A DNA stretch of 64,000 bases from Taibaiella koreensis. GTDB taxonomy: Bacteria; Bacteroidota; Bacteroidia; Chitinophagales; Chitinophagaceae. Shown in pieces: positions 1-64,000 of the stretch. Within the stretch, counting starts at the first letter, position 1. Each line of letters starts with the position of its first letter. A program made the translations under genes and the position numbers. The notes beneath the pieces were generated by a model. It was not told where the DNA came from. It searched no databases and saw nothing but the letters and a program-made list of their open reading frames with translations. The stretch lies in NCBI RefSeq assembly GCF_003545715.1, contig NZ_QVNU01000004.1:496001-560000 (forward strand). Direction: 5' to 3'.

Positions 1-112
1 TGCTATCAGAGCAATCGAGGGTAATATCATACACCTGGATATGGACAAGGCCGAGATACCACTGGGCAATAGCTTCCGCGATGCCCTGCTGGCAGTAGTG
101 TCGACGACCTAA
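1..112 (+). CDS. C-terminal end of a LytTR-type DNA-binding protein (partial)
   Basis: Only the last 36 codons are inside the window, read from base 2 to the TAA at 110-112. The tail contains AIRAIEGNIIHLDMD followed by EIPLGNSFRDALL. This resembles the end of LytTR DNA-binding domains, where a short strand pair and a final 'lPvgrsyr..l' helix close the fold. Two complete LytTR regulators lie at 55985-56725 and 61966-62700, so the family is used in this genome. The receiver domain, if any, is outside the window, and the family call is tentative because so little is visible. A perfect hairpin follows at 197-234. Confidence 0.5.
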   Translation, partial: AIRAIEGNIIHLDMDKAEIPLGNSFRDALLAVVSTT

Positions 113-196
113 ACTTTTCTGATCTCCTTTTTACTGTGTGATTATAATTCTACTGATGTCAATGGAATTAAGATAATATAGTTTGCCGGCATTGAA

Positions 197-234
197 AATA
201 ATGCTCATTCGCTTTATTGCAAATGAGCATTATT
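197..234 (+). terminator. Hairpin after the LytTR gene
   Basis: A perfect 13-bp stem (AATAATGCTCATT at 197-209 with AATGAGCATTATT at 222-234) encloses a 12-nt loop. It lies 84 bp after the stop of the upstream gene. The T run behind it is short (TTATTTGTT), so it may be an intrinsic terminator of moderate strength. Confidence 0.6.
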
Positions 235-319
235 TGTTCAAAGCTATTGTATCTTTTATGAATTGACTTTGCTGTTTTTTAGTCAGCCTGTTTTTAAGCA
301 AACCGAAATAATCTTAATT

Positions 320-630
320 GACTATCCGGATAAAGGAAACGAATTTTTGCACGTCTATAAGTACCAGCTGGGACGCTTTGCTTTACCCGTCTTTTTGTTT
401 GGTGTTACTATCTTTTCTTTTTTGCTCCGCCAAAAAAGAACCAAAAAAGGCGGCAAAAAAACAATGCTCCGCTGTTTTTTGTGGCCGGCGCACCCGGGCT
501 TAAAAGCAGATAGCAACTTTAATACAGCATCGCCGGGCATAGGATCATAGATCAACATTTTAATCATTAACCCAAAGGATCATTTCTTTATTGCTCCTAT
601 TTTTAGCTGGTTTCCTATATCCGGATAGTC
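320..630. repeat. Inverted-repeat-bounded element, copy 1 (311 bp, MITE-like)
   Basis: The ends are 21-bp inverted repeats with one mismatch: the left end begins GACTATCCGGATAAAGGAAA (320-339) and the right end (610-630) is its complement, ending CCGGATAGTC. Inside are a GC-flanked A-rich hairpin (CCGCC...GGCGG near 427-455) and the segment ATGCTCCGCTGTTTTTT. A related element lies at 43416-43771 with the same ends and interior, and a shorter one at 44366-44493 has the same ends but a different interior. Short ORFs inside are not conserved between copies. No transposase is encoded. It fills most of the 113-693 gap, where I see no gene. Confidence 0.75.
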
Positions 631-693
631 AGATAATCATATTGCTTCCGGAGCTACCTTTTATAAACAGGTCTGACTTGCTTGGATACAGGA

Positions 694-2361
694 TCAGTAT
701 CCATACACTTTCTTCATACGGGCATCCCTGCCATAAACGTCGTCGAGGTAACGCAACTGGTTGCCGGTACTGTCGGAGGCAACGGTCATGTACACGATAT
801 AGACCGGCAGGTTACGCTTTAATTGCTCGAAGCGGGTACGCCTGGTTTGGATAATCGAATCGATCTTTCCGGAAGTAAACTGCCGGTCTTCTAGAATGGC
901 TTCGGCCAATTGCTTGGGGTTTTGCACCCGCACACAGCCGGAGCTCAGCGCACGCATCCTGCTACTGAAATTTTCCCGGTGTGGGGTATCGTGCAGGTAG
1001 ATATCCCATTTATTAGGCAGGTTGAATTTGACTTCACCCAGGGAGTTGTGCGCTCCCGGGGGCTGCCGGTAAGAATAGCGACGGTAGTTGGCACCGTTGA
1101 CAGATGCGGTTACGTCGCGCCCCTGCGCATCGTAGGCCCGCAGACCTTTTCGCGCCAGGTAAGCCGAACCCGAGCGGCCGACGCCCGGACCTACGTCGTT
1201 GCGCAGGATGGTCGGGGGTACGCCCCATGGCGGATTAAACACCACATTGGCCATAGGCGCCCAGAGCGTAGGCGTTTGCCTTGCCCGCTTTCCTACGACT
1301 ACCCTGCTGTGAAATTTCACGGCGTTGTCCCGGTAGTAATTTACTTCCATAAGGGGTATATTGACCCATACATGCTCGGCGCCCACTTGCCGTGGTAAGG
1401 AACGCAGGCGGTCCATATTAAGCTGCAGGTTATGGATATAATCGTCGGGGCTGCGTTTCAGGCTCGTAAGGGTAGCGCTGTCAAGCTTGCCCGTAATGCG
1501 CAGCTGACGATAATACTGGTATGCCGCCAGGCGACGACCTGTTTCATCGAGACTATCGCTGCTCCCTGTCGTTATGCCTTCCAGCTCTTTTCCCAGCACC
1601 AGGGCCAGATTGCTGTCGGCTGTACCCATGGCCAGGCTGCGCTTAGCCGACAGGTAAAGGCTGTCTTCCTTTAGCTTTTCCCATTGTACAAGGGCTTTTT
1701 TCATTTGCCCGTATTCCGCCATATCGGGACGGAAACTGTCGAAGGCCGGGAAATCGTCGCTGCTTTTCAGCGCTTTCGCCAGGTAGGCCGCACCGTTGAA
1801 AGCTGTATCGTTTCGCGCGTACCAGAGGGAATCGCCCTTGCGAATTGCTTTACTGCCCAGCAACAGGTCTCTGGCTGCCTGTAGCCAGGCAGCCGTAAAC
1901 GCTTTGTCCCAGGCGACAATGCTATCCGTAGGAAAAGAACCTTCTTTTTTATTTTTCAGCAGGCTAAGCACCTGCTGGATATAGCCTACCTTATACGTTC
2001 CGGGCTCGAGCCCTTCGTCCCACAGTTGGTTCAGCTGTTCCGGCAGGGCTTCGGCGGCTTTCTTAACGCCCTTATCGTTGAACCACAGCGGCTCCTTGTC
2101 GCCCAGCTGGTAAGCATAGCTGACATTGAGCTCATTTTCATTCAGCAGTCGCGCATGGAAGGCCGAGTCTTCTGCCGGCAAAGGCATCAGGCTATTGCCC
2201 AGCTGTGCAGCAAAGGCTTTCTTGTCGACAAAATCGGAAGAAAACAGGTCGCTGATGCCACTGTGATCGCCGTTTTTGGAAGAAGTACAAGAAAACAAAA
2301 GGACAGAAAGGGATGCCAGGGGGAGTATCCGGCGCAGGGGTTTACAACTTCGAACTTTCAT
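694..2361 (-). CDS. L,D-transpeptidase (YkuD family), lipoprotein
   Basis: This 555-residue protein should cross-link peptidoglycan stem peptides by L,D-transpeptidation (3-3 links, or anchoring). The N-terminus has a basic stretch, a hydrophobic segment and a lipobox (LFSC), so it is probably a lipoprotein facing the periplasm. The YkuD catalytic signature is complete: His457 in HDTPHRENF and Cys476 in SSGCVRV. The long N-terminal region (about residues 50-300) and the overall size match YcbB/LdtD-like enzymes of Gram-negative bacteria rather than the short Ldt type. It stands alone, leftward, with the inverted-repeat element downstream. The start fits the lipoprotein signal; nothing looks broken. 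Confidence 0.9.
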   Translation of the reverse strand: MKVRSCKPLRRILPLASLSVLLFSCTSSKNGDHSGISDLFSSDFVDKKAFAAQLGNSLMPLPAEDSAFHARLLNENELNVSYAYQLGDKEPLWFNDKGVKKAAEALPEQLNQLWDEGLEPGTYKVGYIQQVLSLLKNKKEGSFPTDSIVAWDKAFTAAWLQAARDLLLGSKAIRKGDSLWYARNDTAFNGAAYLAKALKSSDDFPAFDSFRPDMAEYGQMKKALVQWEKLKEDSLYLSAKRSLAMGTADSNLALVLGKELEGITTGSSDSLDETGRRLAAYQYYRQLRITGKLDSATLTSLKRSPDDYIHNLQLNMDRLRSLPRQVGAEHVWVNIPLMEVNYYRDNAVKFHSRVVVGKRARQTPTLWAPMANVVFNPPWGVPPTILRNDVGPGVGRSGSAYLARKGLRAYDAQGRDVTASVNGANYRRYSYRQPPGAHNSLGEVKFNLPNKWDIYLHDTPHRENFSSRMRALSSGCVRVQNPKQLAEAILEDRQFTSGKIDSIIQTRRTRFEQLKRNLPVYIVYMTVASDSTGNQLRYLDDVYGRDARMKKVYGY

Positions 2362-2513
2362 AGGAGTGGCGGCAATACAATTAATCCGGAGACAAATATC
2401 CAGCCAATTTCGAACATTAGATACATTTGTATAAAAAAGGGGGAATTTTCCCGGGAACTGACCGGTTTTCCCCTAAATACGATCTGTTGCGCTTAGCTTT
2501 ACTATCTCTCTTC

Positions 2514-2594
2514 ATGCTGATCTGTACCGGGATCAAATTTAACCGGCAGGCCAGCCACGGAGGGTATTCCGTTTACCTCAAACTACCGCAATAA
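2514..2594 (+). CDS. Possible 26-residue leader ORF
   Basis: An ATG at 2514 opens a short frame that ends with TAA at 2592-2594, two bases before the ATG of the next gene at 2597. A -7-like sequence, TAGCTTTA, lies near 2494. The spacing suggests translational coupling if it is translated. The peptide (starting MLICTGIKFNRQ) has no recognised motif. Chance occurrence is quite possible. Confidence 0.2.
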   Translation: MLICTGIKFNRQASHGGYSVYLKLPQ

Positions 2595-2596
2595 TA

Positions 2597-2836
2597 ATGC
2601 CAAAATTTATAGCACCCCACCCGATGATCTTTAATGGAAAGCTGAGAGATGTGATCAACCTGGAAAAGCTGAGCTCTTTTACCTATATGAAGGCTGCAGG
2701 CAACAATTACGGCTATATCCGTTTTTGCTTCGACAAGGGTAACGATCACTTGTGGGCATACGCCGATGACGCCGCTCTGATGGCTGATGTCAGCGAGATC
2801 TATGGGATGCTTGGATTGGAAGCCGGGCCCGAATAA
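2597..2836 (+). CDS. Small hypothetical protein
   Basis: This is a 79-residue protein, acidic at the C-terminus, with an aromatic-rich middle (FTYMKAAGNNYGYIRF). I do not recognise the family. It looks like a small soluble alpha/beta domain: no signal peptide, no membrane segment, no cysteine pair. The codon mix resembles the neighbouring genes, which argues for coding. It is transcribed rightward and converges on the small leftward ORF at 2851-3039, only 14 bp away. A possible 26-residue ORF lies immediately upstream. Confidence 0.5.
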   Translation: MPKFIAPHPMIFNGKLRDVINLEKLSSFTYMKAAGNNYGYIRFCFDKGNDHLWAYADDAALMADVSEIYGMLGLEAGPE

Positions 2837-2850
2837 AAAGACGGGGAATA

Positions 2851-3039
2851 TTATTCGGAAGGCGCCCTCGCACCTTCGTCCGGATGAAGCCGGCCTTTAT
2901 GGCCTGCTTCGCCCGCGTTTTCCTGCCGGCGGCTATTGACAACATGCAGCAACTCGTTCAGCTTGTCGATGAGCATTTTTTTCTTCCGCAGCAGCTCCGT
3001 GATCTGCTTATTATAGATTTCCTCCTCCATGATGTGCAT
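2851..3039 (-). CDS. Small charged, probably coiled-coil protein
   Basis: The frame is open further upstream, but the sensible starts are the ATGs at 3039 or 3030. They give about 60-62 residues beginning MHIMEEEIYNKQITELL. The first half is a heptad-like, Lys/Glu/Leu-rich helix (ITELLRKKKMLIDKLNELL); the tail is Gly/Arg/Glu-rich and looks disordered. There is no signal peptide and no known family. It may be a small regulatory or scaffold protein, or a chance frame; the even helix pattern is the main argument for coding. Confidence 0.35.
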   Translation of the reverse strand: MHIMEEEIYNKQITELLRKKKMLIDKLNELLHVVNSRRQENAGEAGHKGRLHPDEGARAPSE

Positions 3040-3476
3040 TTCAATGCATAGGGTATACGTAAGCAGAACAATTCCGGATTTACAGAGTTGTAGCATTTCC
3101 GTACTATTTTTACTACTAACGAAATGTTAGCAATACTACCGGCCAGCGGGAAAATACCACTAGGCTGTAAGATTACGCAATCCAAAACCGGCAGGCAAGC
3201 CCCATTTTACAGGAGGTACGTTTGTGGTTATAGCATAATAAATTAACCATCACCTTATTGGGATACGTTACTTCATCTTCTTCTTTTTTTGAATATACCC
3301 AAAAAAGTATATCCGGAAGCAATTTTCCGTCCTTACTAAGGGCTATATTATAGTAATAAAGATCAAACGAAAGGGCGAGGGAGTACAGCGGAAAATATTC
3401 CCGGGTCCTGCATATTAAACCTGAGCCCGTTGCAAAATCCGGCTACCGGTCCGCCGGGAGTAGCGGGAAGCTGGTA
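3040..3476. other. Intergenic stretch with no recognised gene
   Basis: About 440 bp between the small ORF and the receptor gene. I see no convincing ORF, RNA structure or long repeat. It is AT-rich in its first half and probably holds the upstream signals of the small leftward ORF. Confidence 0.4.
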
Positions 3477-5831
3477 TCAGAAGCTGAAATTGTAGGTGAT
3501 GCTGAGGATGATCGGAAATATGGAGACCTGCTTCACTTTGACACTGGCGCCATTGATAAGGTTACCATCGGTCGATACGTAGAGGATATAAGGATTAAAG
3601 CGGTTGTAGACGTTGTAAACCGAAAAGGCCCAGCTACCCTTCCAACGCTTTGCAGGCTTGTCGCCCCGGGGCGTATAGATTACCGACAGATCGAGCCGGT
3701 GATAGGGAAAAATACGGTATTGGTTGATCTTGCTGTAATCCTGGATCAGCGATTGGCCAATAAAATAGTAGCCGGTAGGCAGGGTAATCGCATTGCCGCT
3801 TCCAAAGACGAAGACGCCCGATAAAGTCCATCGTTTATTAAACGTATAGCTGCCAACCAGCGACAGGTCGTGCCGGCGATCATATTTCGCAGGAAACCGT
3901 TCACCATCGTTCAGATCAGGAAAAAGGCGGTTCGTCCAGGATAAAGTGTAACCGATCCAGCCGGTAAACTTACCCTTAGTCTTGTTGATAAAAAACTCGG
4001 CGCCATAGGCCCTGCCTGAGCCAAATACAAAATCGAGCTCGGGATCGCGGAAAGAGGTAGGTGTGTACCCCGAGCGGTATTCGATCTGGTTGTGCATGTC
4101 CTTGTAGTATACCTCCACTGAGGTTTCCAGTGCATTGTCGAAAAAGTTGCGGAAGAAGCCCAGCGAATATTGCCATGATTTCTGGGGCTGTACAATAGCC
4201 GTGCTGGGCACCCAGATATCGGTAGGTAAGGTGGTACCATTATTCGATACCAGGTGAATATACTGGAAGCTGCGGCTCACACTGGCCTTGATCGAGGTGG
4301 CAGGACCAAGGGCAAAGCGCAGGTTGAGCCGGGGTTCCCATCCGCCATATCCCTTTACCAGCTTACCGGTGGCAAACCTAGTGCTGTCAAGGTGGTTGCC
4401 GTTGCCATCGAAGGTATATGCTGTATAAGGGCCCACCTGTCCGAAATAGGAATAGCGTATACCTGCGTTTACCTTAAGCCAGGGTGCCGGGTCAAATTCG
4501 TCGAGCAGGTAAATGCCGGCTTCGTGCGCATATTTTTTAAGGGCATTATCGGGTGAAAATTCGGTTTCGCCGCTGCGGCCCGATACCTGGTTCGGTGTGA
4601 ACATATGATAGGTATAGTTCAATCCAAACTTGATGTGGTGGTTAAAAGCGGTATAGTAGTCAAAATCGATCTTACTGTTCCAGTCGCGGATACCGGAGTG
4701 GAAGCGTACATCAAAGTCGTTCTGGGAGCCGTTGAATTCAAACTGGTAATCGTTGTACACCAAAGTGGTATTGACAAACAGCTTATCGTTGAACTGGTGG
4801 TTCCAGCGTAAGGTGCCGGTGGCATTGCCCCAGGGAATATGGGCCTTAAAAGTTCCCTCGCTGCTATTGAAGCGGAATACGTCGCGCCCGAAATAACCGC
4901 TCAGGTAAAGGCGGTCGCGGGCGCCGAGGATATAGTTGGCTTTAAGGTTCAGATCGTAGAAGTAATAACCCGAACCTTTGGTATCGCCTTTCAGAAAGGG
5001 TTGCGCAATAAGGTCTACATAGGTACGGCGGCCCGAAAGCATAAAAGATCCTTTATCCTTGACGATGGGTCCTTCCAGCGTAAGCCTGGATGCGATCAGC
5101 CCTATCCCGCCTTCGGCATGGTATTCTTTCATATTGCCATCCTTCATCGATATATCCAGCACCGATGAGAGGCGGCCGCCGTAATTGGCCGGCATGCCCC
5201 CTTTGATCAAAGTTGTATTCTTAATGGCATCGGAATTGAATATCGAAAAAAAGCCAAAGAGGTGGCCGGTATTGTAGACCACCGCATCGTCAAGCAGCAC
5301 CAGGTTCTGATCGGGTCCGCCCCCCCTGACATAAAAACCCGAATTGCCCTCCCCTGCTGATTGTACGCCGGGCAGTAGCTGGATCGCTTTCAGGATATCG
5401 GATTCGCCAAAAATGACGGGCAGCTTTTTGATCTGTTCCGTGCTGAGGCTGATAGTCCCCATCTCCGTGCTCCGTACATTCTCGTCCTTCCGTTCATCGC
5501 TCACCACCACTTCTTCCATTTCTTTTCCTTCAGGTTCCAGGTCTATGTTCAGGCTTTTGCTCTCGATCAGGTTCACCGTTTGTGTGAGCGTATTGTAACC
5601 CAGGTAGGTTACCGAAATGCTATAGCTGTCGGCAGGCAGGCTAATGGAATAAAAGCCATAAGCGTTGGAGGTAATGCCGGTCTGGGACTCTTTAACGTAA
5701 ATGGCAGCACCGATCAGGTTCTCCCCCGACGAAGCGTCTTTGATATACCCGCTCAACGATACCTTTTTCTGTGCCGAAGCCCATACAATGCCTGTGAAGA
5801 GAAAAAGCGATGTGATCAATAGTGCGCGCAT
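3477..5831 (-). CDS. TonB-dependent receptor with CarboxypepD_reg-like N-terminus
   Basis: This is a 784-residue outer-membrane receptor. A signal peptide (cleavage near ASAQ, residue 21) is followed by a carboxypeptidase-regulatory-like beta domain (about 24-105). Next come a plug domain with the FYVRGGGPDQNLVLLDDAVV segment (about 165-185) and a long beta-barrel ending in aromatic strands (ITYNFSF). Such receptors import substrates too large for porins using TonB/ExbBD energy. No SusD-like partner is adjacent, so a polysaccharide-utilisation role is not supported and the substrate is unknown. The gene is a single leftward unit divergent from the acylase gene at 6008, with a -7 box at 5849-5856. 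Confidence 0.88.
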   Translation of the reverse strand: MRALLITSLFLFTGIVWASAQKKVSLSGYIKDASSGENLIGAAIYVKESQTGITSNAYGFYSISLPADSYSISVTYLGYNTLTQTVNLIESKSLNIDLEPEGKEMEEVVVSDERKDENVRSTEMGTISLSTEQIKKLPVIFGESDILKAIQLLPGVQSAGEGNSGFYVRGGGPDQNLVLLDDAVVYNTGHLFGFFSIFNSDAIKNTTLIKGGMPANYGGRLSSVLDISMKDGNMKEYHAEGGIGLIASRLTLEGPIVKDKGSFMLSGRRTYVDLIAQPFLKGDTKGSGYYFYDLNLKANYILGARDRLYLSGYFGRDVFRFNSSEGTFKAHIPWGNATGTLRWNHQFNDKLFVNTTLVYNDYQFEFNGSQNDFDVRFHSGIRDWNSKIDFDYYTAFNHHIKFGLNYTYHMFTPNQVSGRSGETEFSPDNALKKYAHEAGIYLLDEFDPAPWLKVNAGIRYSYFGQVGPYTAYTFDGNGNHLDSTRFATGKLVKGYGGWEPRLNLRFALGPATSIKASVSRSFQYIHLVSNNGTTLPTDIWVPSTAIVQPQKSWQYSLGFFRNFFDNALETSVEVYYKDMHNQIEYRSGYTPTSFRDPELDFVFGSGRAYGAEFFINKTKGKFTGWIGYTLSWTNRLFPDLNDGERFPAKYDRRHDLSLVGSYTFNKRWTLSGVFVFGSGNAITLPTGYYFIGQSLIQDYSKINQYRIFPYHRLDLSVIYTPRGDKPAKRWKGSWAFSVYNVYNRFNPYILYVSTDGNLINGASVKVKQVSIFPIILSITYNFSF

Positions 5832-5848
5832 GCCGGTCGATATGGTTA

Positions 5849-5856
5849 CAAATGTA
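5849..5856 (-). promoter_or_regulatory. Bacteroidota -7 box for the TonB-dependent receptor gene
   Basis: On the minus strand the sequence reads TACATTTG, an exact match to TAnnTTTG, 17 bp before the ATG at 5831. No clear -33 TTG was found at the usual spacing. Confidence 0.5.
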
Positions 5857-6007
5857 GGGTGAAGCCATGATACCCGCCTTTTTTTAACAAGCTATCCTAT
5901 CGATGAGGAAGACCGGGCATGATGGGCTTCTGCTGCACAAAGAACACATGATTATCGTAGGGAGGGGACCACCAGATATTTAACTTTATGATTAACTTTA
6001 CTGCAAT

Positions 6008-8380
6008 ATGCGTTTGTTCACCTTTTTACTCGCGCTGGCCTGCTGCCTGGCCTGGATTATTTTGCTGGACCGGCCGGCCGGTTCCGTTCCGGCTGTCGGC
6101 AAGCTGATGGACCCGGTCAAAGGTTTTTGGGCCAATGCCGATCCGGTCGAACAGACGGGCCCTCCTTCCCTGCCCTGGAAGTCGTCGGGCTTGTTAAGCG
6201 TAAGCCTCGACGAACGACTGGTGCCGCATATCCGGGCGGCCAACGATGAAGATCTGTATAAGGCCCAAGGCTATCTGCATGCTTGCTATCGCTTGTGGCA
6301 GATGGACATGCAGACCCGCGCCGCTGCCGGCAGGATAAGCGAGGTGGCCGGGGAAAAAGCTTTTGCATTCGACCGCAAACAGCGGCGTAAGGGCATGGTA
6401 TGGGCGGCAGAAAATTCGCTGAAAGCCATGGAAGCCGATCCTACTACAAAAAAAGTGCTGGATGCTTATACAAAGGGTGTAAACTTGTACATCAGCCGGC
6501 TGCGCTACCGCGACTACCCGCTGGAATACAAGTTGATGGGATTTGCACCGGAACCCTGGACCAACCTGAAATGTGCACTGCTGCTGAAATACATGGCCGA
6601 CGACCTTACGGGCAGCGTAGACGATATTGCCATGAGCTATCTTCATGACGCACTGCCGGCCGCTGAGCTCGACGACCTTTTTCCCGAAAAGATAAAAGAC
6701 AACCAACCGGTCATTCCGGCCGGCACTGCGTTTGCAGCTGCATCCTTGCCGGTACCGGCGGTACCACCGGGCAACCTTTTCAGTCATTTCGACACCAGCC
6801 GCAACCAGGCCGATACCGGTCGAAAAACGGCCGCAGCCTTCCGGAGCGCATCCGGTATCGGCTCCAACAACTGGGCGCTGAGCGGCAAGCGCACTTCCGA
6901 CAGCGCGGCGATCCTCTGCAACGATCCGCATCTGGGGCTTAACCTGCCTTCCATATGGTACGAGCTGCAGCTCACGGGCCCCGATATCAGTTGCTATGGC
7001 GTTTCCATCCCCGGCGCACCCGGCATTATTATCGGCTTCAACGACAGCATCAGCTGGGGCGTTACCAATAACTACCGCGACGTTAAAGATTATTACGAGA
7101 TCATCAGCAAGGATTCCCGCCTGTATCTATTCGATGGCAAGGAGGTTCCTTTCAATGAACGCCGTGAGGCGATCTATATCAAAGGGAAAGACCAACCTTT
7201 TATCGATACCATACGCTTTACCATCCATGGCCCGGTGCTCTACGACGAGCGCTTTCCCGAGCCCTCAGGCAGCGGCAAGATGCTGGCGGTGACCTGGATG
7301 GCGCACAGGGCTACCAACGAGCTGCTCTCCGTCTATCGTTACAACCGTGCGCGTAATTACGGTGAGTTTGTGAATGGCATCCGCTACTTTGAATGCCCGG
7401 CCCAGAATTTTATTTATGCCGACCGGGCCGGTAATATTGCCCTATGGGGGCAAGGCCGCTTTATCAACAAATGGAAAGACCAGGGCAAATACGTTATGCG
7501 CGGGGATATATCTGCTACCCTGTGGGGCGATACCATTCCCACGGCAGAAAATCCGCATGTGCTCAATCCACCACAAGGATACCTGGCCAGCGCCAACCAG
7601 GCCGTAACAGACAATAGCTATCCCTACTGGTACAACGGCGACTTTTCTGAATTCAGAAGCTGGGAGATTAACCATTTTCTGGGTAACGACAGCCTCAGGC
7701 AGGATGTATCGCAAATGATGGCATTGCAAAATAACAACTGGAGCTATTTGTCCTACAAGCTTTCGGAGCTGATGAAGCCGCCTGCCAGCCTGAGGGAGAC
7801 CGGTCCCTCGCCCGGCTACCACAACGAGCTGAGCCCCGGAAGTGTCGAAGCCACCTTCTTCCAGGTATGGTACGCCTTGCTCTACCAGGACATATGGCAG
7901 GACGAATTCCGCAACTTTCCCGACAAACTGTATCCCTCATCGGAAAGGACCATGCAATTGCTGGTGAACGATTCCGTTTCGAAATATTACGACGATATTA
8001 CCACACCTCAGAAGGAAGGCCTGAAGGACATGCTGCTGCTTAGCTATAAGCAAACAATGGATAGCATCAGGAAGCTGGAAAGCAGCGGCGGCGCAGCCTG
8101 GTACCTGGTCAAAAACACCTCCGTGACCCATCTTGCCAAGCTGGCGGCGTTCAGCTATGAGGCGCTTCAGACCGGCGGCTGGGGCAATACGATCAATGCG
8201 ATGAAGCACGATCATGGCCCGAGCTGGCGCATGATCGTTAAGATGAAGCCCGGCAAGCTGGAGGCTTATGGGGTATATCCGGGCGGACAGTCGGGCAATC
8301 CGGGAAGCAAGTACTATGCCAGCTTTCTCGACTACTGGGTAGCGGGGAAGTATTACCCGATCACCTTTAAAGCAAGGTAA
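6008..8380 (+). CDS. Penicillin acylase family protein (Ntn hydrolase)
   Basis: This 790-residue protein has an N-terminal signal or anchor helix (residues 1-20). Penicillin-acylase family proteins are cleaved at an internal Gly-Ser bond; the new N-terminal Ser is the nucleophile. Here the site is GIG-SNNW with Ser286, followed by the typical NDPHLGLNLPSIWYELQL core. The alpha chain would be about residues 25-285 and the beta chain 286-790. Substrates in this family include beta-lactam side chains, acyl-homoserine lactones and other amides; the sequence alone does not say which. It begins a rightward run with the SpoIIM-like gene 99 bp downstream. All expected core motifs are present. Confidence 0.88.
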   Translation: MRLFTFLLALACCLAWIILLDRPAGSVPAVGKLMDPVKGFWANADPVEQTGPPSLPWKSSGLLSVSLDERLVPHIRAANDEDLYKAQGYLHACYRLWQMDMQTRAAAGRISEVAGEKAFAFDRKQRRKGMVWAAENSLKAMEADPTTKKVLDAYTKGVNLYISRLRYRDYPLEYKLMGFAPEPWTNLKCALLLKYMADDLTGSVDDIAMSYLHDALPAAELDDLFPEKIKDNQPVIPAGTAFAAASLPVPAVPPGNLFSHFDTSRNQADTGRKTAAAFRSASGIGSNNWALSGKRTSDSAAILCNDPHLGLNLPSIWYELQLTGPDISCYGVSIPGAPGIIIGFNDSISWGVTNNYRDVKDYYEIISKDSRLYLFDGKEVPFNERREAIYIKGKDQPFIDTIRFTIHGPVLYDERFPEPSGSGKMLAVTWMAHRATNELLSVYRYNRARNYGEFVNGIRYFECPAQNFIYADRAGNIALWGQGRFINKWKDQGKYVMRGDISATLWGDTIPTAENPHVLNPPQGYLASANQAVTDNSYPYWYNGDFSEFRSWEINHFLGNDSLRQDVSQMMALQNNNWSYLSYKLSELMKPPASLRETGPSPGYHNELSPGSVEATFFQVWYALLYQDIWQDEFRNFPDKLYPSSERTMQLLVNDSVSKYYDDITTPQKEGLKDMLLLSYKQTMDSIRKLESSGGAAWYLVKNTSVTHLAKLAAFSYEALQTGGWGNTINAMKHDHGPSWRMIVKMKPGKLEAYGVYPGGQSGNPGSKYYASFLDYWVAGKYYPITFKAR

Positions 8381-8479
8381 TGTCGTTTTGGTCCCGGCAG
8401 ATGACCGGCTGTGAGACTAAAAAATTTGATCCTGTACACCGGCCGGCGTAATTTGCCGGCAAAATTGCCGAACTATTTC

Positions 8480-9445
8480 ATGCGCGAAGGACAATTTATC
8501 AAGCAAAATAAGGAACGCTGGGATAGCTACCAGCAGGAAACCGAAGACCCGGACGAACTGGCGAAACGCTTTACCTACCTGGTCGACGATCTTGGATATG
8601 CCAAAACGCATTATCCGTTCAGCAAAACCGTTAAATACATCAATAGCATCGCGGCTGGTATTTATCTTTCCATATATAAGAATAAGAAGGAGAAAAGCAA
8701 CCGGCTGCTGCTTTTCTTCGGCAGGGAGCTTCCGCTTATTCTTTACCACAACCGTAAGGTGCTGCTCTTTGCGTTCCTCTTTTTTATGGCATTTGTAGCC
8801 ATGGGCGCCTTTTCGTCCTGGCAGGAACCCAGTTTCGTTCGCAGCATACTGGGCGACAGCTACGTCAACATGACCGAGGAAAATATCGCAAAAGGTGATC
8901 CCTTCGGCGTATATAAGTCGCAGAACGAATTCATCATGTTCCTTACCATTGCCTGGAACAATATCAAGGTAGTGCTGATGAGCTTTACCCTGGGCATATT
9001 CTTTTCCATAGGCACGCTATACATTCTCTTCACCAATGGCCTGATGCTGGGTACCTTCGAGCAGATGTTCTTTGCCCACAACCTCGGCTTCCGGTCGATC
9101 CTGGTCATATTCATTCATGGCACCCTCGAGATATCCGCCATTATATTGGGTGGCGGCGCCGGTATGATCATGGGCAATTCCATCCTGTTCCCACGCACCT
9201 ACTCCCGTATGGTGTCCTTCAAACGCGGTGCGAAAGACGGCATTAAGATATTAATATCCCTGATCCCGATATTATGTGTCGCCGCTTTCTTCGAAGGCTA
9301 TGTTACCCGCCACACCGGGATGCCACTGATCCTGAGCATCCTTATCCTGCTGAGCTCGCTGGGCTTTATTGTGTGGTATTACATTCTTTATCCCCGGAAA
9401 GTGTACCGCCGCAACATGCCCGACGCCGCAACAGAAAAGAAATGA
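8480..9445 (+). CDS. SpoIIM-like (stage II sporulation protein M family) membrane protein
   Basis: I chose the ATG at 8480, giving 321 residues beginning MREGQFIKQNKERW, the start typical of Bacteroidota homologues; the frame is open from 8411. A soluble N-terminal helical part (about 100 residues) is followed by several membrane helices and the family core FIHGTLEISAIILGGGAGM. In Bacillus SpoIIM belongs to the engulfment machinery, but this group does not sporulate. Homologues in Bacteroidota often lie near RDD-family proteins and are of unknown function. No RDD partner is adjacent here. A role in membrane organisation is only inference. Confidence 0.85.
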   Translation: MREGQFIKQNKERWDSYQQETEDPDELAKRFTYLVDDLGYAKTHYPFSKTVKYINSIAAGIYLSIYKNKKEKSNRLLLFFGRELPLILYHNRKVLLFAFLFFMAFVAMGAFSSWQEPSFVRSILGDSYVNMTEENIAKGDPFGVYKSQNEFIMFLTIAWNNIKVVLMSFTLGIFFSIGTLYILFTNGLMLGTFEQMFFAHNLGFRSILVIFIHGTLEISAIILGGGAGMIMGNSILFPRTYSRMVSFKRGAKDGIKILISLIPILCVAAFFEGYVTRHTGMPLILSILILLSSLGFIVWYYILYPRKVYRRNMPDAATEKK

Positions 9446-9465
9446 GCAATTCCTGGCACGTTTAT

Positions 9466-9473
9466 TACATTTG
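9466..9473 (+). promoter_or_regulatory. -7 box upstream of the alpha/beta hydrolase gene
   Basis: TACATTTG matches TAnnTTTG exactly and sits 44 bp before the ATG at 9518. There is no obvious TTG at the -33 position, so the call rests on the -7 box alone. Confidence 0.45.
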
Positions 9474-9517
9474 CACCCGTTGCCCCTGAGGCATAATTGT
9501 TCACTAATTCACGATTC

Positions 9518-10381
9518 ATGTCGGTAACCGTCAGCTACCCTTACCCGGTCCAACGCCAGAAGATACTTCACGATGCCATAGAGGTTGCTTATATAGATGA
9601 GGGCGAAGGAGACAGCATTATCCTTTTCGTTCATGGATTGGGTCATTCGCTGCTGGGATGGGTTCGCAATATTGAGTACCTGAAACAGTACCATCGCTGC
9701 ATTGCCATAGACCTGCCCGGCAACGGCCTCTCTTCCACGGGGTCCTACCCTTACAGCATGCATTTTTTTGCAGAAGCTCTCTTTGATTTTATTCAGAAAA
9801 AAAAGCTGAAGCATATTTATCTCGCCGGTCATTCTATGGGCGGACAGATATGCCTCACCTTTGCGCACCTGCATCCGGAAATGATTAAAGGACTGATCCT
9901 TTGCGCACCTGCTGGCTTCGAGACCTTCAATGAATGGGAAAAAAGCCTGTATCGCAACACCATGTACTTCGTGGACCTGGTCAGCAACGAGGAAAACAGC
10001 CTCCGCAAGGCGATACAAAACAGCTTTTATATTATGCCCGATAATGCCCCGGCATTTACGCAACAGCTGGTGGACCTGATGAAGCTACAGGACCGCGACC
10101 ATTACCGCTATATGATCGACCGCTGCATTAACGCGATGCTCGACGAGCCGGTATTTGACTATCTGAGTGCAATCGCCCGGCCCGTGCTGATCCTGTTTGG
10201 CGAAAGGGATAACCTGATCCCCAACCGGTTCATTCACCCCATCTCGACCAAAAAGCTGGCCGAGACAGCGGCGGAGCGCTTTCAACAGGCCGAGGTACAT
10301 ATTATTTCCCAATGCGGCCATTTCCTGCAATGGGAAAAAGCGCAGCTCGTCAATGGTCACATCCGGAATTTCATTCAATAA
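9518..10381 (+). CDS. Alpha/beta hydrolase
   Basis: This 287-residue protein starts at the ATG at 9518 (MSVTVSYPYP); an upstream TTG at 9497 is less likely. The fold is shown by the oxyanion region VHGLGHS, the nucleophile elbow AGHSMGG (Ser in the GHSMG box), a likely acid in LFGERDNLIP and the catalytic His in SQCGHFLQWEKA. It has no signal peptide, so it is probably cytoplasmic. The family includes esterases, lipases and C-C hydrolases; the substrate cannot be read from the sequence. The DUF885 gene begins 15 bp after its stop, suggesting co-transcription. Confidence 0.88.
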   Translation: MSVTVSYPYPVQRQKILHDAIEVAYIDEGEGDSIILFVHGLGHSLLGWVRNIEYLKQYHRCIAIDLPGNGLSSTGSYPYSMHFFAEALFDFIQKKKLKHIYLAGHSMGGQICLTFAHLHPEMIKGLILCAPAGFETFNEWEKSLYRNTMYFVDLVSNEENSLRKAIQNSFYIMPDNAPAFTQQLVDLMKLQDRDHYRYMIDRCINAMLDEPVFDYLSAIARPVLILFGERDNLIPNRFIHPISTKKLAETAAERFQQAEVHIISQCGHFLQWEKAQLVNGHIRNFIQ

Positions 10382-10396
10382 TCTCATTTGCAGCTT

Positions 10397-12169
10397 ATGA
10401 TAAAGAAAACACTTTTATACCTTTCCTTTCCCCTGATTGCGCTCATGTCCTGCAACAGCGGTGGTACCGATAGCAAAAACAACAGGTCCGGCAGCGTTGC
10501 CGACGATGCGGTCAACACGGGTTTCAAAAACTATAGCGATCAATTTGTAACGGCGTTATGGGTACAGGAACCCGAATGGGCCACGCAAATGGGCTATCAT
10601 AAATTTGACGCGCAGCTTACGATACCTGACGAAGCAACGAAACAGCGAACGCTGGCATTCGTCTCGGCTCAGCTCGACAGCCTTAAAGCCTTTGACCCGG
10701 CCCTGCTCACGCCATCGCATCAGACAGATTACCGCATGATCGAAAATTACCTGAAGTTCCGGCAATGGGGTCTTCAGTCCCTGAAGGAGGGCGAGTGGAA
10801 CCCCGCTACCTATAACGTGACAGGCCTTATCGCTTTCATGCTTTCGGAGAATTATGCACCGCTGAAAAACCGGGTAACCGATTGTTACAAAAGGATATTG
10901 CAGATACCCGCCTATTACGAAGCGGCAAAGCAGCAGCTGAAAAATCCCGTCGAAGAGCTGAAGCAGCTGGGAATAGATCAGAATGAAGGCGGCCTCTACG
11001 TACTGGACAAAGACTTTATCGATTCCCTGGCGCACACAGACTTGTCCGCACAGGAGAAAGACAGCATGCGTATAGCTGCCCAGCGCGCGGCTGCAGCGGT
11101 AAAAGCCTACGTAGCCCACCTCAGGAGCTGGAAAGGCTATACCCCCCGCGATTTCCGGCTGGGCAAAGCCCTGTACGACGATAAATTCAAATACGAGATA
11201 CAGTCGTCGCTTACGGCAGAGCAGACCTATACCGCCGCCCTGGCCCGCAAGCAATACCTGCATGGCGAAATGGCCGGCATTAGCCGCCAGCTATGGAAGA
11301 AGTACTTTGGCGACGCCGCACAGCCGGCCGATACCCTTGCGCTCATTGGCAAAATGATCGATACATTGTCTGCCAGCCATGTGAAGCCCGATGGGTTCCA
11401 GGCGGCTATTGAAAAGCAGCTTCCCGAGCTCATCCGTTTCATCAGGGAAAAGAACCTCCTGTATATCGATTCTACCAAACCCCTGGTGGTACGTAAGGAG
11501 CCGGCCTATATGGCGGGAGTAGCCGGCGCTTCCATCAGCGCGCCCGGCCCCTACGACAAAGGCGGCAATACCTATTACAACGTAGGCAGCCTCGCAGGCT
11601 GGCCGGCGGCTAAAGCGGAAAGCTACCTGAGAGAGTATAATCACTACATCCTGCAGATCCTGAATATCCACGAAGCAATACCTGGTCATTATACCCAACT
11701 GGTATATGCCAACCGTTCGCCCAGTATTATCAAATCGATCTTGGGCAATGGCGCTATGGTTGAGGGCTGGGCCGTATATACCGAACAGATGATGCTCGAA
11801 AACGGTTACGGTAACAATGAGCCGGAAATGTGGCTGATGTGGTATAAATGGCACCTGCGTACGGTGTGCAACACCATCCTGGATTATAGCGTGCATGCGG
11901 GCCAGATGAGCAAAGACGAGGCCTTACGATTGCTGACCAAAGAAGCTTTCCAGCAACAGGCCGAAGCCGAGGGTAAATGGAAGCGCGTCAGTGTAACCAG
12001 TGTACAGCTTACCAGCTACTACAGCGGCTACCAGGCGATCTACGACCTGCGGGAAACGTTGAAAAAACGTATGGGTAAAAAGTTTGACCTGCGCGCTTTC
12101 CACGAGCAATTCCTGAGCTATGGCAGCGCTCCTGTAAAATATATCAGCGAGCTGATGCTGCAACAATAG
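10397..12169 (+). CDS. DUF885 family lipoprotein (putative metallopeptidase)
   Basis: The chosen ATG at 10397 gives 590 residues; an upstream TTG at 10388 adds three. A signal peptide with lipobox (LMSC) marks a lipoprotein. The central part carries HEAIPGH (residues 425-431), the HExxPGH variant of the zinc-peptidase motif seen across DUF885, with a downstream Glu in MVEGWAVYTEQMM as a probable third ligand. This arrangement resembles M32-type carboxypeptidases, so peptide hydrolysis in the cell envelope is likely but not shown. It ends an operon-like pair with the hydrolase upstream and is followed by a strong terminator at 12195-12232. Confidence 0.88.
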   Translation: MIKKTLLYLSFPLIALMSCNSGGTDSKNNRSGSVADDAVNTGFKNYSDQFVTALWVQEPEWATQMGYHKFDAQLTIPDEATKQRTLAFVSAQLDSLKAFDPALLTPSHQTDYRMIENYLKFRQWGLQSLKEGEWNPATYNVTGLIAFMLSENYAPLKNRVTDCYKRILQIPAYYEAAKQQLKNPVEELKQLGIDQNEGGLYVLDKDFIDSLAHTDLSAQEKDSMRIAAQRAAAAVKAYVAHLRSWKGYTPRDFRLGKALYDDKFKYEIQSSLTAEQTYTAALARKQYLHGEMAGISRQLWKKYFGDAAQPADTLALIGKMIDTLSASHVKPDGFQAAIEKQLPELIRFIREKNLLYIDSTKPLVVRKEPAYMAGVAGASISAPGPYDKGGNTYYNVGSLAGWPAAKAESYLREYNHYILQILNIHEAIPGHYTQLVYANRSPSIIKSILGNGAMVEGWAVYTEQMMLENGYGNNEPEMWLMWYKWHLRTVCNTILDYSVHAGQMSKDEALRLLTKEAFQQQAEAEGKWKRVSVTSVQLTSYYSGYQAIYDLRETLKKRMGKKFDLRAFHEQFLSYGSAPVKYISELMLQQ

Positions 12170-12194
12170 AATACCACATACTTAGTCATGAGAT

Positions 12195-12232
12195 AAGGGA
12201 CTGCCTGGTTTACGGGCGGTCCCTTATTTTTT
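12195..12232 (+). terminator. Intrinsic terminator after the DUF885 gene
   Basis: An 11-bp stem (AAGGGACTGCC at 12195-12205 with GGCGGTCCCTT at 12215-12225, one G-U pair) is followed by ATTTTTTG. It lies 26 bp after the stop codon. Confidence 0.85.
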
Positions 12233-12560
12233 GATCGCCTGCAATCTTCTGCCGGTGCACCCAAAAATTACAGGGCTGCGCTTCCCCTGCCCTCCTTTTT
12301 CATTACCAAAAAAACTATACTTCCGGCTCATAAACAATATTCTGCTGTTCCTCAAAAACACGTAAGAAAAGTGAAATGCAGCAAGCATCTTTACGAGAAG
12401 CTTTGTTATCAACGGGCTTTTATACAACCAAATGTCAAACTACCGCGGAAGGAGGCCGGGCACACCTTACAGCCATCACGAAGAAGCATTGGCTATGCTA
12501 TCATGATTGCCGGGAGCAAAACAGGTGCTCTTTATTTCTCTTCATTTAAATCCATTTCTG
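12233..12560. other. Intergenic stretch before the T9SS protein gene
   Basis: About 330 bp with only overlapping short frames and no recognised RNA or repeat. It presumably holds the promoter of the gene at 12561. I see no full -33/-7 pair. Confidence 0.4.
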
Positions 12561-14234
12561 ATGCATCAACCTTTAAAAAAATTAATTTTAACGCTATCAT
12601 TACCTTTCCTGGCCGCCCCCATGGCTACACTCCGGGCCCAGTCGCTCGTTCCATCCTCGGCGCCTGAGTTTGTCTACAACGGAGTCTATCCGTTCGAAAC
12701 AGCTACCTCTACTACCAACTATTCCTTACCCAATATTCCGACCGGCTTCGGCGATATTGACCTGTACCTGTCAGACGGCGGCAGTCCCATTGCGAGACAG
12801 TTCGTTTACCAGTTCAGCCATCCCGGAGATCCTTCCGCTATTGTTTACCAGGGCTCGTTTCTCTACATGGATGTTGTGGACATGCAGGTGGGCGCTGTAT
12901 GGAATTCGTATACCAACAATATGAATCTCCTGGTGGCCTATGCCTGGGGACATGATCATTATTTAGACATTTACGATCTTACTTCTTCCACCACCAACCC
13001 TGTGGTCCTGAAATCTTCGACGCAGCTGTCGCACAATACGGCCGACTACGGGCGCATCCGCATGGATTGCCATAAACAATATGGTGTAGCCATTGTGTGG
13101 GAGAACAAGGGAATAGGCCTGCAGACCATGATGGGAAACGGCGGAGCCTGGGGGCCGATCGTTACCTTAACCGGTACGGAATTGGCCACAGGACCAGACG
13201 TTGCCTTCAGCCACAGCGGCAACGACCTGAATGTTCATTATGCTTATTACGATCCAAAACTCAGTGCTATAGTTGAATCGGCGGCACATTGGACCTCCCT
13301 GATGACGGGACCAGCCAGCGCAACGCTTTCGCTTGAAGATATCAATGTTATCGGCGGAGCGCCAAAGTCAAGGATCATACTGGATTGCCCCGATCATCAT
13401 CCTCAGGAAAACTGGGCATATACCTATAGCGATGGCAGCAATATATTTGTCCGGCTGAGAGAGTATAATACCTTGCCGGCGCCGGTAACCGTAAGCGTTA
13501 ATTCCGGTGTACTGGGTAATGCTTCTACCCTTCCCCAGCACCAGGTATTTTCTCCTGCGCTGTATTATGGCGCAGGTACCGTCGATGGCCGTAGCGGACA
13601 AATTACGGTGGGCTGGTATGCTACAGACCTGAGCGGCTTTAACGGCTACATCGCCCTGGAAATGACGGAGGACGGAACGACCTTATTGAGTAAGCCCGAC
13701 TACCTTGCGCTTCCAGATGCGTACACGCCCCAGGTGTATCCTTACTATAGCTATCCTTACCAGGCCGACATCCTGGCGATCAAGCCGGGCATTGCCTTCA
13801 GCCGGAACAGTGAGCATGCCAATTTCCTGTACACCACTTATTATGATGCCAATGCCCAAACGGCACAAGGCAGATTCCACCACGCCTTCCACAAATGGAA
13901 CGATGTTGCATTCAAAGGCCAGGCGCCGGTAACCTTGCATCCCGAGTGCGGCAACCACCTGAAGGCACACAGCAGCGAAACCGGGATCAACACCTATCCC
14001 AATCCCTTCCGGGACAAGATCACAACCAATCTTTTCCTCAAGGAAGATGGCCAGCTGCTGCAAAGCCTGACAGACATTACCGGCCGCCAGCTGTGGCAAT
14101 ACCAGACCATTGGCAAAAAAGGCAGCTGCCAGATCAGCACAGACAACCTAGCTCAGCTGGCGCCGGGAACTTATATGCTGACGACTTCCCTAAACGGACA
14201 AAGGATCGGCACGCAGAAAGTAACCAAGCAATAG
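12561..14234 (+). CDS. Secreted protein with T9SS type A sorting domain
   Basis: The ATG at 12561 starts a clean signal peptide (MHQPLKKLILTLSLPFL..., cleavage near LRAQ) in a 557-residue protein. The C-terminal 80 residues (from TYPNPFRDKI through GTYMLTTSLNGQRIGTQKV) fit the type A sorting signal that the type IX secretion system recognises at the outer membrane before surface attachment or release. The middle about 450 residues are Tyr/Ser/Thr-rich, look beta-structured and match no domain I recognise; repeated G-Y-A-like strands could form a propeller or jelly roll. It converges on guaB, with a shared terminator between them. Confidence 0.85.
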   Translation: MHQPLKKLILTLSLPFLAAPMATLRAQSLVPSSAPEFVYNGVYPFETATSTTNYSLPNIPTGFGDIDLYLSDGGSPIARQFVYQFSHPGDPSAIVYQGSFLYMDVVDMQVGAVWNSYTNNMNLLVAYAWGHDHYLDIYDLTSSTTNPVVLKSSTQLSHNTADYGRIRMDCHKQYGVAIVWENKGIGLQTMMGNGGAWGPIVTLTGTELATGPDVAFSHSGNDLNVHYAYYDPKLSAIVESAAHWTSLMTGPASATLSLEDINVIGGAPKSRIILDCPDHHPQENWAYTYSDGSNIFVRLREYNTLPAPVTVSVNSGVLGNASTLPQHQVFSPALYYGAGTVDGRSGQITVGWYATDLSGFNGYIALEMTEDGTTLLSKPDYLALPDAYTPQVYPYYSYPYQADILAIKPGIAFSRNSEHANFLYTTYYDANAQTAQGRFHHAFHKWNDVAFKGQAPVTLHPECGNHLKAHSSETGINTYPNPFRDKITTNLFLKEDGQLLQSLTDITGRQLWQYQTIGKKGSCQISTDNLAQLAPGTYMLTTSLNGQRIGTQKVTKQ

Positions 14235-14277
14235 CAGGTGTTAATAACAGTAGCTTTTTTACAAAGAGTTTTTAAAA

Positions 14278-14312
14278 AGAAACCCCGGTGCACTAACGCG
14301 TCCGGGGTTTCT
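14278..14312. terminator. Terminator between convergent genes
   Basis: The stem AGAAACCCCGG (14278-14288) with CCGGGGTTTCT (14302-14312) is flanked by A-rich DNA on the left and CTTT on the right. It can act on both strands, ending the T9SS gene and guaB. Confidence 0.85.
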
Positions 14313-14339
14313 CTTTAAACAAATTTTTTTGTGGCTGTG

Positions 14340-15815
14340 TCAGGATCTGCGGCTGTAGTTCGGCGCCTCCTTGGTGATCACGATATCGTGCGGATGGCTC
14401 TCGGCCATGCTCGCAGCTGTAATACGGATGAACTGTGCATCTTCCTGCAACGACTTGATGTCCTTTGCACCACAGTAACCCATACCGGCACGCAGACCAC
14501 CGACGAATTGCTGCACTACTTCTTTCAGACTGCCCTTGTACGGCACACGACCTACAATACCTTCGGGTACCAATTTCTTGATGTCGTCTTCCGCGTCCTG
14601 GAAGTAGCGGTCCTTCGATCCTTCCTGCATGGCATCGATAGAACCCATGCCGCGGTAAGATTTGAATTTGCGGCCTTCGTAGATAATGGTGTCGCCCGGA
14701 CTTTCTTCCGTTCCGGCAAAAATGGAACCGGCCATGATCGTGCTGGCGCCGGCGACAAGCGCCTTTACCAGGTCGCCGGTATAGCGGATACCGCCATCGG
14801 CGATTACGGGAATACCTTTGGCTTTCAGTGCCTGGCTGGCTTCCATAATAGCGGTAAGCTGTGGTGCGCCGGCCCCTGTTACCACACGGGTCGTGCAAAT
14901 GGAACCTGGTCCCACACCCACTTTTACGGCATCGGCGCCCGCGGCGGCCAATGCTTTGGCGCCTGCAGCGGTAGCCACATTACCGGCTATAATAGGTAAG
15001 GTCTTAAAATTCTTACGGACCAGTTTCACCGTTTCGATCACACCTTTGGAATGACCATGAGCGCTGTCCATGGTAATGACATCGACACCTGATTGCACCA
15101 GTGCTTCCACACGGTCCAGTATATCGGCGGTGATGCCCACTGCAGCGCCGGCCAGCAGGCGGCCATAGCCGTCTTTCCCGGCATTGGGATGGCTCTTAAA
15201 CTGCAGTATATCGCGGAAGGTGATAAGGCCGATCAGCTTGCCGCTGCGGTCGACCACAGGCAGCTTTTCGATCTTGTGCTGCTGCAATATTTTTTCTGCC
15301 TTTAAGAGATCAGTACCCTGGGGAGCAGTGATCAGGTTAGCAGAAGTCATTACCTCCGACACTTTACGTTTCAGGTTCTTCTCAAAGCGCAGATCACGGT
15401 TGGTAAGGATACCGGCGATCTTATGCCCTTCGGCTACAATGGGAATGCCGCCGATCTTATTGTCCTTCATCAGCTTCAAAGCCTCGCCCACAGTGGCATC
15501 CGGCGACAAAGTGATGGGATCCAGGATCAGGCCGCTTTCGGAGCGCTTTACGCGGCGTACCTGCTCGGCCTGCTGCTGTATGGTCATGTTTTTATGCAAC
15601 ATGCCGATACCGCCCTCACGCGCCAGGGCGATGGCAAGCTCCATTTCCGTTACCGTGTCCATAGCGGCGGACAGCAGCGGAATGTTCAGTTTAATGTCTT
15701 TAGTTAGTTGGGTTGAAATGTTTACTTCGCGCGGAAGTACTTCGGAGTAAGCAGGGGCAAGAAGCACATCATCAAAAGTGAGTCCTTCGCCGTAGAACTT
15801 AGATTTTGCAGCCAT
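14340..15815 (-). CDS. guaB: IMP dehydrogenase
   Basis: This 491-residue enzyme oxidises IMP to XMP with NAD+, the committed step of guanine nucleotide synthesis, in the cytoplasm. The (beta/alpha)8 barrel opens with [18 protein letters not shown]. Two CBS domains occupy about residues 95-205, as usual. The catalytic loop [11 protein letters not shown] contains Cys307, and the flap and binding segments ([26 protein letters not shown]) are all present. The ATG at 15815 was chosen because the protein then starts [14 protein letters not shown]; a TTG two codons upstream is unlikely. It is monocistronic with its own promoter (15819-15850) and terminator. Length and motifs are normal. Confidence 0.97.
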
Positions 15816-15818
15816 GTG

Positions 15819-15850
15819 CAAAGGTATAGCAACAATTTCAAATTTTCAAA
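15819..15850 (-). promoter_or_regulatory. guaB promoter (-33 TTTG, -7 TACCTTTG)
   Basis: On the minus strand TACCTTTG (15819-15826) matches the -7 consensus, and TTTG (15847-15850) lies 20 bp upstream, the expected -33 spacing. The -7 box ends only 3 bp before the guaB ATG. The transcript may therefore start at or next to the start codon and be nearly leaderless. Confidence 0.7.
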
Positions 15851-15936
15851 ATGCTGAAAAATATTTTTTACACTAGTATCATTTTTAATGATCGGCGCTT
15901 CCGAAAAGCAGGCGGGAAGCGCATCTCCTGCCGGTA

Positions 15937-16431
15937 TTACTGTCGCCTGTATACGATCTCCGTCGCCCGGGTCTCCTCGCCTGCCGGTGTAATGTTATAA
16001 GCCGTGATCAACAGTGTACGATCGTCTTCGAGCTCCATATCGGTACGCCAGCCCCATTCCTGCTGTTCGCCGGCCATCACCTGGTAAGTGCCGTAGACCG
16101 AAAAATGGCCTGCTTCGGTACGCTGTTGTGCATACATAATGCCGGTACCCATATGAAAGCTATCGATCCAGGCGCTCTGGAACCGGCCTGTATTGAGGTC
16201 GTAGCCATAAATAACGATGCCCTGCAAGGGCTTGCCCGCAAAGCTGCCTTCGTATTCATGCAGCAGGAAACGCCCGCCCAGAACAGGCCGTATCGTACCT
16301 TTCACCGGCGATTCATCGGCAACCACATCCGGTTCAAACCAGGTACGCGCTATACCCTGCCAGGCGCCGGCCATACGGCTCAGCTGATAATGGACCCCGT
16401 CTTCCAGCGAAGCTTCGAATTTAACGTTCAT
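15937..16431 (-). CDS. DUF1579 family protein
   Basis: The 164-residue protein starts at the ATG at 16431 (MNVKFEASLEDG); the open frame extends upstream but lacks similarity in style. The pattern LSRMAGAWQGIARTWFEPD, then GRFLLHEYEGSFAGKPLQGI and GYDLNTGRFQSAWIDSFHMG is typical of DUF1579, a lipocalin-like small beta-barrel whose role is unknown. There is no signal peptide. It is a single leftward gene between guaB and the divergent exonuclease gene. The family call is fairly safe; function is not. Confidence 0.75.
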   Translation of the reverse strand: MNVKFEASLEDGVHYQLSRMAGAWQGIARTWFEPDVVADESPVKGTIRPVLGGRFLLHEYEGSFAGKPLQGIVIYGYDLNTGRFQSAWIDSFHMGTGIMYAQQRTEAGHFSVYGTYQVMAGEQQEWGWRTDMELEDDRTLLITAYNITPAGEETRATEIVYRRQ

Positions 16432-16575
16432 AACCGGTCTGTTTATTAAGGAAAGATAGGTATTTGATACCAGTTCTTTTTCGCGCCGGATGAATAATTT
16501 ATTTTGGTTTCGGGCACGCAAAAGGTTGGCTATTCGGCTTTTTAAATTATTTTTACCCGATTTTTCTGTAACCCA

Positions 16576-17352
16576 ATGGCCCGATTACAATTACAACGAC
16601 CCATCGCTTTTTTTGATCTGGAAACGACAGGAGTAGACGCAGCAAAGGACCGGATCGTAGAAATAGCGGTGATCAAGCTTCTACCTGATGGCGGCCGTAT
16701 GACGTGGATGAGGAGACTGAATCCCGAAATGCCGATCCCTCCCGACTCTTCTGCTATACATGGCATCTACGACGCCGACGTGAAGGATGCGCCCACCTTT
16801 AAGGAGGTCGCACACGAGTTGAAGCAATTCCTGCACCAATGCGATCTTGGTGGCTATAACTCCAACAAATTCGACATACCTGCTTTGGCAGAAGAGTTTC
16901 TTCGTGCCGGTATTCCCGTCGACTTCAAGTCGCGTAAGCTGGTCGATGTGCAGCAGATCTTTTTCAAGAAAGAAGCCCGTACCCTCAGCGCTGCCTATGC
17001 CTTCTATTGCAACCGCGAGCTTGCCAACGCGCACAGCGCAGAAGCCGACGTGCTGGCTACTATCGATGTACTTGAAGCGCAGCTGGATAAATACACCGAC
17101 CTCACCAACGATGTGAATGAGTTGCACAACTTTACCGGGGGCGACGATTTTGTCGATTATGCACGAAGGATGGTGATGAAAAACGGCGTGCCCGTTTTCA
17201 ATTTCGGTAAGCATAAAGGCATCCCCGTAGAAGACGTCTTCCGCAAAGAACCGCAATATTATGACTGGATGATGCAGGCCGATTTTGCTTTACACACAAA
17301 GCAGATGATTTCCGAGATCCTGAACAATATGCTTCTAAAAAAAATGAAATAG
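16576..17352 (+). CDS. DnaQ-like 3'-5' exonuclease
   Basis: This 258-residue protein has the DEDDh exonuclease fold: Exo I with Asp and Glu in FFDLETTGVD (about residues 13-20), Exo II with GGYNSNKFDIPAL, and Exo III with HSAEADVLA. These residues bind the two metal ions that cleave DNA or RNA from the 3' end. After about residue 185 a small extra domain follows (FNFGKHKGIPVEDV), as in many Bacteroidota homologues. It resembles the DNA polymerase III epsilon subunit and RNase T, but is a separate gene, so it is more likely a repair or processing nuclease. The glycosyltransferase gene begins 45 bp after its stop. Confidence 0.88.
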   Translation: MARLQLQRPIAFFDLETTGVDAAKDRIVEIAVIKLLPDGGRMTWMRRLNPEMPIPPDSSAIHGIYDADVKDAPTFKEVAHELKQFLHQCDLGGYNSNKFDIPALAEEFLRAGIPVDFKSRKLVDVQQIFFKKEARTLSAAYAFYCNRELANAHSAEADVLATIDVLEAQLDKYTDLTNDVNELHNFTGGDDFVDYARRMVMKNGVPVFNFGKHKGIPVEDVFRKEPQYYDWMMQADFALHTKQMISEILNNMLLKKMK

Positions 17353-17397
17353 TATCTTGCGACCCGTCAGCAATCATCATTATTTAACACCAGACGT

Positions 17398-18120
17398 TTG
17401 GACAAGCTAGTCATCATACCCACATATAACGAAAAGGAAAACATAGAGAACATTTTACGCAAAGTGTTTTCTCTTGAAGGCCGTTTTCATGTGTTGGTAG
17501 TTGACGATGGCTCGCCCGACGGCACCGCCACTATTGTCAAGCAATTGCAGCAGGAGTTTGGCGAGCAGCTTCATATCGCCGAACGCGGCGGTAAACAAGG
17601 CCTGGGCACTGCTTATATTTTCGGCTTCAAATGGGCGCTGCAGAAAGGTTATCGCTACATTTTCGAAATGGACGCCGACTTTTCGCACAATCCCGACGAC
17701 CTGCTTCGCCTGTATGATGCCTGCCATACTAAGGCCGATGTAGCCGTCGGTTCCCGTTATGTATCCGGTGGCAAGATAAGGAACTGGCCGTTTGACCGGG
17801 TCTTCATCTCTTATGGCGCTTCTGTTTACGTGCGGCTCATCACCTGGATGCCCGTCAAGGATTGCACAGCGGGCTTTGTCTGCTATAAAAGAGAAGTGCT
17901 GGAAAAGATTCCGCTCGATAAGGTACGCTTTATCGGCTATGCTTTCCAGATCGAAATGAAGTACAGGGCCTGGAAGCTCGGCTTTAAGATCAAAGAAGTA
18001 CCCATCACCTTTGTCGACCGTAAGGAAGGCGTGTCCAAAATGTCGAAGGGCATTGTAAAGGAAGCCATCTTTGGTGTATGGAAAATGCGAAGGTTCATTA
18101 AGGGGAAAAGCGATTTATAA
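17398..18120 (+). CDS. Polyprenol-phosphate mannosyltransferase-like family 2 glycosyltransferase
   Basis: The 240-residue protein seems to start at a TTG (17398), since no in-frame ATG gives a full N-terminus and homologues begin 'DKLVIIPTYNEKENI'. Nucleotide-sugar and metal binding are marked by VVDDGSPDGT and FEMDADFSHNPDDL, and the family-specific RYVSGGKIRNW and DCTAGFVCYKR segments are present. These enzymes transfer mannose (or a related sugar) from GDP-sugar to a polyprenyl phosphate for later glycosylation of proteins or glycans. There is no C-terminal membrane domain, which fits the short, Dpm1-like type. It probably shares a transcript with the exonuclease gene. Confidence 0.88.
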   Translation: MDKLVIIPTYNEKENIENILRKVFSLEGRFHVLVVDDGSPDGTATIVKQLQQEFGEQLHIAERGGKQGLGTAYIFGFKWALQKGYRYIFEMDADFSHNPDDLLRLYDACHTKADVAVGSRYVSGGKIRNWPFDRVFISYGASVYVRLITWMPVKDCTAGFVCYKREVLEKIPLDKVRFIGYAFQIEMKYRAWKLGFKIKEVPITFVDRKEGVSKMSKGIVKEAIFGVWKMRRFIKGKSDL

Positions 18121-18190
18121 GTCAAAAATTGCCGGCTCCGGAAAGCGCTGTATCCCCATTTTTTCTTCTGCGACTATACCAGATCCTTCA

Positions 18191-19129
18191 CTAATATAGG
18201 GTTATCTTTCTCACCAGCTGTTTATCCTGCGCGCTTATATGGATCAGGTATATTCCCGAAGCCAGATTGTCCACATAAAGTGTTGCCTCTTGCTGCGTCT
18301 TTAAAGACCGGCGACAGGGTACTTGCCGCCCGGCCATGTCGGTAAGGTAAACCGATTGGATTGCCTGATTACGATCTTTCATTTTTATATAGAGTAAGTC
18401 TCTTGCCGGAACAGGATATATCTCTACTATTGGCGTGCCGTTTTGCAAATAGGTTATACCATTGGTACCCTCGCAAATGCCGCCAGGTTCCCGGATATAA
18501 TTGATAACATTATCCCTATAGCAACGTATAACAGGCCTCATGATGTTTGTTGTCGTCACACCGTTAGCATGCACTGCCAGACCTTCTTCCGCTCCAAGCA
18601 GCTGTGTATAGCTCCCCGAGCGGCTTCCGTAAAAGCCCCAGCCATCCAGTGCCGTGTTAAATACCCTTTTGAGTGGAACACCATTAACGGTTACAGTCCG
18701 GATGCTGTCTATCACTATACGGAATAAGGTATCCTGAGGCGCGCCGGGCAATGGTTCCGGAACCTGGTAGACCAGGGTGTCGCCCATAGCAACGTTAAAA
18801 ATATACAAGGGTAGAAAACGGGAAAAGTACCCATTATAATAAAACACGGTATCGTTACTCATATTCAGATACACGCTTGTCTTACTGCTATCGACAAACA
18901 AAGAAGGATTGGAAAGGTCGTACCGGTACAGGGTACGGTTGACTTTCCGGCAAACTTTCCCGGCAATTGTGGTATCACCGGCCACCTTTTGCAGCGTATA
19001 ACCCGTGTATTCATCGGTACCATAGCTATAATGCCATACGGCGTTTAAAGGCGCAAATACCTGCTGACCGCTAAGCACAGGCATTAAGACGACAAGCAGA
19101 AGCAGGAATAGGAAACCGGCCTTTTTCAT
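18191..19129 (-). CDS. Secreted protein with T9SS type A sorting domain
   Basis: The ATG at 19129 gives 312 residues with a clear signal peptide (MKKAGFLFLLLLVVLMPV, cleavage near SGQQ). The last 80 residues (EIYPVPARDLLYIKMKD ... GIYLIHISAQDKQLVRKITLY) form the T9SS type A sorting signal. The middle (FAPLNAVWHYSYGTDEYTGY...) is a beta-rich region seen in other secreted Bacteroidota proteins of unknown role. It contains CRKV and a lone Cys in ICEGTNG, possibly a disulfide pair. It lies leftward, 98 bp after the outer-membrane protein gene at 19228, and may be transcribed with it. Confidence 0.8.
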   Translation of the reverse strand: MKKAGFLFLLLLVVLMPVLSGQQVFAPLNAVWHYSYGTDEYTGYTLQKVAGDTTIAGKVCRKVNRTLYRYDLSNPSLFVDSSKTSVYLNMSNDTVFYYNGYFSRFLPLYIFNVAMGDTLVYQVPEPLPGAPQDTLFRIVIDSIRTVTVNGVPLKRVFNTALDGWGFYGSRSGSYTQLLGAEEGLAVHANGVTTTNIMRPVIRCYRDNVINYIREPGGICEGTNGITYLQNGTPIVEIYPVPARDLLYIKMKDRNQAIQSVYLTDMAGRQVPCRRSLKTQQEATLYVDNLASGIYLIHISAQDKQLVRKITLY

Positions 19130-19227
19130 AAGAATGATTTTTAAATTCAAAATGAAAATAGAACATGCAACACTTGCATATTGCATGCTTTTTATAAAGA
19201 CACCCTTGCAATGCATTGCGGTTGGTT

Positions 19228-21612
19228 TTAATTTGTCCTTTCCGGTGCGGTAAACATATCCCGCTCTTCTTCTTTTTTATGAAACCCGAAGTTGTATCGC
19301 AGGTTGATGCCGAAACGCCGGGAGTCGGTTTCCCGGTAACCGCTGGCATCCACCGTTCCCTGTTCGATAGTGAAGTTGTTATTGTTGGTGAAGAAAATAT
19401 CATTGGCGCTCAGCGTCACCGTCAGCTTCTGCTTAAAAAACTTGCGGTTAATGCTGATATTAAGCGCACCGAAAGTGCTGAGCTCATAGAACTGCAGCGG
19501 CCCTTTCAGGCGGAGAAAACCATTCATCGTGATCTGCGAGTTCTTATCCAACTTCAGTTGATGATAGGTAAAGAACAACCAGCTGGGCCTGCGGAACGAT
19601 AAAGGCTTTCCTTCATAGAAACCTTCGTAGATATTGTAATTGTATTGCCCGCCTAGCACGAAGAAATAGATGCCGCCCGGCGGTATGGCGCCGAAGCCCC
19701 GCAGGTAAAATTCCCGGTTCCTGCCGATGTTGTCATAAGTGCGGAAAGCCTGTGCTTTGCTGCCATTATCACCCTGGTAATAAACGTTGGTGAACATGTC
19801 GCGCGTATCGTTGAAGCCTATCGCAAGAAGCGGATGCTCTGCTGCGCTGATGTTGAACTCGTAATTATTGGTGAACTGGGGCTTTAGCGTCGGGTTACCC
19901 GCTTCGGACAGGAACTGATCGACATACTGCGGAAAGGGATTCAACTGCTCATAGGTAGGCCGGCTTATCGTGCGCCGGTATACCAGGTAAGCCCTGATCT
20001 CAAAATGCGCGATGCTCATGAGCCGTTTGCTCAGGTAGACATAAGGGAAGAAATCGGTGCGACGAATGGTGAACGACGTATCGCCCGGTACGCGTTGCTG
20101 TCCGTCCATATTGGTATTTTCCATGCGAACGCCGGCTTTAAGTATAATATCGCTGAGCGCCTTCGATGCCTGCAGGTATGCTGCATTGATGTTTTCGCGG
20201 TAACGATACACGCTTGTACGCGTATTATCGGGTATACGGTCGCCATTATAAGTGAGAAAATAAGCGGCATCATTATCAAAGTTGAGATAGCTGCCTTTCA
20301 GACCCGCCTCCAGGCTGATCCGGTACCGAAGCTTATATACCAGGTCACTCTGGAAGGCCAGGAAATGCCGCTTACCGCTTACTGTACCATCGCCGTCATA
20401 GGCCAGCGGCGACTGGCTGCCGAATACCTGGTCGATGCTATTGGCCGAATAGAGATAAGACAGGTCATTGGTCCATTGCGATCCGGCGCTGTCTATTTTG
20501 TAAGTACTACTAACATCCTGGTTGATAAAAAAAGTGCCGTCATCGTTTTTCAGGTGGGCCACACTTTCTCCCAGCACCTGCGTTTCACGACTAAAAATAT
20601 TGGTATTCTCTGTCTTGTTGAACGCATCAGTATAGCTCACCGTTCCATCGTAAGCTGTGCTCCATTTATTGTTCCATTCATGGCTGATGCCATATCCCAG
20701 GAAGTACACATTTCCCGGCGAGGTTGTACGCGATGCCTGGCCGAGCAGGGAGTCGCCGCCGATATGCCGCTGCGTATTGAGCACGTCGTAGCCATTGCGG
20801 CGGGTATAATTCAGGTTCAGATACGTCGAGGTAATGCCATTGCTGTTGGCTATGTTGACGCCGCCAAACTGGTTGCCGTAGGTACCCTGCTGGAAACCGG
20901 CATTGATGCTACCGGTGAGTCCTATCTTCACACCCTTTTTCAAAACGACATTCACAATGCCTCCGGCGCCGGAGGCATCATACTTTGCAGAAGGGGTACG
21001 TAGTATCTCGATCTTTTCGATGGCATTGGGTGGAAGGCTTTTCAGCATCGTGGCAATATCCGTCCGGCTCATTTTCATTTCCCGCCCGTTGATGTACACG
21101 GTAGCCGGGGTAATACTGCCCAGGTAGATATTCCCGTCCTGGTCGATAAAGATGCCCGGCGTTTTTTCCAGCACCTCATAGCCGCTGGTGCTGGCTTCGG
21201 CCAGGCTTGAAGGATCGACAATGGTCTTATCATCTTCCTGCCGTATCAATGGTGTCTTTACGGCCTTGATCGTCACCTCTCCGATGGCGCTTCCCGTAGC
21301 CTCCAGGAGCAGATTGAAATCCGTAGCCCCGGTCCTGGCATGGATCCCTTTGCTTAGCGATTTATAATTGAGGGCCGTTACCTGTACCAGGTACAAACCC
21401 GGCGTATCCAGGTCAAAGAGGGCCACACCACCAGTGTCGGCGATGGCGGAACGGCGGTACTGGGTATCGACTTGCCCAATCACCGTGATCGCAGCGAAGG
21501 ACACCGGCTGTTTGCCATCGCTTAGCCGTATGGATACCGGCGCCTGTTGCGCGGAGAGCTTATAAGAGCAAAAACAAAGAAGCGAACACAACAGCAGGTA
21601 GATCTTGCTCAT
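19228..21612 (-). CDS. Outer-membrane beta-barrel family protein (TonB-receptor-like)
   Basis: The 794-residue protein starts with a signal peptide (MSKIYLLLCSLLCFCSYKLSAQ). A CarboxypepD_reg-like domain (about 24-110) and a plug-like region (LEKTPGIFIDQDGNIYLG ... VYINGREMKMS ... IEKIEILRTPSAKYDASGAG) follow. The large barrel belongs to the 'outer membrane beta-barrel family' rather than SusC. These proteins are structurally like TonB-dependent transporters, and the substrate cannot be inferred. The C-terminus extends past the last strand with a charged tail (FHKKEEERDMF), so the usual terminal aromatic residue is not final. The T9SS gene downstream may be a partner, but that is only proximity. 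Confidence 0.85.
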   Translation of the reverse strand: MSKIYLLLCSLLCFCSYKLSAQQAPVSIRLSDGKQPVSFAAITVIGQVDTQYRRSAIADTGGVALFDLDTPGLYLVQVTALNYKSLSKGIHARTGATDFNLLLEATGSAIGEVTIKAVKTPLIRQEDDKTIVDPSSLAEASTSGYEVLEKTPGIFIDQDGNIYLGSITPATVYINGREMKMSRTDIATMLKSLPPNAIEKIEILRTPSAKYDASGAGGIVNVVLKKGVKIGLTGSINAGFQQGTYGNQFGGVNIANSNGITSTYLNLNYTRRNGYDVLNTQRHIGGDSLLGQASRTTSPGNVYFLGYGISHEWNNKWSTAYDGTVSYTDAFNKTENTNIFSRETQVLGESVAHLKNDDGTFFINQDVSSTYKIDSAGSQWTNDLSYLYSANSIDQVFGSQSPLAYDGDGTVSGKRHFLAFQSDLVYKLRYRISLEAGLKGSYLNFDNDAAYFLTYNGDRIPDNTRTSVYRYRENINAAYLQASKALSDIILKAGVRMENTNMDGQQRVPGDTSFTIRRTDFFPYVYLSKRLMSIAHFEIRAYLVYRRTISRPTYEQLNPFPQYVDQFLSEAGNPTLKPQFTNNYEFNISAAEHPLLAIGFNDTRDMFTNVYYQGDNGSKAQAFRTYDNIGRNREFYLRGFGAIPPGGIYFFVLGGQYNYNIYEGFYEGKPLSFRRPSWLFFTYHQLKLDKNSQITMNGFLRLKGPLQFYELSTFGALNISINRKFFKQKLTVTLSANDIFFTNNNNFTIEQGTVDASGYRETDSRRFGINLRYNFGFHKKEEERDMFTAPERTN

Positions 21613-21735
21613 GAGCCGGGATAAAAAGCATAGCGGGCGATTCTATACAGGTCCGATAGACAGATCGCCACTAAAGAATAAATGATTCAGCGCGCAAATT
21701 AACGAAATAAACAAGCTGCATATTGTACCCTATAC

Positions 21736-21770
21736 AAAAGAAGACGCCGGCATCCTGCGCCGGCGTCTTC
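21736..21770 (-). terminator. Terminator of the alcohol dehydrogenase gene
   Basis: A perfect 12-bp stem (GAAGACGCCGGC at 21740-21751 with GCCGGCGTCTTC at 21759-21770) has a 7-nt loop. On the minus strand it is followed by TTTT (21736-21739). It lies just after the stop at 21791. Confidence 0.85.
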
Positions 21771-21790
21771 AGTATTATCATTTGACAGGC

Positions 21791-22831
21791 TTAAAGCGTT
21801 GCCATATCGATCACGAAACGATACCGTACATCGCCTTTCAACATCCGTTCGTACGCGGTATTAATGTCTTTTATATCGATCACCTCTACATCGGACACGA
21901 TATTGTGTTCGGCGCAGTAATCCAGCATTTCCTGTGTTTCGGGAATACCGCCTATCAGCGAGCCGGCCAGGCTTTTACGGCCACCGATGAGCTTAAAAGC
22001 GTGCACCTGGGCAGGTGTGGGCGGCGCACCCACACAGATATGAACACCGTTGGTTTTGAGCAGGGACAGGTACATGCCATAGTCATGCTCGGCCGAAACC
22101 GTATCGAGAATAAAATCGAAATAGCCGGTGATCTGTTTCAATTGCTCAGGGTCAGAGGTTACGGCAAATTTATGCGCACCCAGCTGGCGGGCATTCTCCT
22201 CTTTGGAAGGAGAAGTGCTTAATACCGTTACCTCGGCGCCTAAAGAAGCGGCAAATTTAACACCCATATGCCCCAGGCCACCCAGACCCAGAACAGCCAC
22301 CTTATGTCCTTTGCTGATACCCCAATGGCGCAGCGGCGAATAAGTGGTGATACCGGCGCAAAGCAGGGGTGCTACAGCCTCCAGAGGAAGCTTTTCGGAA
22401 ATATGCAGCACAAAATCTTCATGCGTTACAATCTGATCGGAATAACCGCCGTAGGTAGGCAACCCGTCACGACCATAGCTGTTATAGGTCCCGGTATTAC
22501 CATTCAGACAATATTGTTCCAGTCCTTCCTTACAATTCTCGCAGGTACGGCAGGAATCCACCAGGCAACCAACACCGGCAAGATCACCCTCCCTGAACCG
22601 CGTCACTGCCGAACCCACCTGCCTTACCCTTCCCACGATCTCGTGGCCGGGTACCATGGGGAAAATAGAATTGCCCCATTCGTTGCGCACCTGGTGCAGA
22701 TCAGAATGGCATACGCCGCAATAGAGGATATCAAATAGCACATCATGCTCGCCTACCTCACGACGCTCAAAATTCCAGGATCCCAGAGGAACCTCCGCTG
22801 CTTGGGCAGCATAACCTTTACTTGCTATCAT
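21791..22831 (-). CDS. Zinc-dependent NAD(P) alcohol dehydrogenase (YahK/cinnamyl alcohol dehydrogenase type)
   Basis: The 346-residue enzyme should reduce aldehydes or oxidise alcohols with NADP(H). Catalytic zinc ligands are in CGVCHSD (Cys near residue 38) and VPGHEIVG. The structural zinc is held by CRTCENC plus the Cys of GLEQYC. The Rossmann signature VLGLGGLGHMGVKFA and the catalytic-site Cys in LLCAGITTYSPL match YahK-like broad-substrate aldehyde reductases. It is a single gene with its own terminator. Substrate specificity is not readable; detoxification of aldehydes is a reasonable inference from the family. Confidence 0.93.
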   Translation of the reverse strand: MIASKGYAAQAAEVPLGSWNFERREVGEHDVLFDILYCGVCHSDLHQVRNEWGNSIFPMVPGHEIVGRVRQVGSAVTRFREGDLAGVGCLVDSCRTCENCKEGLEQYCLNGNTGTYNSYGRDGLPTYGGYSDQIVTHEDFVLHISEKLPLEAVAPLLCAGITTYSPLRHWGISKGHKVAVLGLGGLGHMGVKFAASLGAEVTVLSTSPSKEENARQLGAHKFAVTSDPEQLKQITGYFDFILDTVSAEHDYGMYLSLLKTNGVHICVGAPPTPAQVHAFKLIGGRKSLAGSLIGGIPETQEMLDYCAEHNIVSDVEVIDIKDINTAYERMLKGDVRYRFVIDMATL

Positions 22832-22959
22832 TGTTTGTTGTTTATTATTGAAGATGACATCACAATATTAAATCCAAAACAGCATTCACAGATCAACTCC
22901 GCTTTCAGAACTATGATCTAAATCAACAGCTCGACATGGCTTAACACAAGGATAACGTG

Positions 22960-23241
22960 CTAAGGCACTATTTCGACACCATGCCAGAAGGCTATATAAT
23001 CCTTGATCTCCGAAGCCGCCGGCTTTGGTTCGGGATAATACCAGGCCGCGTCTTTATTTTTTTCTCCGTTGACCTGCAAAGAGTAGTAAGAGGCCTCTCC
23101 TTTCCAGGGACAGGTAGTATGAGTAGCCGAATGTTCCAGCAGGTGCATATTGATCGATGAAGGTGGAAAATAATGATTATTCTCGATCACAATGGTATTG
23201 TCGCTTTCGGCCAGCACGGCGTCGTTCCATATCGCTTTCAT
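22960..23241 (-). CDS. DUF427 domain protein
   Basis: This 93-residue protein has the DUF427 pattern: MKAIWNDAVLAESDNTIVIE, then YFPPSSIN, THTTCPWKGEASYYSL and the end DYIAFWHGVEI. The family is a small beta fold of unknown biochemical role, common in bacteria and fungi. The conserved CPWKG motif may form a ligand or active site. It lies leftward, 46 bp after the large T9SS-linked gene, with a 128-bp gap to the dehydrogenase gene downstream. There is no sign of damage. Confidence 0.85.
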   Translation of the reverse strand: MKAIWNDAVLAESDNTIVIENNHYFPPSSINMHLLEHSATHTTCPWKGEASYYSLQVNGEKNKDAAWYYPEPKPAASEIKDYIAFWHGVEIVP

Positions 23242-23287
23242 AATTATTATGTTTTAAAAAGTAACAAAACGGAACCGGTATTGTTGC

Positions 23288-25534
23288 TTAGCGGATCAGT
23301 ACAAAGCTTCCCTGCTCACGCAGGGAAAGATCGCCCGTGCAGCGGCCCTCTATGCGATAGTAATAGGTACCTGCATCGGCAGGACTGCCGTCAACAGTGC
23401 CGTCCCAGCCGGCTTCAATACGGGTGCCCGCAAAAACGATACGGCCCCAGCGGTTAAAGATGCGCAGGATATAGGGATCGGGATGTGCATTGGATACGGG
23501 TAAGAAATGATCGTTCAGGCCATCGCCGTTAGGACTGAAAGCGTTAGGCAGCTGCAGCCGGCAGCAATTAGCCGCATTCAGGCGCAGATCGTTTGTATTG
23601 CTGCAAGCCAGCAGGTCTTTACCCTTAACCCGGACCAGGTTGTCGCCGGCAGACAAAAGTATGCTCATCTCCTGCCCAGCGCCCAGGAAGCTCCCGTCGT
23701 CAAACCATTCATAGCTTGATCCGCCGGAAACCGACAAGTGAAGCGAATCCCCGGCACAAAGCTTTCCTGCGACATCGGGCCCCTGTATCCTGATATCCGG
23801 TAAGGCCTGTACGGACAGCAGGAGCACCTCTGTTGAATCACACCCTTGCGGCGTTTGGTAAAGCCGGCTGTAAATACCAGCGCCTTCAAACGGTTCACCG
23901 GCAAACCAATAAACCTCACCCTGACAAACAGTCGCCCGCAGGGTATCGTTCCGTGTCTTTTCAATCGTGATCTGCAGACTGTGGTATAGGCTATCACAGC
24001 CATAAGTCGTATATAAGGTATCCCGTACTACAGTATCTGCTATATAAAGCTTCCCGTTGACACCGACCGGGCCGCAGGAAACGAGCGTACTGAAACTAAC
24101 CACGGGATTGGCCGGGACATGAAGCACCAGGGTAACCAGGCTATCGCAGCCTGCATGGGATACAAAGGACTGCATAAAAGTACCGCTACCGTTACAGGAT
24201 TGCCCACCAAACGGGTAAGGCAACATACCGCTACAGATCGTCGTGTCAACAATGCGGCTGATCACGGGACTAAGAATGTCCAGGATCGTGGTGCTGTCGC
24301 AGCCGGAAAGCTGCGAAGCCATGGTATAGGTTGCCGCAGCCGGCCCCGAAGCCGTGACGGTGATCCAGTTCCAGGTATAAGGCAACTGACCGGGACAAAG
24401 AGATAAGGTATCGTGGGCAGTAACCGGCGCCAGGGTAAAAAGATCAAGTACGGTCGTGCTGTCGCAGCCGGTCACGACCGAAGGACAGGTAAAGGAGGCA
24501 ACTGCGGTCCCGGCAACGCCGACACTGATCCCGTTCCAGGTATACGGCAGCTGTCCCATGCAAAGCGTAAGGGCCTGTGTATCGGATCGCAGGGGATTGA
24601 CCGTCATGATGATGCTATTGCTGACTGCACTGCTACCCGTACAACCCGCTCCCGGTGTGATCACACAGCTGATCCCGTCGCCATTGGACAATACTGCCGT
24701 CGTATAGCTGCTGCTGTTACTACCGGTGTTGATGCCGTTCTTCTTCCATTGGAATAAGGGTGCGATGCCGGCATTCACCGCGCTGGCAGTAAAGCTGACC
24801 GGCGTACCGGCACAAACGGTATCGCCGGGAATTGCGGTGATACCCGCCATCACAGGCAGCGCCTGGCTGCCGATAGCAGTATCTGCAAGATGGACCAGGA
24901 TATTCCGCATCAGGTCCTGCGACGCCGGATAAACATTGGCCGCCAACACCCAATCCTGATCGCTAGTAAACAGCAGGCGGCCCGTTCCCGGCGAATGGAA
25001 CTGCCATCCGACGGGTTGCCCGCCCGCGAGCATAAAGGCAGCGCAATTGCAGGATGCCGAGGCCGTGCAGCCATACCAGAAGTAAGGCAAGGTACTTACG
25101 CTCTGGCTTACCGTAGCCAGCGACCCGTTGATCGAAGGATTCAGGTTGCCGTTTAAGACGCCTCCCCATACGAAACTTCCACCCAGGCTATTGATCAGCT
25201 GGGCAAAGGCTGCATTGCCAGGTTGGGTGGGCAGGTATTCTCCCTGCAGGTATACCGAACGGCCGCTTTGCAGGAAAGCACGCAGCGTATTGACATGCGT
25301 GGGGCTCAGTGCACCCATTGCATTGCTCACGACCAATATATCCACTGTATCCAGCAGGGAAAGATTATTTAGTGTAACGGCAGGTATAATAGCGGTAGTA
25401 TAACCGGCTCCGGAAGCGACGCCTTGCCAGCGGATATCCATCTGGTAAGGTAAAGAGGCCACAATAGCGACATGAAGCGCCCTGGCAGCAATGCCGTTCA
25501 GTGCCAGGAGCAGGAAGAACAGAAGCCGTTTCAT
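23288..25534 (-). CDS. Large surface protein with gliding-motility-type C-terminal (T9SS type B) domain
   Basis: The 748-residue protein has a signal peptide (MKRLLFFLLLALNGIAARA). An N-terminal region of about 215 residues (VDILVVSNAMGALSPTHVN...) resembles a flavodoxin- or glutamine-amidotransferase-like fold. An Ig/PKD-like domain follows (about 230-310, DTVCAGTPVSFTAS...). Then come several Cys-containing repeats of the form 'C.GQLPYTWNG...GCDST' (about 315-570), another Ig-like domain, and a gliding-motility-associated C-terminal domain (LPNAFSPNGDGLNDHF ... FNRWGRIVF ... YYYRIEGRC). The last is the type B T9SS signal. A role in adhesion is plausible but inferred from architecture. The paired cysteines in the repeats could form disulfides. 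Confidence 0.88.
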   Translation of the reverse strand: MKRLLFFLLLALNGIAARALHVAIVASLPYQMDIRWQGVASGAGYTTAIIPAVTLNNLSLLDTVDILVVSNAMGALSPTHVNTLRAFLQSGRSVYLQGEYLPTQPGNAAFAQLINSLGGSFVWGGVLNGNLNPSINGSLATVSQSVSTLPYFWYGCTASASCNCAAFMLAGGQPVGWQFHSPGTGRLLFTSDQDWVLAANVYPASQDLMRNILVHLADTAIGSQALPVMAGITAIPGDTVCAGTPVSFTASAVNAGIAPLFQWKKNGINTGSNSSSYTTAVLSNGDGISCVITPGAGCTGSSAVSNSIIMTVNPLRSDTQALTLCMGQLPYTWNGISVGVAGTAVASFTCPSVVTGCDSTTVLDLFTLAPVTAHDTLSLCPGQLPYTWNWITVTASGPAAATYTMASQLSGCDSTTILDILSPVISRIVDTTICSGMLPYPFGGQSCNGSGTFMQSFVSHAGCDSLVTLVLHVPANPVVSFSTLVSCGPVGVNGKLYIADTVVRDTLYTTYGCDSLYHSLQITIEKTRNDTLRATVCQGEVYWFAGEPFEGAGIYSRLYQTPQGCDSTEVLLLSVQALPDIRIQGPDVAGKLCAGDSLHLSVSGGSSYEWFDDGSFLGAGQEMSILLSAGDNLVRVKGKDLLACSNTNDLRLNAANCCRLQLPNAFSPNGDGLNDHFLPVSNAHPDPYILRIFNRWGRIVFAGTRIEAGWDGTVDGSPADAGTYYYRIEGRCTGDLSLREQGSFVLIR

Positions 25535-25725
25535 GATACAGAGCGATAGAGACCGGCTCCTTCGGCAAGGTGCCAGGCAGGGTTTATGGGATATGCCGGA
25601 TGTATATGGATAAGGTTAAGCCCATCAGCCGGTAATACTGCAAACGCCGGGTGATCATCTACGGCGGCATCTTGCAACAAGATAAACATTAGCCCGGGTA
25701 AAAGGAAGCGGCAGGGTACAAAAAA

Positions 25726-25832
25726 GGGTAAACCTACCCTATTTATAACCATCAGCTACAGGAATAGCGTACTATAGTCGGGACGGGCAAGCCTTGCGGT
25801 CGTCTACGGGTTTATCCTATAAGGGTAAACCC
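25726..25832. promoter_or_regulatory. Pair of GGGTAAACC-containing inverted repeats in a divergent intergenic region
   Basis: The gap 25535-25902 has no other gene. It contains GGGTAAACCTACCC (25726-25739) and, about 80 bp on, arms GGGTTTA (25808-25814) and TAAACCC (25826-25832). Both share the 9-mer GGGTAAACC. The pair lies between a leftward and a rightward gene, a usual place for operators. No binding protein can be named. Confidence 0.3.
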
Positions 25833-25902
25833 TGAAATTTCCACAGGGGATTACCATGTTAATTTTTAAAGAAAATTTTGATCTACTTTAGCATTCCAAA
25901 CA

Positions 25903-26088
25903 ATGGAGGCCATGAGTTATCAAATCAAATATACTGATCAAACGGAGCTGAAGCAGATCAAAACCCTTCTTGACCATCCCGAGTTTTACCTGAAGAACCT
26001 GGAAGAATACCGGAAAATGCTGGAACTACTCTCACTCAACGAGCATCTTACCCGGCTCCTCATCCAGGAAGACGCGCAACCTATATAA
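25903..26088 (+). CDS. Small hypothetical helical protein
   Basis: This is 61 residues from the ATG at 25903; an internal ATG at 25912 gives MSYQIKYTD and is an equally good start. It is rich in Leu, Glu and Lys and probably all helical (ELKQIKTLLDHPEFYLKNLEEYRKM is split by one Pro). It has no signal, membrane segment or Cys. I do not recognise it. The stretch just upstream is AT-rich and the gene sits alone between two leftward genes. Codon use looks like the neighbours. Confidence 0.5.
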   Translation: MEAMSYQIKYTDQTELKQIKTLLDHPEFYLKNLEEYRKMLELLSLNEHLTRLLIQEDAQPI

Positions 26089-26109
26089 GCACAAACATCA
26101 ATACCATTG

Positions 26110-26140
26110 AACAGCCACAGCAAATCCCGCTGTGGCTGTT
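26110..26140. terminator. Hairpin between convergent genes
   Basis: A perfect 12-bp stem, AACAGCCACAGC (26110-26121) with GCTGTGGCTGTT (26129-26140), has a 7-nt loop. It sits between the small rightward gene and metZ. Neither flank has a good T run, so termination strength is uncertain. Confidence 0.5.
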
Positions 26141-26145
26141 GTCAT

Positions 26146-27309
26146 TCAGGCTTCCGGCAAGGCCTGCAGAATATCGGCAAGGATATCGTCCCTGTGCTCA
26201 AGACCCACCGAGATACGGATGAGCCCAGGGGTTATGTTTACAGCCAGGCGTTCCGCCTCGCTCAACTTGGCATGTGTGGTGCTGGCCGGATGCGAGGCTA
26301 TGCTGCGTGTATCGCCGAGATTGGCGGTCAGCGACAGCATCTGCAGCCGGTCAAGGAACTGCCGCCCGGCTTCAAGGCCTCCTTTCAGCTCAAAGCAAAC
26401 AATTCCGCCGCCATTCTTCATCTGCCTTTGTGCGATCGCATATTGCGGATGACTGGGTAGAAAAGGATATTTGAGTCCGCTTAAGGCGGGATGCCCTTCG
26501 AGCTGTTGTGCCAGGAACAAAGCATTGGCGGCGTGGCGCTCCATGCGTACATCCAGGGTCTCAAGGCTTTTGCTCAGGATCCAGGCATTGAAGGGGGACA
26601 AAGAAGGTCCCATGCTACGACAAAACAGGTAGATCTCCTGGATAAGCGCCTTTTTGCCTGCTACAACACCTGCCAATACCCTCCCCTGTCCATCCAGCCA
26701 TTTGGTACCCGAATGGATCACCAGGTCGGCCCCATAGGTAATGGGCTGCTGCGCTACCGGTGTGGCAAAGCAATTGTCGACCACCAATAACAGCCGGTGC
26801 TTTTGCGCCAGCCGGCCCAGCCGTTCCAGATCAAGAATATCCAGACCCGGATTGGTCGGCGTTTCCACATAGATCATTTTTGTTTCGGGCCGTATGGTCT
26901 GCTCCCAGGTATCGGGCTGGTCGGCAGCGAAGTAGGAATAGCTGATCCCATATTTAGGCAGGTATTTGCTCAATACGGTATGAGTGCTGCCAAAGATAGC
27001 ATTGCAGCTGAGCAGATGATCGCCCTGCTTGAGCAAAGCCAGGAATGTGGATGAGACCGCACTCATGCCGGAAGCCGTGGCGTAAGCGGCTTCCGCACCT
27101 TCCAGGGCAGCGATCTTGTCTGTAAATTCAGTAACGTTGGGATTAACGAAACGGCTGTAAATATTGGCCTCCCGCTCATCGGCGAAGGTAGCCCGCATGT
27201 CTTCGGCAGAGTCGAAGCAGAAGCTGCTGGTAAGATAAAGAGGTACGGAATGCTCCATTTGTGCGCTGCGCGCCGCCTGGATCCGTATAGCTTTCGAGAT
27301 CGGGTGCAT
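26146..27309 (-). CDS. metZ: O-acyl-homoserine sulfhydrylase / cystathionine gamma-synthase family
   Basis: The 387-residue PLP enzyme belongs to the Cys/Met metabolism family. The PLP-binding Lys203 is in HSGTKWLDGQGR. Other family marks are SRFVNPNVTEFTDKIAALEGAEAAYATASGMSA (split here only by reading), YVETPTNP and the C-terminal SLTANLGDTRSIASHPAST. It would replace the acyl group of activated homoserine with sulfide (giving homocysteine) or cysteine (giving cystathionine). Because a homoserine O-acetyltransferase gene lies next door, an O-acetylhomoserine substrate is likely, although the sequence style is closest to the MetZ type. It follows osmC by 31 bp, on the same strand. Confidence 0.88.
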   Translation of the reverse strand: MHPISKAIRIQAARSAQMEHSVPLYLTSSFCFDSAEDMRATFADEREANIYSRFVNPNVTEFTDKIAALEGAEAAYATASGMSAVSSTFLALLKQGDHLLSCNAIFGSTHTVLSKYLPKYGISYSYFAADQPDTWEQTIRPETKMIYVETPTNPGLDILDLERLGRLAQKHRLLLVVDNCFATPVAQQPITYGADLVIHSGTKWLDGQGRVLAGVVAGKKALIQEIYLFCRSMGPSLSPFNAWILSKSLETLDVRMERHAANALFLAQQLEGHPALSGLKYPFLPSHPQYAIAQRQMKNGGGIVCFELKGGLEAGRQFLDRLQMLSLTANLGDTRSIASHPASTTHAKLSEAERLAVNITPGLIRISVGLEHRDDILADILQALPEA

Positions 27310-27340
27310 ATGGATGTATTAAAAAGGGTTACCCGCCGCG

Positions 27341-27793
27341 CTATGCGGTCACGGCGGTATTAAGATGAACAGTATAAGTAATCGCACAGCCTGCACGTCG
27401 CAGGGTCTCAGCTACGGAACAATATTTTTCGATCGACAAAGCTGCCGCCCTTTGCGCTTTGTCCTGCTCCAGGGGACCACTCAGGATAAAATCGACATGG
27501 GCCTTGATCCAGAGGGCCGGTACCTTATCCTGTTCCCGCTCCCCGGTGATCTTCAGGCTGAAGCCATCGAACGGCTGACGCTGCTTCTCAAGAATAGCCA
27601 CGATATCGATACCGCTGCAGGTACCCAGGGCCATCAGCAAGCCCTGCATGGGCCGTACCCCATGGCTCACAGAAGCCTGCCTGGGGCGCTCTTCACCATC
27701 GGGCACAGACTGGAAGCTCACCTCGTTCTGCTGTTCATCCGAGGCGATAAAAGTGCGGCTGTGGATATCGTAGCGGATCTGTATCTCGGGCAT
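27341..27793 (-). CDS. OsmC family protein
   Basis: The 150-residue protein has the two conserved cysteines of the OsmC/Ohr family: Cys59 in MALGTCSGIDIV and Cys125 in IEKYCSVAETL. In the family these reduce organic peroxides using a thiol co-substrate. It is divergent from metX and directly upstream of metZ, with which it likely forms an operon. This position suggests a link with sulfur-amino-acid synthesis, for example dealing with reactive sulfur or thiol species, but that is inference. The start ATG at 27793 is well supported. Confidence 0.88.
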   Translation of the reverse strand: MPEIQIRYDIHSRTFIASDEQQNEVSFQSVPDGEERPRQASVSHGVRPMQGLLMALGTCSGIDIVAILEKQRQPFDGFSLKITGEREQDKVPALWIKAHVDFILSGPLEQDKAQRAAALSIEKYCSVAETLRRAGCAITYTVHLNTAVTA

Positions 27794-27802
27794 ATCTAAT
27801 TT

Positions 27803-27836
27803 TTGCTGTAAAAATAAGAAGCAGCCATTACATTTG
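27803..27836 (+). promoter_or_regulatory. metX promoter
   Basis: TTG (27803-27805) and TACATTTG (27829-27836) are 23 bp apart and match the Bacteroidota -33/-7 pattern. The metX ATG is 29 bp further on, giving a short leader. Confidence 0.6.
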
Positions 27837-27865
27837 CCGGGAAATTACAGGACCTGTATCTGTCT

Positions 27866-28900
27866 ATGCAACAAAGCTATCATTACGACCACCCCTTTCT
27901 CCTGGAGTGCGGCGCCGAGCTGCCGGAGCTGCATATTGGCTATACGACTTACGGCCAGCTGAACGAAGCCGGAGACAATGTGATCTGGATCTGCCATGCA
28001 CTTACGGCCAGCGACGATGCTGCCGGCTGGTGGGAAGGCATGATAGGCGAAGGTTGTGCTTTTGATCCCCGCTACCATTACATCGTTTGCGCCAATATTC
28101 TGGGTAGTTGCTACGGTAGCACAGGCCCGCTCAGCATTGATAAAACAACGGGAAAGCCTTATTACAGCAACTTCCCGCTGCTTAGTATCCGCGATATGGT
28201 ACAGGCCCACGTACTGCTGCGGCAACACCTCGGCATCGGCAACATCAGCCTGCTGGCCGGCGGCAGCATGGGCGGCTATCAGGCACTGGAGTGGGCGCTG
28301 CTGGAACCGGAGCGCATAGACAGGCTGTTTGTCCTGGCTACCTCGGCAGCTGAAAGCGCCTGGGGTATAGCCGTGCATACAACTCAACGGATCGCGATTG
28401 AAGCCGACCCCAGCTTTGGCGAAGATGATCCCGGCGCCGGCGCCAAAGGTCTGAAAGCAGCCAGGGCCATAGGCATGCTTACTTACCGCAACTACGAGCT
28501 GATGGTACAGCAGCAAACCGATCCCGACACCGAAAAAACAGACCATTTCAAAGCCAGTGCGTATATGCATTATCAGGGCGATAAGCTGGTCAGGCGTTTC
28601 AATGCCTACAGCTACTATTTGCTCAGCAAAGCGATGGATAGCCACAACCTGTCGCGTGGCCGTGGCGGTTCTATACCCCCGGTACTTGCCACGATAAAGC
28701 AGCCCGTGCTGTTGATCGGCATTTCCAGCGATATCCTTTGCCCTCCCGAAGAACAGCGGCAGCTGGCTGCACATCTGCCTCATTGCCGTTACGAAGAGAT
28801 CACCTCTCCTTATGGCCATGACGGTTTCCTGGTCGAATCAGCGCAGATCAGCTTGTTGCTGCAGCAATGGTGGTCAACAAGAAAGGATGGGTTATTATAG
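27866..28900 (+). CDS. metX: Homoserine O-acetyltransferase
   Basis: The 344-residue alpha/beta-hydrolase-fold enzyme acetylates homoserine with acetyl-CoA, the activating step of methionine synthesis. The nucleophile is Ser134 in AGGSMGGYQALEW. Family marks are ICHALTASDDAAGWW, the CANILGSCYGSTGP loop, a catalytic Asp in GISSDILCPP and the catalytic His in SPYGHDGFLVE. It is divergent from osmC and metZ, which supply the next step, so the three genes form a methionine cluster. The stop overlaps the end of the convergent small membrane protein gene by 6 bp. Some homologues use succinyl-CoA; acetyl is the default for this subfamily. Confidence 0.95.
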   Translation: MQQSYHYDHPFLLECGAELPELHIGYTTYGQLNEAGDNVIWICHALTASDDAAGWWEGMIGEGCAFDPRYHYIVCANILGSCYGSTGPLSIDKTTGKPYYSNFPLLSIRDMVQAHVLLRQHLGIGNISLLAGGSMGGYQALEWALLEPERIDRLFVLATSAAESAWGIAVHTTQRIAIEADPSFGEDDPGAGAKGLKAARAIGMLTYRNYELMVQQQTDPDTEKTDHFKASAYMHYQGDKLVRRFNAYSYYLLSKAMDSHNLSRGRGGSIPPVLATIKQPVLLIGISSDILCPPEEQRQLAAHLPHCRYEEITSPYGHDGFLVESAQISLLLQQWWSTRKDGLL

Positions 28901-29296
28901 CAGGCGGGAAAAAGAAGCAAAAGCAAAGCCGGCAATAAAGAAGGTAAGCAGATTTTTCAGCTCATACCAGCAAAGGCCATGTCCGATTCCCGTGCTGAAG
29001 GCCACCACCATGCTGATAAGACCGCAGCAAAGAGCCGATAAGGGCAGCGGCAGACGATACAGGAATAAGCGGTGCAGGATAAGATAAAGGGCGAAGGATA
29101 AGGCAAGACCTATAGCGCTTAGCCGCAGCCACTGCCGGTAATCGATCTCCAGCACGGCATCGGAGAGATATCCCCGGTGTGCCGAATGGATCAGCATATC
29201 ATTGCCCATTACGATCAACATAGAACATACCACAGCTGCGGTAACATAAGAGAGCCCATAGCGAAACCCTGATTTGATCCAGACCGAAGTGAGCAT
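28895..29296 (-). CDS. Small integral membrane protein, unknown function
   Basis: The 133-residue protein has about four hydrophobic helices (near residues 12-32, 56-76, 80-102 and 112-130) with Arg-rich connecting segments. I do not recognise the family. It converges on metX and overlaps its stop by 6 bp, and is divergent from the PAP2 gene at 29415. No signal peptide cleavage site is evident. Coding is supported by the regular hydrophobic pattern and the length of the frame. Confidence 0.65.
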   Translation of the reverse strand: MLTSVWIKSGFRYGLSYVTAAVVCSMLIVMGNDMLIHSAHRGYLSDAVLEIDYRQWLRLSAIGLALSFALYLILHRLFLYRLPLPLSALCCGLISMVVAFSTGIGHGLCWYELKNLLTFFIAGFAFASFSRLL

Positions 29297-29385
29297 AACG
29301 GATATTGTACCCGCAAGGTATTATTTCCTGCCGAGAATCAAAGCAACGATCGACAATTTTGATAGAGACAAGCGTATCGTTATCT

Positions 29386-29408
29386 TATTTTTGCATTAGT
29401 TATTTTTG
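29386..29408 (+). promoter_or_regulatory. Two -7 boxes before the PAP2 gene
   Basis: TATTTTTG occurs at 29386-29393 and again at 29401-29408, both exact TAnnTTTG matches. A TTG at 29359-29361 lies 24 bp before the first. The first box would give a leader of about 15 nt before the ATG at 29415. Confidence 0.5.
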
Positions 29409-29414
29409 CAGCCA

Positions 29415-30260
29415 ATGAAGATCTCCATTACGTTACTATACTTAACGTTGTTGCCTCTGGCCCTGAACGCCCAGGCCGATAGCCTGCCCATTGAGACAGA
29501 CCATAAGGTTTACCAGATGCACCTCAAATACGAGGTGCCCGGTTCCCTGGTGTTTATTGTAGGTTCTTTTTTTGGCTTCAAGGCACTGGATAAAGCTTCG
29601 ATCATGAGTGAAAGCGATGTCCTGAAGCTAAATCGTGCCAACATTAACGGCTTTGACCGGCCGGTGGTCGACTACAACCCGGCCGGATTTACGAAAGCGG
29701 AAGGCCGCTCAGACTTCTTCCTTAATTTCTCTATCGCCAGCCCGGTGCTGCTGGCCCTGGACAAAAGGGTACGGAAGGATTGGCTCGACCTGCTTACCTT
29801 GTACATGGTGAGCCATGCGGTCGACAACACCATTTACTTCGCCGCTGCATTTCCGGTACGCCGCGCCCGCCCGCTGACCTACAATCCGGACATACCCATG
29901 TCGTTCCGTACCGGAGAGGCCCGCAGCAATTCCTTTTTCAGCGGACACGTTTCGTTCAGCGCCACTTCGACTTTTTTCCTCGTAAAGGTACTCACGGACT
30001 ACCATCATATCAAAGGCTGGCAACGGATCGCGCTGTACACCGCCGCAGCTATACCGCCGGCTATGGTGGGCTATTACCGCATGCATGCCGGCAAGCACTT
30101 CAAGACCGACATATTGCTCGGACTGGTTGTGGGCGGCGCTTCCGGCATACTGGTGCCCGAACTGCACCGCAAGCTAAAGCAACAGAAACACCTTTCCCTG
30201 CAACCCTATTTTAATCCCTACGGCGGCACCAGCGGACTAAACCTGAGCTATAGATTTTAG
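29415..30260 (+). CDS. PAP2 family phosphatase, envelope-located
   Basis: The ATG at 29415 gives 281 residues with a signal peptide (MKISITLLYLTLLPLALNAQ); a TTG at 29406 is less likely. The three PAP2 motifs are present: RRARPLTYN (motif 1), SGHVSFSAT (motif 2, His) and RMHAGKHFKTDILLG (motif 3, His and Asp). The family removes phosphate from lipid phosphates such as undecaprenyl pyrophosphate, phosphatidic acid or lipid A. The next gene is an LpxR-like lipid A deacylase on the other strand, which makes a lipid A link attractive but unproven. A heptamer repeat array starts at its stop codon. Confidence 0.88.
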   Translation: MKISITLLYLTLLPLALNAQADSLPIETDHKVYQMHLKYEVPGSLVFIVGSFFGFKALDKASIMSESDVLKLNRANINGFDRPVVDYNPAGFTKAEGRSDFFLNFSIASPVLLALDKRVRKDWLDLLTLYMVSHAVDNTIYFAAAFPVRRARPLTYNPDIPMSFRTGEARSNSFFSGHVSFSATSTFFLVKVLTDYHHIKGWQRIALYTAAAIPPAMVGYYRMHAGKHFKTDILLGLVVGGASGILVPELHRKLKQQKHLSLQPYFNPYGGTSGLNLSYRF

Positions 30261-30298
30261 ATGTTAGAGATTAGATGTTAGATGTTAGATATTAGATG
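30257..30298. repeat. Tandem heptamer array, TTAGATG x 6
   Basis: Six consecutive 7-bp units (30257-30263 onward) read TTAGATG, TTAGAGA, TTAGATG, TTAGATG, TTAGATA and TTAGATG. The array overlaps the TAG stop of the PAP2 gene, so a change in unit number would not alter the protein. Confidence 0.9.
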
Positions 30299-30330
30299 CA
30301 GGAGTCAAAAGATATCAGCACCAGGTTCTT

Positions 30331-30365
30331 GATACCTGATACCTGATACCTGATACTTGATACCT
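30331..30365. repeat. Tandem heptamer array, GATACCT x 5
   Basis: Five 7-bp units, four GATACCT and one GATACTT, lie between the convergent PAP2 and LpxR-like genes. It is a second, unrelated heptamer array 32 bp after the first. Confidence 0.9.
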
Positions 30366-30381
30366 GGCTCTTGGTTCCAAA

Positions 30382-31383
30382 TCACCAGGCAACATACAAA
30401 GAAATATTCCCCAGACGTTCGTGGTTCAAACCATCGAGCAGGCGTGGCATAATACGCTGGGTAAAAGAGAAGCTGACAGGCCCATAGGCAAGCACTGCCG
30501 ATAGATCCAGGCGCCGCGACACACTGCGATTGCTGCTGATCCGCTTATCGCTGTTTTGGTAATAGTCTGACCGGCCGGCAAAAACACCACCTTCGATCAC
30601 GGCATTGTAGCCCACCCATTCCAGCGAAGGTCTGGCAGTAATATAAGCTTGTAGCCGGTGCTTCCTGCGGCTTACAAATTGCGGCAGCAGGCCATCGAAG
30701 TAAGCATTCATTTTACCGATACGAACCAGGCCGTACAAGGAAGCCCCATCCATCATCGTACCCACCATTGCCTGTCCGCCACCGGTCACATCAAGCCATC
30801 GGTTGTATTGCCAAAGCCGCTTTTCAAGGCTAAGGTTCAGGTTAAGTAGGATATCTGTCGGGTATTGCTTATCCCAACCCATAGGCTTTGCCGAATTGAT
30901 CAATTTATGGACGCCTGTCTGTAGCTGCTCGGCCAGGGAAGCTGGCCCCATGACACCCGCTATCAATTCCGTTTGAACATTATACCCTTTATCCGCATTG
31001 GAAGAATGCTGGCTGTAGCTCAGGAACAAAGCACCTGTATAAGGCCAGTCCGACGCATCGGGTTCAGTGGCGTGCAGGTCTTCCGGGGTATACATGGTCT
31101 GCATTAAACCAATACCATAGGTATTTACCGCCTGCCTTCCTGCCTTAGGCATCAGCTTGTTGAGAAAGAAACGGGAGGAATCTTTTACAAAGTAATAGTC
31201 GAAACGGGTACCATTGGTATAGCCCTTATCCGATGCAGGACCGAAAAGCTTGATCAAGTCATTGTCTTCATAACCTTTAAGGGCATGGCGATACGATGCC
31301 TCCTGTTGCCCCGAAGCGCGCAGCGATCCGGCGAGCGAGAGAAATACAATGGACAATCGAGAAAAGAGAAGGAGTCGGTTCAT
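30382..31383 (-). CDS. LpxR-like lipid A deacylase family (DUF2219) outer-membrane protein
   Basis: The 333-residue protein has a signal peptide (cleavage near ASGQQ). Family marks are the N-terminal YEDNDLIKLFG and DKGYTNGTRFDYYF segments, where conserved Asn/Asp residues bind calcium. Next come YTGALFLSYSQ, the GVMGPASLAEQLQTGVHKL segment, then barrel strands ending in YVAW. LpxR removes the 3'-acyloxyacyl group of lipid A in the outer membrane. Whether this distant homologue has that activity cannot be read. It converges on the PAP2 gene; its promoter has a TACTTTTG -7 box at 31400-31407. Confidence 0.8.
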   Translation of the reverse strand: MNRLLLFSRLSIVFLSLAGSLRASGQQEASYRHALKGYEDNDLIKLFGPASDKGYTNGTRFDYYFVKDSSRFFLNKLMPKAGRQAVNTYGIGLMQTMYTPEDLHATEPDASDWPYTGALFLSYSQHSSNADKGYNVQTELIAGVMGPASLAEQLQTGVHKLINSAKPMGWDKQYPTDILLNLNLSLEKRLWQYNRWLDVTGGGQAMVGTMMDGASLYGLVRIGKMNAYFDGLLPQFVSRRKHRLQAYITARPSLEWVGYNAVIEGGVFAGRSDYYQNSDKRISSNRSVSRRLDLSAVLAYGPVSFSFTQRIMPRLLDGLNHERLGNISLYVAW

Positions 31384-31399
31384 GGTTTAATTGACCTGC

Positions 31400-31407
31400 C
31401 AAAAGTA
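31400..31407 (-). promoter_or_regulatory. -7 box for the LpxR-like gene
   Basis: The minus strand reads TACTTTTG, an exact TAnnTTTG match 16 bp before the ATG at 31383. No TTG is visible at the -33 position. Confidence 0.45.
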
Positions 31408-31553
31408 AGGCTTTCTCCCCGGCCGCTCCCCTGTTCAGAGTTAAATGTTATTGATGTCCTGATTGATGTTATCGCTGTTTTCCCGAAAGCAGGTGACGAT
31501 TAATGAAATGACGATAGTCTCGCTTGACTAAGATCAATAAATAATTACACCTG

Positions 31554-31583
31554 TTGGTGATCCGTTATCCTGGCGTAGATTTG
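31554..31583 (+). promoter_or_regulatory. Promoter of the cysteine-leader/EamA/permease operon
   Basis: TTG (31554-31556) and TAGATTTG (31576-31583) are 19 bp apart, a full Bacteroidota -33/-7 match. The expected start of transcription (around 31589-31592) coincides with the ATG of leader 1, so the transcript may be leaderless. Confidence 0.7.
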
Positions 31584-31591
31584 CAACCTGA

Positions 31592-31675
31592 ATGAATAGT
31601 CAATACCGCCATATCAATAGTAATGCATGCTGCAACAATTGTTGTATGTGTATGGCTATGCTATGGAAAGGCTGA
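31592..31675 (+). CDS. Cys/Met-rich leader peptide 1 (27 residues)
   Basis: The frame starts at the ATG at 31592 and ends at TGA 31673-31675. The second half carries a dense run of sulfur amino acids, ACCNNCCMCMAM: Cys at 13, 14, 17, 18 and 20 and Met at 19, 21 and 23. The last three codons contain GGAAAGGC (31665-31672), which is exactly complementary to the 5' arm of the terminator (GCCTTTCC, 31707-31714). This is the layout of a transcription attenuator: a ribosome stalled at the Cys codons leaves GGAAAGGC free to pair with and break the terminator, while one that reaches the stop covers it. The peptide itself probably has no function. Mechanism is inferred; the sequence features are direct. 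Confidence 0.65.
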   Translation: MNSQYRHINSNACCNNCCMCMAMLWKG

Positions 31676-31706
31676 TAGACGCTTCATTATTGTTGTCTCC
31701 CAGGCT

Positions 31707-31733
31707 GCCTTTCCTTACCGGAAGGCTTTTTTT
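31707..31733 (+). terminator. Attenuator terminator 1
   Basis: GCCTTTCC (31707-31714) pairs with GGAAGGC (ending 31726) with one bulged T, and is followed by TTTTTTT. Its 5' arm can instead pair perfectly over 8 bp with GGAAAGGC at 31665-31672. It lies 31 nt after the leader 1 stop. Confidence 0.8.
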
Positions 31734-31754
31734 ATGTACTTTATTTCTCAGAAT

Positions 31755-31829
31755 ATGCTGTTGCACACACATTGTTGTCCCTGTTGTATGTACCTGTTCC
31801 GGCGACGGAGCCAGCGATGTTGTGCCTGA
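31755..31829 (+). CDS. Cys-rich leader peptide 2 (24 residues)
   Basis: The frame begins at the ATG at 31755 (an in-frame ATG at 31734 would add 7 residues) and ends at TGA 31827-31829. It contains HCCPCCM near the start and QRCCA at the end: six Cys in 24 residues, all TGT. It follows terminator 1 and precedes terminator 2 by 24 nt, repeating the leader-then-terminator layout. The two leaders share the CC-x(1-2)-CC-M pattern but differ otherwise, so this is either an old duplication or convergent. I could not identify by eye an antiterminator partner for the second hairpin. Confidence 0.6.
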   Translation: MLLHTHCCPCCMYLFRRRSQRCCA

Positions 31830-31853
31830 TCCATAAAATCACACAGCATACAC

Positions 31854-31887
31854 AAGGCCTTCTGTCGTACCGGCAGAAGGCCTTTTT
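31854..31887 (+). terminator. Attenuator terminator 2
   Basis: A perfect 11-bp stem, AAGGCCTTCTG (31854-31864) with CAGAAGGCCTT (31874-31884), has a 9-nt loop and is followed by a short T run (overall CCTTTTTC). It ends about 40 bp before the ATG of the EamA transporter gene, so it must be bypassed for the operon to be expressed. Confidence 0.88.
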
Positions 31888-31926
31888 CATTTTCATCTCT
31901 TTGTCCAACGACTTAATACAAAACAA

Positions 31927-32928
31927 ATGTTACCCGCTACAAAGACAAAGCTACTGACCTTACTGGCCTTTGCCAGTGTCTACCTGATCTGGGGATCCAC
32001 TTTCCTGGCCATCAGCTATGGCCTCAGGGGTATCCCCCCTTTTTTACTTTCCGGCCTGCGCTTCCTCATAGCCGGCGTGCTGCTATTGCTTTGGCGTTTT
32101 TCCCGCGGAGAAAGCGCACAGTCGCGTACCAACTGGCTCAGGAACGGCATTACCGGCATCCTTATTCTTACCGGCGGCACTGGCCTGGTCGCCTGGGGCG
32201 AACAATACATCAGCGCCACAGAGGCCGCAATTGCCATAGCCACAGGTCCTTTCTGGTTCATCGCCCTGGATCGTAAAAACTGGCGCAGCTACTTCAGCAA
32301 TCTTCCTACCATAGCCGGGCTGCTCGTCGGATTTGCCGGATTGCTCCTGTTCTTCAGCGATAGTATAGGCGGCACTGGCCGGCCGGCGGGCAATACAGTG
32401 CGCATTCTGGCCTTTGCCGTGTTGGCGCTCAGCTCCATCTCCTGGGTATTGGGGTCGCTATATGCCAAGCATCGCCGGGCCGACCATTCTACTTTTATGA
32501 ATATCGCACAGCAATTGCTGGTCGCCGGGGTCGCCGCGATGGTGATCAGCGCTTTCCGTGGGGAATGGCAGGATTGGGTTCCGGCAAATGTCCCGCTGCA
32601 ATCCTGGTTTGGCCTCGTCTTCCTGGTATTGTTCGGATCGATCGTCGCCTACTTATCCTATATCTGGCTGCTGTCCGTCAAATCGCCGGTGCTGGTTAGT
32701 ACCCATACTTACATCAATCCTATCGTTGCTGTATTGGCCGGCTGGCTCTTCATTGATGAACATATGAGTGTATTCCAGCTGGCTGGTCTCGCCGTGATCC
32801 TGGCCGGCGTATTGCTCACCAACGCTTCCGGATACAAGCTTAGCAAAAGATTACGTGTCCGCATCAGGCGTTCCTTTAAAATATGGACGGGCGCACCACG
32901 TTCAGACAAATACCTCGTAGAGTTTTAA
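31927..32928 (+). CDS. EamA-family (DMT) transporter
   Basis: The 333-residue membrane protein has about ten helices in two EamA repeats, with the family marks YLIWGSTFLAI at the start, GEQYISATEAAIAIATGPFW in the middle, and THTYINPIVAVLAGWLFIDE in the second repeat. DMT transporters move amino acids and other metabolites; the E. coli EamA protein exports O-acetylserine and cysteine. The upstream cysteine-rich leaders make a sulfur amino acid a likely substrate here, but direction is unclear. Starvation-induced attenuation fits uptake better than export. The permease gene follows 5 bp after its stop, so the two are co-transcribed. Confidence 0.9.
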   Translation: MLPATKTKLLTLLAFASVYLIWGSTFLAISYGLRGIPPFLLSGLRFLIAGVLLLLWRFSRGESAQSRTNWLRNGITGILILTGGTGLVAWGEQYISATEAAIAIATGPFWFIALDRKNWRSYFSNLPTIAGLLVGFAGLLLFFSDSIGGTGRPAGNTVRILAFAVLALSSISWVLGSLYAKHRRADHSTFMNIAQQLLVAGVAAMVISAFRGEWQDWVPANVPLQSWFGLVFLVLFGSIVAYLSYIWLLSVKSPVLVSTHTYINPIVAVLAGWLFIDEHMSVFQLAGLAVILAGVLLTNASGYKLSKRLRVRIRRSFKIWTGAPRSDKYLVEF

Positions 32929-32933
32929 TAGCT

Positions 32934-34394
32934 ATGTTGAAAAAATCGATCGAAAAGCTGCAACAGGAGGCTTCCCTGCAAAACAGCGATACCCTGAAAA
33001 GAAGCCTGGGTCCGGTAAACCTTATTGCTATTGGTATCGGCGTGATCATTGGCGCCGGCCTGTTCTCGCTCACCGGCATTGCTGCGGCCAATAATGCGGG
33101 GCCTGCCGTTACGCTATCGTTTATTATCGCTGCCATAGGCTGTGCTTTCAGCGCCCTGTGCTATGCAGAATTTGCGGCAATGGTTCCCGTATCGGGCAGC
33201 GCTTATACCTATGCCTATGCAACGCTGGGTGAAGTATTTGCCTGGATCATCGGCTGGGACCTGGTGCTGGAATACGCTGTGGGTGCCGCAACCGTGGCGA
33301 TCAGTTGGTCGCAGTACCTCGCCCGGTTCCTGGAAAAGATACACTTGCAGCTTCCCTACGAACTGATCCATTCTCCCTTCGAGACTGCAATAGCGAGCGA
33401 TGGTACGGTACTACGTGGCTGGCTCAATTTTCCGGCGGCCCTCATCGTATTGCTCATTACTGCGCTGATCATACGCGGCGTCAGAAAATCGGCCCTGTTC
33501 AATATCATCGTTGTCGCGCTGAAAGTGGGCGTAGTGCTACTCTTCGTTGCCCTGGGCTGGCGCTATATCAACCCGGCGCACTATCATCCTTATATTCCGG
33601 CCAATACCGGTAGCTTCGGCGCTTTTGGCTGGAGCGGGGTACTGCGTGGCGCAGGCGTTGTCTTCTTTGTCTTTATCGGTTTCGATATTGTCGCCACCAT
33701 GGCCCAGGAAACGAAAAACCCTCAAAGAAATATGCCTATTGGGATCATTGGCTCCCTGCTCATCTGTACCTTGCTGTTTGTGCTGTTCGGCTATGTAATG
33801 ACGGGGCTGGCTTCCTACAAGGCTTTTAAAGACAGCGCCGCGCCGGTAGCTGTAGCAATACAACAAACACCCTATGAGTGGCTGAGTTTTGTCATTATTC
33901 TGGCCATACTGATCGGGTACACCTCCGTTATCCTTGTCGATCTGCTGGGGCAATCCCGGGTGTTCTATTCCATGAGCCGTGATGGACTGCTACCCAGGCT
34001 CTTTTCCCGGCTGCATCCAAGGTTCAGCACGCCTTCGCAGGCCAATACGGTGTTGGGATTGTTCATTGCATTATTTGCCGCCTTTGTTCCCATACAAGTC
34101 GTTGGCGAGATGACCAGTATCGGCACCCTGCTGGCTTTTGTCATGGTTTGCCTTGGTGTGCTTATTCTCCGCAGGAAACAACCGGAGATACCGAGGCCTT
34201 TCAGAACCCCATGGGTGCCGGTAGTGCCGGTACTGGGCATTATCACGTGCCTAGTCATGATGTACGCGCTACCCTGGGAAACCTGGTTGCGCCTCTTGCT
34301 GTGGCTGGCCGCCGGCATGCTCATCTATTGGCTGTATGGCAGGAAGCATAGCAAGCTGCGCCGGGAAAGCATAAGTGAGCAGCCGGAGACATAG
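32934..34394 (+). CDS. APC-superfamily amino-acid permease
   Basis: I chose the ATG at 32934, 5 bp after the transporter stop, giving 486 residues (MLKKSIEKLQQEASLQNSD...); a longer frame starting at 32883 would overlap the upstream gene. About 12-14 membrane helices are visible. The first carries the APC motif IGIGVIIGAGLFSLTGIAA, which binds the substrate backbone, and a later segment reads FFVFIGFDIVATMAQETKNPQRNMP, typical of the cationic-amino-acid-transporter (CAT) type. It likely imports an amino acid with protons or by exchange. The shared leader region suggests regulation by cysteine. Confidence 0.9.
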   Translation: MLKKSIEKLQQEASLQNSDTLKRSLGPVNLIAIGIGVIIGAGLFSLTGIAAANNAGPAVTLSFIIAAIGCAFSALCYAEFAAMVPVSGSAYTYAYATLGEVFAWIIGWDLVLEYAVGAATVAISWSQYLARFLEKIHLQLPYELIHSPFETAIASDGTVLRGWLNFPAALIVLLITALIIRGVRKSALFNIIVVALKVGVVLLFVALGWRYINPAHYHPYIPANTGSFGAFGWSGVLRGAGVVFFVFIGFDIVATMAQETKNPQRNMPIGIIGSLLICTLLFVLFGYVMTGLASYKAFKDSAAPVAVAIQQTPYEWLSFVIILAILIGYTSVILVDLLGQSRVFYSMSRDGLLPRLFSRLHPRFSTPSQANTVLGLFIALFAAFVPIQVVGEMTSIGTLLAFVMVCLGVLILRRKQPEIPRPFRTPWVPVVPVLGIITCLVMMYALPWETWLRLLLWLAAGMLIYWLYGRKHSKLRRESISEQPET

Positions 34395-34407
34395 TTTGCT
34401 GATCATC

Positions 34408-34739
34408 CTTTCCGGCCAATCAGCGAGGCAACACGACCATCTGGGCGGAACCTGATAGCGGCCTGAACAGGAAAGGGTCGCTTAACCAATAGGAATAAAG
34501 ACTTCTCGCTGCGACGCCGCATCGCTGCGAGAAAAAAACATATGCCTTTGTGTCGTTGTGTCTTTGCGAGCAAAAAAGGTTTCCTTTAATCCACTGATCG
34601 TGCAGACCGGTTATGGCCGTTCCGGCCAATCAGCGAGACAACACAACCATCTGAGCGGAACGCGATAGCGGTCTGAACGATAAAAGGGTTGGCATATGCC
34701 TTCTTGTGCCGCTGTGTCTTCCCGGGCAAAAGAGGCCTA
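34408..34739. repeat. Imperfect tandem intergenic repeat (two copies)
   Basis: The gap 34395-34825 holds no credible gene. A segment beginning TCCGGCCAATCAGCGAG occurs at about 34413 and again at 34621, each followed by a palindromic unit (GCGGAAC...ATAGCGG..TGAAC at 34446-34468 and 34655-34678). Further on comes an ATATGCCTT...TGTGTCTT segment (about 34541 and 34692). The palindromic unit also occurs at 44319-44340 and, in variant form, at 55942-55967, so it is a dispersed REP-like sequence. Confidence 0.7.
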
Positions 34740-34752
34740 CCTGCAACGATAA

Positions 34753-34794
34753 AGAAGAAGCCCCCTCCGTATACCGGACAGGGGCCTCTTTTTG
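34753..34794. terminator. Bidirectional terminator between permease and cupin genes
   Basis: AAGAAGCCCC and GGGGCCTCTTTTT form a GC-rich stem with one bulge, with T runs on both strands. It can end transcripts from both sides. Confidence 0.7.
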
Positions 34795-34825
34795 CAAAAA
34801 ACAACAGCACTCATTCCTCATTCTG

Positions 34826-35344
34826 TCAGTGTACAGGGCTGATCTTTTTATCGATGCCCAATAACTTTCCTACGAAGGCCAGCAGGGCATGTCCTATTGC
34901 CGGTATTCCGGAGCGATAGTACTCTCCCTTGATCTGGTTCAGGATGTATGATTCTTCAATAGCCGACATCAGCCTGGACCTTTTCCTGCTGGTCACCGCC
35001 TTTAGCTCGCGGGCCAGCCATTCCGTATGCAGCGCGGGTTTCAGGGTGCTCCTGAACACGACCGCTTTTTCATCTGCATTATAGAAGGCATGCTCCGTAT
35101 TGCGCGGGATCTCGAAAGATTGTCCCGGCTTGATGATCAGCCTGCGGTCGGGCAACATAATACCCAGCTTGCCGTCGATGGCTTCCAGCTGTATCGTCTG
35201 TAACGGATGCCGGTGCAGCGCAGATTCCTCGGTGCAACGGGGCAGTACAGACAGTACTTCTGCATAAGCTCCTCCTGTTTCAGCGCCGCTGCGGGTAACC
35301 ACAGCCGCGGCCTCCAATGCGTTTACTTTAAAAGGGCTTCCCAT
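34826..35344 (-). CDS. Cupin-domain protein
   Basis: The 172-residue protein has a cupin beta-barrel at about residues 25-105. The first motif is the region around ESALHRHPLQTIQLE, with likely metal-binding His residues. The second is GQSFEIPRNTEHAFYNADE. A C-terminal helical part of about 65 residues ends with the hydrophobic segment GHALLAFVGKLLGI. No signal peptide is seen. Ligand and function are unknown; small cupins often bind a metal and act as isomerases or sensors. It stands alone between the tandem repeat and a cluster of REP-like sequences. Confidence 0.8.
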   Translation of the reverse strand: MGSPFKVNALEAAAVVTRSGAETGGAYAEVLSVLPRCTEESALHRHPLQTIQLEAIDGKLGIMLPDRRLIIKPGQSFEIPRNTEHAFYNADEKAVVFRSTLKPALHTEWLARELKAVTSRKRSRLMSAIEESYILNQIKGEYYRSGIPAIGHALLAFVGKLLGIDKKISPVH

Positions 35345-35383
35345 TTCATTCGTTTTAAAAAATTAGTAAAATTCAATGTCCTA

Positions 35384-35501
35384 TTGCTTCGACGGGCTCA
35401 GCAACCGGGCCTTTCCCATCTGGTCCCTGAACCTGTCGAACTTTTCTCACCAAAGGTAAAGGACAACATTAGCCTTGGTTGCTTCGACAAGTTCAGCAAC
35501 C
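35384..35501. repeat. Cluster of TTCGACAAG-type dispersed repeats
   Basis: Three related segments occur here: TGCTTCGACGGGCTCAGCAA (35385-35404), GTCCCTGAACCTGTCGAAC (35423-35441, opposite sense), and TTGCTTCGACAAGTTCAGCA (from 35479). The same motif occurs twice inside the inverted-repeat element at 44366-44493. This is a common intergenic repeat type in many genomes. Confidence 0.75.
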
Positions 35502-35506
35502 GCCTC

Positions 35507-36937
35507 TTACTTCCAGCCGCCTCCCAGTGAACGGTACAGGTCAACAGCAGCGATCAGCTGATCTCTTTTAAGCGTAGCGACTTCCAGCTCGCTCTGCAAC
35601 ACATTGCTTTGCGCCGTGATCACTTCAAGATAGCTGGCCATACCGCTCTGGAACAACATCCCGGCATTGCCGGTAGCCTGCTGCAGGGCATCGACCCGCT
35701 GCACGGCAAAATCATACTGGCTTTGCAGTTTTTCCAATCGGGCCAGAGCGTCGGATACTTCGCCTACGGCAAACAATACCGTCTGCCGGAAACGGATGAC
35801 GCTCTGCTCGCGTTCTATCTTCGCCACTTCAAACTGCGTCTTCAGCTGGCGTTTGTTAAGGAGGGGCTGCACCAGGTTGCCTGCCACCGTACCGAATAAT
35901 GATGCCGGTATATTGAACCAATTGCTGGCCTTAAAGGAATTGACCCCACCGCTGGCCGTAATGCTGAGTGTAGGATACATATTGGCCTTACTGATCCCTA
36001 CCTTGGCGTTAGCCACCGTCAGATCCAACTCAGAGCTACGTACATCGGGCCTGTGGCCCAGCATCGCCGAAGGAAAGCCAGTCGCGAGGCTCTTCGCTAC
36101 TGGTGTGCTGTTCAGCGTAGATTGGCGCTCAGCAACTGTAGGCAGCACACCGCTCAATACGCTCAATGCATTTTCTTGCACCGTAATGTTCTGCTCCAGC
36201 AAAGGCACCAGCTGCGCCGCCACCAGGCGTTGTCCTGTGGCCTGCTGAACAGCCAGCGAAGTAACCTGGCCGGCATCAAACTGCAATTGTATCATGCGCA
36301 GGGTACTATCGTTCAGCACCAGGTTCTTGCGGGCCACTTCCAACTGTGCATCCATCATCAACAGGTTGTAATAACCCCGGGCCACATTAGCAACGATATT
36401 GGTCTGAATAGCCTTGCGGGCTTCTTCTGTTTGCAGGTAAGCCGCCAGGGCGCTACGTTTCTGATTCCTGATCTTGCCCCATATATCCGCTTCCCAGCTC
36501 AATCCTATGCTGGCATTGTAATCTTCAATATGATTGGTCTTCAGGAATTGGTTGGCGCTGATCCCGTTCAGGCTGTTGTCTGAAGGCCGGTTGGAAGCCG
36601 CGCCTACCTGTAGCCGTATGTCGGGCGCATAATTCCAGTTGACCTGTTTATACAGGAGCTGTGACGCTTCTATGTTTTTCAGTGCAAGCTGCATGTCGAA
36701 GTTCTTCTCAATGGCCTGTCCGATCAGCTTCTGCAGCGAAGGGTCGGCAAAGAAGCTTTTCCAGGGCAGATCGGCTATGGTTTGCGTATCGGTATGCGGG
36801 GCTCCTGTTACAGTGACCCCTCTGTAACTATCCGGCAGGCCGGTATCCGGCGTAGCTACGTCTTTCGACACCTTACAGGCGCTAAGGGTTGCCATTGCCG
36901 TTACGACCAGGAGATATTTACTGATATATGATTTCAT
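35507..36937 (-). CDS. RND efflux outer-membrane factor (TolC/OprM-NodT family lipoprotein)
   Basis: The 476-residue protein has a lipoprotein signal (ATLSAC, Cys near residue 21) and two outer-membrane-efflux-protein repeats with long amphipathic helices. Typical segments are LPWKSFFADPSLQKLI, the SWEADIWGKIRNQKRSALA region and GHRPDVRSSELDLTVANAKVGISKA in the second half. It forms the trimeric exit duct that docks with the adaptor and pump encoded upstream (40323-41459 and 36970-40146). The gene follows the pump gene by 32 bp in the same operon. Confidence 0.93.
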   Translation of the reverse strand: MKSYISKYLLVVTAMATLSACKVSKDVATPDTGLPDSYRGVTVTGAPHTDTQTIADLPWKSFFADPSLQKLIGQAIEKNFDMQLALKNIEASQLLYKQVNWNYAPDIRLQVGAASNRPSDNSLNGISANQFLKTNHIEDYNASIGLSWEADIWGKIRNQKRSALAAYLQTEEARKAIQTNIVANVARGYYNLLMMDAQLEVARKNLVLNDSTLRMIQLQFDAGQVTSLAVQQATGQRLVAAQLVPLLEQNITVQENALSVLSGVLPTVAERQSTLNSTPVAKSLATGFPSAMLGHRPDVRSSELDLTVANAKVGISKANMYPTLSITASGGVNSFKASNWFNIPASLFGTVAGNLVQPLLNKRQLKTQFEVAKIEREQSVIRFRQTVLFAVGEVSDALARLEKLQSQYDFAVQRVDALQQATGNAGMLFQSGMASYLEVITAQSNVLQSELEVATLKRDQLIAAVDLYRSLGGGWK

Positions 36938-36969
36938 GTCTGCTAAAAATTGGTTGTTAATACAAATCC

Positions 36970-39900
36970 TTAATAAGTGGTCGCAGCAGCGACTTCTGTT
37001 TCCGTTTCTTCTTCAGAAACCCTGGGGCCGGGCCTGCCGGTCACTTTCTCCTGCAGGTACTGGAAGATAACGAACAGCACCGGTATGATAAATACACCCA
37101 GGATAACGCCGGTAAGCATGCCGCCTACTGCGCTCCACCCGATAGAGTGGTTACCCATGGCCGATGCGCCTGAAGTCCATACCAGCGGCAACATACCCAC
37201 CACGAAGGCGAAAGAAGTCATGAGGATGGGACGTAGCCTGAGCCTTGCTGCTTCCAGCGCCGCTTCCAGCAGGCGCATGCCGGCTCTTCGCCGTTGCACT
37301 GCAAACTCCACGATCAGGATCGCATTCTTGGCCAGCAGGCCTATCAGCATGATCAGACCTACCTGAACATAGATATTGTTATCGATGCCGGCCATACCAA
37401 TAAACAGGAACACTCCCAGGATACCTGTGGGCACCGAAAGGATCACCGACAGCGGCAGGATATAGCTTTCGTATTGCGCTGCCAGCAGGAAGTATACAAA
37501 GATGATGCTCAGTATAAAGATGAACACGATCTGGTTACCTGTCTTGATCTCCTCACGGGTCATGCCGGTCCATTCGTAGGCATAACCGCGGGGAAGCGAT
37601 TTCTTGGCGGTCTCTTCGATTGCTTTGATGGCATCGCCGGTGCTATATCCGGGCTTGGGTGCGCCGTTGATCGTTACTGCATTGTACAGGTTGTTACGTG
37701 TTACTGTCTCAGGACCGTATTCACGCTTCAGGGTCACCATCGTATTGGCCGGAACCATTTCGCCTTTGTTGTTCTTCACATAGATACCATTGAGCGATTG
37801 GATGTCGGAACGGTAAGCAATATCTGCCTGTGCCATTACCCTGTAGTACTTACCAAAGCGGTTGAAGTCTGAAACGAAACTACTACCATAATAGATCTGC
37901 AGGGTCTGCAGCAATTCACTGATCGGTACGCCCAGCTGCATCGCTTTCATATTGTCGATCTCTATCTTATACTGCGGGTTGCCTGCTGCGAAGGTGGTGA
38001 AGGCTGCTGCGATCTCTTTACGCTTCATCAGCTCGCCGATAAAAGCCCAGGCATTATTGCCCAGATCCTGCAGAGAGCCATTCGTACGGTCCTGGAGCAT
38101 AAACTCAAAGCCGCTCACATTACCAAAACCCTGTACAGTCGGGAACGTAAAGAAGAAGGTATTGGCATCCTTTACGCTGCTCACCTTCTGGGCCAGCGTA
38201 TTGGCGATCATATTAATGTCTTCTACCTTACCTCTTTCGCCATGCGGTTTCACACGGATAAAGCCGGCGCCATACGGCGATGCGTTGGCATTGGAAATGA
38301 AGTTCAGACCATCGATAACATAACGGTTCTGTGTCGCGGGCTCTGTCTTCACAATGCTGTCGATCGCTGCCATAGCCTTGTGCGTTCTTTCAAGTGAGCT
38401 ACCCGGAGGGGTATTCACCGCATACAGGATAAAGCCCTGGTCTTCGGTAGGAATAAAGCCTGTAGGAGAGCTTTTCATCATGACAAAGGTTGCAATCACG
38501 ATCACTGCCAGGCCGCCTATAGCAAGCCATTTGCGGCGTATAAGGAAGCGAAGGCTGTGACCATATTTAGTGGTCAACGTCTTAAAACCTGCGTTGAAAG
38601 CGGCAAAGAAGCGGGCCATAAAGCCTTTCTTCTCGTGGCCTTCGCCATGGTGCGTATCCTTGAGGAACAGCGCACACAACGCCGGGCTAAGGGTCAATGC
38701 ATTCAACGCCGAGATCAGGATCGCGGTAGCCAGTGTAAAAGCAAACTGCCGGTAAAATACCCCTGCAGGGCCTTGCATAAAGCCTACCGGTACGAACACC
38801 GCGGCCATGACCAAAGTGATCGAAATGATGGCACCCGATATCTCGTTCATCGACTGTATGGTTGCCTTTCGTGGCGACAGCCGGGTGCGCTCCATCTTTG
38901 AGTGCACGGCCTCCACCACCACGATCGCATCATCCACCACGATACCAATAGCCAGTACCAGGGCAAACAGGGTAAGCAGGTTGATGGTAAAACCAAACAA
39001 CTGCATGAAGAAGAAGGTACCGATAATCGCCACAGGCACTGCTATCGCGGGAATCAGCGTAGAGCGGAAATCCTGCAGGAAGATAAACACCACGATAAAT
39101 ACCAGGATAAAGGCGATAAGCAGTGTCTCCACTACCTGGTGTATGGAGGCGTCCAGGAACTCTTTGGAGTTGTACATAATCGTCGCCTTAACACCCTTGG
39201 GCAATTCGGACTGGAATTGCTTTATCTGGCGTTCTGCTTCGGTAAGGATATCGTTGGCATTGGAACCTGCAGTCTGGAATACAGCGAAACCCGATGTAGG
39301 GCCACCGTTCAAACGGCCCATAGACGAGTAGGTATAAGAACCGAACTCAACCCTGGCCACGTCTTTCAGGCGCAGCATGGAGCCATCAGAATTGGCCTTG
39401 ATGATAATGTTCTCGTAGTCTTCGTTCTTGTTAAGCTTGCCTTTGTACTTCAATACGTATTCGAATACTTCTTTGCTGCCTTCACCGAAACGGCCCGGAG
39501 CCGCTTCCACGCTTTGATCGCGGATCGCGCGGGTTACATCGTTGGGCGAAAGGCTGTTGGCGGCCAGGCGATCGGGATTGAGCCAGATACGCATGGAATA
39601 ATCCTTGGAACCGAAGATCTGCGCCTGGCCTACGCCGGGAATACGCTGTACCTGCGGGATCATATTGATCTTGATATAGTTTTGCAGGAAGGTCTCGTCA
39701 TAAGTGCTGTCGGTACTGGACAAGGCCACGAACATAATGATGCTGTTCTGTTGCTTTTGGGTGGAAATGCCCGCCTGTACTACCTCCTGGGGGATCTGGC
39801 TGGTTGCCTTGGATACCCTGCTTTGCACGTTCACCGCAGCGATATCGGGATTGGTACCCTGCTTGAAGTAAACGGTAAGCGTCATGGTACCGTCGTTATT

Positions 39901-40146
39901 CGAGTTGGAGGTCATGTAGGTCATGTTCTCCACACCGTTGATCGCCTCTTCCAGTGGCGTAGCTACGGAACGCGCTACCACCTCGGCATTCGCACCGGGA
40001 TAAGCAGCCGTTACCAGCACGCTTGGCGGCGCAATGTCGGGGAACAGCGTGATGGGCAGCGACATCAGTGAGAGGCCGCCCAGCAAAAGCAGGATAATAG
40101 AAACAACGGTAGAGAGTACCGGTCTTTCAATGAATTTTTTGAGCAT
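36970..40146 (-). CDS. RND efflux pump permease (HAE1/AcrB type)
   Basis: This 1058-residue inner-membrane pump uses the proton gradient to expel drugs or toxic compounds. The start MLKKFIERPVLSTVVSII is classic. Other marks are the pseudo-repeated 12-helix layout, LALVLAIGIVVDDAIVVVEAV (helix 4, proton-relay Asp pair), GFIPTEDQGFILY at the start of the second periplasmic loop, and QVGLIMLIGLLAKNAILIVEF. The size is normal for HAE1 proteins. It lies between the adaptor gene (176 bp upstream) and the outer-membrane factor gene. Substrate range cannot be read. Confidence 0.96.
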   Translation of the reverse strand: MLKKFIERPVLSTVVSIILLLLGGLSLMSLPITLFPDIAPPSVLVTAAYPGANAEVVARSVATPLEEAINGVENMTYMTSNSNNDGTMTLTVYFKQGTNPDIAAVNVQSRVSKATSQIPQEVVQAGISTQKQQNSIIMFVALSSTDSTYDETFLQNYIKINMIPQVQRIPGVGQAQIFGSKDYSMRIWLNPDRLAANSLSPNDVTRAIRDQSVEAAPGRFGEGSKEVFEYVLKYKGKLNKNEDYENIIIKANSDGSMLRLKDVARVEFGSYTYSSMGRLNGGPTSGFAVFQTAGSNANDILTEAERQIKQFQSELPKGVKATIMYNSKEFLDASIHQVVETLLIAFILVFIVVFIFLQDFRSTLIPAIAVPVAIIGTFFFMQLFGFTINLLTLFALVLAIGIVVDDAIVVVEAVHSKMERTRLSPRKATIQSMNEISGAIISITLVMAAVFVPVGFMQGPAGVFYRQFAFTLATAILISALNALTLSPALCALFLKDTHHGEGHEKKGFMARFFAAFNAGFKTLTTKYGHSLRFLIRRKWLAIGGLAVIVIATFVMMKSSPTGFIPTEDQGFILYAVNTPPGSSLERTHKAMAAIDSIVKTEPATQNRYVIDGLNFISNANASPYGAGFIRVKPHGERGKVEDINMIANTLAQKVSSVKDANTFFFTFPTVQGFGNVSGFEFMLQDRTNGSLQDLGNNAWAFIGELMKRKEIAAAFTTFAAGNPQYKIEIDNMKAMQLGVPISELLQTLQIYYGSSFVSDFNRFGKYYRVMAQADIAYRSDIQSLNGIYVKNNKGEMVPANTMVTLKREYGPETVTRNNLYNAVTINGAPKPGYSTGDAIKAIEETAKKSLPRGYAYEWTGMTREEIKTGNQIVFIFILSIIFVYFLLAAQYESYILPLSVILSVPTGILGVFLFIGMAGIDNNIYVQVGLIMLIGLLAKNAILIVEFAVQRRRAGMRLLEAALEAARLRLRPILMTSFAFVVGMLPLVWTSGASAMGNHSIGWSAVGGMLTGVILGVFIIPVLFVIFQYLQEKVTGRPGPRVSEEETETEVAAATTY

Positions 40147-40322
40147 GAACGTATGTTTTTTACAGCTGCAAGGCAGCTTGATTGGGGCAAAAAGAATTCA
40201 GGAACGTTGAACCGGTCAACGCTATTCACCAGGCCAACGGCCGGGGAACGCAGGCTGTAAATCGCTATGGCAGCGCATTACAGCTTCAATCGCTAGAAAA
40301 AAGAACGGTCGTGTTGATTACC

Positions 40323-41459
40323 TTACAGCGACTTCGTCTTGAGCACGCTATCGGCGGTTACCATCTGCGGCGCAATAACCACACCGTCCCTCAGGTTGCC
40401 GATGCCCGACAGAACGATCTTGTCGCCAGTGCGTACACCATTGTCCACGAAATAATAGCTGGCGGTCTTACCGAGGATACGGATTGGCTTGCTGACTACC
40501 TTATTGCTGTCGGCTACGGTATAGACAAACACCTTGTCCTGTATCTCGAAAGTCGCTTCCTGCGGCACGATCAGCGCCGACTGGAACAACTGGGGTATTC
40601 TTATTTTACCCGTGTTACCGCTTCTGAGAACACCGTTGTCGTTGGTGAACGTAGCGCGGAAGCTGATCGCACCCATCGTCTTGTCAAATTGGCCTTCGAT
40701 AGTTTCAATCTTTCCTTTTTGTTCAAACACGCTATTATCGGCCATCACCAGCTCTACCTCGGGCACCTGTTTCAGTTTCTCTTCCAGGGTAGCGCCGGGG
40801 AATTTATTTTTAAATGCGATAAAGTCCTGCTCGCTCATGGAGAAATAAGCGTACATCTTCTTCACATCCGACAACATAGTCAGAGGCTGTGTTTCACCAC
40901 GGCCTACCAGGCTACCGGTCTTGAAGGGTATTCTGCCGATATAGCCGCTTACCGGTGCTGAGATGAGCGTATAGCCTACATTGATCTGTGCGCTGCCCAC
41001 CATGGCGCGGGCTTGCGCCACGGAAGCTTTCGCCGCTTCGTAGTTGGCCCTGGCGGTTTTCATTTGCACATCAGACACCACTTTGTTGGTTACCAGCGGC
41101 TGCAAGCGATCGATCTCCACCTGCTCCTTTTCCATATTGGCTTGTGCAGCCATTAAAGAGGAGCGGGCATTGTTCAGCTGCTCGCTGTACACCCTTTCAT
41201 TAATCTTGAACAAAGGTTGACCTGCTTTGACAAAGGCACCTTCATCGACATAAATCTTTTCGAGGTAACCATCTACCTGCGGACGGATCTCTACGTTGAC
41301 CGTACCTTCCAGCGAGGCATTGAACTCCTGGTAAGTCGTTGCGGGCGCCGACACTACCGACATTACCGGCAGTTGGGCTGGGGGCGCCGCGGTTTCAGCA
41401 GGTTTAGACGAGCAACTATACAACAGGACCAGGAGACTAAATAAAGGGACAAGTTTCAT
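40323..41459 (-). CDS. RND efflux periplasmic adaptor (AcrA-like lipoprotein)
   Basis: The 378-residue protein has a lipobox (LLYSC, Cys near residue 16), a lipoyl-like biotinyl domain (RPQVDGYLEKIYVDEGAFVKAGQPLF), an alpha-helical hairpin (about 95-155), then the returning lipoyl segment VGYTLISAPVSGYIGRIPF and beta-barrel/membrane-proximal domains. It links the RND pump to the outer-membrane duct. It is the first gene of the efflux operon, and a palindrome at 41476-41488, just upstream of its ATG, fits the operator of the neighbouring TetR protein. Confidence 0.95.
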   Translation of the reverse strand: MKLVPLFSLLVLLYSCSSKPAETAAPPAQLPVMSVVSAPATTYQEFNASLEGTVNVEIRPQVDGYLEKIYVDEGAFVKAGQPLFKINERVYSEQLNNARSSLMAAQANMEKEQVEIDRLQPLVTNKVVSDVQMKTARANYEAAKASVAQARAMVGSAQINVGYTLISAPVSGYIGRIPFKTGSLVGRGETQPLTMLSDVKKMYAYFSMSEQDFIAFKNKFPGATLEEKLKQVPEVELVMADNSVFEQKGKIETIEGQFDKTMGAISFRATFTNDNGVLRSGNTGKIRIPQLFQSALIVPQEATFEIQDKVFVYTVADSNKVVSKPIRILGKTASYYFVDNGVRTGDKIVLSGIGNLRDGVVIAPQMVTADSVLKTKSL

Positions 41460-41475
41460 AACAGCAATAAATTAT

Positions 41476-41488
41476 TTAACAATGTTAA
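41476..41488. promoter_or_regulatory. Putative TetR operator at the efflux operon
   Basis: TTAACAATGTTAA is a perfect palindrome around one central base, 16 bp before the adaptor ATG (41459). It includes TAACATTG on the minus strand (41480-41487), one mismatch from the -7 consensus, so a bound repressor would cover the promoter. The same pattern occurs at 41762 and 42426. Confidence 0.65.
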
Positions 41489-41761
41489 GTATAAGAGTAC
41501 GAAAAGACCGCAGATATACGTTCGCGCATGAACAATGACATACAGAACGGAATGCGGGTACTGTTGGTTAGGGTTTGGTTGGGGTAATTATGACAGTTGA
41601 GGAACGGGGGTAAGCGCGTGGTTTATCGGGGCTGAGGACTATGGATCTTCATAGGTCGTCAATGTGCGGTTGGTTGATGCATGCGATATATGTCTATTGG
41701 TTAATTGTTTTTGGCTTTTAATTCCCAGGGAATCCGGAGACCGGATTTCCTGTTATTTTAT

Positions 41762-41774
41762 TTAACGGTGTTAA
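41762..41774. promoter_or_regulatory. Putative TetR operator, second copy
   Basis: TTAACGGTGTTAA has the same TTAAC-nnn-GTTAA outline and lies 21 bp after the tetR stop. Together with the site at 41476 it flanks the 336-bp intergenic region (41460-41795), which holds no gene. A looping or auxiliary role is possible. Confidence 0.55.
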
Positions 41775-41795
41775 TTGTATCAAACAAAAAAAAAG

Positions 41796-42401
41796 CTATT
41801 TCGAAATCACATTAATGATGCCCGTTATCGCGTCGGAAAGGACCCTCTGGTTGATCTCGTCCGAAACGCCCTGGCGTACGATATTGATCGAGATCAAACC
41901 ATGCACTACCGACCAGAATGTGTAATACCATTTACAGATATAGTCGTCGCCGGGATCCTTGTCCTTCGTCAGTTCACGCATCACATCCCAGATCAGGTCC
42001 GAAGGTTTGGCCACATCGTCGCTCAGCGTTACCTGGTCCATACAACAGTTCATCTCCACACCAAACATCAGCTGGTAAAACTCTTTCTCGGCAAAAGCAA
42101 AATCCCAGTAAGCCATCCACATGGCCTCAAGCTGCCGGGCCGGCGTATCGTGCCGGGCCTTGGCCTTTTGCATCTCCATCGATAAGAGCGTAAAACCCTT
42201 CTTCGTCACCTCCGAAAGCAGGGCATCCTTATTCGAAAAATACTCGTAAATAATCGGGGCGGTGTACTCTATTTTATCTGCAATCTTACGCATACTCAGC
42301 GCCTGCCACCCTTCTTCTTTTCCTATTGTTAGCGCTGCGTCGAGAATATTACATCTGGTTTCTTCTTTTAAACGCAGGATACGGTCTTTGCTTCCCATCA
42401 C
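41796..42401 (-). CDS. TetR/AcrR family transcriptional regulator
   Basis: The 201-residue protein has an N-terminal helix-turn-helix: CNILDAALTIGKEEGW and LSMRKIADKIEYTAPIIYEY, then FSNKDALLSEV (about residues 16-62). The C-terminal ligand domain contains several Cys residues (GVEMNCCMD, ICKWYY). Regulators of this type repress a nearby efflux operon until they bind the pump substrate. The downstream operon (41459 to 35507, same strand) is the obvious target. Palindromes upstream of both the operon and tetR itself suggest it represses both. A full promoter lies at 42440-42472. Confidence 0.9.
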   Translation of the reverse strand: MMGSKDRILRLKEETRCNILDAALTIGKEEGWQALSMRKIADKIEYTAPIIYEYFSNKDALLSEVTKKGFTLLSMEMQKAKARHDTPARQLEAMWMAYWDFAFAEKEFYQLMFGVEMNCCMDQVTLSDDVAKPSDLIWDVMRELTKDKDPGDDYICKWYYTFWSVVHGLISINIVRQGVSDEINQRVLSDAITGIINVISK

Positions 42402-42425
42402 TGTAATTTTACAATCCTAAAATAT

Positions 42426-42438
42426 TTAACACCGTTAG
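42426..42438. promoter_or_regulatory. Putative TetR operator at the tetR promoter
   Basis: TTAACACCGTTAG is one base from the palindrome TTAACACCGTTAA. It lies directly downstream of the tetR -7 box, over the predicted transcription start, an ideal place for autorepression. Confidence 0.6.
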
Positions 42439-42439
42439 G

Positions 42440-42472
42440 CAAAGGTAATATCGCCCGAAGCGATTCACCAAA
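42440..42472 (-). promoter_or_regulatory. tetR promoter
   Basis: On the minus strand TTTG (42469-42472) and TACCTTTG (42440-42447) are 21 bp apart, a full -33/-7 match. The start of transcription would fall inside the operator at 42426-42438. Confidence 0.7.
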
Positions 42473-42550
42473 TTTTGCCTGCCGGAAAATGAAATTATAA
42501 CCTGATAGTTCTATAGTATTTTCCAATACTTATTGTAAAACAATCATTTA

Positions 42551-42584
42551 TGAAAATAGTTGACGACAGTATCAACTATTTTCA
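42551..42584. repeat. Perfect 13-bp inverted repeat
   Basis: TGAAAATAGTTGA (42551-42563) and TCAACTATTTTCA (42572-42584) enclose an 8-nt spacer. It lies after the stop of the leftward four-helix gene (42753), within the 42402-42752 gap that holds no gene apart from the tetR promoter. It may be a weak terminator or an operator. Confidence 0.6.
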
Positions 42585-42752
42585 GTACTGCAAACATACG
42601 GTTATCGGCTGATAATGTAGCTACATAATAATGTGAAACTTATGGCAGGGCAGTACCGGCGACGCATGCAGATCTTTACCAGTAGGTATAGCGCTTAAAG
42701 CATGTTTCATTTGCTGTCTATGCCAGGAAAACCAACCACGATCAACCTTCTC

Positions 42753-43358
42753 TTAGTTAAGCGATGGGTCCGGAGGCATTTTCTGACTGAATATATTCTT
42801 CGAGAAGCCAATCAGCGAAAGAGTAATAGCCCCGATGATGATCAGCAAACAAACTTCGACGTAGGACAAAAACGTGGAACCACGTACTTTGCTTACCATA
42901 TCTGCTTTTAAATAACGGCCTTCCCGGGATTGTATCCGAAGAAGATCGTTCAGATTCTCCAGGGTGTTCCCAAAGTGTTGCTCTTCTTTCGGAGCGTTAA
43001 TAAAAAGTGTGATATTCGATTTCAACGACCGCAAATGAATACTTTCTTCCGGGGTCAGTACCGTGTGCTCATATTTGTCTATAAGCGCCGTAATGGCTTC
43101 GCTGCACTTCATCGCTATATTCGATCCTTCACTGTAGTCGGCTGTCTGTGTCAACTGTCTTCGTTTGTATACATATTCGCGCAGTTCAAAAATATAGGTA
43201 GAGGGCAATAACCGGTCTTCATAAATAGACGTTGCTGCCTTTTCGATATGTTCAAAGTTAGACTGGTTAATGATATTATTCAGTAATAAACAAATCAACA
43301 GGGCAGCCAGCAAGAGGCCAATTCTTGTTTTGTAACGAAGCTGTTGAAACAAATTCAT
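42753..43358 (-). CDS. Membrane protein with four-helix-bundle (MCP-like) sensor domain
   Basis: This 201-residue protein has a membrane helix at about residues 13-30 (IGLLLAALLICLLLNNII), a helical periplasmic domain (about 32-165) and a second membrane helix near the end (VCLLIIIGAITLSLIGF), followed by a short tail. The layout matches the 4HB_MCP sensor module of chemotaxis receptors. It stops after the second helix: there is no HAMP, methyl-accepting or kinase domain, and none is encoded next to it. It may pair with a separate partner or be a decayed receptor. Similar truncated proteins are common in Bacteroidota. Confidence 0.7.
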   Translation of the reverse strand: MNLFQQLRYKTRIGLLLAALLICLLLNNIINQSNFEHIEKAATSIYEDRLLPSTYIFELREYVYKRRQLTQTADYSEGSNIAMKCSEAITALIDKYEHTVLTPEESIHLRSLKSNITLFINAPKEEQHFGNTLENLNDLLRIQSREGRYLKADMVSKVRGSTFLSYVEVCLLIIIGAITLSLIGFSKNIFSQKMPPDPSLN

Positions 43359-43415
43359 GATAAAATTCTTTTAGAAGTGACGAAAGGCACGCGCTCTGTC
43401 TTTTTAAAATTAAGT

Positions 43416-43771
43416 GGCTGTCCGGATAAAGGAAATAAAGCGTTGCACGTCTATAAATACTAGCCAGCACGCTTTGCTTTATCCATTTTTATTTGATGTC
43501 ATCATCTTCTTCTTTTTTATTCGCAATCTATGTTTATTGCTTGTTATGGTGCTCATGAGAAAAGTTGCTCCGCCAAAAAAGAAGCAAAAAAGGCGGCAAA
43601 AAAACAATGCTCCGCTGTTTTTTTATGGCCGGCGCACCCGGGCTTAAAAACAGGTATCAACTTTAATGCAGCATTGCCGGGCATAAGATCATAAATAACG
43701 TTTTAATCATTAACCAAAAGGATCTTTTTTCATTGCTCCTGTTTTGGCTGGTTTTCTATATGCGGATAGGC
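43416..43771. repeat. Inverted-repeat-bounded element, copy 2 (356 bp)
   Basis: The ends match copy 1 imperfectly: GGCTGTCCGGATAAAGGAAA at the left and GTTTTCTATATGCGGATAGG at the right (43751-43770). The interior shares long stretches with copy 1, including TTGCACGTCTATAA, ATGCTCCGCTGTTTTTT and GGCGCACCCGGGCTTAAAA, but carries about 45 extra bases. The more degenerate ends suggest an older copy. It occupies much of the 43359-43979 gap. Confidence 0.75.
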
Positions 43772-43952
43772 ACTTAAAATTAAATCATTTCCCTGCATAA
43801 AAGCGTATTACCATTATTTCCGGATGCAAAAACAAAAGATCCCGATGTGCCAGGCGGATGGCAAATAAGCTGCTGCTTCCGGCCTATCCCACATATCCAT
43901 GTCGCCGCCTCCCCTAAGGGCGACACTGCACCGTTTCTGCAGTGCGCCTGGT

Positions 43953-43960
43953 TAGCTTTG
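43953..43960 (+). promoter_or_regulatory. -7 box before the lanthipeptide gene
   Basis: TAGCTTTG matches TAnnTTTG exactly, 19 bp before the ATG at 43980. No clear -33 TTG is seen at the usual distance. Confidence 0.5.
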
Positions 43961-43979
43961 AGGAACTAAACATCATCTT

Positions 43980-44231
43980 ATGAAAAAGAAGCAGATCAAC
44001 TTCTCAAAGAAATTATTCCTGGGCAAAGAAACGGTTGCTAACCTGAGCGACAACCAACAAGCTGCTGTAAAAGGCGGAGCAACCCTGGAAAAAGGCTGCA
44101 CTGCCGGCCCTTACACGGCACAGTGTCCCTCTGCCGTTTTTATTTGCTACGATACCGCGCATACGGCCTGCCTGCAGACCAACCAGTATTCTTACTGCGT
44201 ATGCACGATACTCGGTGTTACCGGCTGCTAA
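43980..44231 (+). CDS. Class I lanthipeptide precursor (Bacteroidota type)
   Basis: The 83-residue peptide has a leader typical of Bacteroidota class I lanthipeptides: MKKKQINFSKKLFLGKETVA, then LSDNQQAAVKGG, ending in a double-glycine at 32-33. The core (34-83) has seven Cys (40, 49, 56, 64, 73, 75, 83) and ten Ser/Thr, suiting dehydration and several thioether rings. In known systems a LanB-type dehydratase, LanC cyclase and a peptidase-containing transporter do this work; none is encoded in the window. The gene is therefore an orphan precursor, or is served in trans. It is flanked by two inverted-repeat elements and ends with a strong terminator. Confidence 0.75.
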   Translation: MKKKQINFSKKLFLGKETVANLSDNQQAAVKGGATLEKGCTAGPYTAQCPSAVFICYDTAHTACLQTNQYSYCVCTILGVTGC

Positions 44232-44253
44232 GACCAGCTTTTGCCCATGTTAC

Positions 44254-44291
44254 AAAACAGCATTGCTTTTCGGCAGTGCTGTTTTGTTTTT
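44254..44291 (+). terminator. Terminator of the lanthipeptide gene
   Basis: A 13-bp stem, AAAACAGCATTGC (44254-44266) with GCAGTGCTGTTTT (44273-44285, one G-U pair), is followed by GTTTTT. It lies 22 bp after the stop codon and shows that the precursor gene is a one-gene transcript. Confidence 0.85.
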
Positions 44292-44318
44292 CTCGTGGCG
44301 CTGCGAATCCTTCTCTCC

Positions 44319-44340
44319 GTTCAGACCGCTATCGCGTTCC
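44319..44340. repeat. REP-like palindromic unit
   Basis: GTTCAGACCGCTATCGCGTT and the next two bases match, in inverse orientation, the unit at 34655-34678. A variant is at 55942-55967. Confidence 0.65.
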
Positions 44341-44365
44341 GACCGGCACTGCTGAAAAAAAGAAT

Positions 44366-44493
44366 GACTATCCCGATAGAGGAAACAGGATACAATTTGC
44401 TTTTAAATAACGGTTGCTGAGCCTGTCGAAGCAACATCTTTGTCCTTTCGACAAGCTCAAGGACCGGCTTTGTTTCCTATATCGGGATAGTCA
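44366..44493. repeat. Inverted-repeat-bounded element, copy 3 (128 bp)
   Basis: The ends are 21-bp inverted repeats with one mismatch (left begins GACTATCCCGATAGAGGAAA; right end at 44473-44493). They differ from copy 1 by a compensating change at the CCGG/CCCG position on both sides, so the two ends co-vary. The interior is unrelated to copies 1 and 2 and contains two TTCGACAAG-type repeats (about 44412-44433 and 44446-44466). It lies in the 44232-44554 gap after the lanthipeptide terminator. Confidence 0.75.
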
Positions 44494-44554
44494 GTAAAAA
44501 GAAAACCGGCCCACAGTGTGGACCGGTTCCAGATTATCTTGTATTATTCATTCC

Positions 44555-46969
44555 TTACTTCCGGCTGAGGCTTACCGCATGTTCCTGCTCTTCGTCAAGC
44601 GTACGGCCATTGTCCGCCGCATTTTCTGGGATCACTACGCTTACCCTGATGGCTTTGAGCCCGTTCACGCCCTGCAGCTCTTCCAGCTCCAGGAATTCGA
44701 TCTCGTCGGTAAGTATATGCTGGTCCTGCAGGTAATGGATATGCGAAATATATTCTTCCACATCCTTGGGCTGAAAATAGACCATAGCGATCTTTCCCGG
44801 CTGTGTGAGGCGTTCGTTGCTATCTTTGATCAGCACCTTATCAATCCGCTTCTTGATCATTTCGTAGCGGATGTTATAGGCGCCTTCCACATCGAAACGG
44901 TGCTCGTCGTTACGGAAGCTGATGTCGATAGTATTGGCATGTACAAAGATCAGCTGTGTGGTCTCCAGCTTGCGGGGTAGCTCGGCCTGCAGGTTGTGTG
45001 TGAGCCGGGCTATAATGGCCATTGAGTTCAGCTGCCACAGGCGCAGGTTCTTCAGGTACAAAGGGTGGAACTCCTTGTCGGGAGTAATGGATTGTCCGAT
45101 ATAGATATCATACTCGATACCATCGCTCCTGAATTTTTCGAAATAGCAGGGATAAGTGCCTTGTATTTCGACGTTCATCTGCTCGAGCAGGTTGCCGATA
45201 GTACGGTTCAGCATCTGCAGCGAGTCTTCAAGGGCCTTGCGGTTGTTATGCGCTACACCACCCGGGGCGATAGCGGTAAAATAATGGTCGATAATGGATG
45301 CCGTGCGGGGATGCGTCAGACGGAAATGTCCCAGGAAGGGCATGATCTCTTCCTCGAAGTAGAGGTTAAGCTGGAACTCATCGTCGGAAGAAATAAAATC
45401 CCTGATCTGCTCCAGCCATTTACGGCTCTTGAAGATCATTTCGCTGGTGAGCCCCATATCTCGGTGATCGCGCAGCTGATCCAGCGTGCTGATGAGTATC
45501 TCGAGCTGGCGCTGCATATCCAGGCGCAGCGCGTTGTTCCGCTCCAGGGTAGAGTTGCGGATATCGATAGCGCCGTACAGCGGGTTTACATCGGAGAAGT
45601 ACACCTGCGCTACCTCGGCCCTGGGGTCCATCTTGCGCTGTTGCAGGTAGTCGAAGGCGACTTCGTTGAAACGCCATTCCACCGCGGGCTGCAGCGAGGT
45701 AAATTTCTCCTTCACGGTATTGTCCAGGGTAATATTGTAATCGTCGATCGAGGTTTGCAGCAATTGCTCCAGCAGCGGGATAGCGGGTTCCAGTGCCGAC
45801 AGCATATTCTCGTTAAGCACATTCTTTTCCCGGCTGTACACCGTAAGCATACCCACCAATTGTTTTTGGAAAAAGATAGGCAGCACGGCGAGGCCTTCCA
45901 CACCGATCTCACGCAGTACTGGATAAAAATCATCCTCTCCGTCGACAACCTCGCTTACATTTTTGCGGAAGATAATCTGCGGATCGGCCGAATAACGCTG
46001 TATGGTTTCCACGTAAGCGTTCATCGACATATTATAGCGGCTGCATACCTGCTGCATATTCTCATTCAGCCCGTCGAAACAATTGGTCACCAGCTTGCCG
46101 TTCAGCTTGATCACCGGCGTTAGCTCTATGTCCAGCAGGTTGTTGCCCATCAGCTCCTTGAGGGAAGAGGTGATATCGGCATAGATCATCTGACCCGGCG
46201 CCAGGTTCACGATAACATCTTTGATATGCTCCAGCACATATTGTGCGGTAATATCTTTGATACCGATAATAGCAAAACCGTCGAAGCGGAAGCGATCCAG
46301 GGGCAAAAAGCGCTGTAGTATCTCAAGCGCGCCAAACTTGCTGTCTTCCGAAAGCCTGATGTTCTCGAAATTGATCTCCGGCAATACATCTTCATAGCTT
46401 ACGTCGAGAAAGCGTGTGTCCACTTCCAGGCGATAATATTTATTAAGTCCCGTATGCTCGTCCCTGATGTGATGGATCATTTCGTTCTGCACCGGCGCGA
46501 AAGAAAAGCCATAGAGCTTTTGCAGCGCCAGGCTATATATATTGGCCAGGCGCATTTTACGCTTTTCTTCGAGATCGACCGCCGGCATTACTCCTTTTTT
46601 AATGCCGCCCATTCCATTTTCCAGGAAAGCATAAAGCGCATTGGTACCAAAAAACAGCTGAGGGTTAAACGGTACCGAAAGCGCCCACAGGTCTTCATTT
46701 TCGTCGACAATAGGCGCTGCCAGGGTAATATAGATGAGCTCAAACAGCTCCCGATAGGCTTCCACCTGGTCCAGAGGTATCTCCTGGTCCCAGCCGGGGA
46801 ATGCCATGATGCGATCGATCACGTACCGGAGCTGCTGTACGCGCACTCCGGAGCCACCGTTGTTTATTTTCTCCTTCAAAAAGCGGACAAAGGGCGCTAC
46901 TGAAAGCACCGAATGTACCCGCTGGAAGGGAAATTCATTATCAATTAAATTTAATAGATTGGTCTTCAT
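44555..46969 (-). CDS. GAF-domain protein
   Basis: The ATG at 46969 gives 804 residues (MKTNLLNLIDNEFPFQRVHS); the open frame extends further but overlaps the upstream gene. The N-terminal about 330 residues are unfamiliar. A GAF domain seems to lie at about 345-470 (the segment VLREIGVEGLAVLPIFFQKQ and LVGMLTVYSREKNVL), followed by a long helical region. GAF domains bind small ligands or sense redox. No kinase, cyclase or DNA-binding output is recognisable. It follows the metallophosphoesterase gene by 31 bp and is probably co-transcribed, so the two may share a pathway. Confidence 0.75.
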   Translation of the reverse strand: MKTNLLNLIDNEFPFQRVHSVLSVAPFVRFLKEKINNGGSGVRVQQLRYVIDRIMAFPGWDQEIPLDQVEAYRELFELIYITLAAPIVDENEDLWALSVPFNPQLFFGTNALYAFLENGMGGIKKGVMPAVDLEEKRKMRLANIYSLALQKLYGFSFAPVQNEMIHHIRDEHTGLNKYYRLEVDTRFLDVSYEDVLPEINFENIRLSEDSKFGALEILQRFLPLDRFRFDGFAIIGIKDITAQYVLEHIKDVIVNLAPGQMIYADITSSLKELMGNNLLDIELTPVIKLNGKLVTNCFDGLNENMQQVCSRYNMSMNAYVETIQRYSADPQIIFRKNVSEVVDGEDDFYPVLREIGVEGLAVLPIFFQKQLVGMLTVYSREKNVLNENMLSALEPAIPLLEQLLQTSIDDYNITLDNTVKEKFTSLQPAVEWRFNEVAFDYLQQRKMDPRAEVAQVYFSDVNPLYGAIDIRNSTLERNNALRLDMQRQLEILISTLDQLRDHRDMGLTSEMIFKSRKWLEQIRDFISSDDEFQLNLYFEEEIMPFLGHFRLTHPRTASIIDHYFTAIAPGGVAHNNRKALEDSLQMLNRTIGNLLEQMNVEIQGTYPCYFEKFRSDGIEYDIYIGQSITPDKEFHPLYLKNLRLWQLNSMAIIARLTHNLQAELPRKLETTQLIFVHANTIDISFRNDEHRFDVEGAYNIRYEMIKKRIDKVLIKDSNERLTQPGKIAMVYFQPKDVEEYISHIHYLQDQHILTDEIEFLELEELQGVNGLKAIRVSVVIPENAADNGRTLDEEQEHAVSLSRK

Positions 46970-47000
46970 TGTTCTGTTTATTTTAAGCAGCTGCCCGCCG

Positions 47001-50000
47001 TTAAAAGCGGAAACCCATCGCAAAATTGGGATACCAGCCTTCTTCCGAATAGGCCATATTGACCCGGAATACAGCAAGATTAGCCGGGGAAAGGAATAAG
47101 CCTGCCCCGACCCCATTGTGCCACTTATCCGATTGCTCGCCGCTCACCCACACTCTTCCGATGTCATAAAAACCCGCAATCCCAAACTGGCCTTTGAATA
47201 TATAATTGCCGAAGTCAGCTAAGGATATACGAAGTTCCAGATTATTATACAAAGAATGCTGCCCGGCGAAGCGATATTGTCGATACCCCAATAAATTTCC
47301 CTGACCGCCGAGGAACATGGATTGGTAAAACGCTGGATTTCCAATACTTATGCCACCCCCAAAACGGTCGGCCAGGACGATGGTCTGCCGGGCATTCAGG
47401 CTCTTGTACAAGGCAATCTCCGGCACAATGCGCATAAAGGACCGGGAATAGCTGTTCAAACCGGTATATCCCTGCAGTTCTATGTTGACATAAGTACCCC
47501 AGCGCGGCAATATTTTATCGTTGCGCTGGTCGAGGGTATAGGCGATAATAAGGCCCAGGTGCGTTTTATCCTTCTCTACGATGGCGCTGTCATAGCTGTT
47601 CAGTTTACTGGTCTGTTCAATAAAGCGACCGTCGTTCTCATGATCGTTAAGGTGATAATACTCCACGGAGGGTCCAATGCTTAAAGCGCTGCCCTTTTCG
47701 CCGCGCCAGCGGAGGGCGGTGGAAATATCGATCAGGTTGAACCGGGTACGGTAGTAGCGTTTGAAATTGCCTGTCTTGTCGAATTCCGTTTCGTTGCCAC
47801 GGCCGAAGAAGTTCTGGGTATTATCGGGCGCCTTAATATTGGCGTCGATCACCACATCGGCATTGCCGATGGCTTTGATAAATTCCCCGTTGTAGCGGAT
47901 ATGGAATGCCTCGGTACTGAACGAGTGGGACAGCATGAACTGGTGCAGGGCGGCATAAGGCAATTGCCGGAACCCCTTTTGCCGGGTAAGCCGCATACCC
48001 AGGCCCAGAGATAGCCCATCGTCGGGGTTGATGGCCGCCGTGATGAGCGGCAAACTGGTGTGGTACAGGTTTACCGGCGTAAAGGCCGTATTGAGACTGT
48101 CGTCGCGCAGGTGTTTCGCGAGCTTGCCTGTGCGTCCATAGTAACGTTCCTCTTCGCGGTCGTACAACTTGATCCGTTTACGGCTGTCGATAATGTTGTA
48201 GGCTTTATCGCCCTTGCCGCCGATCACCCGCAGCTTAACGCCTGAATGCGGTGTATTCACCACCAGGCTGTCGTCGCCCTTACCAATGTACAGGCGCAGC
48301 TCGCGGGTAAGGCTGCGCGGATATACTTTATCGAGAAGCGTATCCTTTAGCTCGCCCGATTTATTGATCTTCCGTATCAGCAGGTGTGTTGCATTTTTAC
48401 CAGGCACATCTTCGGCGAGCACGAATTCGTTCTTGTTGCTGGTATGGATATCGACGATATTGTTGCTGAAGCGGTAATAGCCTTCCATGGCCTCTGCCAT
48501 ACCGTCGCGCCGCTGCTTCAGGGCCGACAGAAGCCAGTCGTGCCGTAAAGGATAGATATCTTTGGGCAGTTGCTGCAAACCTTCTTCCAGCACAGCGTCG
48601 GTCACCTGTGTTTTAAATTCCTGCTCGGCGCGCAGCCATTCGTCGTGGCTCATCTGGCTCGCAGGGTGCGCGTTCAGGAAGGCCGATTTATAGAGATAGT
48701 GATTGGCGCCGGTTTTTACATTGCCCTTAAAGCCATAGACCCGTGGCATCACAAACAAACGTTTGATCGCCGTGGGCAATATGCCTTGCGTAATGTTGAG
48801 CACCATGTCCCGGTCACGGGGAATAGCAACAAAATATTTGTCTTCGTCCTTACCATTTTTATTAAAAAAACGCCATTGATCACCATGACGGTCCCAGTCG
48901 GCAAACAGGACATCGATCATACGGGCTTTCAGAAAATTGTAGGCGTCATAGCTGTTATCGTTATCTTTTTGCAGATCCTTCAGCATTTTGATATAGTTCT
49001 CCGATTTGCCCAGGGGCTCTCTTTCCTCCAGCAGGCTTACTTTGCCTTCAAACAGCTTGCGGTACATACCCAGACTGCTATCGGGGGCGGCCACACCGAT
49101 TACCGGTACCGAATGCGGCACATCCAATGCTTTGGCTACCGGCGCAACAATTAACGCCGAATAGGGATGCTGTGCGCTGGTAGCATCGTCGAGCAGCTCC
49201 CGCACAAAGGTGCCCTGAAAAGGCACAGGCACTACCAGGTCGGGCTTTTTTTCCACGGTACGCAGCGCATACTCTTTGCCATTTGCATCTTGCAGGCGTA
49301 AAGATGTCGACTGGAAACCACCGCCCAGCTTTACCGGCTTAAGACCACCGGCAATCTCCGAGACACGGAGTACCGGCAGCATTGCGGGCTGGGTCCACTC
49401 TTTGCGGTAATTCTTTCCGAACACCAGCTGGTATAATTTTCCGTCATTGGCATAGGCAGCATGGGCTTGGGCCACGGTGCTGTCGCCTGTGATGGATTTG
49501 AACGCGGCGCCCTCTTTAGGCTTAAAAGGCTTGTAAGGACGGGTAAAACGGAATGCTTCGGTTACTTTACCATCCTGGTAGGTATAGAAAGTAAAACGGA
49601 CGTCGTTGTTGTACAGCTGGTCGGCCAGAACGTAACCCTGGGTAGCGGTGCCAAATAAGGAATGCTTTCCCTTAATGGTATAATTCTCTTTGGCGCCGCC
49701 GCCGCTCACGATCTGGAACTGGTTATCCTTTTTGTTGTCGATCAGCTGCAAACCGTGCTCATGGCCTGAAACGTGAATGAGATTGGGAAAGTCCCGGAAT
49801 ACATTATCTACACTTTTGATCATGTATTGGTACAGGGGATGCCGCACATCTTCCGGATTGGTAAAGTATTTGCGGAACAAAGGATAAATGCTCCCGATAC
49901 CCGGCAAGGGCACATACAGGTTCTTGCTCACCACCGTAAGCGGGAAAATATGGTCCTTCCAGGAGAAATAGCCGCCATGCGTGCCGTAACTCTGAAAGGG

Positions 50001-50624
50001 ATGGTGCGTGGCCAGCAGGATGGTCTTGTAACGATTTTGATAAAAAAGCTCCTGCAGGGCATTTACCACATCGGTGGTCGAGCGGCAATCGCAATCGGCA
50101 TCCTTGTTCTCTTTATCGAAGGGATATAGCCACCATTCGCTGTCGAGTGCGATCACGACCAGGCTGTCGGATATGGGAATGGCCACGGGATCGGGGCAGC
50201 CGTCGGGCGGCACCAGCTGCAGCAGCGAATCGCCCTGGCTTTGCAGGTATTGCCATTGCTGCTTGATCTTGGCCAGGCCCTGCGGTCCCATACGGTCCCA
50301 GTCGTGGTTGCCCGGCACGAAATACACCGGCGCGCCCTGCTCCCGCATTGGCTGATATTGCGATTTCAGTATCTCCTGCGTTAGTTTTTCTTCCGGGCTA
50401 CCGGGCAGTCCCATACCATGCGGATAAATGTTATCGCCGAGATAGAGCACCGTGGTCTTGCCTGGCAGTACCTGTGCGGCAGCGTGAGGGATCACCAGCT
50501 TTTGCTGATCATCCATTTCACCGGCGTCGCCGATCAGGATCACCCGCGAGCGGACCGAGTCCTGGGCCTGTAGCGCGGTAACATTGCAAAAGAATAAGAA
50601 CAGGACAGTAAAACATTGCTTCAT
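47001..50624 (-). CDS. Metallophosphoesterase fused to an outer-membrane beta-barrel
   Basis: The 1207-residue protein has a signal peptide (MKQCFTVLFLFFCNVTALQA). It starts with a calcineurin-like phosphoesterase domain (about 25-330): ILIGDAGEMD, YLGDNIYPHG, VPGNHDWDR, the His-rich ATHHPF and SGHEHGLQ segments supply the metal ligands. The middle (about 400-800) contains a kinase-like or unknown region (YALRTVEKKPDLVVPVPF...), and the last about 350 residues resemble a BamA/TamA-type barrel (RFGGGISIGNPAFY..., QGNLLGYRQYRFAGQ..., ending NFAMGFRF). The enzyme would face the outside or periplasm, anchored in the outer membrane. Phosphate scavenging is a reasonable guess. An ATG two codons upstream (50630) is possible. 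Confidence 0.85.
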   Translation of the reverse strand: MKQCFTVLFLFFCNVTALQAQDSVRSRVILIGDAGEMDDQQKLVIPHAAAQVLPGKTTVLYLGDNIYPHGMGLPGSPEEKLTQEILKSQYQPMREQGAPVYFVPGNHDWDRMGPQGLAKIKQQWQYLQSQGDSLLQLVPPDGCPDPVAIPISDSLVVIALDSEWWLYPFDKENKDADCDCRSTTDVVNALQELFYQNRYKTILLATHHPFQSYGTHGGYFSWKDHIFPLTVVSKNLYVPLPGIGSIYPLFRKYFTNPEDVRHPLYQYMIKSVDNVFRDFPNLIHVSGHEHGLQLIDNKKDNQFQIVSGGGAKENYTIKGKHSLFGTATQGYVLADQLYNNDVRFTFYTYQDGKVTEAFRFTRPYKPFKPKEGAAFKSITGDSTVAQAHAAYANDGKLYQLVFGKNYRKEWTQPAMLPVLRVSEIAGGLKPVKLGGGFQSTSLRLQDANGKEYALRTVEKKPDLVVPVPFQGTFVRELLDDATSAQHPYSALIVAPVAKALDVPHSVPVIGVAAPDSSLGMYRKLFEGKVSLLEEREPLGKSENYIKMLKDLQKDNDNSYDAYNFLKARMIDVLFADWDRHGDQWRFFNKNGKDEDKYFVAIPRDRDMVLNITQGILPTAIKRLFVMPRVYGFKGNVKTGANHYLYKSAFLNAHPASQMSHDEWLRAEQEFKTQVTDAVLEEGLQQLPKDIYPLRHDWLLSALKQRRDGMAEAMEGYYRFSNNIVDIHTSNKNEFVLAEDVPGKNATHLLIRKINKSGELKDTLLDKVYPRSLTRELRLYIGKGDDSLVVNTPHSGVKLRVIGGKGDKAYNIIDSRKRIKLYDREEERYYGRTGKLAKHLRDDSLNTAFTPVNLYHTSLPLITAAINPDDGLSLGLGMRLTRQKGFRQLPYAALHQFMLSHSFSTEAFHIRYNGEFIKAIGNADVVIDANIKAPDNTQNFFGRGNETEFDKTGNFKRYYRTRFNLIDISTALRWRGEKGSALSIGPSVEYYHLNDHENDGRFIEQTSKLNSYDSAIVEKDKTHLGLIIAYTLDQRNDKILPRWGTYVNIELQGYTGLNSYSRSFMRIVPEIALYKSLNARQTIVLADRFGGGISIGNPAFYQSMFLGGQGNLLGYRQYRFAGQHSLYNNLELRISLADFGNYIFKGQFGIAGFYDIGRVWVSGEQSDKWHNGVGAGLFLSPANLAVFRVNMAYSEEGWYPNFAMGFRF

Positions 50625-50662
50625 AGGCAAGCGGCAATTGCAGGTTTGGTTTGGTTGTCAAC

Positions 50663-50698
50663 AAAAAACCGGGTCGAAAGATGGACCCGGTTTTTTTT
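50663..50698. terminator. Terminator of the polyphosphate operon
   Basis: A 13-bp stem, six A:T pairs plus CCGGGTC (50669-50675) with GACCCGG (50684-50690), is followed by T runs on both strands. On the minus strand it ends the four-gene operon whose last gene stops at 50697. It also separates that operon from the metallophosphoesterase gene. Confidence 0.85.
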
Positions 50699-51281
50699 AT
50701 TTGAATATTTTTTTGGTCAGCCAGTGACTAAGGTAGCCACTGCCAATCCCAACGAGCGCCCCGGCGGCGACATCGGTGGGATAGTGCCGGCCCAGCCGCA
50801 TCCTGGAATAGCCAACAGAGGCAGCCCAGGCAAAGGCAGGTACCGTAACATACCATTTTTTGTATTGCAAAGATAAGGTGGTGGCCGTCGCAAAAGCAAG
50901 GGTCGTGTGTCCGGAAGGAAAAGATTTTCCATAAGACTCCGTGCTGGAATTGATCAGATCGGGATACCGCTGGGCCGGCCGCTCGCGGTTGACCAGGCTT
51001 TTGACGCCTCCGGAAACGGCCAGGCAGATACCGATGCTTAATGCCGACTCAAAGCTGTTCTTTATGGCTTGCTTGTCTTTGTAGATAAGGCCATAGGCCA
51101 GCGAACCTGCCGTAATCGTCGGCGCGGCATAATACACCGAATTGCTCGTTTGGAGCCAATAGGTTTGTCCGGTGGGATTGCGCGCATTGAATTTACGCAG
51201 CAAATCGATGTCCATGTTCTGGGATTGGGCCTGGTGGCAGACAACAGTGCACAGGCTAAAGCACACGATCACACGCTTCAT
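50697..51281 (-). CDS. PAP2 family phosphatase
   Basis: The 194-residue protein has a signal peptide or first helix (cleavage near QAQSQ). All three PAP2 motifs are present: KSLVNRERP (motif 1), PSGHTTLAF (motif 2) and SRMRLGRHYPTD (motif 3). It would dephosphorylate lipid or soluble phosphates at the envelope. It is the last gene of the run HD-PycTM, ppk1, SdiA-regulated-like, PAP2, starting 31 bp after the previous stop, and its stop overlaps the operon terminator. A related but longer PAP2 protein is at 29415-30260. Confidence 0.93.
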   Translation of the reverse strand: MKRVIVCFSLCTVVCHQAQSQNMDIDLLRKFNARNPTGQTYWLQTSNSVYYAAPTITAGSLAYGLIYKDKQAIKNSFESALSIGICLAVSGGVKSLVNRERPAQRYPDLINSSTESYGKSFPSGHTTLAFATATTLSLQYKKWYVTVPAFAWAASVGYSRMRLGRHYPTDVAAGALVGIGSGYLSHWLTKKIFK

Positions 51282-51312
51282 ACTAATACTGAATGGATTA
51301 GAGATACTAAAA

Positions 51313-52173
51313 TTAACGGCCCGGCTGCTGGAACATGAATTTCAGCACTGTCCCTTTTGCGGTATTGCCGGCCTCGTTTGAAATGTATAGGTTGTTGTCG
51401 ATATCAAAAGTTATGCCTTCGGGTTGCGGAAACAAGCCTGGGTCCAGTGCGACCACCTGTTTGGGATGCCAGTTCTTATCTGTAACCACCAGGGATTTGT
51501 TCACGGAGGAAAGGATGTACCATTCCTGGTTCCGCTTATTAAAAGTCAACGCAGAAGGCCTGAAACCGTTTTTCTTTTTCGGTTTTATCGTTTGTATGGC
51601 GTCCGTATTGATCTTGAAATTGCCGGTCATTGCCGGTCTTCCCTGTTCATCCAAATGCAGTATATAACCGCTCACTGAACCCGTCTTCCTATCCGCTCCA
51701 CAATTCTTACACAAAACATACAGGTTATCGGTAGCATCATCGGCGTACAAACCCTCGTATTCGCCCTCGGGAACCAGGTTTTTCCATTCCTGCACCGAAC
51801 TGATGGCTGCTCCTTTTGTTTCCTGAAGTGGAAAGTTAAACAAAATTCCGTCACTACGCAAAATTGTGATATATTTTTTTGTAATGCCCAGGTCTTCGTA
51901 ATCCCCGTGCTTGCCAAAATCCATAGCGGTAACCGGTTTGGGATGGCCGTTTTTCCAGTAAAACAGCTGCCCGTCCTCATCCTGTATGGCATACATGAGC
52001 TCCTGGCTGCCGGGGGCGAAGGCAATACCGGAGATCTCGGCCAGCTCTTCGGGCATCACATATTTTACCGGTTTGCTGAAATCGTAGCCGGCAGGGCTCT
52101 CAATCGTCTTTTCTCCTTTGCTGCAGGCCGAAAAGGCCAGCAACAGCAACGCCAAGGTCAGTATCCTGTTCAT
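51313..52173 (-). CDS. SdiA-regulated-type lipoprotein (beta-propeller)
   Basis: The ATG at 52173 gives 286 residues with a lipobox (LAFSAC, Cys near 17). The repeats resemble the SdiA-regulated/phytase-like propeller family: LAEISGIAFAPGSQELMYAIQDE, HGDYEDLGITKKYITILRSDG, EYEGLYADDATDNLYVLCKN, FRPSALTFNKRNQEWYILSS and FPQPEGITFDIDNNLYISNEA. Function in the family is unclear; some relatives are phosphoesterases. The gene overlaps the ppk1 stop by four bases (ATGA), so the two are translationally coupled. This ties it to polyphosphate metabolism by context. Confidence 0.8.
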   Translation of the reverse strand: MNRILTLALLLLAFSACSKGEKTIESPAGYDFSKPVKYVMPEELAEISGIAFAPGSQELMYAIQDEDGQLFYWKNGHPKPVTAMDFGKHGDYEDLGITKKYITILRSDGILFNFPLQETKGAAISSVQEWKNLVPEGEYEGLYADDATDNLYVLCKNCGADRKTGSVSGYILHLDEQGRPAMTGNFKINTDAIQTIKPKKKNGFRPSALTFNKRNQEWYILSSVNKSLVVTDKNWHPKQVVALDPGLFPQPEGITFDIDNNLYISNEAGNTAKGTVLKFMFQQPGR

Positions 52174-54194
52174 AAGCTGCTTTGTTTGATCATTTGGTAA
52201 ATCGTTTGCTGGGCATGTGTGGCATCGGGTCCGTCGGAAGGCCCGCCGGTATTGTTGCCGGCAGCATCCACCGTTACCGCGCTGCCGGTATCCGCCAGTT
52301 GGATCCGCATCATTTCCTGCAAGGCTGCCTTTAGCTGCGTGTCGTATACCGGGAAGCATACCTCGATCCTGCGGTAGATATTACGATTCATCCAGTCGGC
52401 CGAGCCCAGGTACACCTTCGGATCGCCATTATTATGAAAGATAAAGATACGACCATGTTCCAGATAACGGTCCACAATCCTTTTTACTGTAATGCCTTCG
52501 CTGAGACCAGGCACGCCGGGCTTCAGCCGGCAAATGCCACGGATGAGCAGCGTTATCTTTACGCCGGCCTGTGCTGCTTCGTACAGCTTATTGATCATTA
52601 CTTCCTCTTCGAGGTTATTGAGCTTGATACAGATGCTGGCCGGCTTTCCCTGCCGTGCCGCCGTCGTCTCCTCCCCTATCAGGCGCAGAAATTCGTTCTG
52701 GAGGTTGAATTGTGCGACCAGCAAGTGTTCGGGCGTAAAGCGATCGCCCGTCCCGGGTTCCCTTCTTTTGGCCAGGAAAATAAAGAGCAGCTCCAGCTCG
52801 CGCAACATGCCTTTATGCGTGGTCATCAGGATGTGGTCGGTATAGAACCGCGCAGTGCCCTCGTTGAAATTGCCGGTAGCAAGCAATCCGTAATACACGC
52901 TACGGCCTTCTACCTTTCTTTTTACCAGTGCCACCTTGGCATGTACTTTGAGCCCGGGTATGCTATAGATGATCTTCACTCCGGCGGCTTTGAGGCGTTT
53001 GGACCAGCGGATATTGTTGGCTTCGTCAAAGCGGGCTTTCAGCTCTACGAAGACGGTTACATTCTTCCCGTTGCGTGCAGCGCTCATAAGCGCATTGCCG
53101 ATAAGGGAATCGCCGGCCATCCGGTACAGCGTAATAGAGATATCGGTAACCAACGGATCAAGCGCCGCTTCGTTGAAAAACTGCAGCACCGTATCGTAGC
53201 TATGGTAGGGTACATGCAACAGCATATCCTGCTCTTGTATGCTATCGAAGATACGTTCACGGGGCAGGCGATACGGAACAGAGGGCCAGCGCTCATAGCT
53301 GAGGCTGTCCCGTTTGACAGGAAAATCGGCCAGGTCGCGCAGATTGTGATAAGCGCCACCCTCTACCTGCGTCGCATTTTCCAGGTGGAAAGTCTGCACC
53401 AGTTGCTGCAATTCGGCGGCCGGCATTCCGGCATCATACAGCAGCCTTGTGGCCAGTCCCAGATCTCTTATATTGATCTGCTGCTCTATCTTCTCGGCAA
53501 TATCGCCTTTAAATTCATCGGCCAGGTCCAGCTCGGCATCCCGGGTGATCTTGAAGCTGTAGCAGCTGCGTACCTCCGCCCCGGGCACGAGAAAGGCCAG
53601 GTTATCTTTAATGATATCGTCGATCGTCAGCACATACTGTATCCCTTCGATCGTATCGGTATAAAAGCGGCCACATTCCGGCGCAGGGATATTAACGATC
53701 ACCACGTCTTCCTTGCCGCCTTCGGTAATGCCGATCGCGAAATAGATCTTATTGTTCTCGGGAAAAAAATCGCCGGCCGCCGAAAGACGCACCAGCTGCA
53801 GGAAAGCCGCAATGCGGCTCAGGAAGTACGCTTTGGTTGCTGCCTTCAGCAGCTCCGGTACCGGCTGGCGGTATACGAAGCGTATACCCTGCGCCTCAAG
53901 CGAAGGCAGGAGTGCCTCCCTGAGCACGCGGCCAAAGGTCTGCTGCTGCCCGGCGATCACGCGGCTTACTTCATCCAGGGTATCTTCTTCCGCCTTTTCG
54001 CGGCCGTCGTCGATGCGGCTTAACGCTATAAGGGCAGGAATACGCACCCGGTAAAATTCGTCCAGGTTGGAAGAATAGATCGACAGGAACTTTAGTCGCT
54101 CCAGCAGGGGAACTCCCTGGCGCGTTGCTTCCAGCAGTACCCTGCCATTGAAAGAAAGCCAGCTGATATCGCGGTTGGTCAAGTGCGGGTTCAA
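52170..54194 (-). CDS. ppk1: Polyphosphate kinase 1
   Basis: This 674-residue enzyme makes polyphosphate from ATP, reversibly. The N domain begins NRDISWLSFNGRVLLEA. Catalytic His418 is in IPGLKVHAKVALVKRK, equivalent to the autophosphorylated His of the E. coli enzyme. ARFDEANNIRWSKRL and the second phospholipase-D-like segment NNGDPKVYLGSADWMNRN are present. The length is normal. It lies 15 bp after the HD-PycTM gene and overlaps the next gene by ATGA, so it is the second gene of a four-gene operon. Confidence 0.96.
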   Translation of the reverse strand: MNPHLTNRDISWLSFNGRVLLEATRQGVPLLERLKFLSIYSSNLDEFYRVRIPALIALSRIDDGREKAEEDTLDEVSRVIAGQQQTFGRVLREALLPSLEAQGIRFVYRQPVPELLKAATKAYFLSRIAAFLQLVRLSAAGDFFPENNKIYFAIGITEGGKEDVVIVNIPAPECGRFYTDTIEGIQYVLTIDDIIKDNLAFLVPGAEVRSCYSFKITRDAELDLADEFKGDIAEKIEQQINIRDLGLATRLLYDAGMPAAELQQLVQTFHLENATQVEGGAYHNLRDLADFPVKRDSLSYERWPSVPYRLPRERIFDSIQEQDMLLHVPYHSYDTVLQFFNEAALDPLVTDISITLYRMAGDSLIGNALMSAARNGKNVTVFVELKARFDEANNIRWSKRLKAAGVKIIYSIPGLKVHAKVALVKRKVEGRSVYYGLLATGNFNEGTARFYTDHILMTTHKGMLRELELLFIFLAKRREPGTGDRFTPEHLLVAQFNLQNEFLRLIGEETTAARQGKPASICIKLNNLEEEVMINKLYEAAQAGVKITLLIRGICRLKPGVPGLSEGITVKRIVDRYLEHGRIFIFHNNGDPKVYLGSADWMNRNIYRRIEVCFPVYDTQLKAALQEMMRIQLADTGSAVTVDAAGNNTGGPSDGPDATHAQQTIYQMIKQSSL

Positions 54195-54209
54195 AACGAT
54201 GCAATGTTT

Positions 54210-55445
54210 TTAGATGACTTCGGCATGTATCGCCGAAGCTATAATGAAGGCGATCACTGCTAAGATGAGACCAAACATGAAGATGCTGTAGGAAATGCGC
54301 AGCAGGCGATACTTACGGCCCAGTACAACACCCTGGGAGTAGACATCCTTGATCAGCGAGCCGTAAAGAAATTCCCGGTCGGCCATTACCTTCCACATGC
54401 CCGACGCGTATTCGTCGAGATCCATTTTATAGAAGTTCCCGAAGAACAGCAGGTTCACTTTTTTCTCTTCTACATCCTGAGGGGTAAACTGGCCGCTGGG
54501 TAAAGAGGGGCGCGTGGCCAGGATAGCAAAAATGATGGCCGATACGCTCACAGCCAGGATCAGGTAAGTGGGGATCGCCAGGTATTCCTGCTTGGGTATT
54601 TTGCCCAGCAACAGGCTGATAACGGCAGACAGGATAATGGAGTTGACCGTGATCATGATATGTGCCTTGTTATCGGCCATATCGCTCAGCCGCTGGTTAT
54701 TGCCCGAAGTGGTCCGGAACATGGTCTCAATACCCCGGTCGGGCCGGTTCTTGTCTTTCTTTCCCGTGGGCGCGGATGCGGCGGCCATTTCTGCTGCAAT
54801 GGCAGGCTCTCCTGACAGAGCAGGGCCAGGCGTAGCGGCTGCCGTTGCCTGTTCTTCTGCTTTGCGTTTCAGTTGTTCCAGGTTTTTGGCCTTTTTATCG
54901 TCCAATAGCATGCGGCAATAGTCGGTATGATACCGGTGGCCTTCCAGCAGCCGGATCGTATTCTCGCGCCATTTGTCTTTGCTGATCTTGATACCTTTCA
55001 GCAGCTCCGCTTCCTTCCGCAGCAGTTTATTATTGTCCTGGAAATCATCCGTACCGAAATGAAACAGGTCGGCGTCGCATACGATCTGCTCCAGCAGGTT
55101 GCTGGGGGCTTGCGGCATCCGCGTCGCCATAATACAATTACCCACGGCTTCGGTTACCGCTGCCGGCACCTGGTTTTCCTCCAGGAATTGCTTTGCCTTC
55201 TCTTTGCCAATGGCCTCGTGCCGCATCGGATCTTCAAAGTAGCCGATGTCGTGAAACCAGGCAGCCGTCAGGACTGTAAAATAATCCTGGTCGTTGAGCT
55301 GGTAATGGTCGGCGATCTGCCGTACAGCGGCCACCACGCGATCGGTATGCTGCTGGTTATGATAGATGAGCCTTTCGTCATGTACAGACGCGTAGTAGCT
55401 CCTGACAAAGGTTTCGGCTTTAATATTCAGCTCTTTATAGTCCAT
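54210..55445 (-). CDS. HD-domain protein fused to a Pycsar-effector-like (PycTM, DUF5706) membrane domain
   Basis: The 411-residue protein has an HD phosphohydrolase domain (about 8-180) with His33, His65-Asp66 (WFHDIGYFED) and Asp124 as likely metal ligands. A Lys/Ala-rich linker (185-240) follows. The C-terminal part (about 240-411) has three membrane helices (262-282, 290-312, 384-406) and the segment SDMADNKAHIMITVNSI typical of PycTM/DUF5706 proteins. In Pycsar defence, PycTM effectors respond to cyclic pyrimidines and damage the membrane. No cyclase is nearby, and the fusion with an HD domain next to ppk1 suggests a housekeeping nucleotide-sensing role instead. That role is inferred. 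Confidence 0.85.
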   Translation of the reverse strand: MDYKELNIKAETFVRSYYASVHDERLIYHNQQHTDRVVAAVRQIADHYQLNDQDYFTVLTAAWFHDIGYFEDPMRHEAIGKEKAKQFLEENQVPAAVTEAVGNCIMATRMPQAPSNLLEQIVCDADLFHFGTDDFQDNNKLLRKEAELLKGIKISKDKWRENTIRLLEGHRYHTDYCRMLLDDKKAKNLEQLKRKAEEQATAAATPGPALSGEPAIAAEMAAASAPTGKKDKNRPDRGIETMFRTTSGNNQRLSDMADNKAHIMITVNSIILSAVISLLLGKIPKQEYLAIPTYLILAVSVSAIIFAILATRPSLPSGQFTPQDVEEKKVNLLFFGNFYKMDLDEYASGMWKVMADREFLYGSLIKDVYSQGVVLGRKYRLLRISYSIFMFGLILAVIAFIIASAIHAEVI

Positions 55446-55704
55446 AAAAAGGAACGGTCCGCGTTTTGGATGAATAAGAACGCGGTATTTTTCCTGACAA
55501 ATATATTCTAAACCTTGTAAAAAAACCGGGAAGTGGGATAAGTCCGGGTATTTCAGGATCTGTACGGCTATGATTTACGTTGCGGGAGACAATAAAAAAA
55601 GAAACCGGCCATTTCGCTGCAGGCCCCGTCCCGACATCGTTACAAGCGGAAGAGCCTGTAAAATTTACTGGTTTTTACCTGTAGTTAATTCCAAAGACGG
55701 CCAT

Positions 55705-55712
55705 TACCTTTG
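55705..55712 (+). promoter_or_regulatory. -7 box of a candidate small RNA
   Basis: TACCTTTG matches TAnnTTTG exactly. It lies in the 55446-55984 gap, which has no gene, and no ORF follows before the terminator at 55845-55887. Confidence 0.5.
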
Positions 55713-55718
55713 TCCTAT

Positions 55719-55887
55719 AAGAAAGGCATCTCAATAAGCAACGGAAGAGGTGACCCTAACATCAGGTTAACGACACGACAGCCCCCGTAACTTTTACCTG
55801 GAACAAGAGCCTCTTCCGGATACCTTCTTAACCCCTCCGCAAACAAAAAAAGATTGGAGCACCTGAGCCCCGCTCCGATCTTTTTTT
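55719..55887 (+). ncRNA. Candidate structured small RNA (about 170 nt)
   Basis: Between a -7 box (55705-55712) and a strong terminator lies a stretch without an ORF. It contains a long-range pairing GGAAGAGG (about 55743-55750) with CCTCTTCC (about 55811-55818). Nested inside it is CAGGT (about 55764-55768) with ACCTG (about 55797-55801). The pairs are symmetrical and the rest is C/A-rich, which looks like a folded RNA. It shows none of the hallmarks of tmRNA, RNase P or SRP RNA. 6S RNA or a lineage-specific RNA remains open. The downstream neighbour is a leftward gene, so it is not that gene's leader. Confidence 0.45.
55845..55887 (+). terminator. Strong terminator of the candidate small RNA
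   Basis: GATTGGAGC (55852-55860) pairs with GCTCCGATC (55872-55880, one G-U), extended by A:T pairs, and is followed by TTTTTTT. The flanking A run means it may also serve the leftward LytTR gene that ends at 55985. Confidence 0.85.
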
Positions 55888-55941
55888 ATGCCTTTCCGAT
55901 AACAATCCTAAACATCCTATATTCTATTTCTTTCAGCAGCC

Positions 55942-55967
55942 GTTCCGACCGCTGGCGCGTTCCGACC
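55942..55967. repeat. REP-like unit, variant
   Basis: GTTCCGACCGCTGGCGCGTT followed by CCGACC resembles the unit at 44319-44340. It lies just after the LytTR gene stop. Confidence 0.45.
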
Positions 55968-55984
55968 GTCGTTTGGCCCGGGAT

Positions 55985-56725
55985 TTACAGCCATCCGTAC
56001 TGGCTGATCAGATTTTCCTTCTGGTTGCGGGATACAGGCAGCACCTCGTTATTGACCATTGTCAACAGGCTATCGTTGCGATTAAAGTGCTTTACCTGGT
56101 TAAGATTGATGATATACTGGCGGTGGATACGCAGGAACTGCTGCTCTTCCAATACCTCCTGGATGTCTTTGAGCGTTTTCGAGATAAGCAGCTTCCGGTT
56201 ATCGGGGAGCACCAGGCAGGCATAATTGCCGCTGGCTTCTACATAGAGAATGTCTTTCAGATCCACGAAGATAACGCCGGTCTGGCCGGGCACCGCGATC
56301 TTGGTGATCTGCCCCTTCTTCAACTGTTGCCGCAATAGCTGCAGCTGGTCGGTCTTCAGCGCTTGCCGTTGGGCAGCTTTTTCCACTACCGGCCTCAGGT
56401 CGTCGAGCGCCACCGGCTTCACGAGATAATCCAGGGCATTGAACCGGAAAGCTTTGATCGCAAATTCGTTGTAAGCCGTTACAAATACAACGGAACAATT
56501 CAACTGCGGCAGGGCCTCCAACAGCTCAAAGCCGTTCATTACCGGCATTTCGATATCCAGGAACACCAGGTCTGGCTGCAATGTGTTCCAGTGTTCCAAA
56601 GCCTTCGCGCTGCTGGTAAACGTGCCGGCGATCTCAACTTCCGGGAAATGTACTTCCAGCATCAGCCGCATTAGCCGGATGCTGTCAGGTTCATCATCGA
56701 TCAATAAGGCGCGTATGGTGCTCAT
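55985..56725 (-). CDS. LytTR-family response regulator
   Basis: The ATG at 56725 gives 246 residues (MSTIRALLIDDEP); one at 56734 adds three. The receiver domain (1-120) has the acidic pair DD at 10-11, phospho-acceptor Asp57 in LVFLDIEMP, and Thr/Lys in VTAYN and DYLVKPV. The LytTR domain (about 145-246) has FVDLKDILYVEASGNYACLV and FLRIHRQYIINLNQVKHF. It likely binds DNA after phosphorylation by the adjacent propeller kinase (56908-60015), which lies upstream on the same strand. The targets are unknown. Confidence 0.95.
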   Translation of the reverse strand: MSTIRALLIDDEPDSIRLMRLMLEVHFPEVEIAGTFTSSAKALEHWNTLQPDLVFLDIEMPVMNGFELLEALPQLNCSVVFVTAYNEFAIKAFRFNALDYLVKPVALDDLRPVVEKAAQRQALKTDQLQLLRQQLKKGQITKIAVPGQTGVIFVDLKDILYVEASGNYACLVLPDNRKLLISKTLKDIQEVLEEQQFLRIHRQYIINLNQVKHFNRNDSLLTMVNNEVLPVSRNQKENLISQYGWL

Positions 56726-56907
56726 AGGTTTCATATGCCGGCCGGCAGCGCCAGCAGCTCTGTAAAGTTAAGACGCAATGCGCGATACCGCATCATTGCC
56801 CGGGATACCAAATCTATGTTCCCGGAAGACAACGCTATCGCTATACTGTGTGAATGGTAGGCCTGGCGGGAAGAACTACGGGAAATATTGTGTAAGTGGC
56901 TGCTTCG

Positions 56908-59900
56908 CTACCCGACGACTGGTATACGCAAGCGTACCTTGGTCCCGGCCGGCTCGCCATTTACGGTATAGAGATCCGTTACGGTTACGGAAGCATTTGC
57001 CCTATAGCGATCGTTAATGAGAGCAATGCGATCGTTGGTAATGTCCATCCCCATCGATTTGTGCGCCACTGATTTGCTTTTCAGCTGCATGGCTTTTTCT
57101 CGGCCTATTCCATTGTCTTTGACCACCACAACAAGCATGTTATCCGGCGCTTCGAAGGTGATGGTAATGGTTACGATACCGCCCTCTTCTTTGTGCATGA
57201 GGCCATGCCAGATCGCATTTTCCACATAGGGCTGGATCAGCATAGGCGGCACTTCCAGGTATTCAAGGTCTACGTTATTGTCTATATGAACCTCGTAGCG
57301 CAGCTTTTCCTTGAAACGGATGCATTCCATTTCCAGGTAGAGGCGAAGCGCCTCCAGCTCCTCCTGCAAGCCTACACGATCGCTCTTGGAATTTTCCAGC
57401 ACCAGACGCATCAGCCGTGAAAATTTATCCAGGTATACCGTTGCTGCAGGAGCGTTGTTTTCAGCCGCATACAGCTTGATCGAATTGAGACAATTGAAAA
57501 TAAAATGGGGGTTCATACGGGAACGCATCAGCTGCATCTCGGTCTCCGCCAGTTTCTGACGATACACGGCTTCCTTGCGAATATTGGCAATACGCGTCCG
57601 TAACAGCAGGAAGATGAGCAGGCCGGCCACCAGCAATACAGCGATACGAAAGAGCAGGGTCTCGTACCAGTAGGGCAATACTTTGAGATAAAGCTGCGCT
57701 TCCTTGCTGAATACCCCATCGTTGTTGCTGCCGCGCAGATGAAGCACATAATCGCCCCTGGCCAGGCTACCAAGATCAATATCCCCGTTGCTTACCTGCT
57801 GCCACTCCCCATCTTTAACACCCAAGCGGTAATAGTATTTATTTTCCCGTGGCGATGTGTAATTGGTCAGCGCAAAGTGTATGTGTATCAGTCGCGTGCC
57901 CGGCGCCAGCTGTACCTCAGCTGTAGCCGGGGCGGGCAGCGCAACCGGCCTGCCATCGGCTTCGATATCCAGGAGCACTACCTGCGGCACAATGTCGTTG
58001 GTCTTTATGCTATAGGGGTTGAAGCGGGTAACGATGCCCTGGAAGCCTAACAAGAAATTGCCCTGAGGATCGGCCTCAAAAAAGCCATAATCTTCATATT
58101 GATAGGGAAGACCATCGTTAAGGTCAAAATAGTTGAACTTATTGCGGCCATCAAAGCGGATAATACCATGCTGGGAAGGGATCCAGAGGCAACCCGTTGT
58201 ATCGGCCAGTATTCTTTTCAGATTTTGCTCAGGCAAGCCGGAACTTGTGCCGATCAGCACCCCTTTCCGACCGGTTGCATCAACCTTGATCAAGCCTGAA
58301 GCAGACGCTGCCCATACCCTACCCTCTTTGTCCCTGGTAATGTCTGTGACCCATCGGGCTACGGCCGGCTGACCGTTTTCCCGGAACAGGCTCACCTTCC
58401 GGAACCGGTCGATCAGGGAATCATAAATACTAAGCCCGCCTACGCTACCGACCCATAACAGGCCGTTCTGCTCCAGCAGACAGGAATAGACGGGCCCGTC
58501 TATCCCGTCGCCATCGGGCTTATAATGCCGGATAAACTGCTCCCTGAAGGGATCAAACAGGTAAAGACCGTTGCTACGTGCACGGATCCAGAATAAGCCG
58601 TCGCTCCGGCGGTAGATCTTAGACACAACGCTTTCTTCCGGCTTTGTGCTGTCGATACCCGGTGGCATCATCTGGCGGTACCTGCCCGCCCGTTCCCTTA
58701 CCAGTCCGGCATCGGTGCTGTACCAGAGGTCGCCGGAACTGTCTTTAAAAATGCTATTGACCGAATGGGCTTCGACTTTATCGCTGCCCGGAGGAATTGC
58801 CGTAATATGTTGTCGCAAACGCCAGTCCTTGTCCAGCCGGTAGATCCCTTTGCCCGGTGCGCTGGTGAGATAGATCTCGTCATTTGTCTGGAGAATATTG
58901 TTGGGCAAACCAAAATCCCTGGGATTGCTGTTGCCGGCCTGCAGGTACAGCCGCAGGTTGTCGAAATATTGCAGATGGGGATCAACAATAGCAATACCGT
59001 TGTCGGTGGCGAGCCACAGCCGGTTGTGCCGGTCGCGCAGCAATCCGTAAACGGCAAATGCCGGGAATGAAGCGGGATCGTCGCGATCGGACAAATAGGT
59101 TTTTGTCAGGGCGCTTCCGGGATCTTTCAGTATAAGGCCGCGATTGGTACCGATACACAGCCAGGACAAGCCGTTATTATCTTCCCAGAGCGAAAGGGCG
59201 TATACCAAGGTACCGGCATCGCCTGCAAAGCCAGCTGATGAAAGATATTGTTGCAGCTCCGGATCAAAGACAGTCACTCCCTGGCCGAAGCGGCCGATAC
59301 ACAAGCGGTTTGCCGCAATTTCACAAAAAGTATTGGCGTTGCCGGCAGCTGCCGGGCCACAAGGCCGGAGCTGCCGGGCTGCTTCATCGAGCCGGTACAA
59401 TCCTGAATAGCCCAGGGCCCAGAGCCGGTGCTGGCTGTCTTCCTTCACGAGGTTGAAGAGATGGCGCAACCCGGGTGGTATTGCTTGTGCTACTGCCGGC
59501 GCCTGGTAAGTGGTAAATTGGTTACGCTTGTAATCAAATAGCTGTACACCGCCGCCCGTAGCCAGCCAAAGCCGGCCCCGGCTGTCAATAAAGGGCGTGC
59601 AACGCTCGTTCTCAGCCAGGCTATTGGGATTGGCCGCATCGTGCCTGAAGCTGCTCCGCTTGCCGCTGCCGGGATCGAAGCGGTAGAGGCCGGCCGGTGT
59701 GCTCAGCCAGAGCTGGTGTTCGCGGTCTTCCACGATGCAGCGGACCACCTGGCTTCCCGGCCGTTGCTCTTCCTCGTCATAATAGCGGTATTGCTTAAAG
59801 CCGGTCCCGTCGTAACGGTTCAGCCCCTGGTTGGTCCCTACCCAAATGATTCCCCGGCTATCTTCAAAAATGCAGTTTACGGCATTGGTGCTCAACCCGT

Positions 59901-60015
59901 CCTTAACGGTAAGATGACTGAACTGCAGACCGGGAAAAGACCGTGTTGCCGCTGCCGGGGCGGCGGTGGGCCACAGGCAAAACAACAGCAGTAAAAAGAC
60001 ACCGGTTATTTTCAT
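56908..60015 (-). CDS. Propeller-sensor histidine kinase (two-component regulator propeller, Y_Y_Y, His_kinase)
   Basis: The ATG at 60015 gives 1035 residues with a signal peptide (MKITGVFLLLLFCLWPTAAP); the open frame extends upstream without such a signal. A double seven-bladed beta-propeller (about 35-710) shows repeated 'DSRGIIWVGTNQGLNRYD'-type blades. A Y_Y_Y domain follows (about 720-790), then one membrane helix (LFRIAVLLVAGLLIFLL) and a LytS-type kinase with the phospho-His in MNPHFIFNCLNSIKLY and the ATP-binding N-box in PYVENAIWHG. It resembles hybrid sensors of polysaccharide use but lacks a fused receiver and is paired with the separate regulator at 55985. Confidence 0.92.
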   Translation of the reverse strand: MKITGVFLLLLFCLWPTAAPAAATRSFPGLQFSHLTVKDGLSTNAVNCIFEDSRGIIWVGTNQGLNRYDGTGFKQYRYYDEEEQRPGSQVVRCIVEDREHQLWLSTPAGLYRFDPGSGKRSSFRHDAANPNSLAENERCTPFIDSRGRLWLATGGGVQLFDYKRNQFTTYQAPAVAQAIPPGLRHLFNLVKEDSQHRLWALGYSGLYRLDEAARQLRPCGPAAAGNANTFCEIAANRLCIGRFGQGVTVFDPELQQYLSSAGFAGDAGTLVYALSLWEDNNGLSWLCIGTNRGLILKDPGSALTKTYLSDRDDPASFPAFAVYGLLRDRHNRLWLATDNGIAIVDPHLQYFDNLRLYLQAGNSNPRDFGLPNNILQTNDEIYLTSAPGKGIYRLDKDWRLRQHITAIPPGSDKVEAHSVNSIFKDSSGDLWYSTDAGLVRERAGRYRQMMPPGIDSTKPEESVVSKIYRRSDGLFWIRARSNGLYLFDPFREQFIRHYKPDGDGIDGPVYSCLLEQNGLLWVGSVGGLSIYDSLIDRFRKVSLFRENGQPAVARWVTDITRDKEGRVWAASASGLIKVDATGRKGVLIGTSSGLPEQNLKRILADTTGCLWIPSQHGIIRFDGRNKFNYFDLNDGLPYQYEDYGFFEADPQGNFLLGFQGIVTRFNPYSIKTNDIVPQVVLLDIEADGRPVALPAPATAEVQLAPGTRLIHIHFALTNYTSPRENKYYYRLGVKDGEWQQVSNGDIDLGSLARGDYVLHLRGSNNDGVFSKEAQLYLKVLPYWYETLLFRIAVLLVAGLLIFLLLRTRIANIRKEAVYRQKLAETEMQLMRSRMNPHFIFNCLNSIKLYAAENNAPAATVYLDKFSRLMRLVLENSKSDRVGLQEELEALRLYLEMECIRFKEKLRYEVHIDNNVDLEYLEVPPMLIQPYVENAIWHGLMHKEEGGIVTITITFEAPDNMLVVVVKDNGIGREKAMQLKSKSVAHKSMGMDITNDRIALINDRYRANASVTVTDLYTVNGEPAGTKVRLRIPVVG

Positions 60016-60219
60016 CTTGTACGATAGTAGCCATGAAGTTAGGGAATATGCATCGTGTCGTTGGCCGCCAATGTGTAAACAGCCGGAACCAGGCGGCGGA
60101 CGGCGGGATCGGCGCTGTGAGCTGCACGGTCCATACACGCTTCACTCAATATATCTGCTGTTCAGCCGTACATAGCGGCATTTCACACAACTGCGACGGA
60201 AGACATGGACTGCCACAGG

Positions 60220-60227
60220 TACATTTG
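60220..60227 (+). promoter_or_regulatory. -7 box before the LuxR-type gene
   Basis: TACATTTG matches TAnnTTTG exactly, 43 bp before the ATG at 60271. No -33 TTG at the right distance was found. Confidence 0.45.
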
Positions 60228-60270
60228 ACTACGGAGAACAGGTAAATCGCCCACTCAAATAAGGTAATGT

Positions 60271-60528
60271 ATGATAAAGCTACCGGATTTCTTACCCACG
60301 ATCGGCCCCGAAAAAGCCTGGAGCAGCCTGACGGCCCGCGAAAAAGAAGTATTGAGACTGATTATCGACGGCTATACCAATTGTGAGATTGCGGCTTTGC
60401 TGTTTGTGAGCACCCGTACCATAGATAAGCACAGGCAGAACCTGATGCTGAAGCTCGACGCCCGCAACACGGCTGTGCTGGTACACTATACCATCAAAAA
60501 ACTATTCCGCCTCTTACCCGCATCCTGA
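60271..60528 (+). CDS. Stand-alone LuxR-type HTH protein
   Basis: The 85-residue protein is essentially one LuxR/GerE helix-turn-helix: SSLTAREKEVLRLIIDGYTN, CEIAALLFVSTRTIDKHRQN and LMLKLDARNTAVLVHY. There is no receiver or ligand domain, which in most family members controls the HTH. It may act constitutively, be controlled by its level, or partner with another protein. It is divergent from the propeller kinase gene and could regulate it or be regulated by the same signal. The 60016-60270 gap holds only its -7 box. Confidence 0.85.
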   Translation: MIKLPDFLPTIGPEKAWSSLTAREKEVLRLIIDGYTNCEIAALLFVSTRTIDKHRQNLMLKLDARNTAVLVHYTIKKLFRLLPAS

Positions 60529-60831
60529 AAACAAAAACCGGTCCTATCACCATGATTTTCGTTTCTGGCCTATGAGCGTAGTGTCGTTTACTAAGTATTT
60601 TCCCCAAATAAAAGGCTATACAGCTAACCGTGGAGATCGCTAAGCTGAACGCAATGGGCACAAAGATTGGGTATGAAATGCTAGATTGAGAAAACAATTT
60701 CCGTGAAGAAAATATACCGGCAGATCTGATCAGCTGCGCTCTCCCGCGCAATCCCATTAAGTGGTAATGCGGTCAAAGGTGTAGATGATTCATGGCGCCC
60801 GCAGATGTGAACACGACAATGCGTCTCCCGC
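60529..60831. other. Intergenic stretch without a recognised gene
   Basis: About 300 bp between the LuxR-type gene and the convergent oxidoreductase gene. A leftward frame overlapping 60494-60757 has an unlikely composition and overlaps the LuxR gene, so I do not call it. No clear terminator is visible. Confidence 0.4.
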
Positions 60832-61896
60832 TCAGGATAATGCCTCCGCTTCCCTGATGATCCGTTGCAGGATGTGCTGAACAGGCAGCGCTTCTGCTCC
60901 CCCGGCCGATTGACCGGCCCATAAGTTGAACCAGCGGGGATCGTCCTGCCGCTGCGCTGCCGCCCTGAATGCAGTCGTCAGGCTGTTTTGATAAGGATAT
61001 TCCGGTATCCCCAGTCCGGCATCATCAAACTGCTCCATCAAAGTATTAAAAAGCCCGCGGGCCCAGCGTCCCGAAAAGGCGCGGGTAAGACGGCTGTCTG
61101 TATCTTTTGCAGCCTGCAGCGCGCGCCGGTAAGATGGCGCGGCCAGGCTTTCGTCGCTGGCGATCAGGGCCGATCCAACCTGCACACCGGCAGCCCCCAA
61201 CATCATCGCAGCCCTGGTCGTCCGGCCGTCGTTAATACCCCCGGCCGCGATCACCGGGCATTGCACGCTATCGGCCACCTGCGGGATCAGCGAGAAGCTC
61301 CCTACTTCAGGCAGACGCTCAGGCTGCAGAAAAGAGCCCCGGTGCCCCCCTGCCTCGATGCCCTGCGCGATAATGGCGTCAATACCCTTCTCCCCAAGCG
61401 CAAGGGCTTCCGCTACCGAAGTGGCGGTGCCCGTGAGCACCATTCCTTTTTGGCGGCAGAATGCCAAGGCCTCATCGTCCATCATCCCGAAAGTGAAGCT
61501 GACCTGGGTGATCCCTTCATCGGCCAATACCTGCAGCTGGTCTTTATAGCTGTAATGCGTGAATGCGGTAATCGCTTTGTCTTCATAAACCAGTCCGCTT
61601 TCTTCGGCAATGCCACGCAACCATTGCTGCATGCGGGATGCAACGCCTTCATCCGTAGCAGGTGGTATCTCGTATACAAAAAGATTAACGGCAAAGGACC
61701 GGCCGGTCAATGCCCGGGTGCTCCGGATCAATGCTGCTGTTCGCTCCGGGGATAAGCCACCTACAGGCAGCGCGCCCAGACAGCCGTTATTAGCTGCTGC
61801 GGCCACCATTTGCGGCGATGTTACACCCAGCATGGGCGCCTGTATTAAAGGGTACTCTATCTGAAAAAGGCGGGTAAGATCATTAGTCCATTCCAT
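60832..61896 (-). CDS. Nitronate monooxygenase-like FMN oxidoreductase
   Basis: The ATG at 61896 gives 354 residues (MEWTNDLTRLFQIEYPLIQA); a TTG at 61914 is less likely. It is a TIM-barrel flavoprotein of the 2-nitropropane dioxygenase type. Signs are QAPMLGVTSPQMVAAAAN at the N-terminus, the phosphate-binding AQGIEAGGHRGSF and PVIAAGGINDGR, and GAAGVQVGSALIASDES. Such enzymes oxidise nitronates such as propionate-3-nitronate to aldehydes, or serve in fatty-acid metabolism; the substrate is not certain. It is a single leftward gene 69 bp upstream of the start of the next operon's last gene on the same strand. Confidence 0.88.
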   Translation of the reverse strand: MEWTNDLTRLFQIEYPLIQAPMLGVTSPQMVAAAANNGCLGALPVGGLSPERTAALIRSTRALTGRSFAVNLFVYEIPPATDEGVASRMQQWLRGIAEESGLVYEDKAITAFTHYSYKDQLQVLADEGITQVSFTFGMMDDEALAFCRQKGMVLTGTATSVAEALALGEKGIDAIIAQGIEAGGHRGSFLQPERLPEVGSFSLIPQVADSVQCPVIAAGGINDGRTTRAAMMLGAAGVQVGSALIASDESLAAPSYRRALQAAKDTDSRLTRAFSGRWARGLFNTLMEQFDDAGLGIPEYPYQNSLTTAFRAAAQRQDDPRWFNLWAGQSAGGAEALPVQHILQRIIREAEALS

Positions 61897-61965
61897 AGCG
61901 AAGCAAATCGACAATAAAGATACGACAGGATTGAGATTTAATAAGGTCCGGGCACGGCTCCACTA

Positions 61966-62700
61966 CTATTTAAAGTACTGCAGGAGTTGTTCTTTTCTTC
62001 TTACAGAAACGGGTAGCTCCTTTCCATTTTCCAGCACCAGCATACCGCCGCTACCACGCTGGTAGGAACAGATATATTTGAGGTTAACAATGTAACGATC
62101 GTGAATGCGTAAAAAGGACTGCTGCGGCAATAGTTGTTCAAAAGTGCCGATCTGCCGGCTCACCAGTATCTGGCGACCTTCATTTAAAAAAAAGGTGGTA
62201 TAGTTGCCGCTGCTTTCACAGTACAAAATGGCTTCCTGCGCAACGAACACCCATCCCTTCTGTGTCGCCAACGCCAGCTTCTTTTCTCCTGATGCGAAGA
62301 CCTTCCCGGCCTCCTGGCGTACCAGGGCCTGTCTTTGCTGAATGCGTTCCAATATTTTGCTCACGGTAAGCACCAGCCTCGCCGCATCTACCGGTTTGGT
62401 AAGGTAACCGCTGGCCTGGTGCTCAAAGGCCTTGAGCGCGTACTCGCTGTATGCCGTTACGAAAACGAGCTCCGGGGGCACGTGTTCTTCCAGGCGATGC
62501 AACAGCTCAAATGCGTCGATCCCCGGCATATAAATATCCAGAAACAGCAGATCGGGTCGCTGCGCAACGATCTGCGGAATAGCATCGGCAGAATCGGTTG
62601 CCGTACCGCAAAGGCTTACCTGTGGGAAATAACGGGTCAGCTGGCTCTTCAACACGCTGATGTTGGTGTCCTGGTCGTCAAGGAGAAATGCTTTGATCAT
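61966..62700 (-). CDS. LytTR-family response regulator
   Basis: The 244-residue protein has a receiver domain with acidic residues at 8-9 (FLLDDQDTN), phospho-acceptor Asp55 in LLFLDIYMPG, VTAYSEYALKAFE and the Lys of GYLTKPVD. The LytTR domain (about 140-244) carries FVAQEAILYCESSGNYTTFF and FLRIHDRYIVNLKYICSY. Its start overlaps the stop of the kinase gene at 62697 by four bases (ATGA), so the two are translationally coupled and form one two-component system. It is similar in design to the regulator at 55985, but the sequences differ, so they should act on different targets. Confidence 0.95.
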   Translation of the reverse strand: MIKAFLLDDQDTNISVLKSQLTRYFPQVSLCGTATDSADAIPQIVAQRPDLLFLDIYMPGIDAFELLHRLEEHVPPELVFVTAYSEYALKAFEHQASGYLTKPVDAARLVLTVSKILERIQQRQALVRQEAGKVFASGEKKLALATQKGWVFVAQEAILYCESSGNYTTFFLNEGRQILVSRQIGTFEQLLPQQSFLRIHDRYIVNLKYICSYQRGSGGMLVLENGKELPVSVRRKEQLLQYFK

Positions 62701-64000
62701 AATGTTTGGTTTATTTCCTGATGTCTTAAAGGGATGCTCAGCTCAACGATCGTTCCGGAGGGATCATTATCGCCGATAGTGATACATGCCTGGTAGAGCC
62801 GGGCCCTTCGGCGGGTGATCGACAGGCCCCTTCCTTCCTGCATTTGCCCAGCGGCCACGGGTACCCGGCCGTTGCCATTGTCGATGATCGTGCAAACTAA
62901 ACGGTCATTCTCTTCCCGGAACAGGACCTGTATCCTGCCCTTTTGTTCGCGCACGCGGGCAACGCCATGCTTCACGGCGTTTTCGATACAAGGCTGCAGC
63001 AGCATGGGAGGCAACAGCACCTGGTCGGATTGTAACAGAGGTGCTACGGCAATGGAAAAAGAAAAACGGTTGTTTACATTTACCTGTTCCAGCGAAAGGT
63101 ACATATCGATATACTGTATCTCCCGGGAAAGGCTATGAAAGGAATGGACCGATCCCTCAAGCGTCATGCGGAACAAGCTGGCAAAACGGTCCATGTATTG
63201 ATCGGCCTCTTCCAGCCGGTGCTCATAGATGAGGCCCTTGATCGAGTTGAGACAATTAAACACAAAGTGCGGATTGATCTGTGCTTTAAGCGCGGCCAGC
63301 TCCAGCTCACGCAGCCGACCTTCCTGTTCCAGCGTGTCCCTGGCCTTATTGTACCGGAACCGGTACCAAAGCCTGGTGAGCAGCAGTGCTGCCACGAGTA
63401 CCGAAACCGAGAGAATAATGATGAAGGAAGCTTTTTGATAAAAGGGATAAGCCACTTGTATATGCAGCAAACGGGTATCGGAAGGCCGGGCATAATTGTT
63501 CAATACTTGTACCGAGAGCAGGTAGTCGCCCGGTCCCAGGTTATGAAAATCGAAGAAGGGCTCCGACGCATAGGTCCAGGCCCCATCATTAATGCGATAA
63601 CGATAGCGTAAGGGGAATTGCTCGTAATTTACAGTGGAAAAGGCGACGGAAAAATCGTGTATCCCCGGCGTTAGCTCATAACTGTCCTTTAGTTCTGTGG
63701 GCACACCATCGATAAGAATACGGTCGGGCTGCAGCCTGAAATTCCGTACCGGCTCAATCGTTCCATCGGGAAGAATGAGCAGCCCCCGGCTTCCCATCCC
63801 GTATATTTTCCCGCCGGCATAGTGCAGGTATTTGATCCCCTCCTGCTGTGCCGTATGCAACGTGAGCAGTTCCGTCATCCGGATCCGGCCATGCATTACC
63901 TTGCAGGTCATGCGCTGTACACCATTGGCATAGCCCAGCACCAGCTGCTGCCGGCCGTCGATGGCCAGGGTTTCGATCACGTTACCGGTAAGGCCATTAT
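62697..64000 (-). CDS. Propeller-sensor histidine kinase (partial, 5' end outside window)
   Basis: About 433 codons are visible. The frame is open to the window edge, so the N-terminal propeller is mostly missing (only NGLTGNVIETLAIDG and following are seen). The visible part includes a Y_Y_Y domain (LTPGIHDFSVAFSTVNYEQF, FFDFHNLGPGDYLLSVQVLN), a membrane helix (FIIILSVSVLVAALLLTRLWY), then the LytS-type kinase: phospho-His in INPHFVFNCLNSIKGL, and PCIENAVKHG with DNGNGRV for ATP binding. It is coupled to the regulator at 61966 by an ATGA overlap. It parallels the kinase at 56908-60015. Confidence 0.9.
   Translation of the reverse strand, partial: NGLTGNVIETLAIDGRQQLVLGYANGVQRMTCKVMHGRIRMTELLTLHTAQQEGIKYLHYAGGKIYGMGSRGLLILPDGTIEPVRNFRLQPDRILIDGVPTELKDSYELTPGIHDFSVAFSTVNYEQFPLRYRYRINDGAWTYASEPFFDFHNLGPGDYLLSVQVLNNYARPSDTRLLHIQVAYPFYQKASFIIILSVSVLVAALLLTRLWYRFRYNKARDTLEQEGRLRELELAALKAQINPHFVFNCLNSIKGLIYEHRLEEADQYMDRFASLFRMTLEGSVHSFHSLSREIQYIDMYLSLEQVNVNNRFSFSIAVAPLLQSDQVLLPPMLLQPCIENAVKHGVARVREQKGRIQVLFREENDRLVCTIIDNGNGRVPVAAGQMQEGRGLSITRRRARLYQACITIGDNDPSGTIVELSIPLRHQEINQTL

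Follow-up and report, generated by a model that had tools for sequence, protein, structure and literature searches.

Two putative Met/Cys leader-peptide attenuators in series before a transport operon of Taibaiella koreensis, and related units in Bacteroidota

We found that an operon encoding an EamA-family transporter and an APC-family permease in Taibaiella koreensis is preceded by two units, each made of a short Cys- and Met-containing ORF and an intrinsic terminator. As judged from sequence, the two units are likely trp-type (ribosome-controlled) transcription attenuators that act in series on a sulfur-amino-acid transport operon and sense a shortage of Met-tRNA and Cys-tRNA. The window analysed here, a 64,000-nucleotide stretch, is part of a 5.94-Mb genome. 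Comparison with related loci indicates that the Met/Cys leader-peptide attenuator is real, conserved, probably functional, and doubled in this genome. The reading is carried by the anatomy of the leader, the retained Met and Cys codons, the spacing from stop codon to terminator, a lineage-specific pairing between leader end and terminator, and the linkage to metN and metI in relatives, all of which are directly visible in the genomes compared.

The elements are arranged 5' to 3' as promoter, leader ORF 1, terminator 1, leader ORF 2, terminator 2, EamA gene and APC permease gene (Table 1). An earlier note on this DNA had described a promoter, two leader ORFs and two terminators before a transporter gene, and every one of these is present. 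The Bacteroidota promoter consensus is TTTG/TAnnTTTG, and transcription is predicted to start a few nucleotides 5' of leader 1. Eight nucleotides separate the last base of the promoter from the leader 1 ATG, so the leader 1 mRNA would be nearly leaderless; this gap is longer in Chryseobacterium (L073), and a near-leaderless start is therefore not a defining trait. Leader ORF 1 has counterparts in T. helva (L062) and T. chishuiensis (L063), and T. helva also has a start at the place matching the first ATG of leader ORF 2. Terminator 1 is modest (-8.2 kcal/mol) and terminator 2 very stable (-23.1 kcal/mol).

Table 1. Features of the leader, the operon and two nearby genes, in positions of the window
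Feature	Position	Strand	Details
O-succinyl/O-acetylhomoserine sulfhydrylase-like gene	26146-27309		best model 502.6 bits, under cut-off 522
metX	27866-28900		NF001209 336.2 bits (cut-off 331); TIGR01392 367, under 500
Bacteroidota-type promoter (predicted)	31554-31583	+	TTGG 31554-31557, 18 nt, TAGATTTG 31576-31583
Leader ORF 1, 27 codons	31592-31675	+	MNSQYRHINSNACCNNCCMCMAMLWKG; control codons (Cys/Met) 31628-31660
Antiterminator arm 1	31665-31672	+	GGAAAGGC; overlaps last leader 1 codons; pairs with 31707-31714
Intrinsic terminator 1 (predicted)	31707-31733	+	7-bp stem 31707-31726, U7 to 31733
Leader ORF 2, long form, 31 codons	31734-31829	+	MYFISQNMLLHTHCCPCCMYLFRRRSQRCCA; in-frame ATG 31734 directly 3' of the U-tract; control codons 31773-31790
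Leader ORF 2, short form, 24 codons	31755-31829	+	MLLHTHCCPCCMYLFRRRSQRCCA; alternative start ATG 31755, stop 31827-31829
Antiterminator arm 2	31802-31812	+	GCGACGGAGCC; pairs with 5' arm and loop of terminator 2
Intrinsic terminator 2 (predicted)	31854-31889	+	stem 31854-31884 and U-tract
EamA/DMT-family transporter gene	31927-32928	+	first gene of the operon; Pfam PF00892, 114 bits; orthologues found
APC-family amino acid permease gene	32937-34394	+	PF13520, 197 bits; NCBIfam BcaP model 569 bits, under cut-off 690

The two leaders contain 5 and 6 Cys codons, in agreement with the 11 in 51 codons counted earlier. The simple binomial probability of this number is 3e-12 (at 1% Cys) or 7e-7 (at 2/61), uncorrected for the search through which the leaders were first noticed; dinucleotide shuffles carried through the same ORF choice are fairer, and give p = 0.010 and 0.005 for Cys in units 1 and 2, 0.0025 and 0.005 for Met plus Cys, and 0.087 and 0.055 for Met alone. 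Cys, not Met alone, is the significant residue in the window's own two units. The RNA from 31588 to 31930 folds better than 100 of 100 shuffles (z -4.6), and unit 1 alone (31588-31740) has a fold z of -2.0, with 6 of 200 shuffles as good. The comparative evidence gives stronger support than these fold and codon statistics of the window itself.

For the comparison we used 84 EamA loci: the best 80 of 361 relatives (the named loci), the window, and L006, L008 and L009. Nearly all the EamA orthologue loci are named as Bacteroidota. At least one unit of short ORF plus intrinsic terminator lies within 560 nt in 80 of the 84 loci and at least two units in 16 of them (both counts including the best 80 of 361), so the serial layout proposed for the window is not peculiar to this genome. 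These counts are mechanical, in that a unit did not have to pass the Met/Cys test. The distance from the leader stop to the terminator stem has a median of 25 nt over 97 units and falls between 19 and 31 nt in 93 of them, in a search that allowed about 0-75 nt. No ORF-terminator unit was found within the same range at L138, L140, L006 and L009. The last two are EamA orthologues of one genus; L006 retains a Cys-rich ORF (METNPENPQQNACKQACQNISMRCSCCTVQAVRQ), and in L009 a stop within the leader counterpart, seen by eye, suggests that the leader may be decaying there. More distant EamA homologues (L010-L031, 38-45% identity) lie outside the 84 and were scanned for Cys-rich ORFs only. T. chishuiensis (L063) has a third Cys-rich ORF about 202-60 nt 5' of its EamA gene, MSSRSCSCCCMPSPPG; the hairpin after this ORF is strong but has a poor U-tract, and we regard the pair as no more than a possible third unit. 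L068, in a record titled Glaciecola amylolytica, has an EamA gene (59% identity), metNIQ and one leader unit. Glaciecola is by its name a gammaproteobacterium, and L068 is either a mislabelled record or a case of gene transfer.

The codons were tested in 42 units from 26 loci, picked to spread over the lineages; the ORF listed for a unit is the one with the highest Met plus Cys, and the same choice was applied to the dinucleotide shuffles. At p<=0.05, 37 of the 42 units are richer than the shuffles in Met plus Cys, 33 in Met by itself and 23 in Cys by itself; for Met plus Cys the Fisher value (4e-50) is overstated because the 42 units are not independent. The five units that fell short are L062 unit 1 (0.067), both L141 units, and the L070 units at -506 and -238, the first of which is probably the terminator of an upstream gene. 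A core CC-M-x-M recurs in the leaders, often with MM or MMM before it. Chryseobacterium leaders contain about two Cys per 32 codons, yet have an almost invariant MM..CMP core: in 39 equal-length leaders aligned out of 55 distinct ones, M18 (39/39), M19 (38/39), C23, M24 (39/39) and P25 are all but invariant, and one Cys is fully conserved.

The earlier note took the operon to be switched by cysteine. If so, the units would be cysteine-only attenuators and the Met codons passengers, at least in this genus. The window fits this well, having 11 Cys against 5 internal Met codons (with the long leader 2) in addition to the p values given above; of the two residues taken singly, Cys but not Met reaches 0.05 in the window and T. 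helva, Met failing in all four units, and in T. helva and T. chishuiensis, which resemble the window, Met alone reaches 0.05 in one of four. Against a passenger role, Met is more conserved than Cys in Chryseobacterium and is significant by itself in more units of the whole set. Because Chryseobacterium combines about two Cys with an invariant Met-rich core, cysteine starvation alone is too narrow a signal, and we rejected Cys as sole signal over the whole set; we consider the cysteine-only reading improbable, with the window's genus as the place where it is still live. Over the whole set the codons point to methionine plus cysteine as the signal. The transport side of the earlier proposal, an amino-acid transport operon, fits what we found. 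Comparison also bears out its leader ORFs, terminators and antiterminator complementarity, as well as the serial layout in 16 of 84 loci; among relatives these features are retained or co-vary.

Could Met and Cys instead be by-products of RNA pairing (AUG, UGU), in ORFs that are untranslated or unneeded, with hairpins acting either as common upstream terminators or as a switch bound by a protein? In Chryseobacterium the conserved Cys and Pro residues are each encoded almost always by the same codon (TGT 38/39, CCT 38/39), third position included, which argues for some constraint at the nucleotide level. The enrichment is nevertheless frame-specific, with Met at 142 in frame against 19.7 in the other frames and Cys at 126 against 65.9 (in ORFs chosen for Met plus Cys), and the leader Cys codons vary over the set (TGT 88, TGC 38). 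The narrow spacing from stop to terminator, and a frame kept over long divergence, also speak for translation, and we find the by-product reading the hardest of all to credit.

Translated leaders of the attenuator type should carry an antiterminator near the ORF end. The earlier note had pointed out that the end of leader 1, GGAAAGGC, is complementary to the 5' arm of terminator 1, GCCTTTCC (31707-31714); the match is perfect, and 0 of 200 shuffles equal its duplex of -14.6 kcal/mol. The unit 2 duplex (-16.8) is equalled by 2.5% of 200 shuffles. For all 42 units we took the final 30 nt of the ORF, counting the stop codon, together with at most 14 nt past it, and paired this stretch with the terminator 5' arm and loop; an earlier run had taken 33 of them, L067 being among those omitted. 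The mean duplex was -11.84 kcal/mol for a unit's own pairs and -8.01 (sd 0.39) when partners were permuted among units, and 0 of 20,000 permutations were as low. Own pairing beats the median swap in 41 of 42 units and the swap mean in all 15 lineage groups; against shuffles of the same terminator arm, it beats the median in 42 of 42 and reaches p<=0.05 in 24. The weakest pairing is seen in L069 unit 1, both L067 units and L064 unit 2. The pairing letters differ by lineage, being GGAAAGGC/GCCTTTCC in the window, TGTATCGGG/CCCGATACA in L136 and GTATGAAA(T)GGT/GCCTTTCATGC in Flavobacterium sp. L071. When pairing was allowed anywhere 8-95 nt 5' of the stem, 35 of 39 units had their best duplex 15-45 nt from it (mean rank 0.23/0.22), a site that in the model is the leader end, which a ribosome finishing the leader would cover.

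Within Chryseobacterium the two structures behave differently. The terminator stem (35 of 55 distinct leaders) is 98.2% paired, with 21 cells changed on both sides (0/500 shuffles); these changes involve only 2 pairs, a number reached by 143 of 500 shuffles. The antiterminator there is invariant, 89.8% paired against 37-57% when slid, and compensatory change is absent: in none of its pairs have both sides changed, and 500/500 shuffles pair equally well. The terminator thus co-varies within Chryseobacterium and the antiterminator does not, so that the evidence for antiterminator covariation is that between lineages.

These elements suggest the following scheme. RNA polymerase would start just 5' of leader ORF 1, with a translating ribosome trailing it. 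With ample Cys-tRNA and Met-tRNA the ribosome would run to the leader stop and cover the antiterminator arm, so that terminator 1 forms and transcription ends. With these in short supply it would wait at the Cys/Met cluster (CCxxCCM...), and the downstream arm, left free, would pair with the 5' half of the terminator before the 3' half is made, letting the polymerase pass. The same decision, presumably on the same signal, would be repeated at leader ORF 2 and terminator 2, and the operon would be read only when both had been passed, that is, be induced by Met/Cys shortage.

Folding with assumed ribosome edges, a check suggested in the earlier note, agrees with this scheme in part. In unit 2, when a ribosome is halted at either of the first two Cys pairs and the terminator 3' arm is not yet made, the free RNA takes a -25.3 kcal/mol fold that contains the antiterminator; a ribosome at the final Cys pair or the stop exposes no antiterminator fold, and ribosome-free RNA forms a leader hairpin instead. 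In unit 1, as long as the 3' arm is absent, the antiterminator has a probability of 0.97-0.98 both without a ribosome and with a stalled one, and its arm is covered when the ribosome is at the stop. Because ribosome-free unit 1 RNA makes the antiterminator first (0.97), it would read through there. The last Cys pair of leader 2 (31818-31823), kept in T. helva, lies too far 3' to free the antiterminator. Once the full terminator is available, it wins at equilibrium in every modelled ribosome state of both units (0.77-0.82 in unit 1), so the scheme needs kinetic trapping. This equilibrium result is its main physical weakness in the models, and would be acceptable only if polymerase leaves the U-tract before strand exchange.

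The genes behind the leaders also point to sulfur amino acids. In 66 of the 80 named loci (best 80 of 361), EamA is followed on its own strand by genes for methionine import, metN and metI. All but one of these 66 also have metQ (65 loci), and the one without it, L112, is cut off by the end of its contig. The gene next to EamA is metN in 64 of the 66 loci; one gene intervenes in L111, and in L134 the gap is about 1.8 kb with a tRNA gene between. A DUF4395 gene occupies this interval in both (L111:5042-5503, PF14340 92 bits; L134:6337-6759, 51% identity to the L111 gene). The met genes were identified from L073 (NCBIfam MetI 372.9, cut-off 212; MetQ 414.4, cut-off 374; MetN 441, below 499.7). 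In the window the permease occupies the place held by metN in most relatives, as an APC permease does in 8 of the 80 loci; an SDF symporter does so in 1, and 5 showed no match to any of the six genes tested for, L136 among these being cut by a contig end (all of the best 80 of 361). A SAM-II riboswitch lies 3' of the EamA-permease operon in L064 (L064:6102-6161; a MAG named Flavobacteriaceae). PF03180 (the MetQ family) had no match in four same-genus genomes, so the permease may have taken over the task of MetQ. A MetN search of 345 genomes of the class matched 4, but with about 6 candidates per genome scored it says nothing on the distribution of metN. In the window, the sulfhydrylase-like gene and metX lie some 3-5 kb 5' of the leaders, so that the neighbourhood itself concerns methionine synthesis. 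We infer that the operon's cargo is methionine, perhaps cysteine or cystine. EamA proteins are often exporters, which would fit starvation induction poorly unless this clade imports.

Leader composition (Met z 12.0, Cys z 6.5, His z 2.7) admits a metal-based reading, in which a nascent Met/Cys/His-rich peptide binds a soft metal ion such as copper and stalls the ribosome, and the operon answers metal stress, since the enriched residues, His mildly so, are soft-metal ligands. The Met and Cys z values are inflated because the ORFs were chosen for Met plus Cys, the shuffle test with the same choice being the fair one, and Asn, Lys and Arg are enriched too. The partners of EamA are methionine import genes or amino-acid permeases, with no metal transporter among the partner proteins scanned, the terminator/antiterminator logic suits codon stalling, and we know of no metal site of the form CCMxM; we think metal sensing very unlikely. 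A riboswitch or T-box, SAM riboswitches included, was rejected for want of Rfam matches: no family reached gathering score at the leader in the window or at the leaders of 16 related loci. With permissive settings, the only match at the window leader lay on the other strand and was at chance level (E 0.56).

If the units are attenuators, their number seems to follow the type of operon. At least two stages are present in all 9 permease-type operons, window included, against 2 of 66 metN-type operons (relatives from the best 80 of 361), a comparison confounded by relatedness in that most single-stage operons are from Chryseobacterium. As a tentative reading, somewhat less probable than its opposite, each unit would answer Met or Cys shortage (OR) and the effects of two or three stacked units would be multiplied (AND). 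The outcome would be a near-digital switch for sulfur starvation, in which the number of stages evolves along with the type of operon. In a test of tandem duplication over 10 genomes, units 1 and 2 of the same genome were weakly alike (z 0.8-6.1), and unit 1 was often far more like unit 1 of another species of its clade (up to z 16.5). Since unit 1 often resembles that of other species more than its own unit 2, the series order seems older than those species.

Set beside known systems, the arrangement is, on present sequence evidence, a variant of trp-type attenuation, not a new category. With the textbook trp, his and leu attenuators of E. coli (features in part from the discussion excerpt of PMC3641672) it shares a short ORF with clustered control codons (37 of 42 units), an antiterminator overlapping or near the ORF end and an intrinsic terminator before the operon (80 of 84 loci); it differs in its Met plus Cys codons, transport genes, two serial units and Bacteroidota host. 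The poly-cysteine leader ORFs of mycobacteria and other Actinobacteria, reportedly the subject of Canestrari 2020, are alike in placing a short Cys-rich ORF before sulfur-amino-acid genes. For those leaders PMC1262725 reports that conserved hairpins able to act as terminators were not found, and PMC13236596 speaks of translation attenuation. The units described here have predicted intrinsic terminators, antiterminators, Met codons and a serial order, and so do not belong with Cys-run ORFs that lack an intrinsic terminator. The tandem attenuators of Salmonella mgtCBR likewise place two short ORFs in a single leader, and both of these act on transcription. According to the excerpted text of PMC3641672, they answer two different signals (ATP and proline), independently and additively, through stem-loops unlike intrinsic terminators; its authors regard tandem attenuation by different signals as a singular case. 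In the units described here an intrinsic terminator follows each ORF, and the control codons are of one class, both window ORFs carrying Cys and Met. Met exceeds Cys in unit 1 and Cys exceeds Met in unit 2 of L064, L066 and L069, a pattern that fails in L067 and L070.

Within the phylum, the part of PMC9723704 seen here reports 'strong clues' of leader-peptide attenuation in Flavobacterium psychrophilum, the same mechanism class, upstream of amino-acid biosynthesis operons; it mentions no Met/Cys leaders or serial units. Excerpts of two other papers describe one B. thetaiotaomicron 5' UTR with several putative short ORFs (PMC7366714) and discuss leader peptides outside Proteobacteria (PMC2965389). 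Our search of the open-licence PMC literature found no description of Bacteroidota Met/Cys leader attenuators with intrinsic terminators, single or serial. As far as that search reaches, the earlier note's statement that it knew of no such layout in Bacteroidota stands for serial Met/Cys units, while clues to leader-peptide attenuation as such do exist.

In the window's own genome (L185, G000:C21) a His-rich short ORF, MSFTQLHHHHFHTGTQPGGNDLV, and a terminator-like hairpin seen by eye precede hisG, so leader-peptide attenuation is probably in use there. The pattern TGYTGY-N3-9-TGYTGYATG gave 25 matches in four same-genus genomes (frames up to 110 residues), with a terminator detected at only 4, the two window leaders and the two T. 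helva leaders; it does not fit the EamA leaders of T. chishuiensis itself, and one match, L161, was not re-found in the terminator scan. A Met-Cys pattern matched 4 times in 395 genomes of the phylum. Three of these matches (L181, L182, L184) had no leader layout by eye and the fourth, L183, is interrupted by N; the pattern, which misfits most Chryseobacterium leaders, is too narrow to exclude reuse of the leader. In L073 and other Chryseobacterium, a palindrome, TCTACT-N4-TAGTNGACTA, lies in the -33 region of the EamA promoter. Near-copies (L143, L148, L149) precede ORFs that resemble, by eye, a peroxiredoxin, a NIL-domain protein and a TonB receptor; a reversed control pattern matched oftener (22 against 10), and the palindrome is possibly a repressor site or chance.

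If our reading is correct, Bacteroidota would have a conserved leader-peptide switch that is coded in Met and Cys and uses intrinsic terminators, and in some members one complete attenuator would be followed by a second of its own type. Species with one unit and species with two would then be natural comparisons for what is gained by serial attenuation. The reading also predicts that the Taibaiella EamA protein and APC permease, whose cargo the family models used do not tell, would move methionine, cysteine or cystine.
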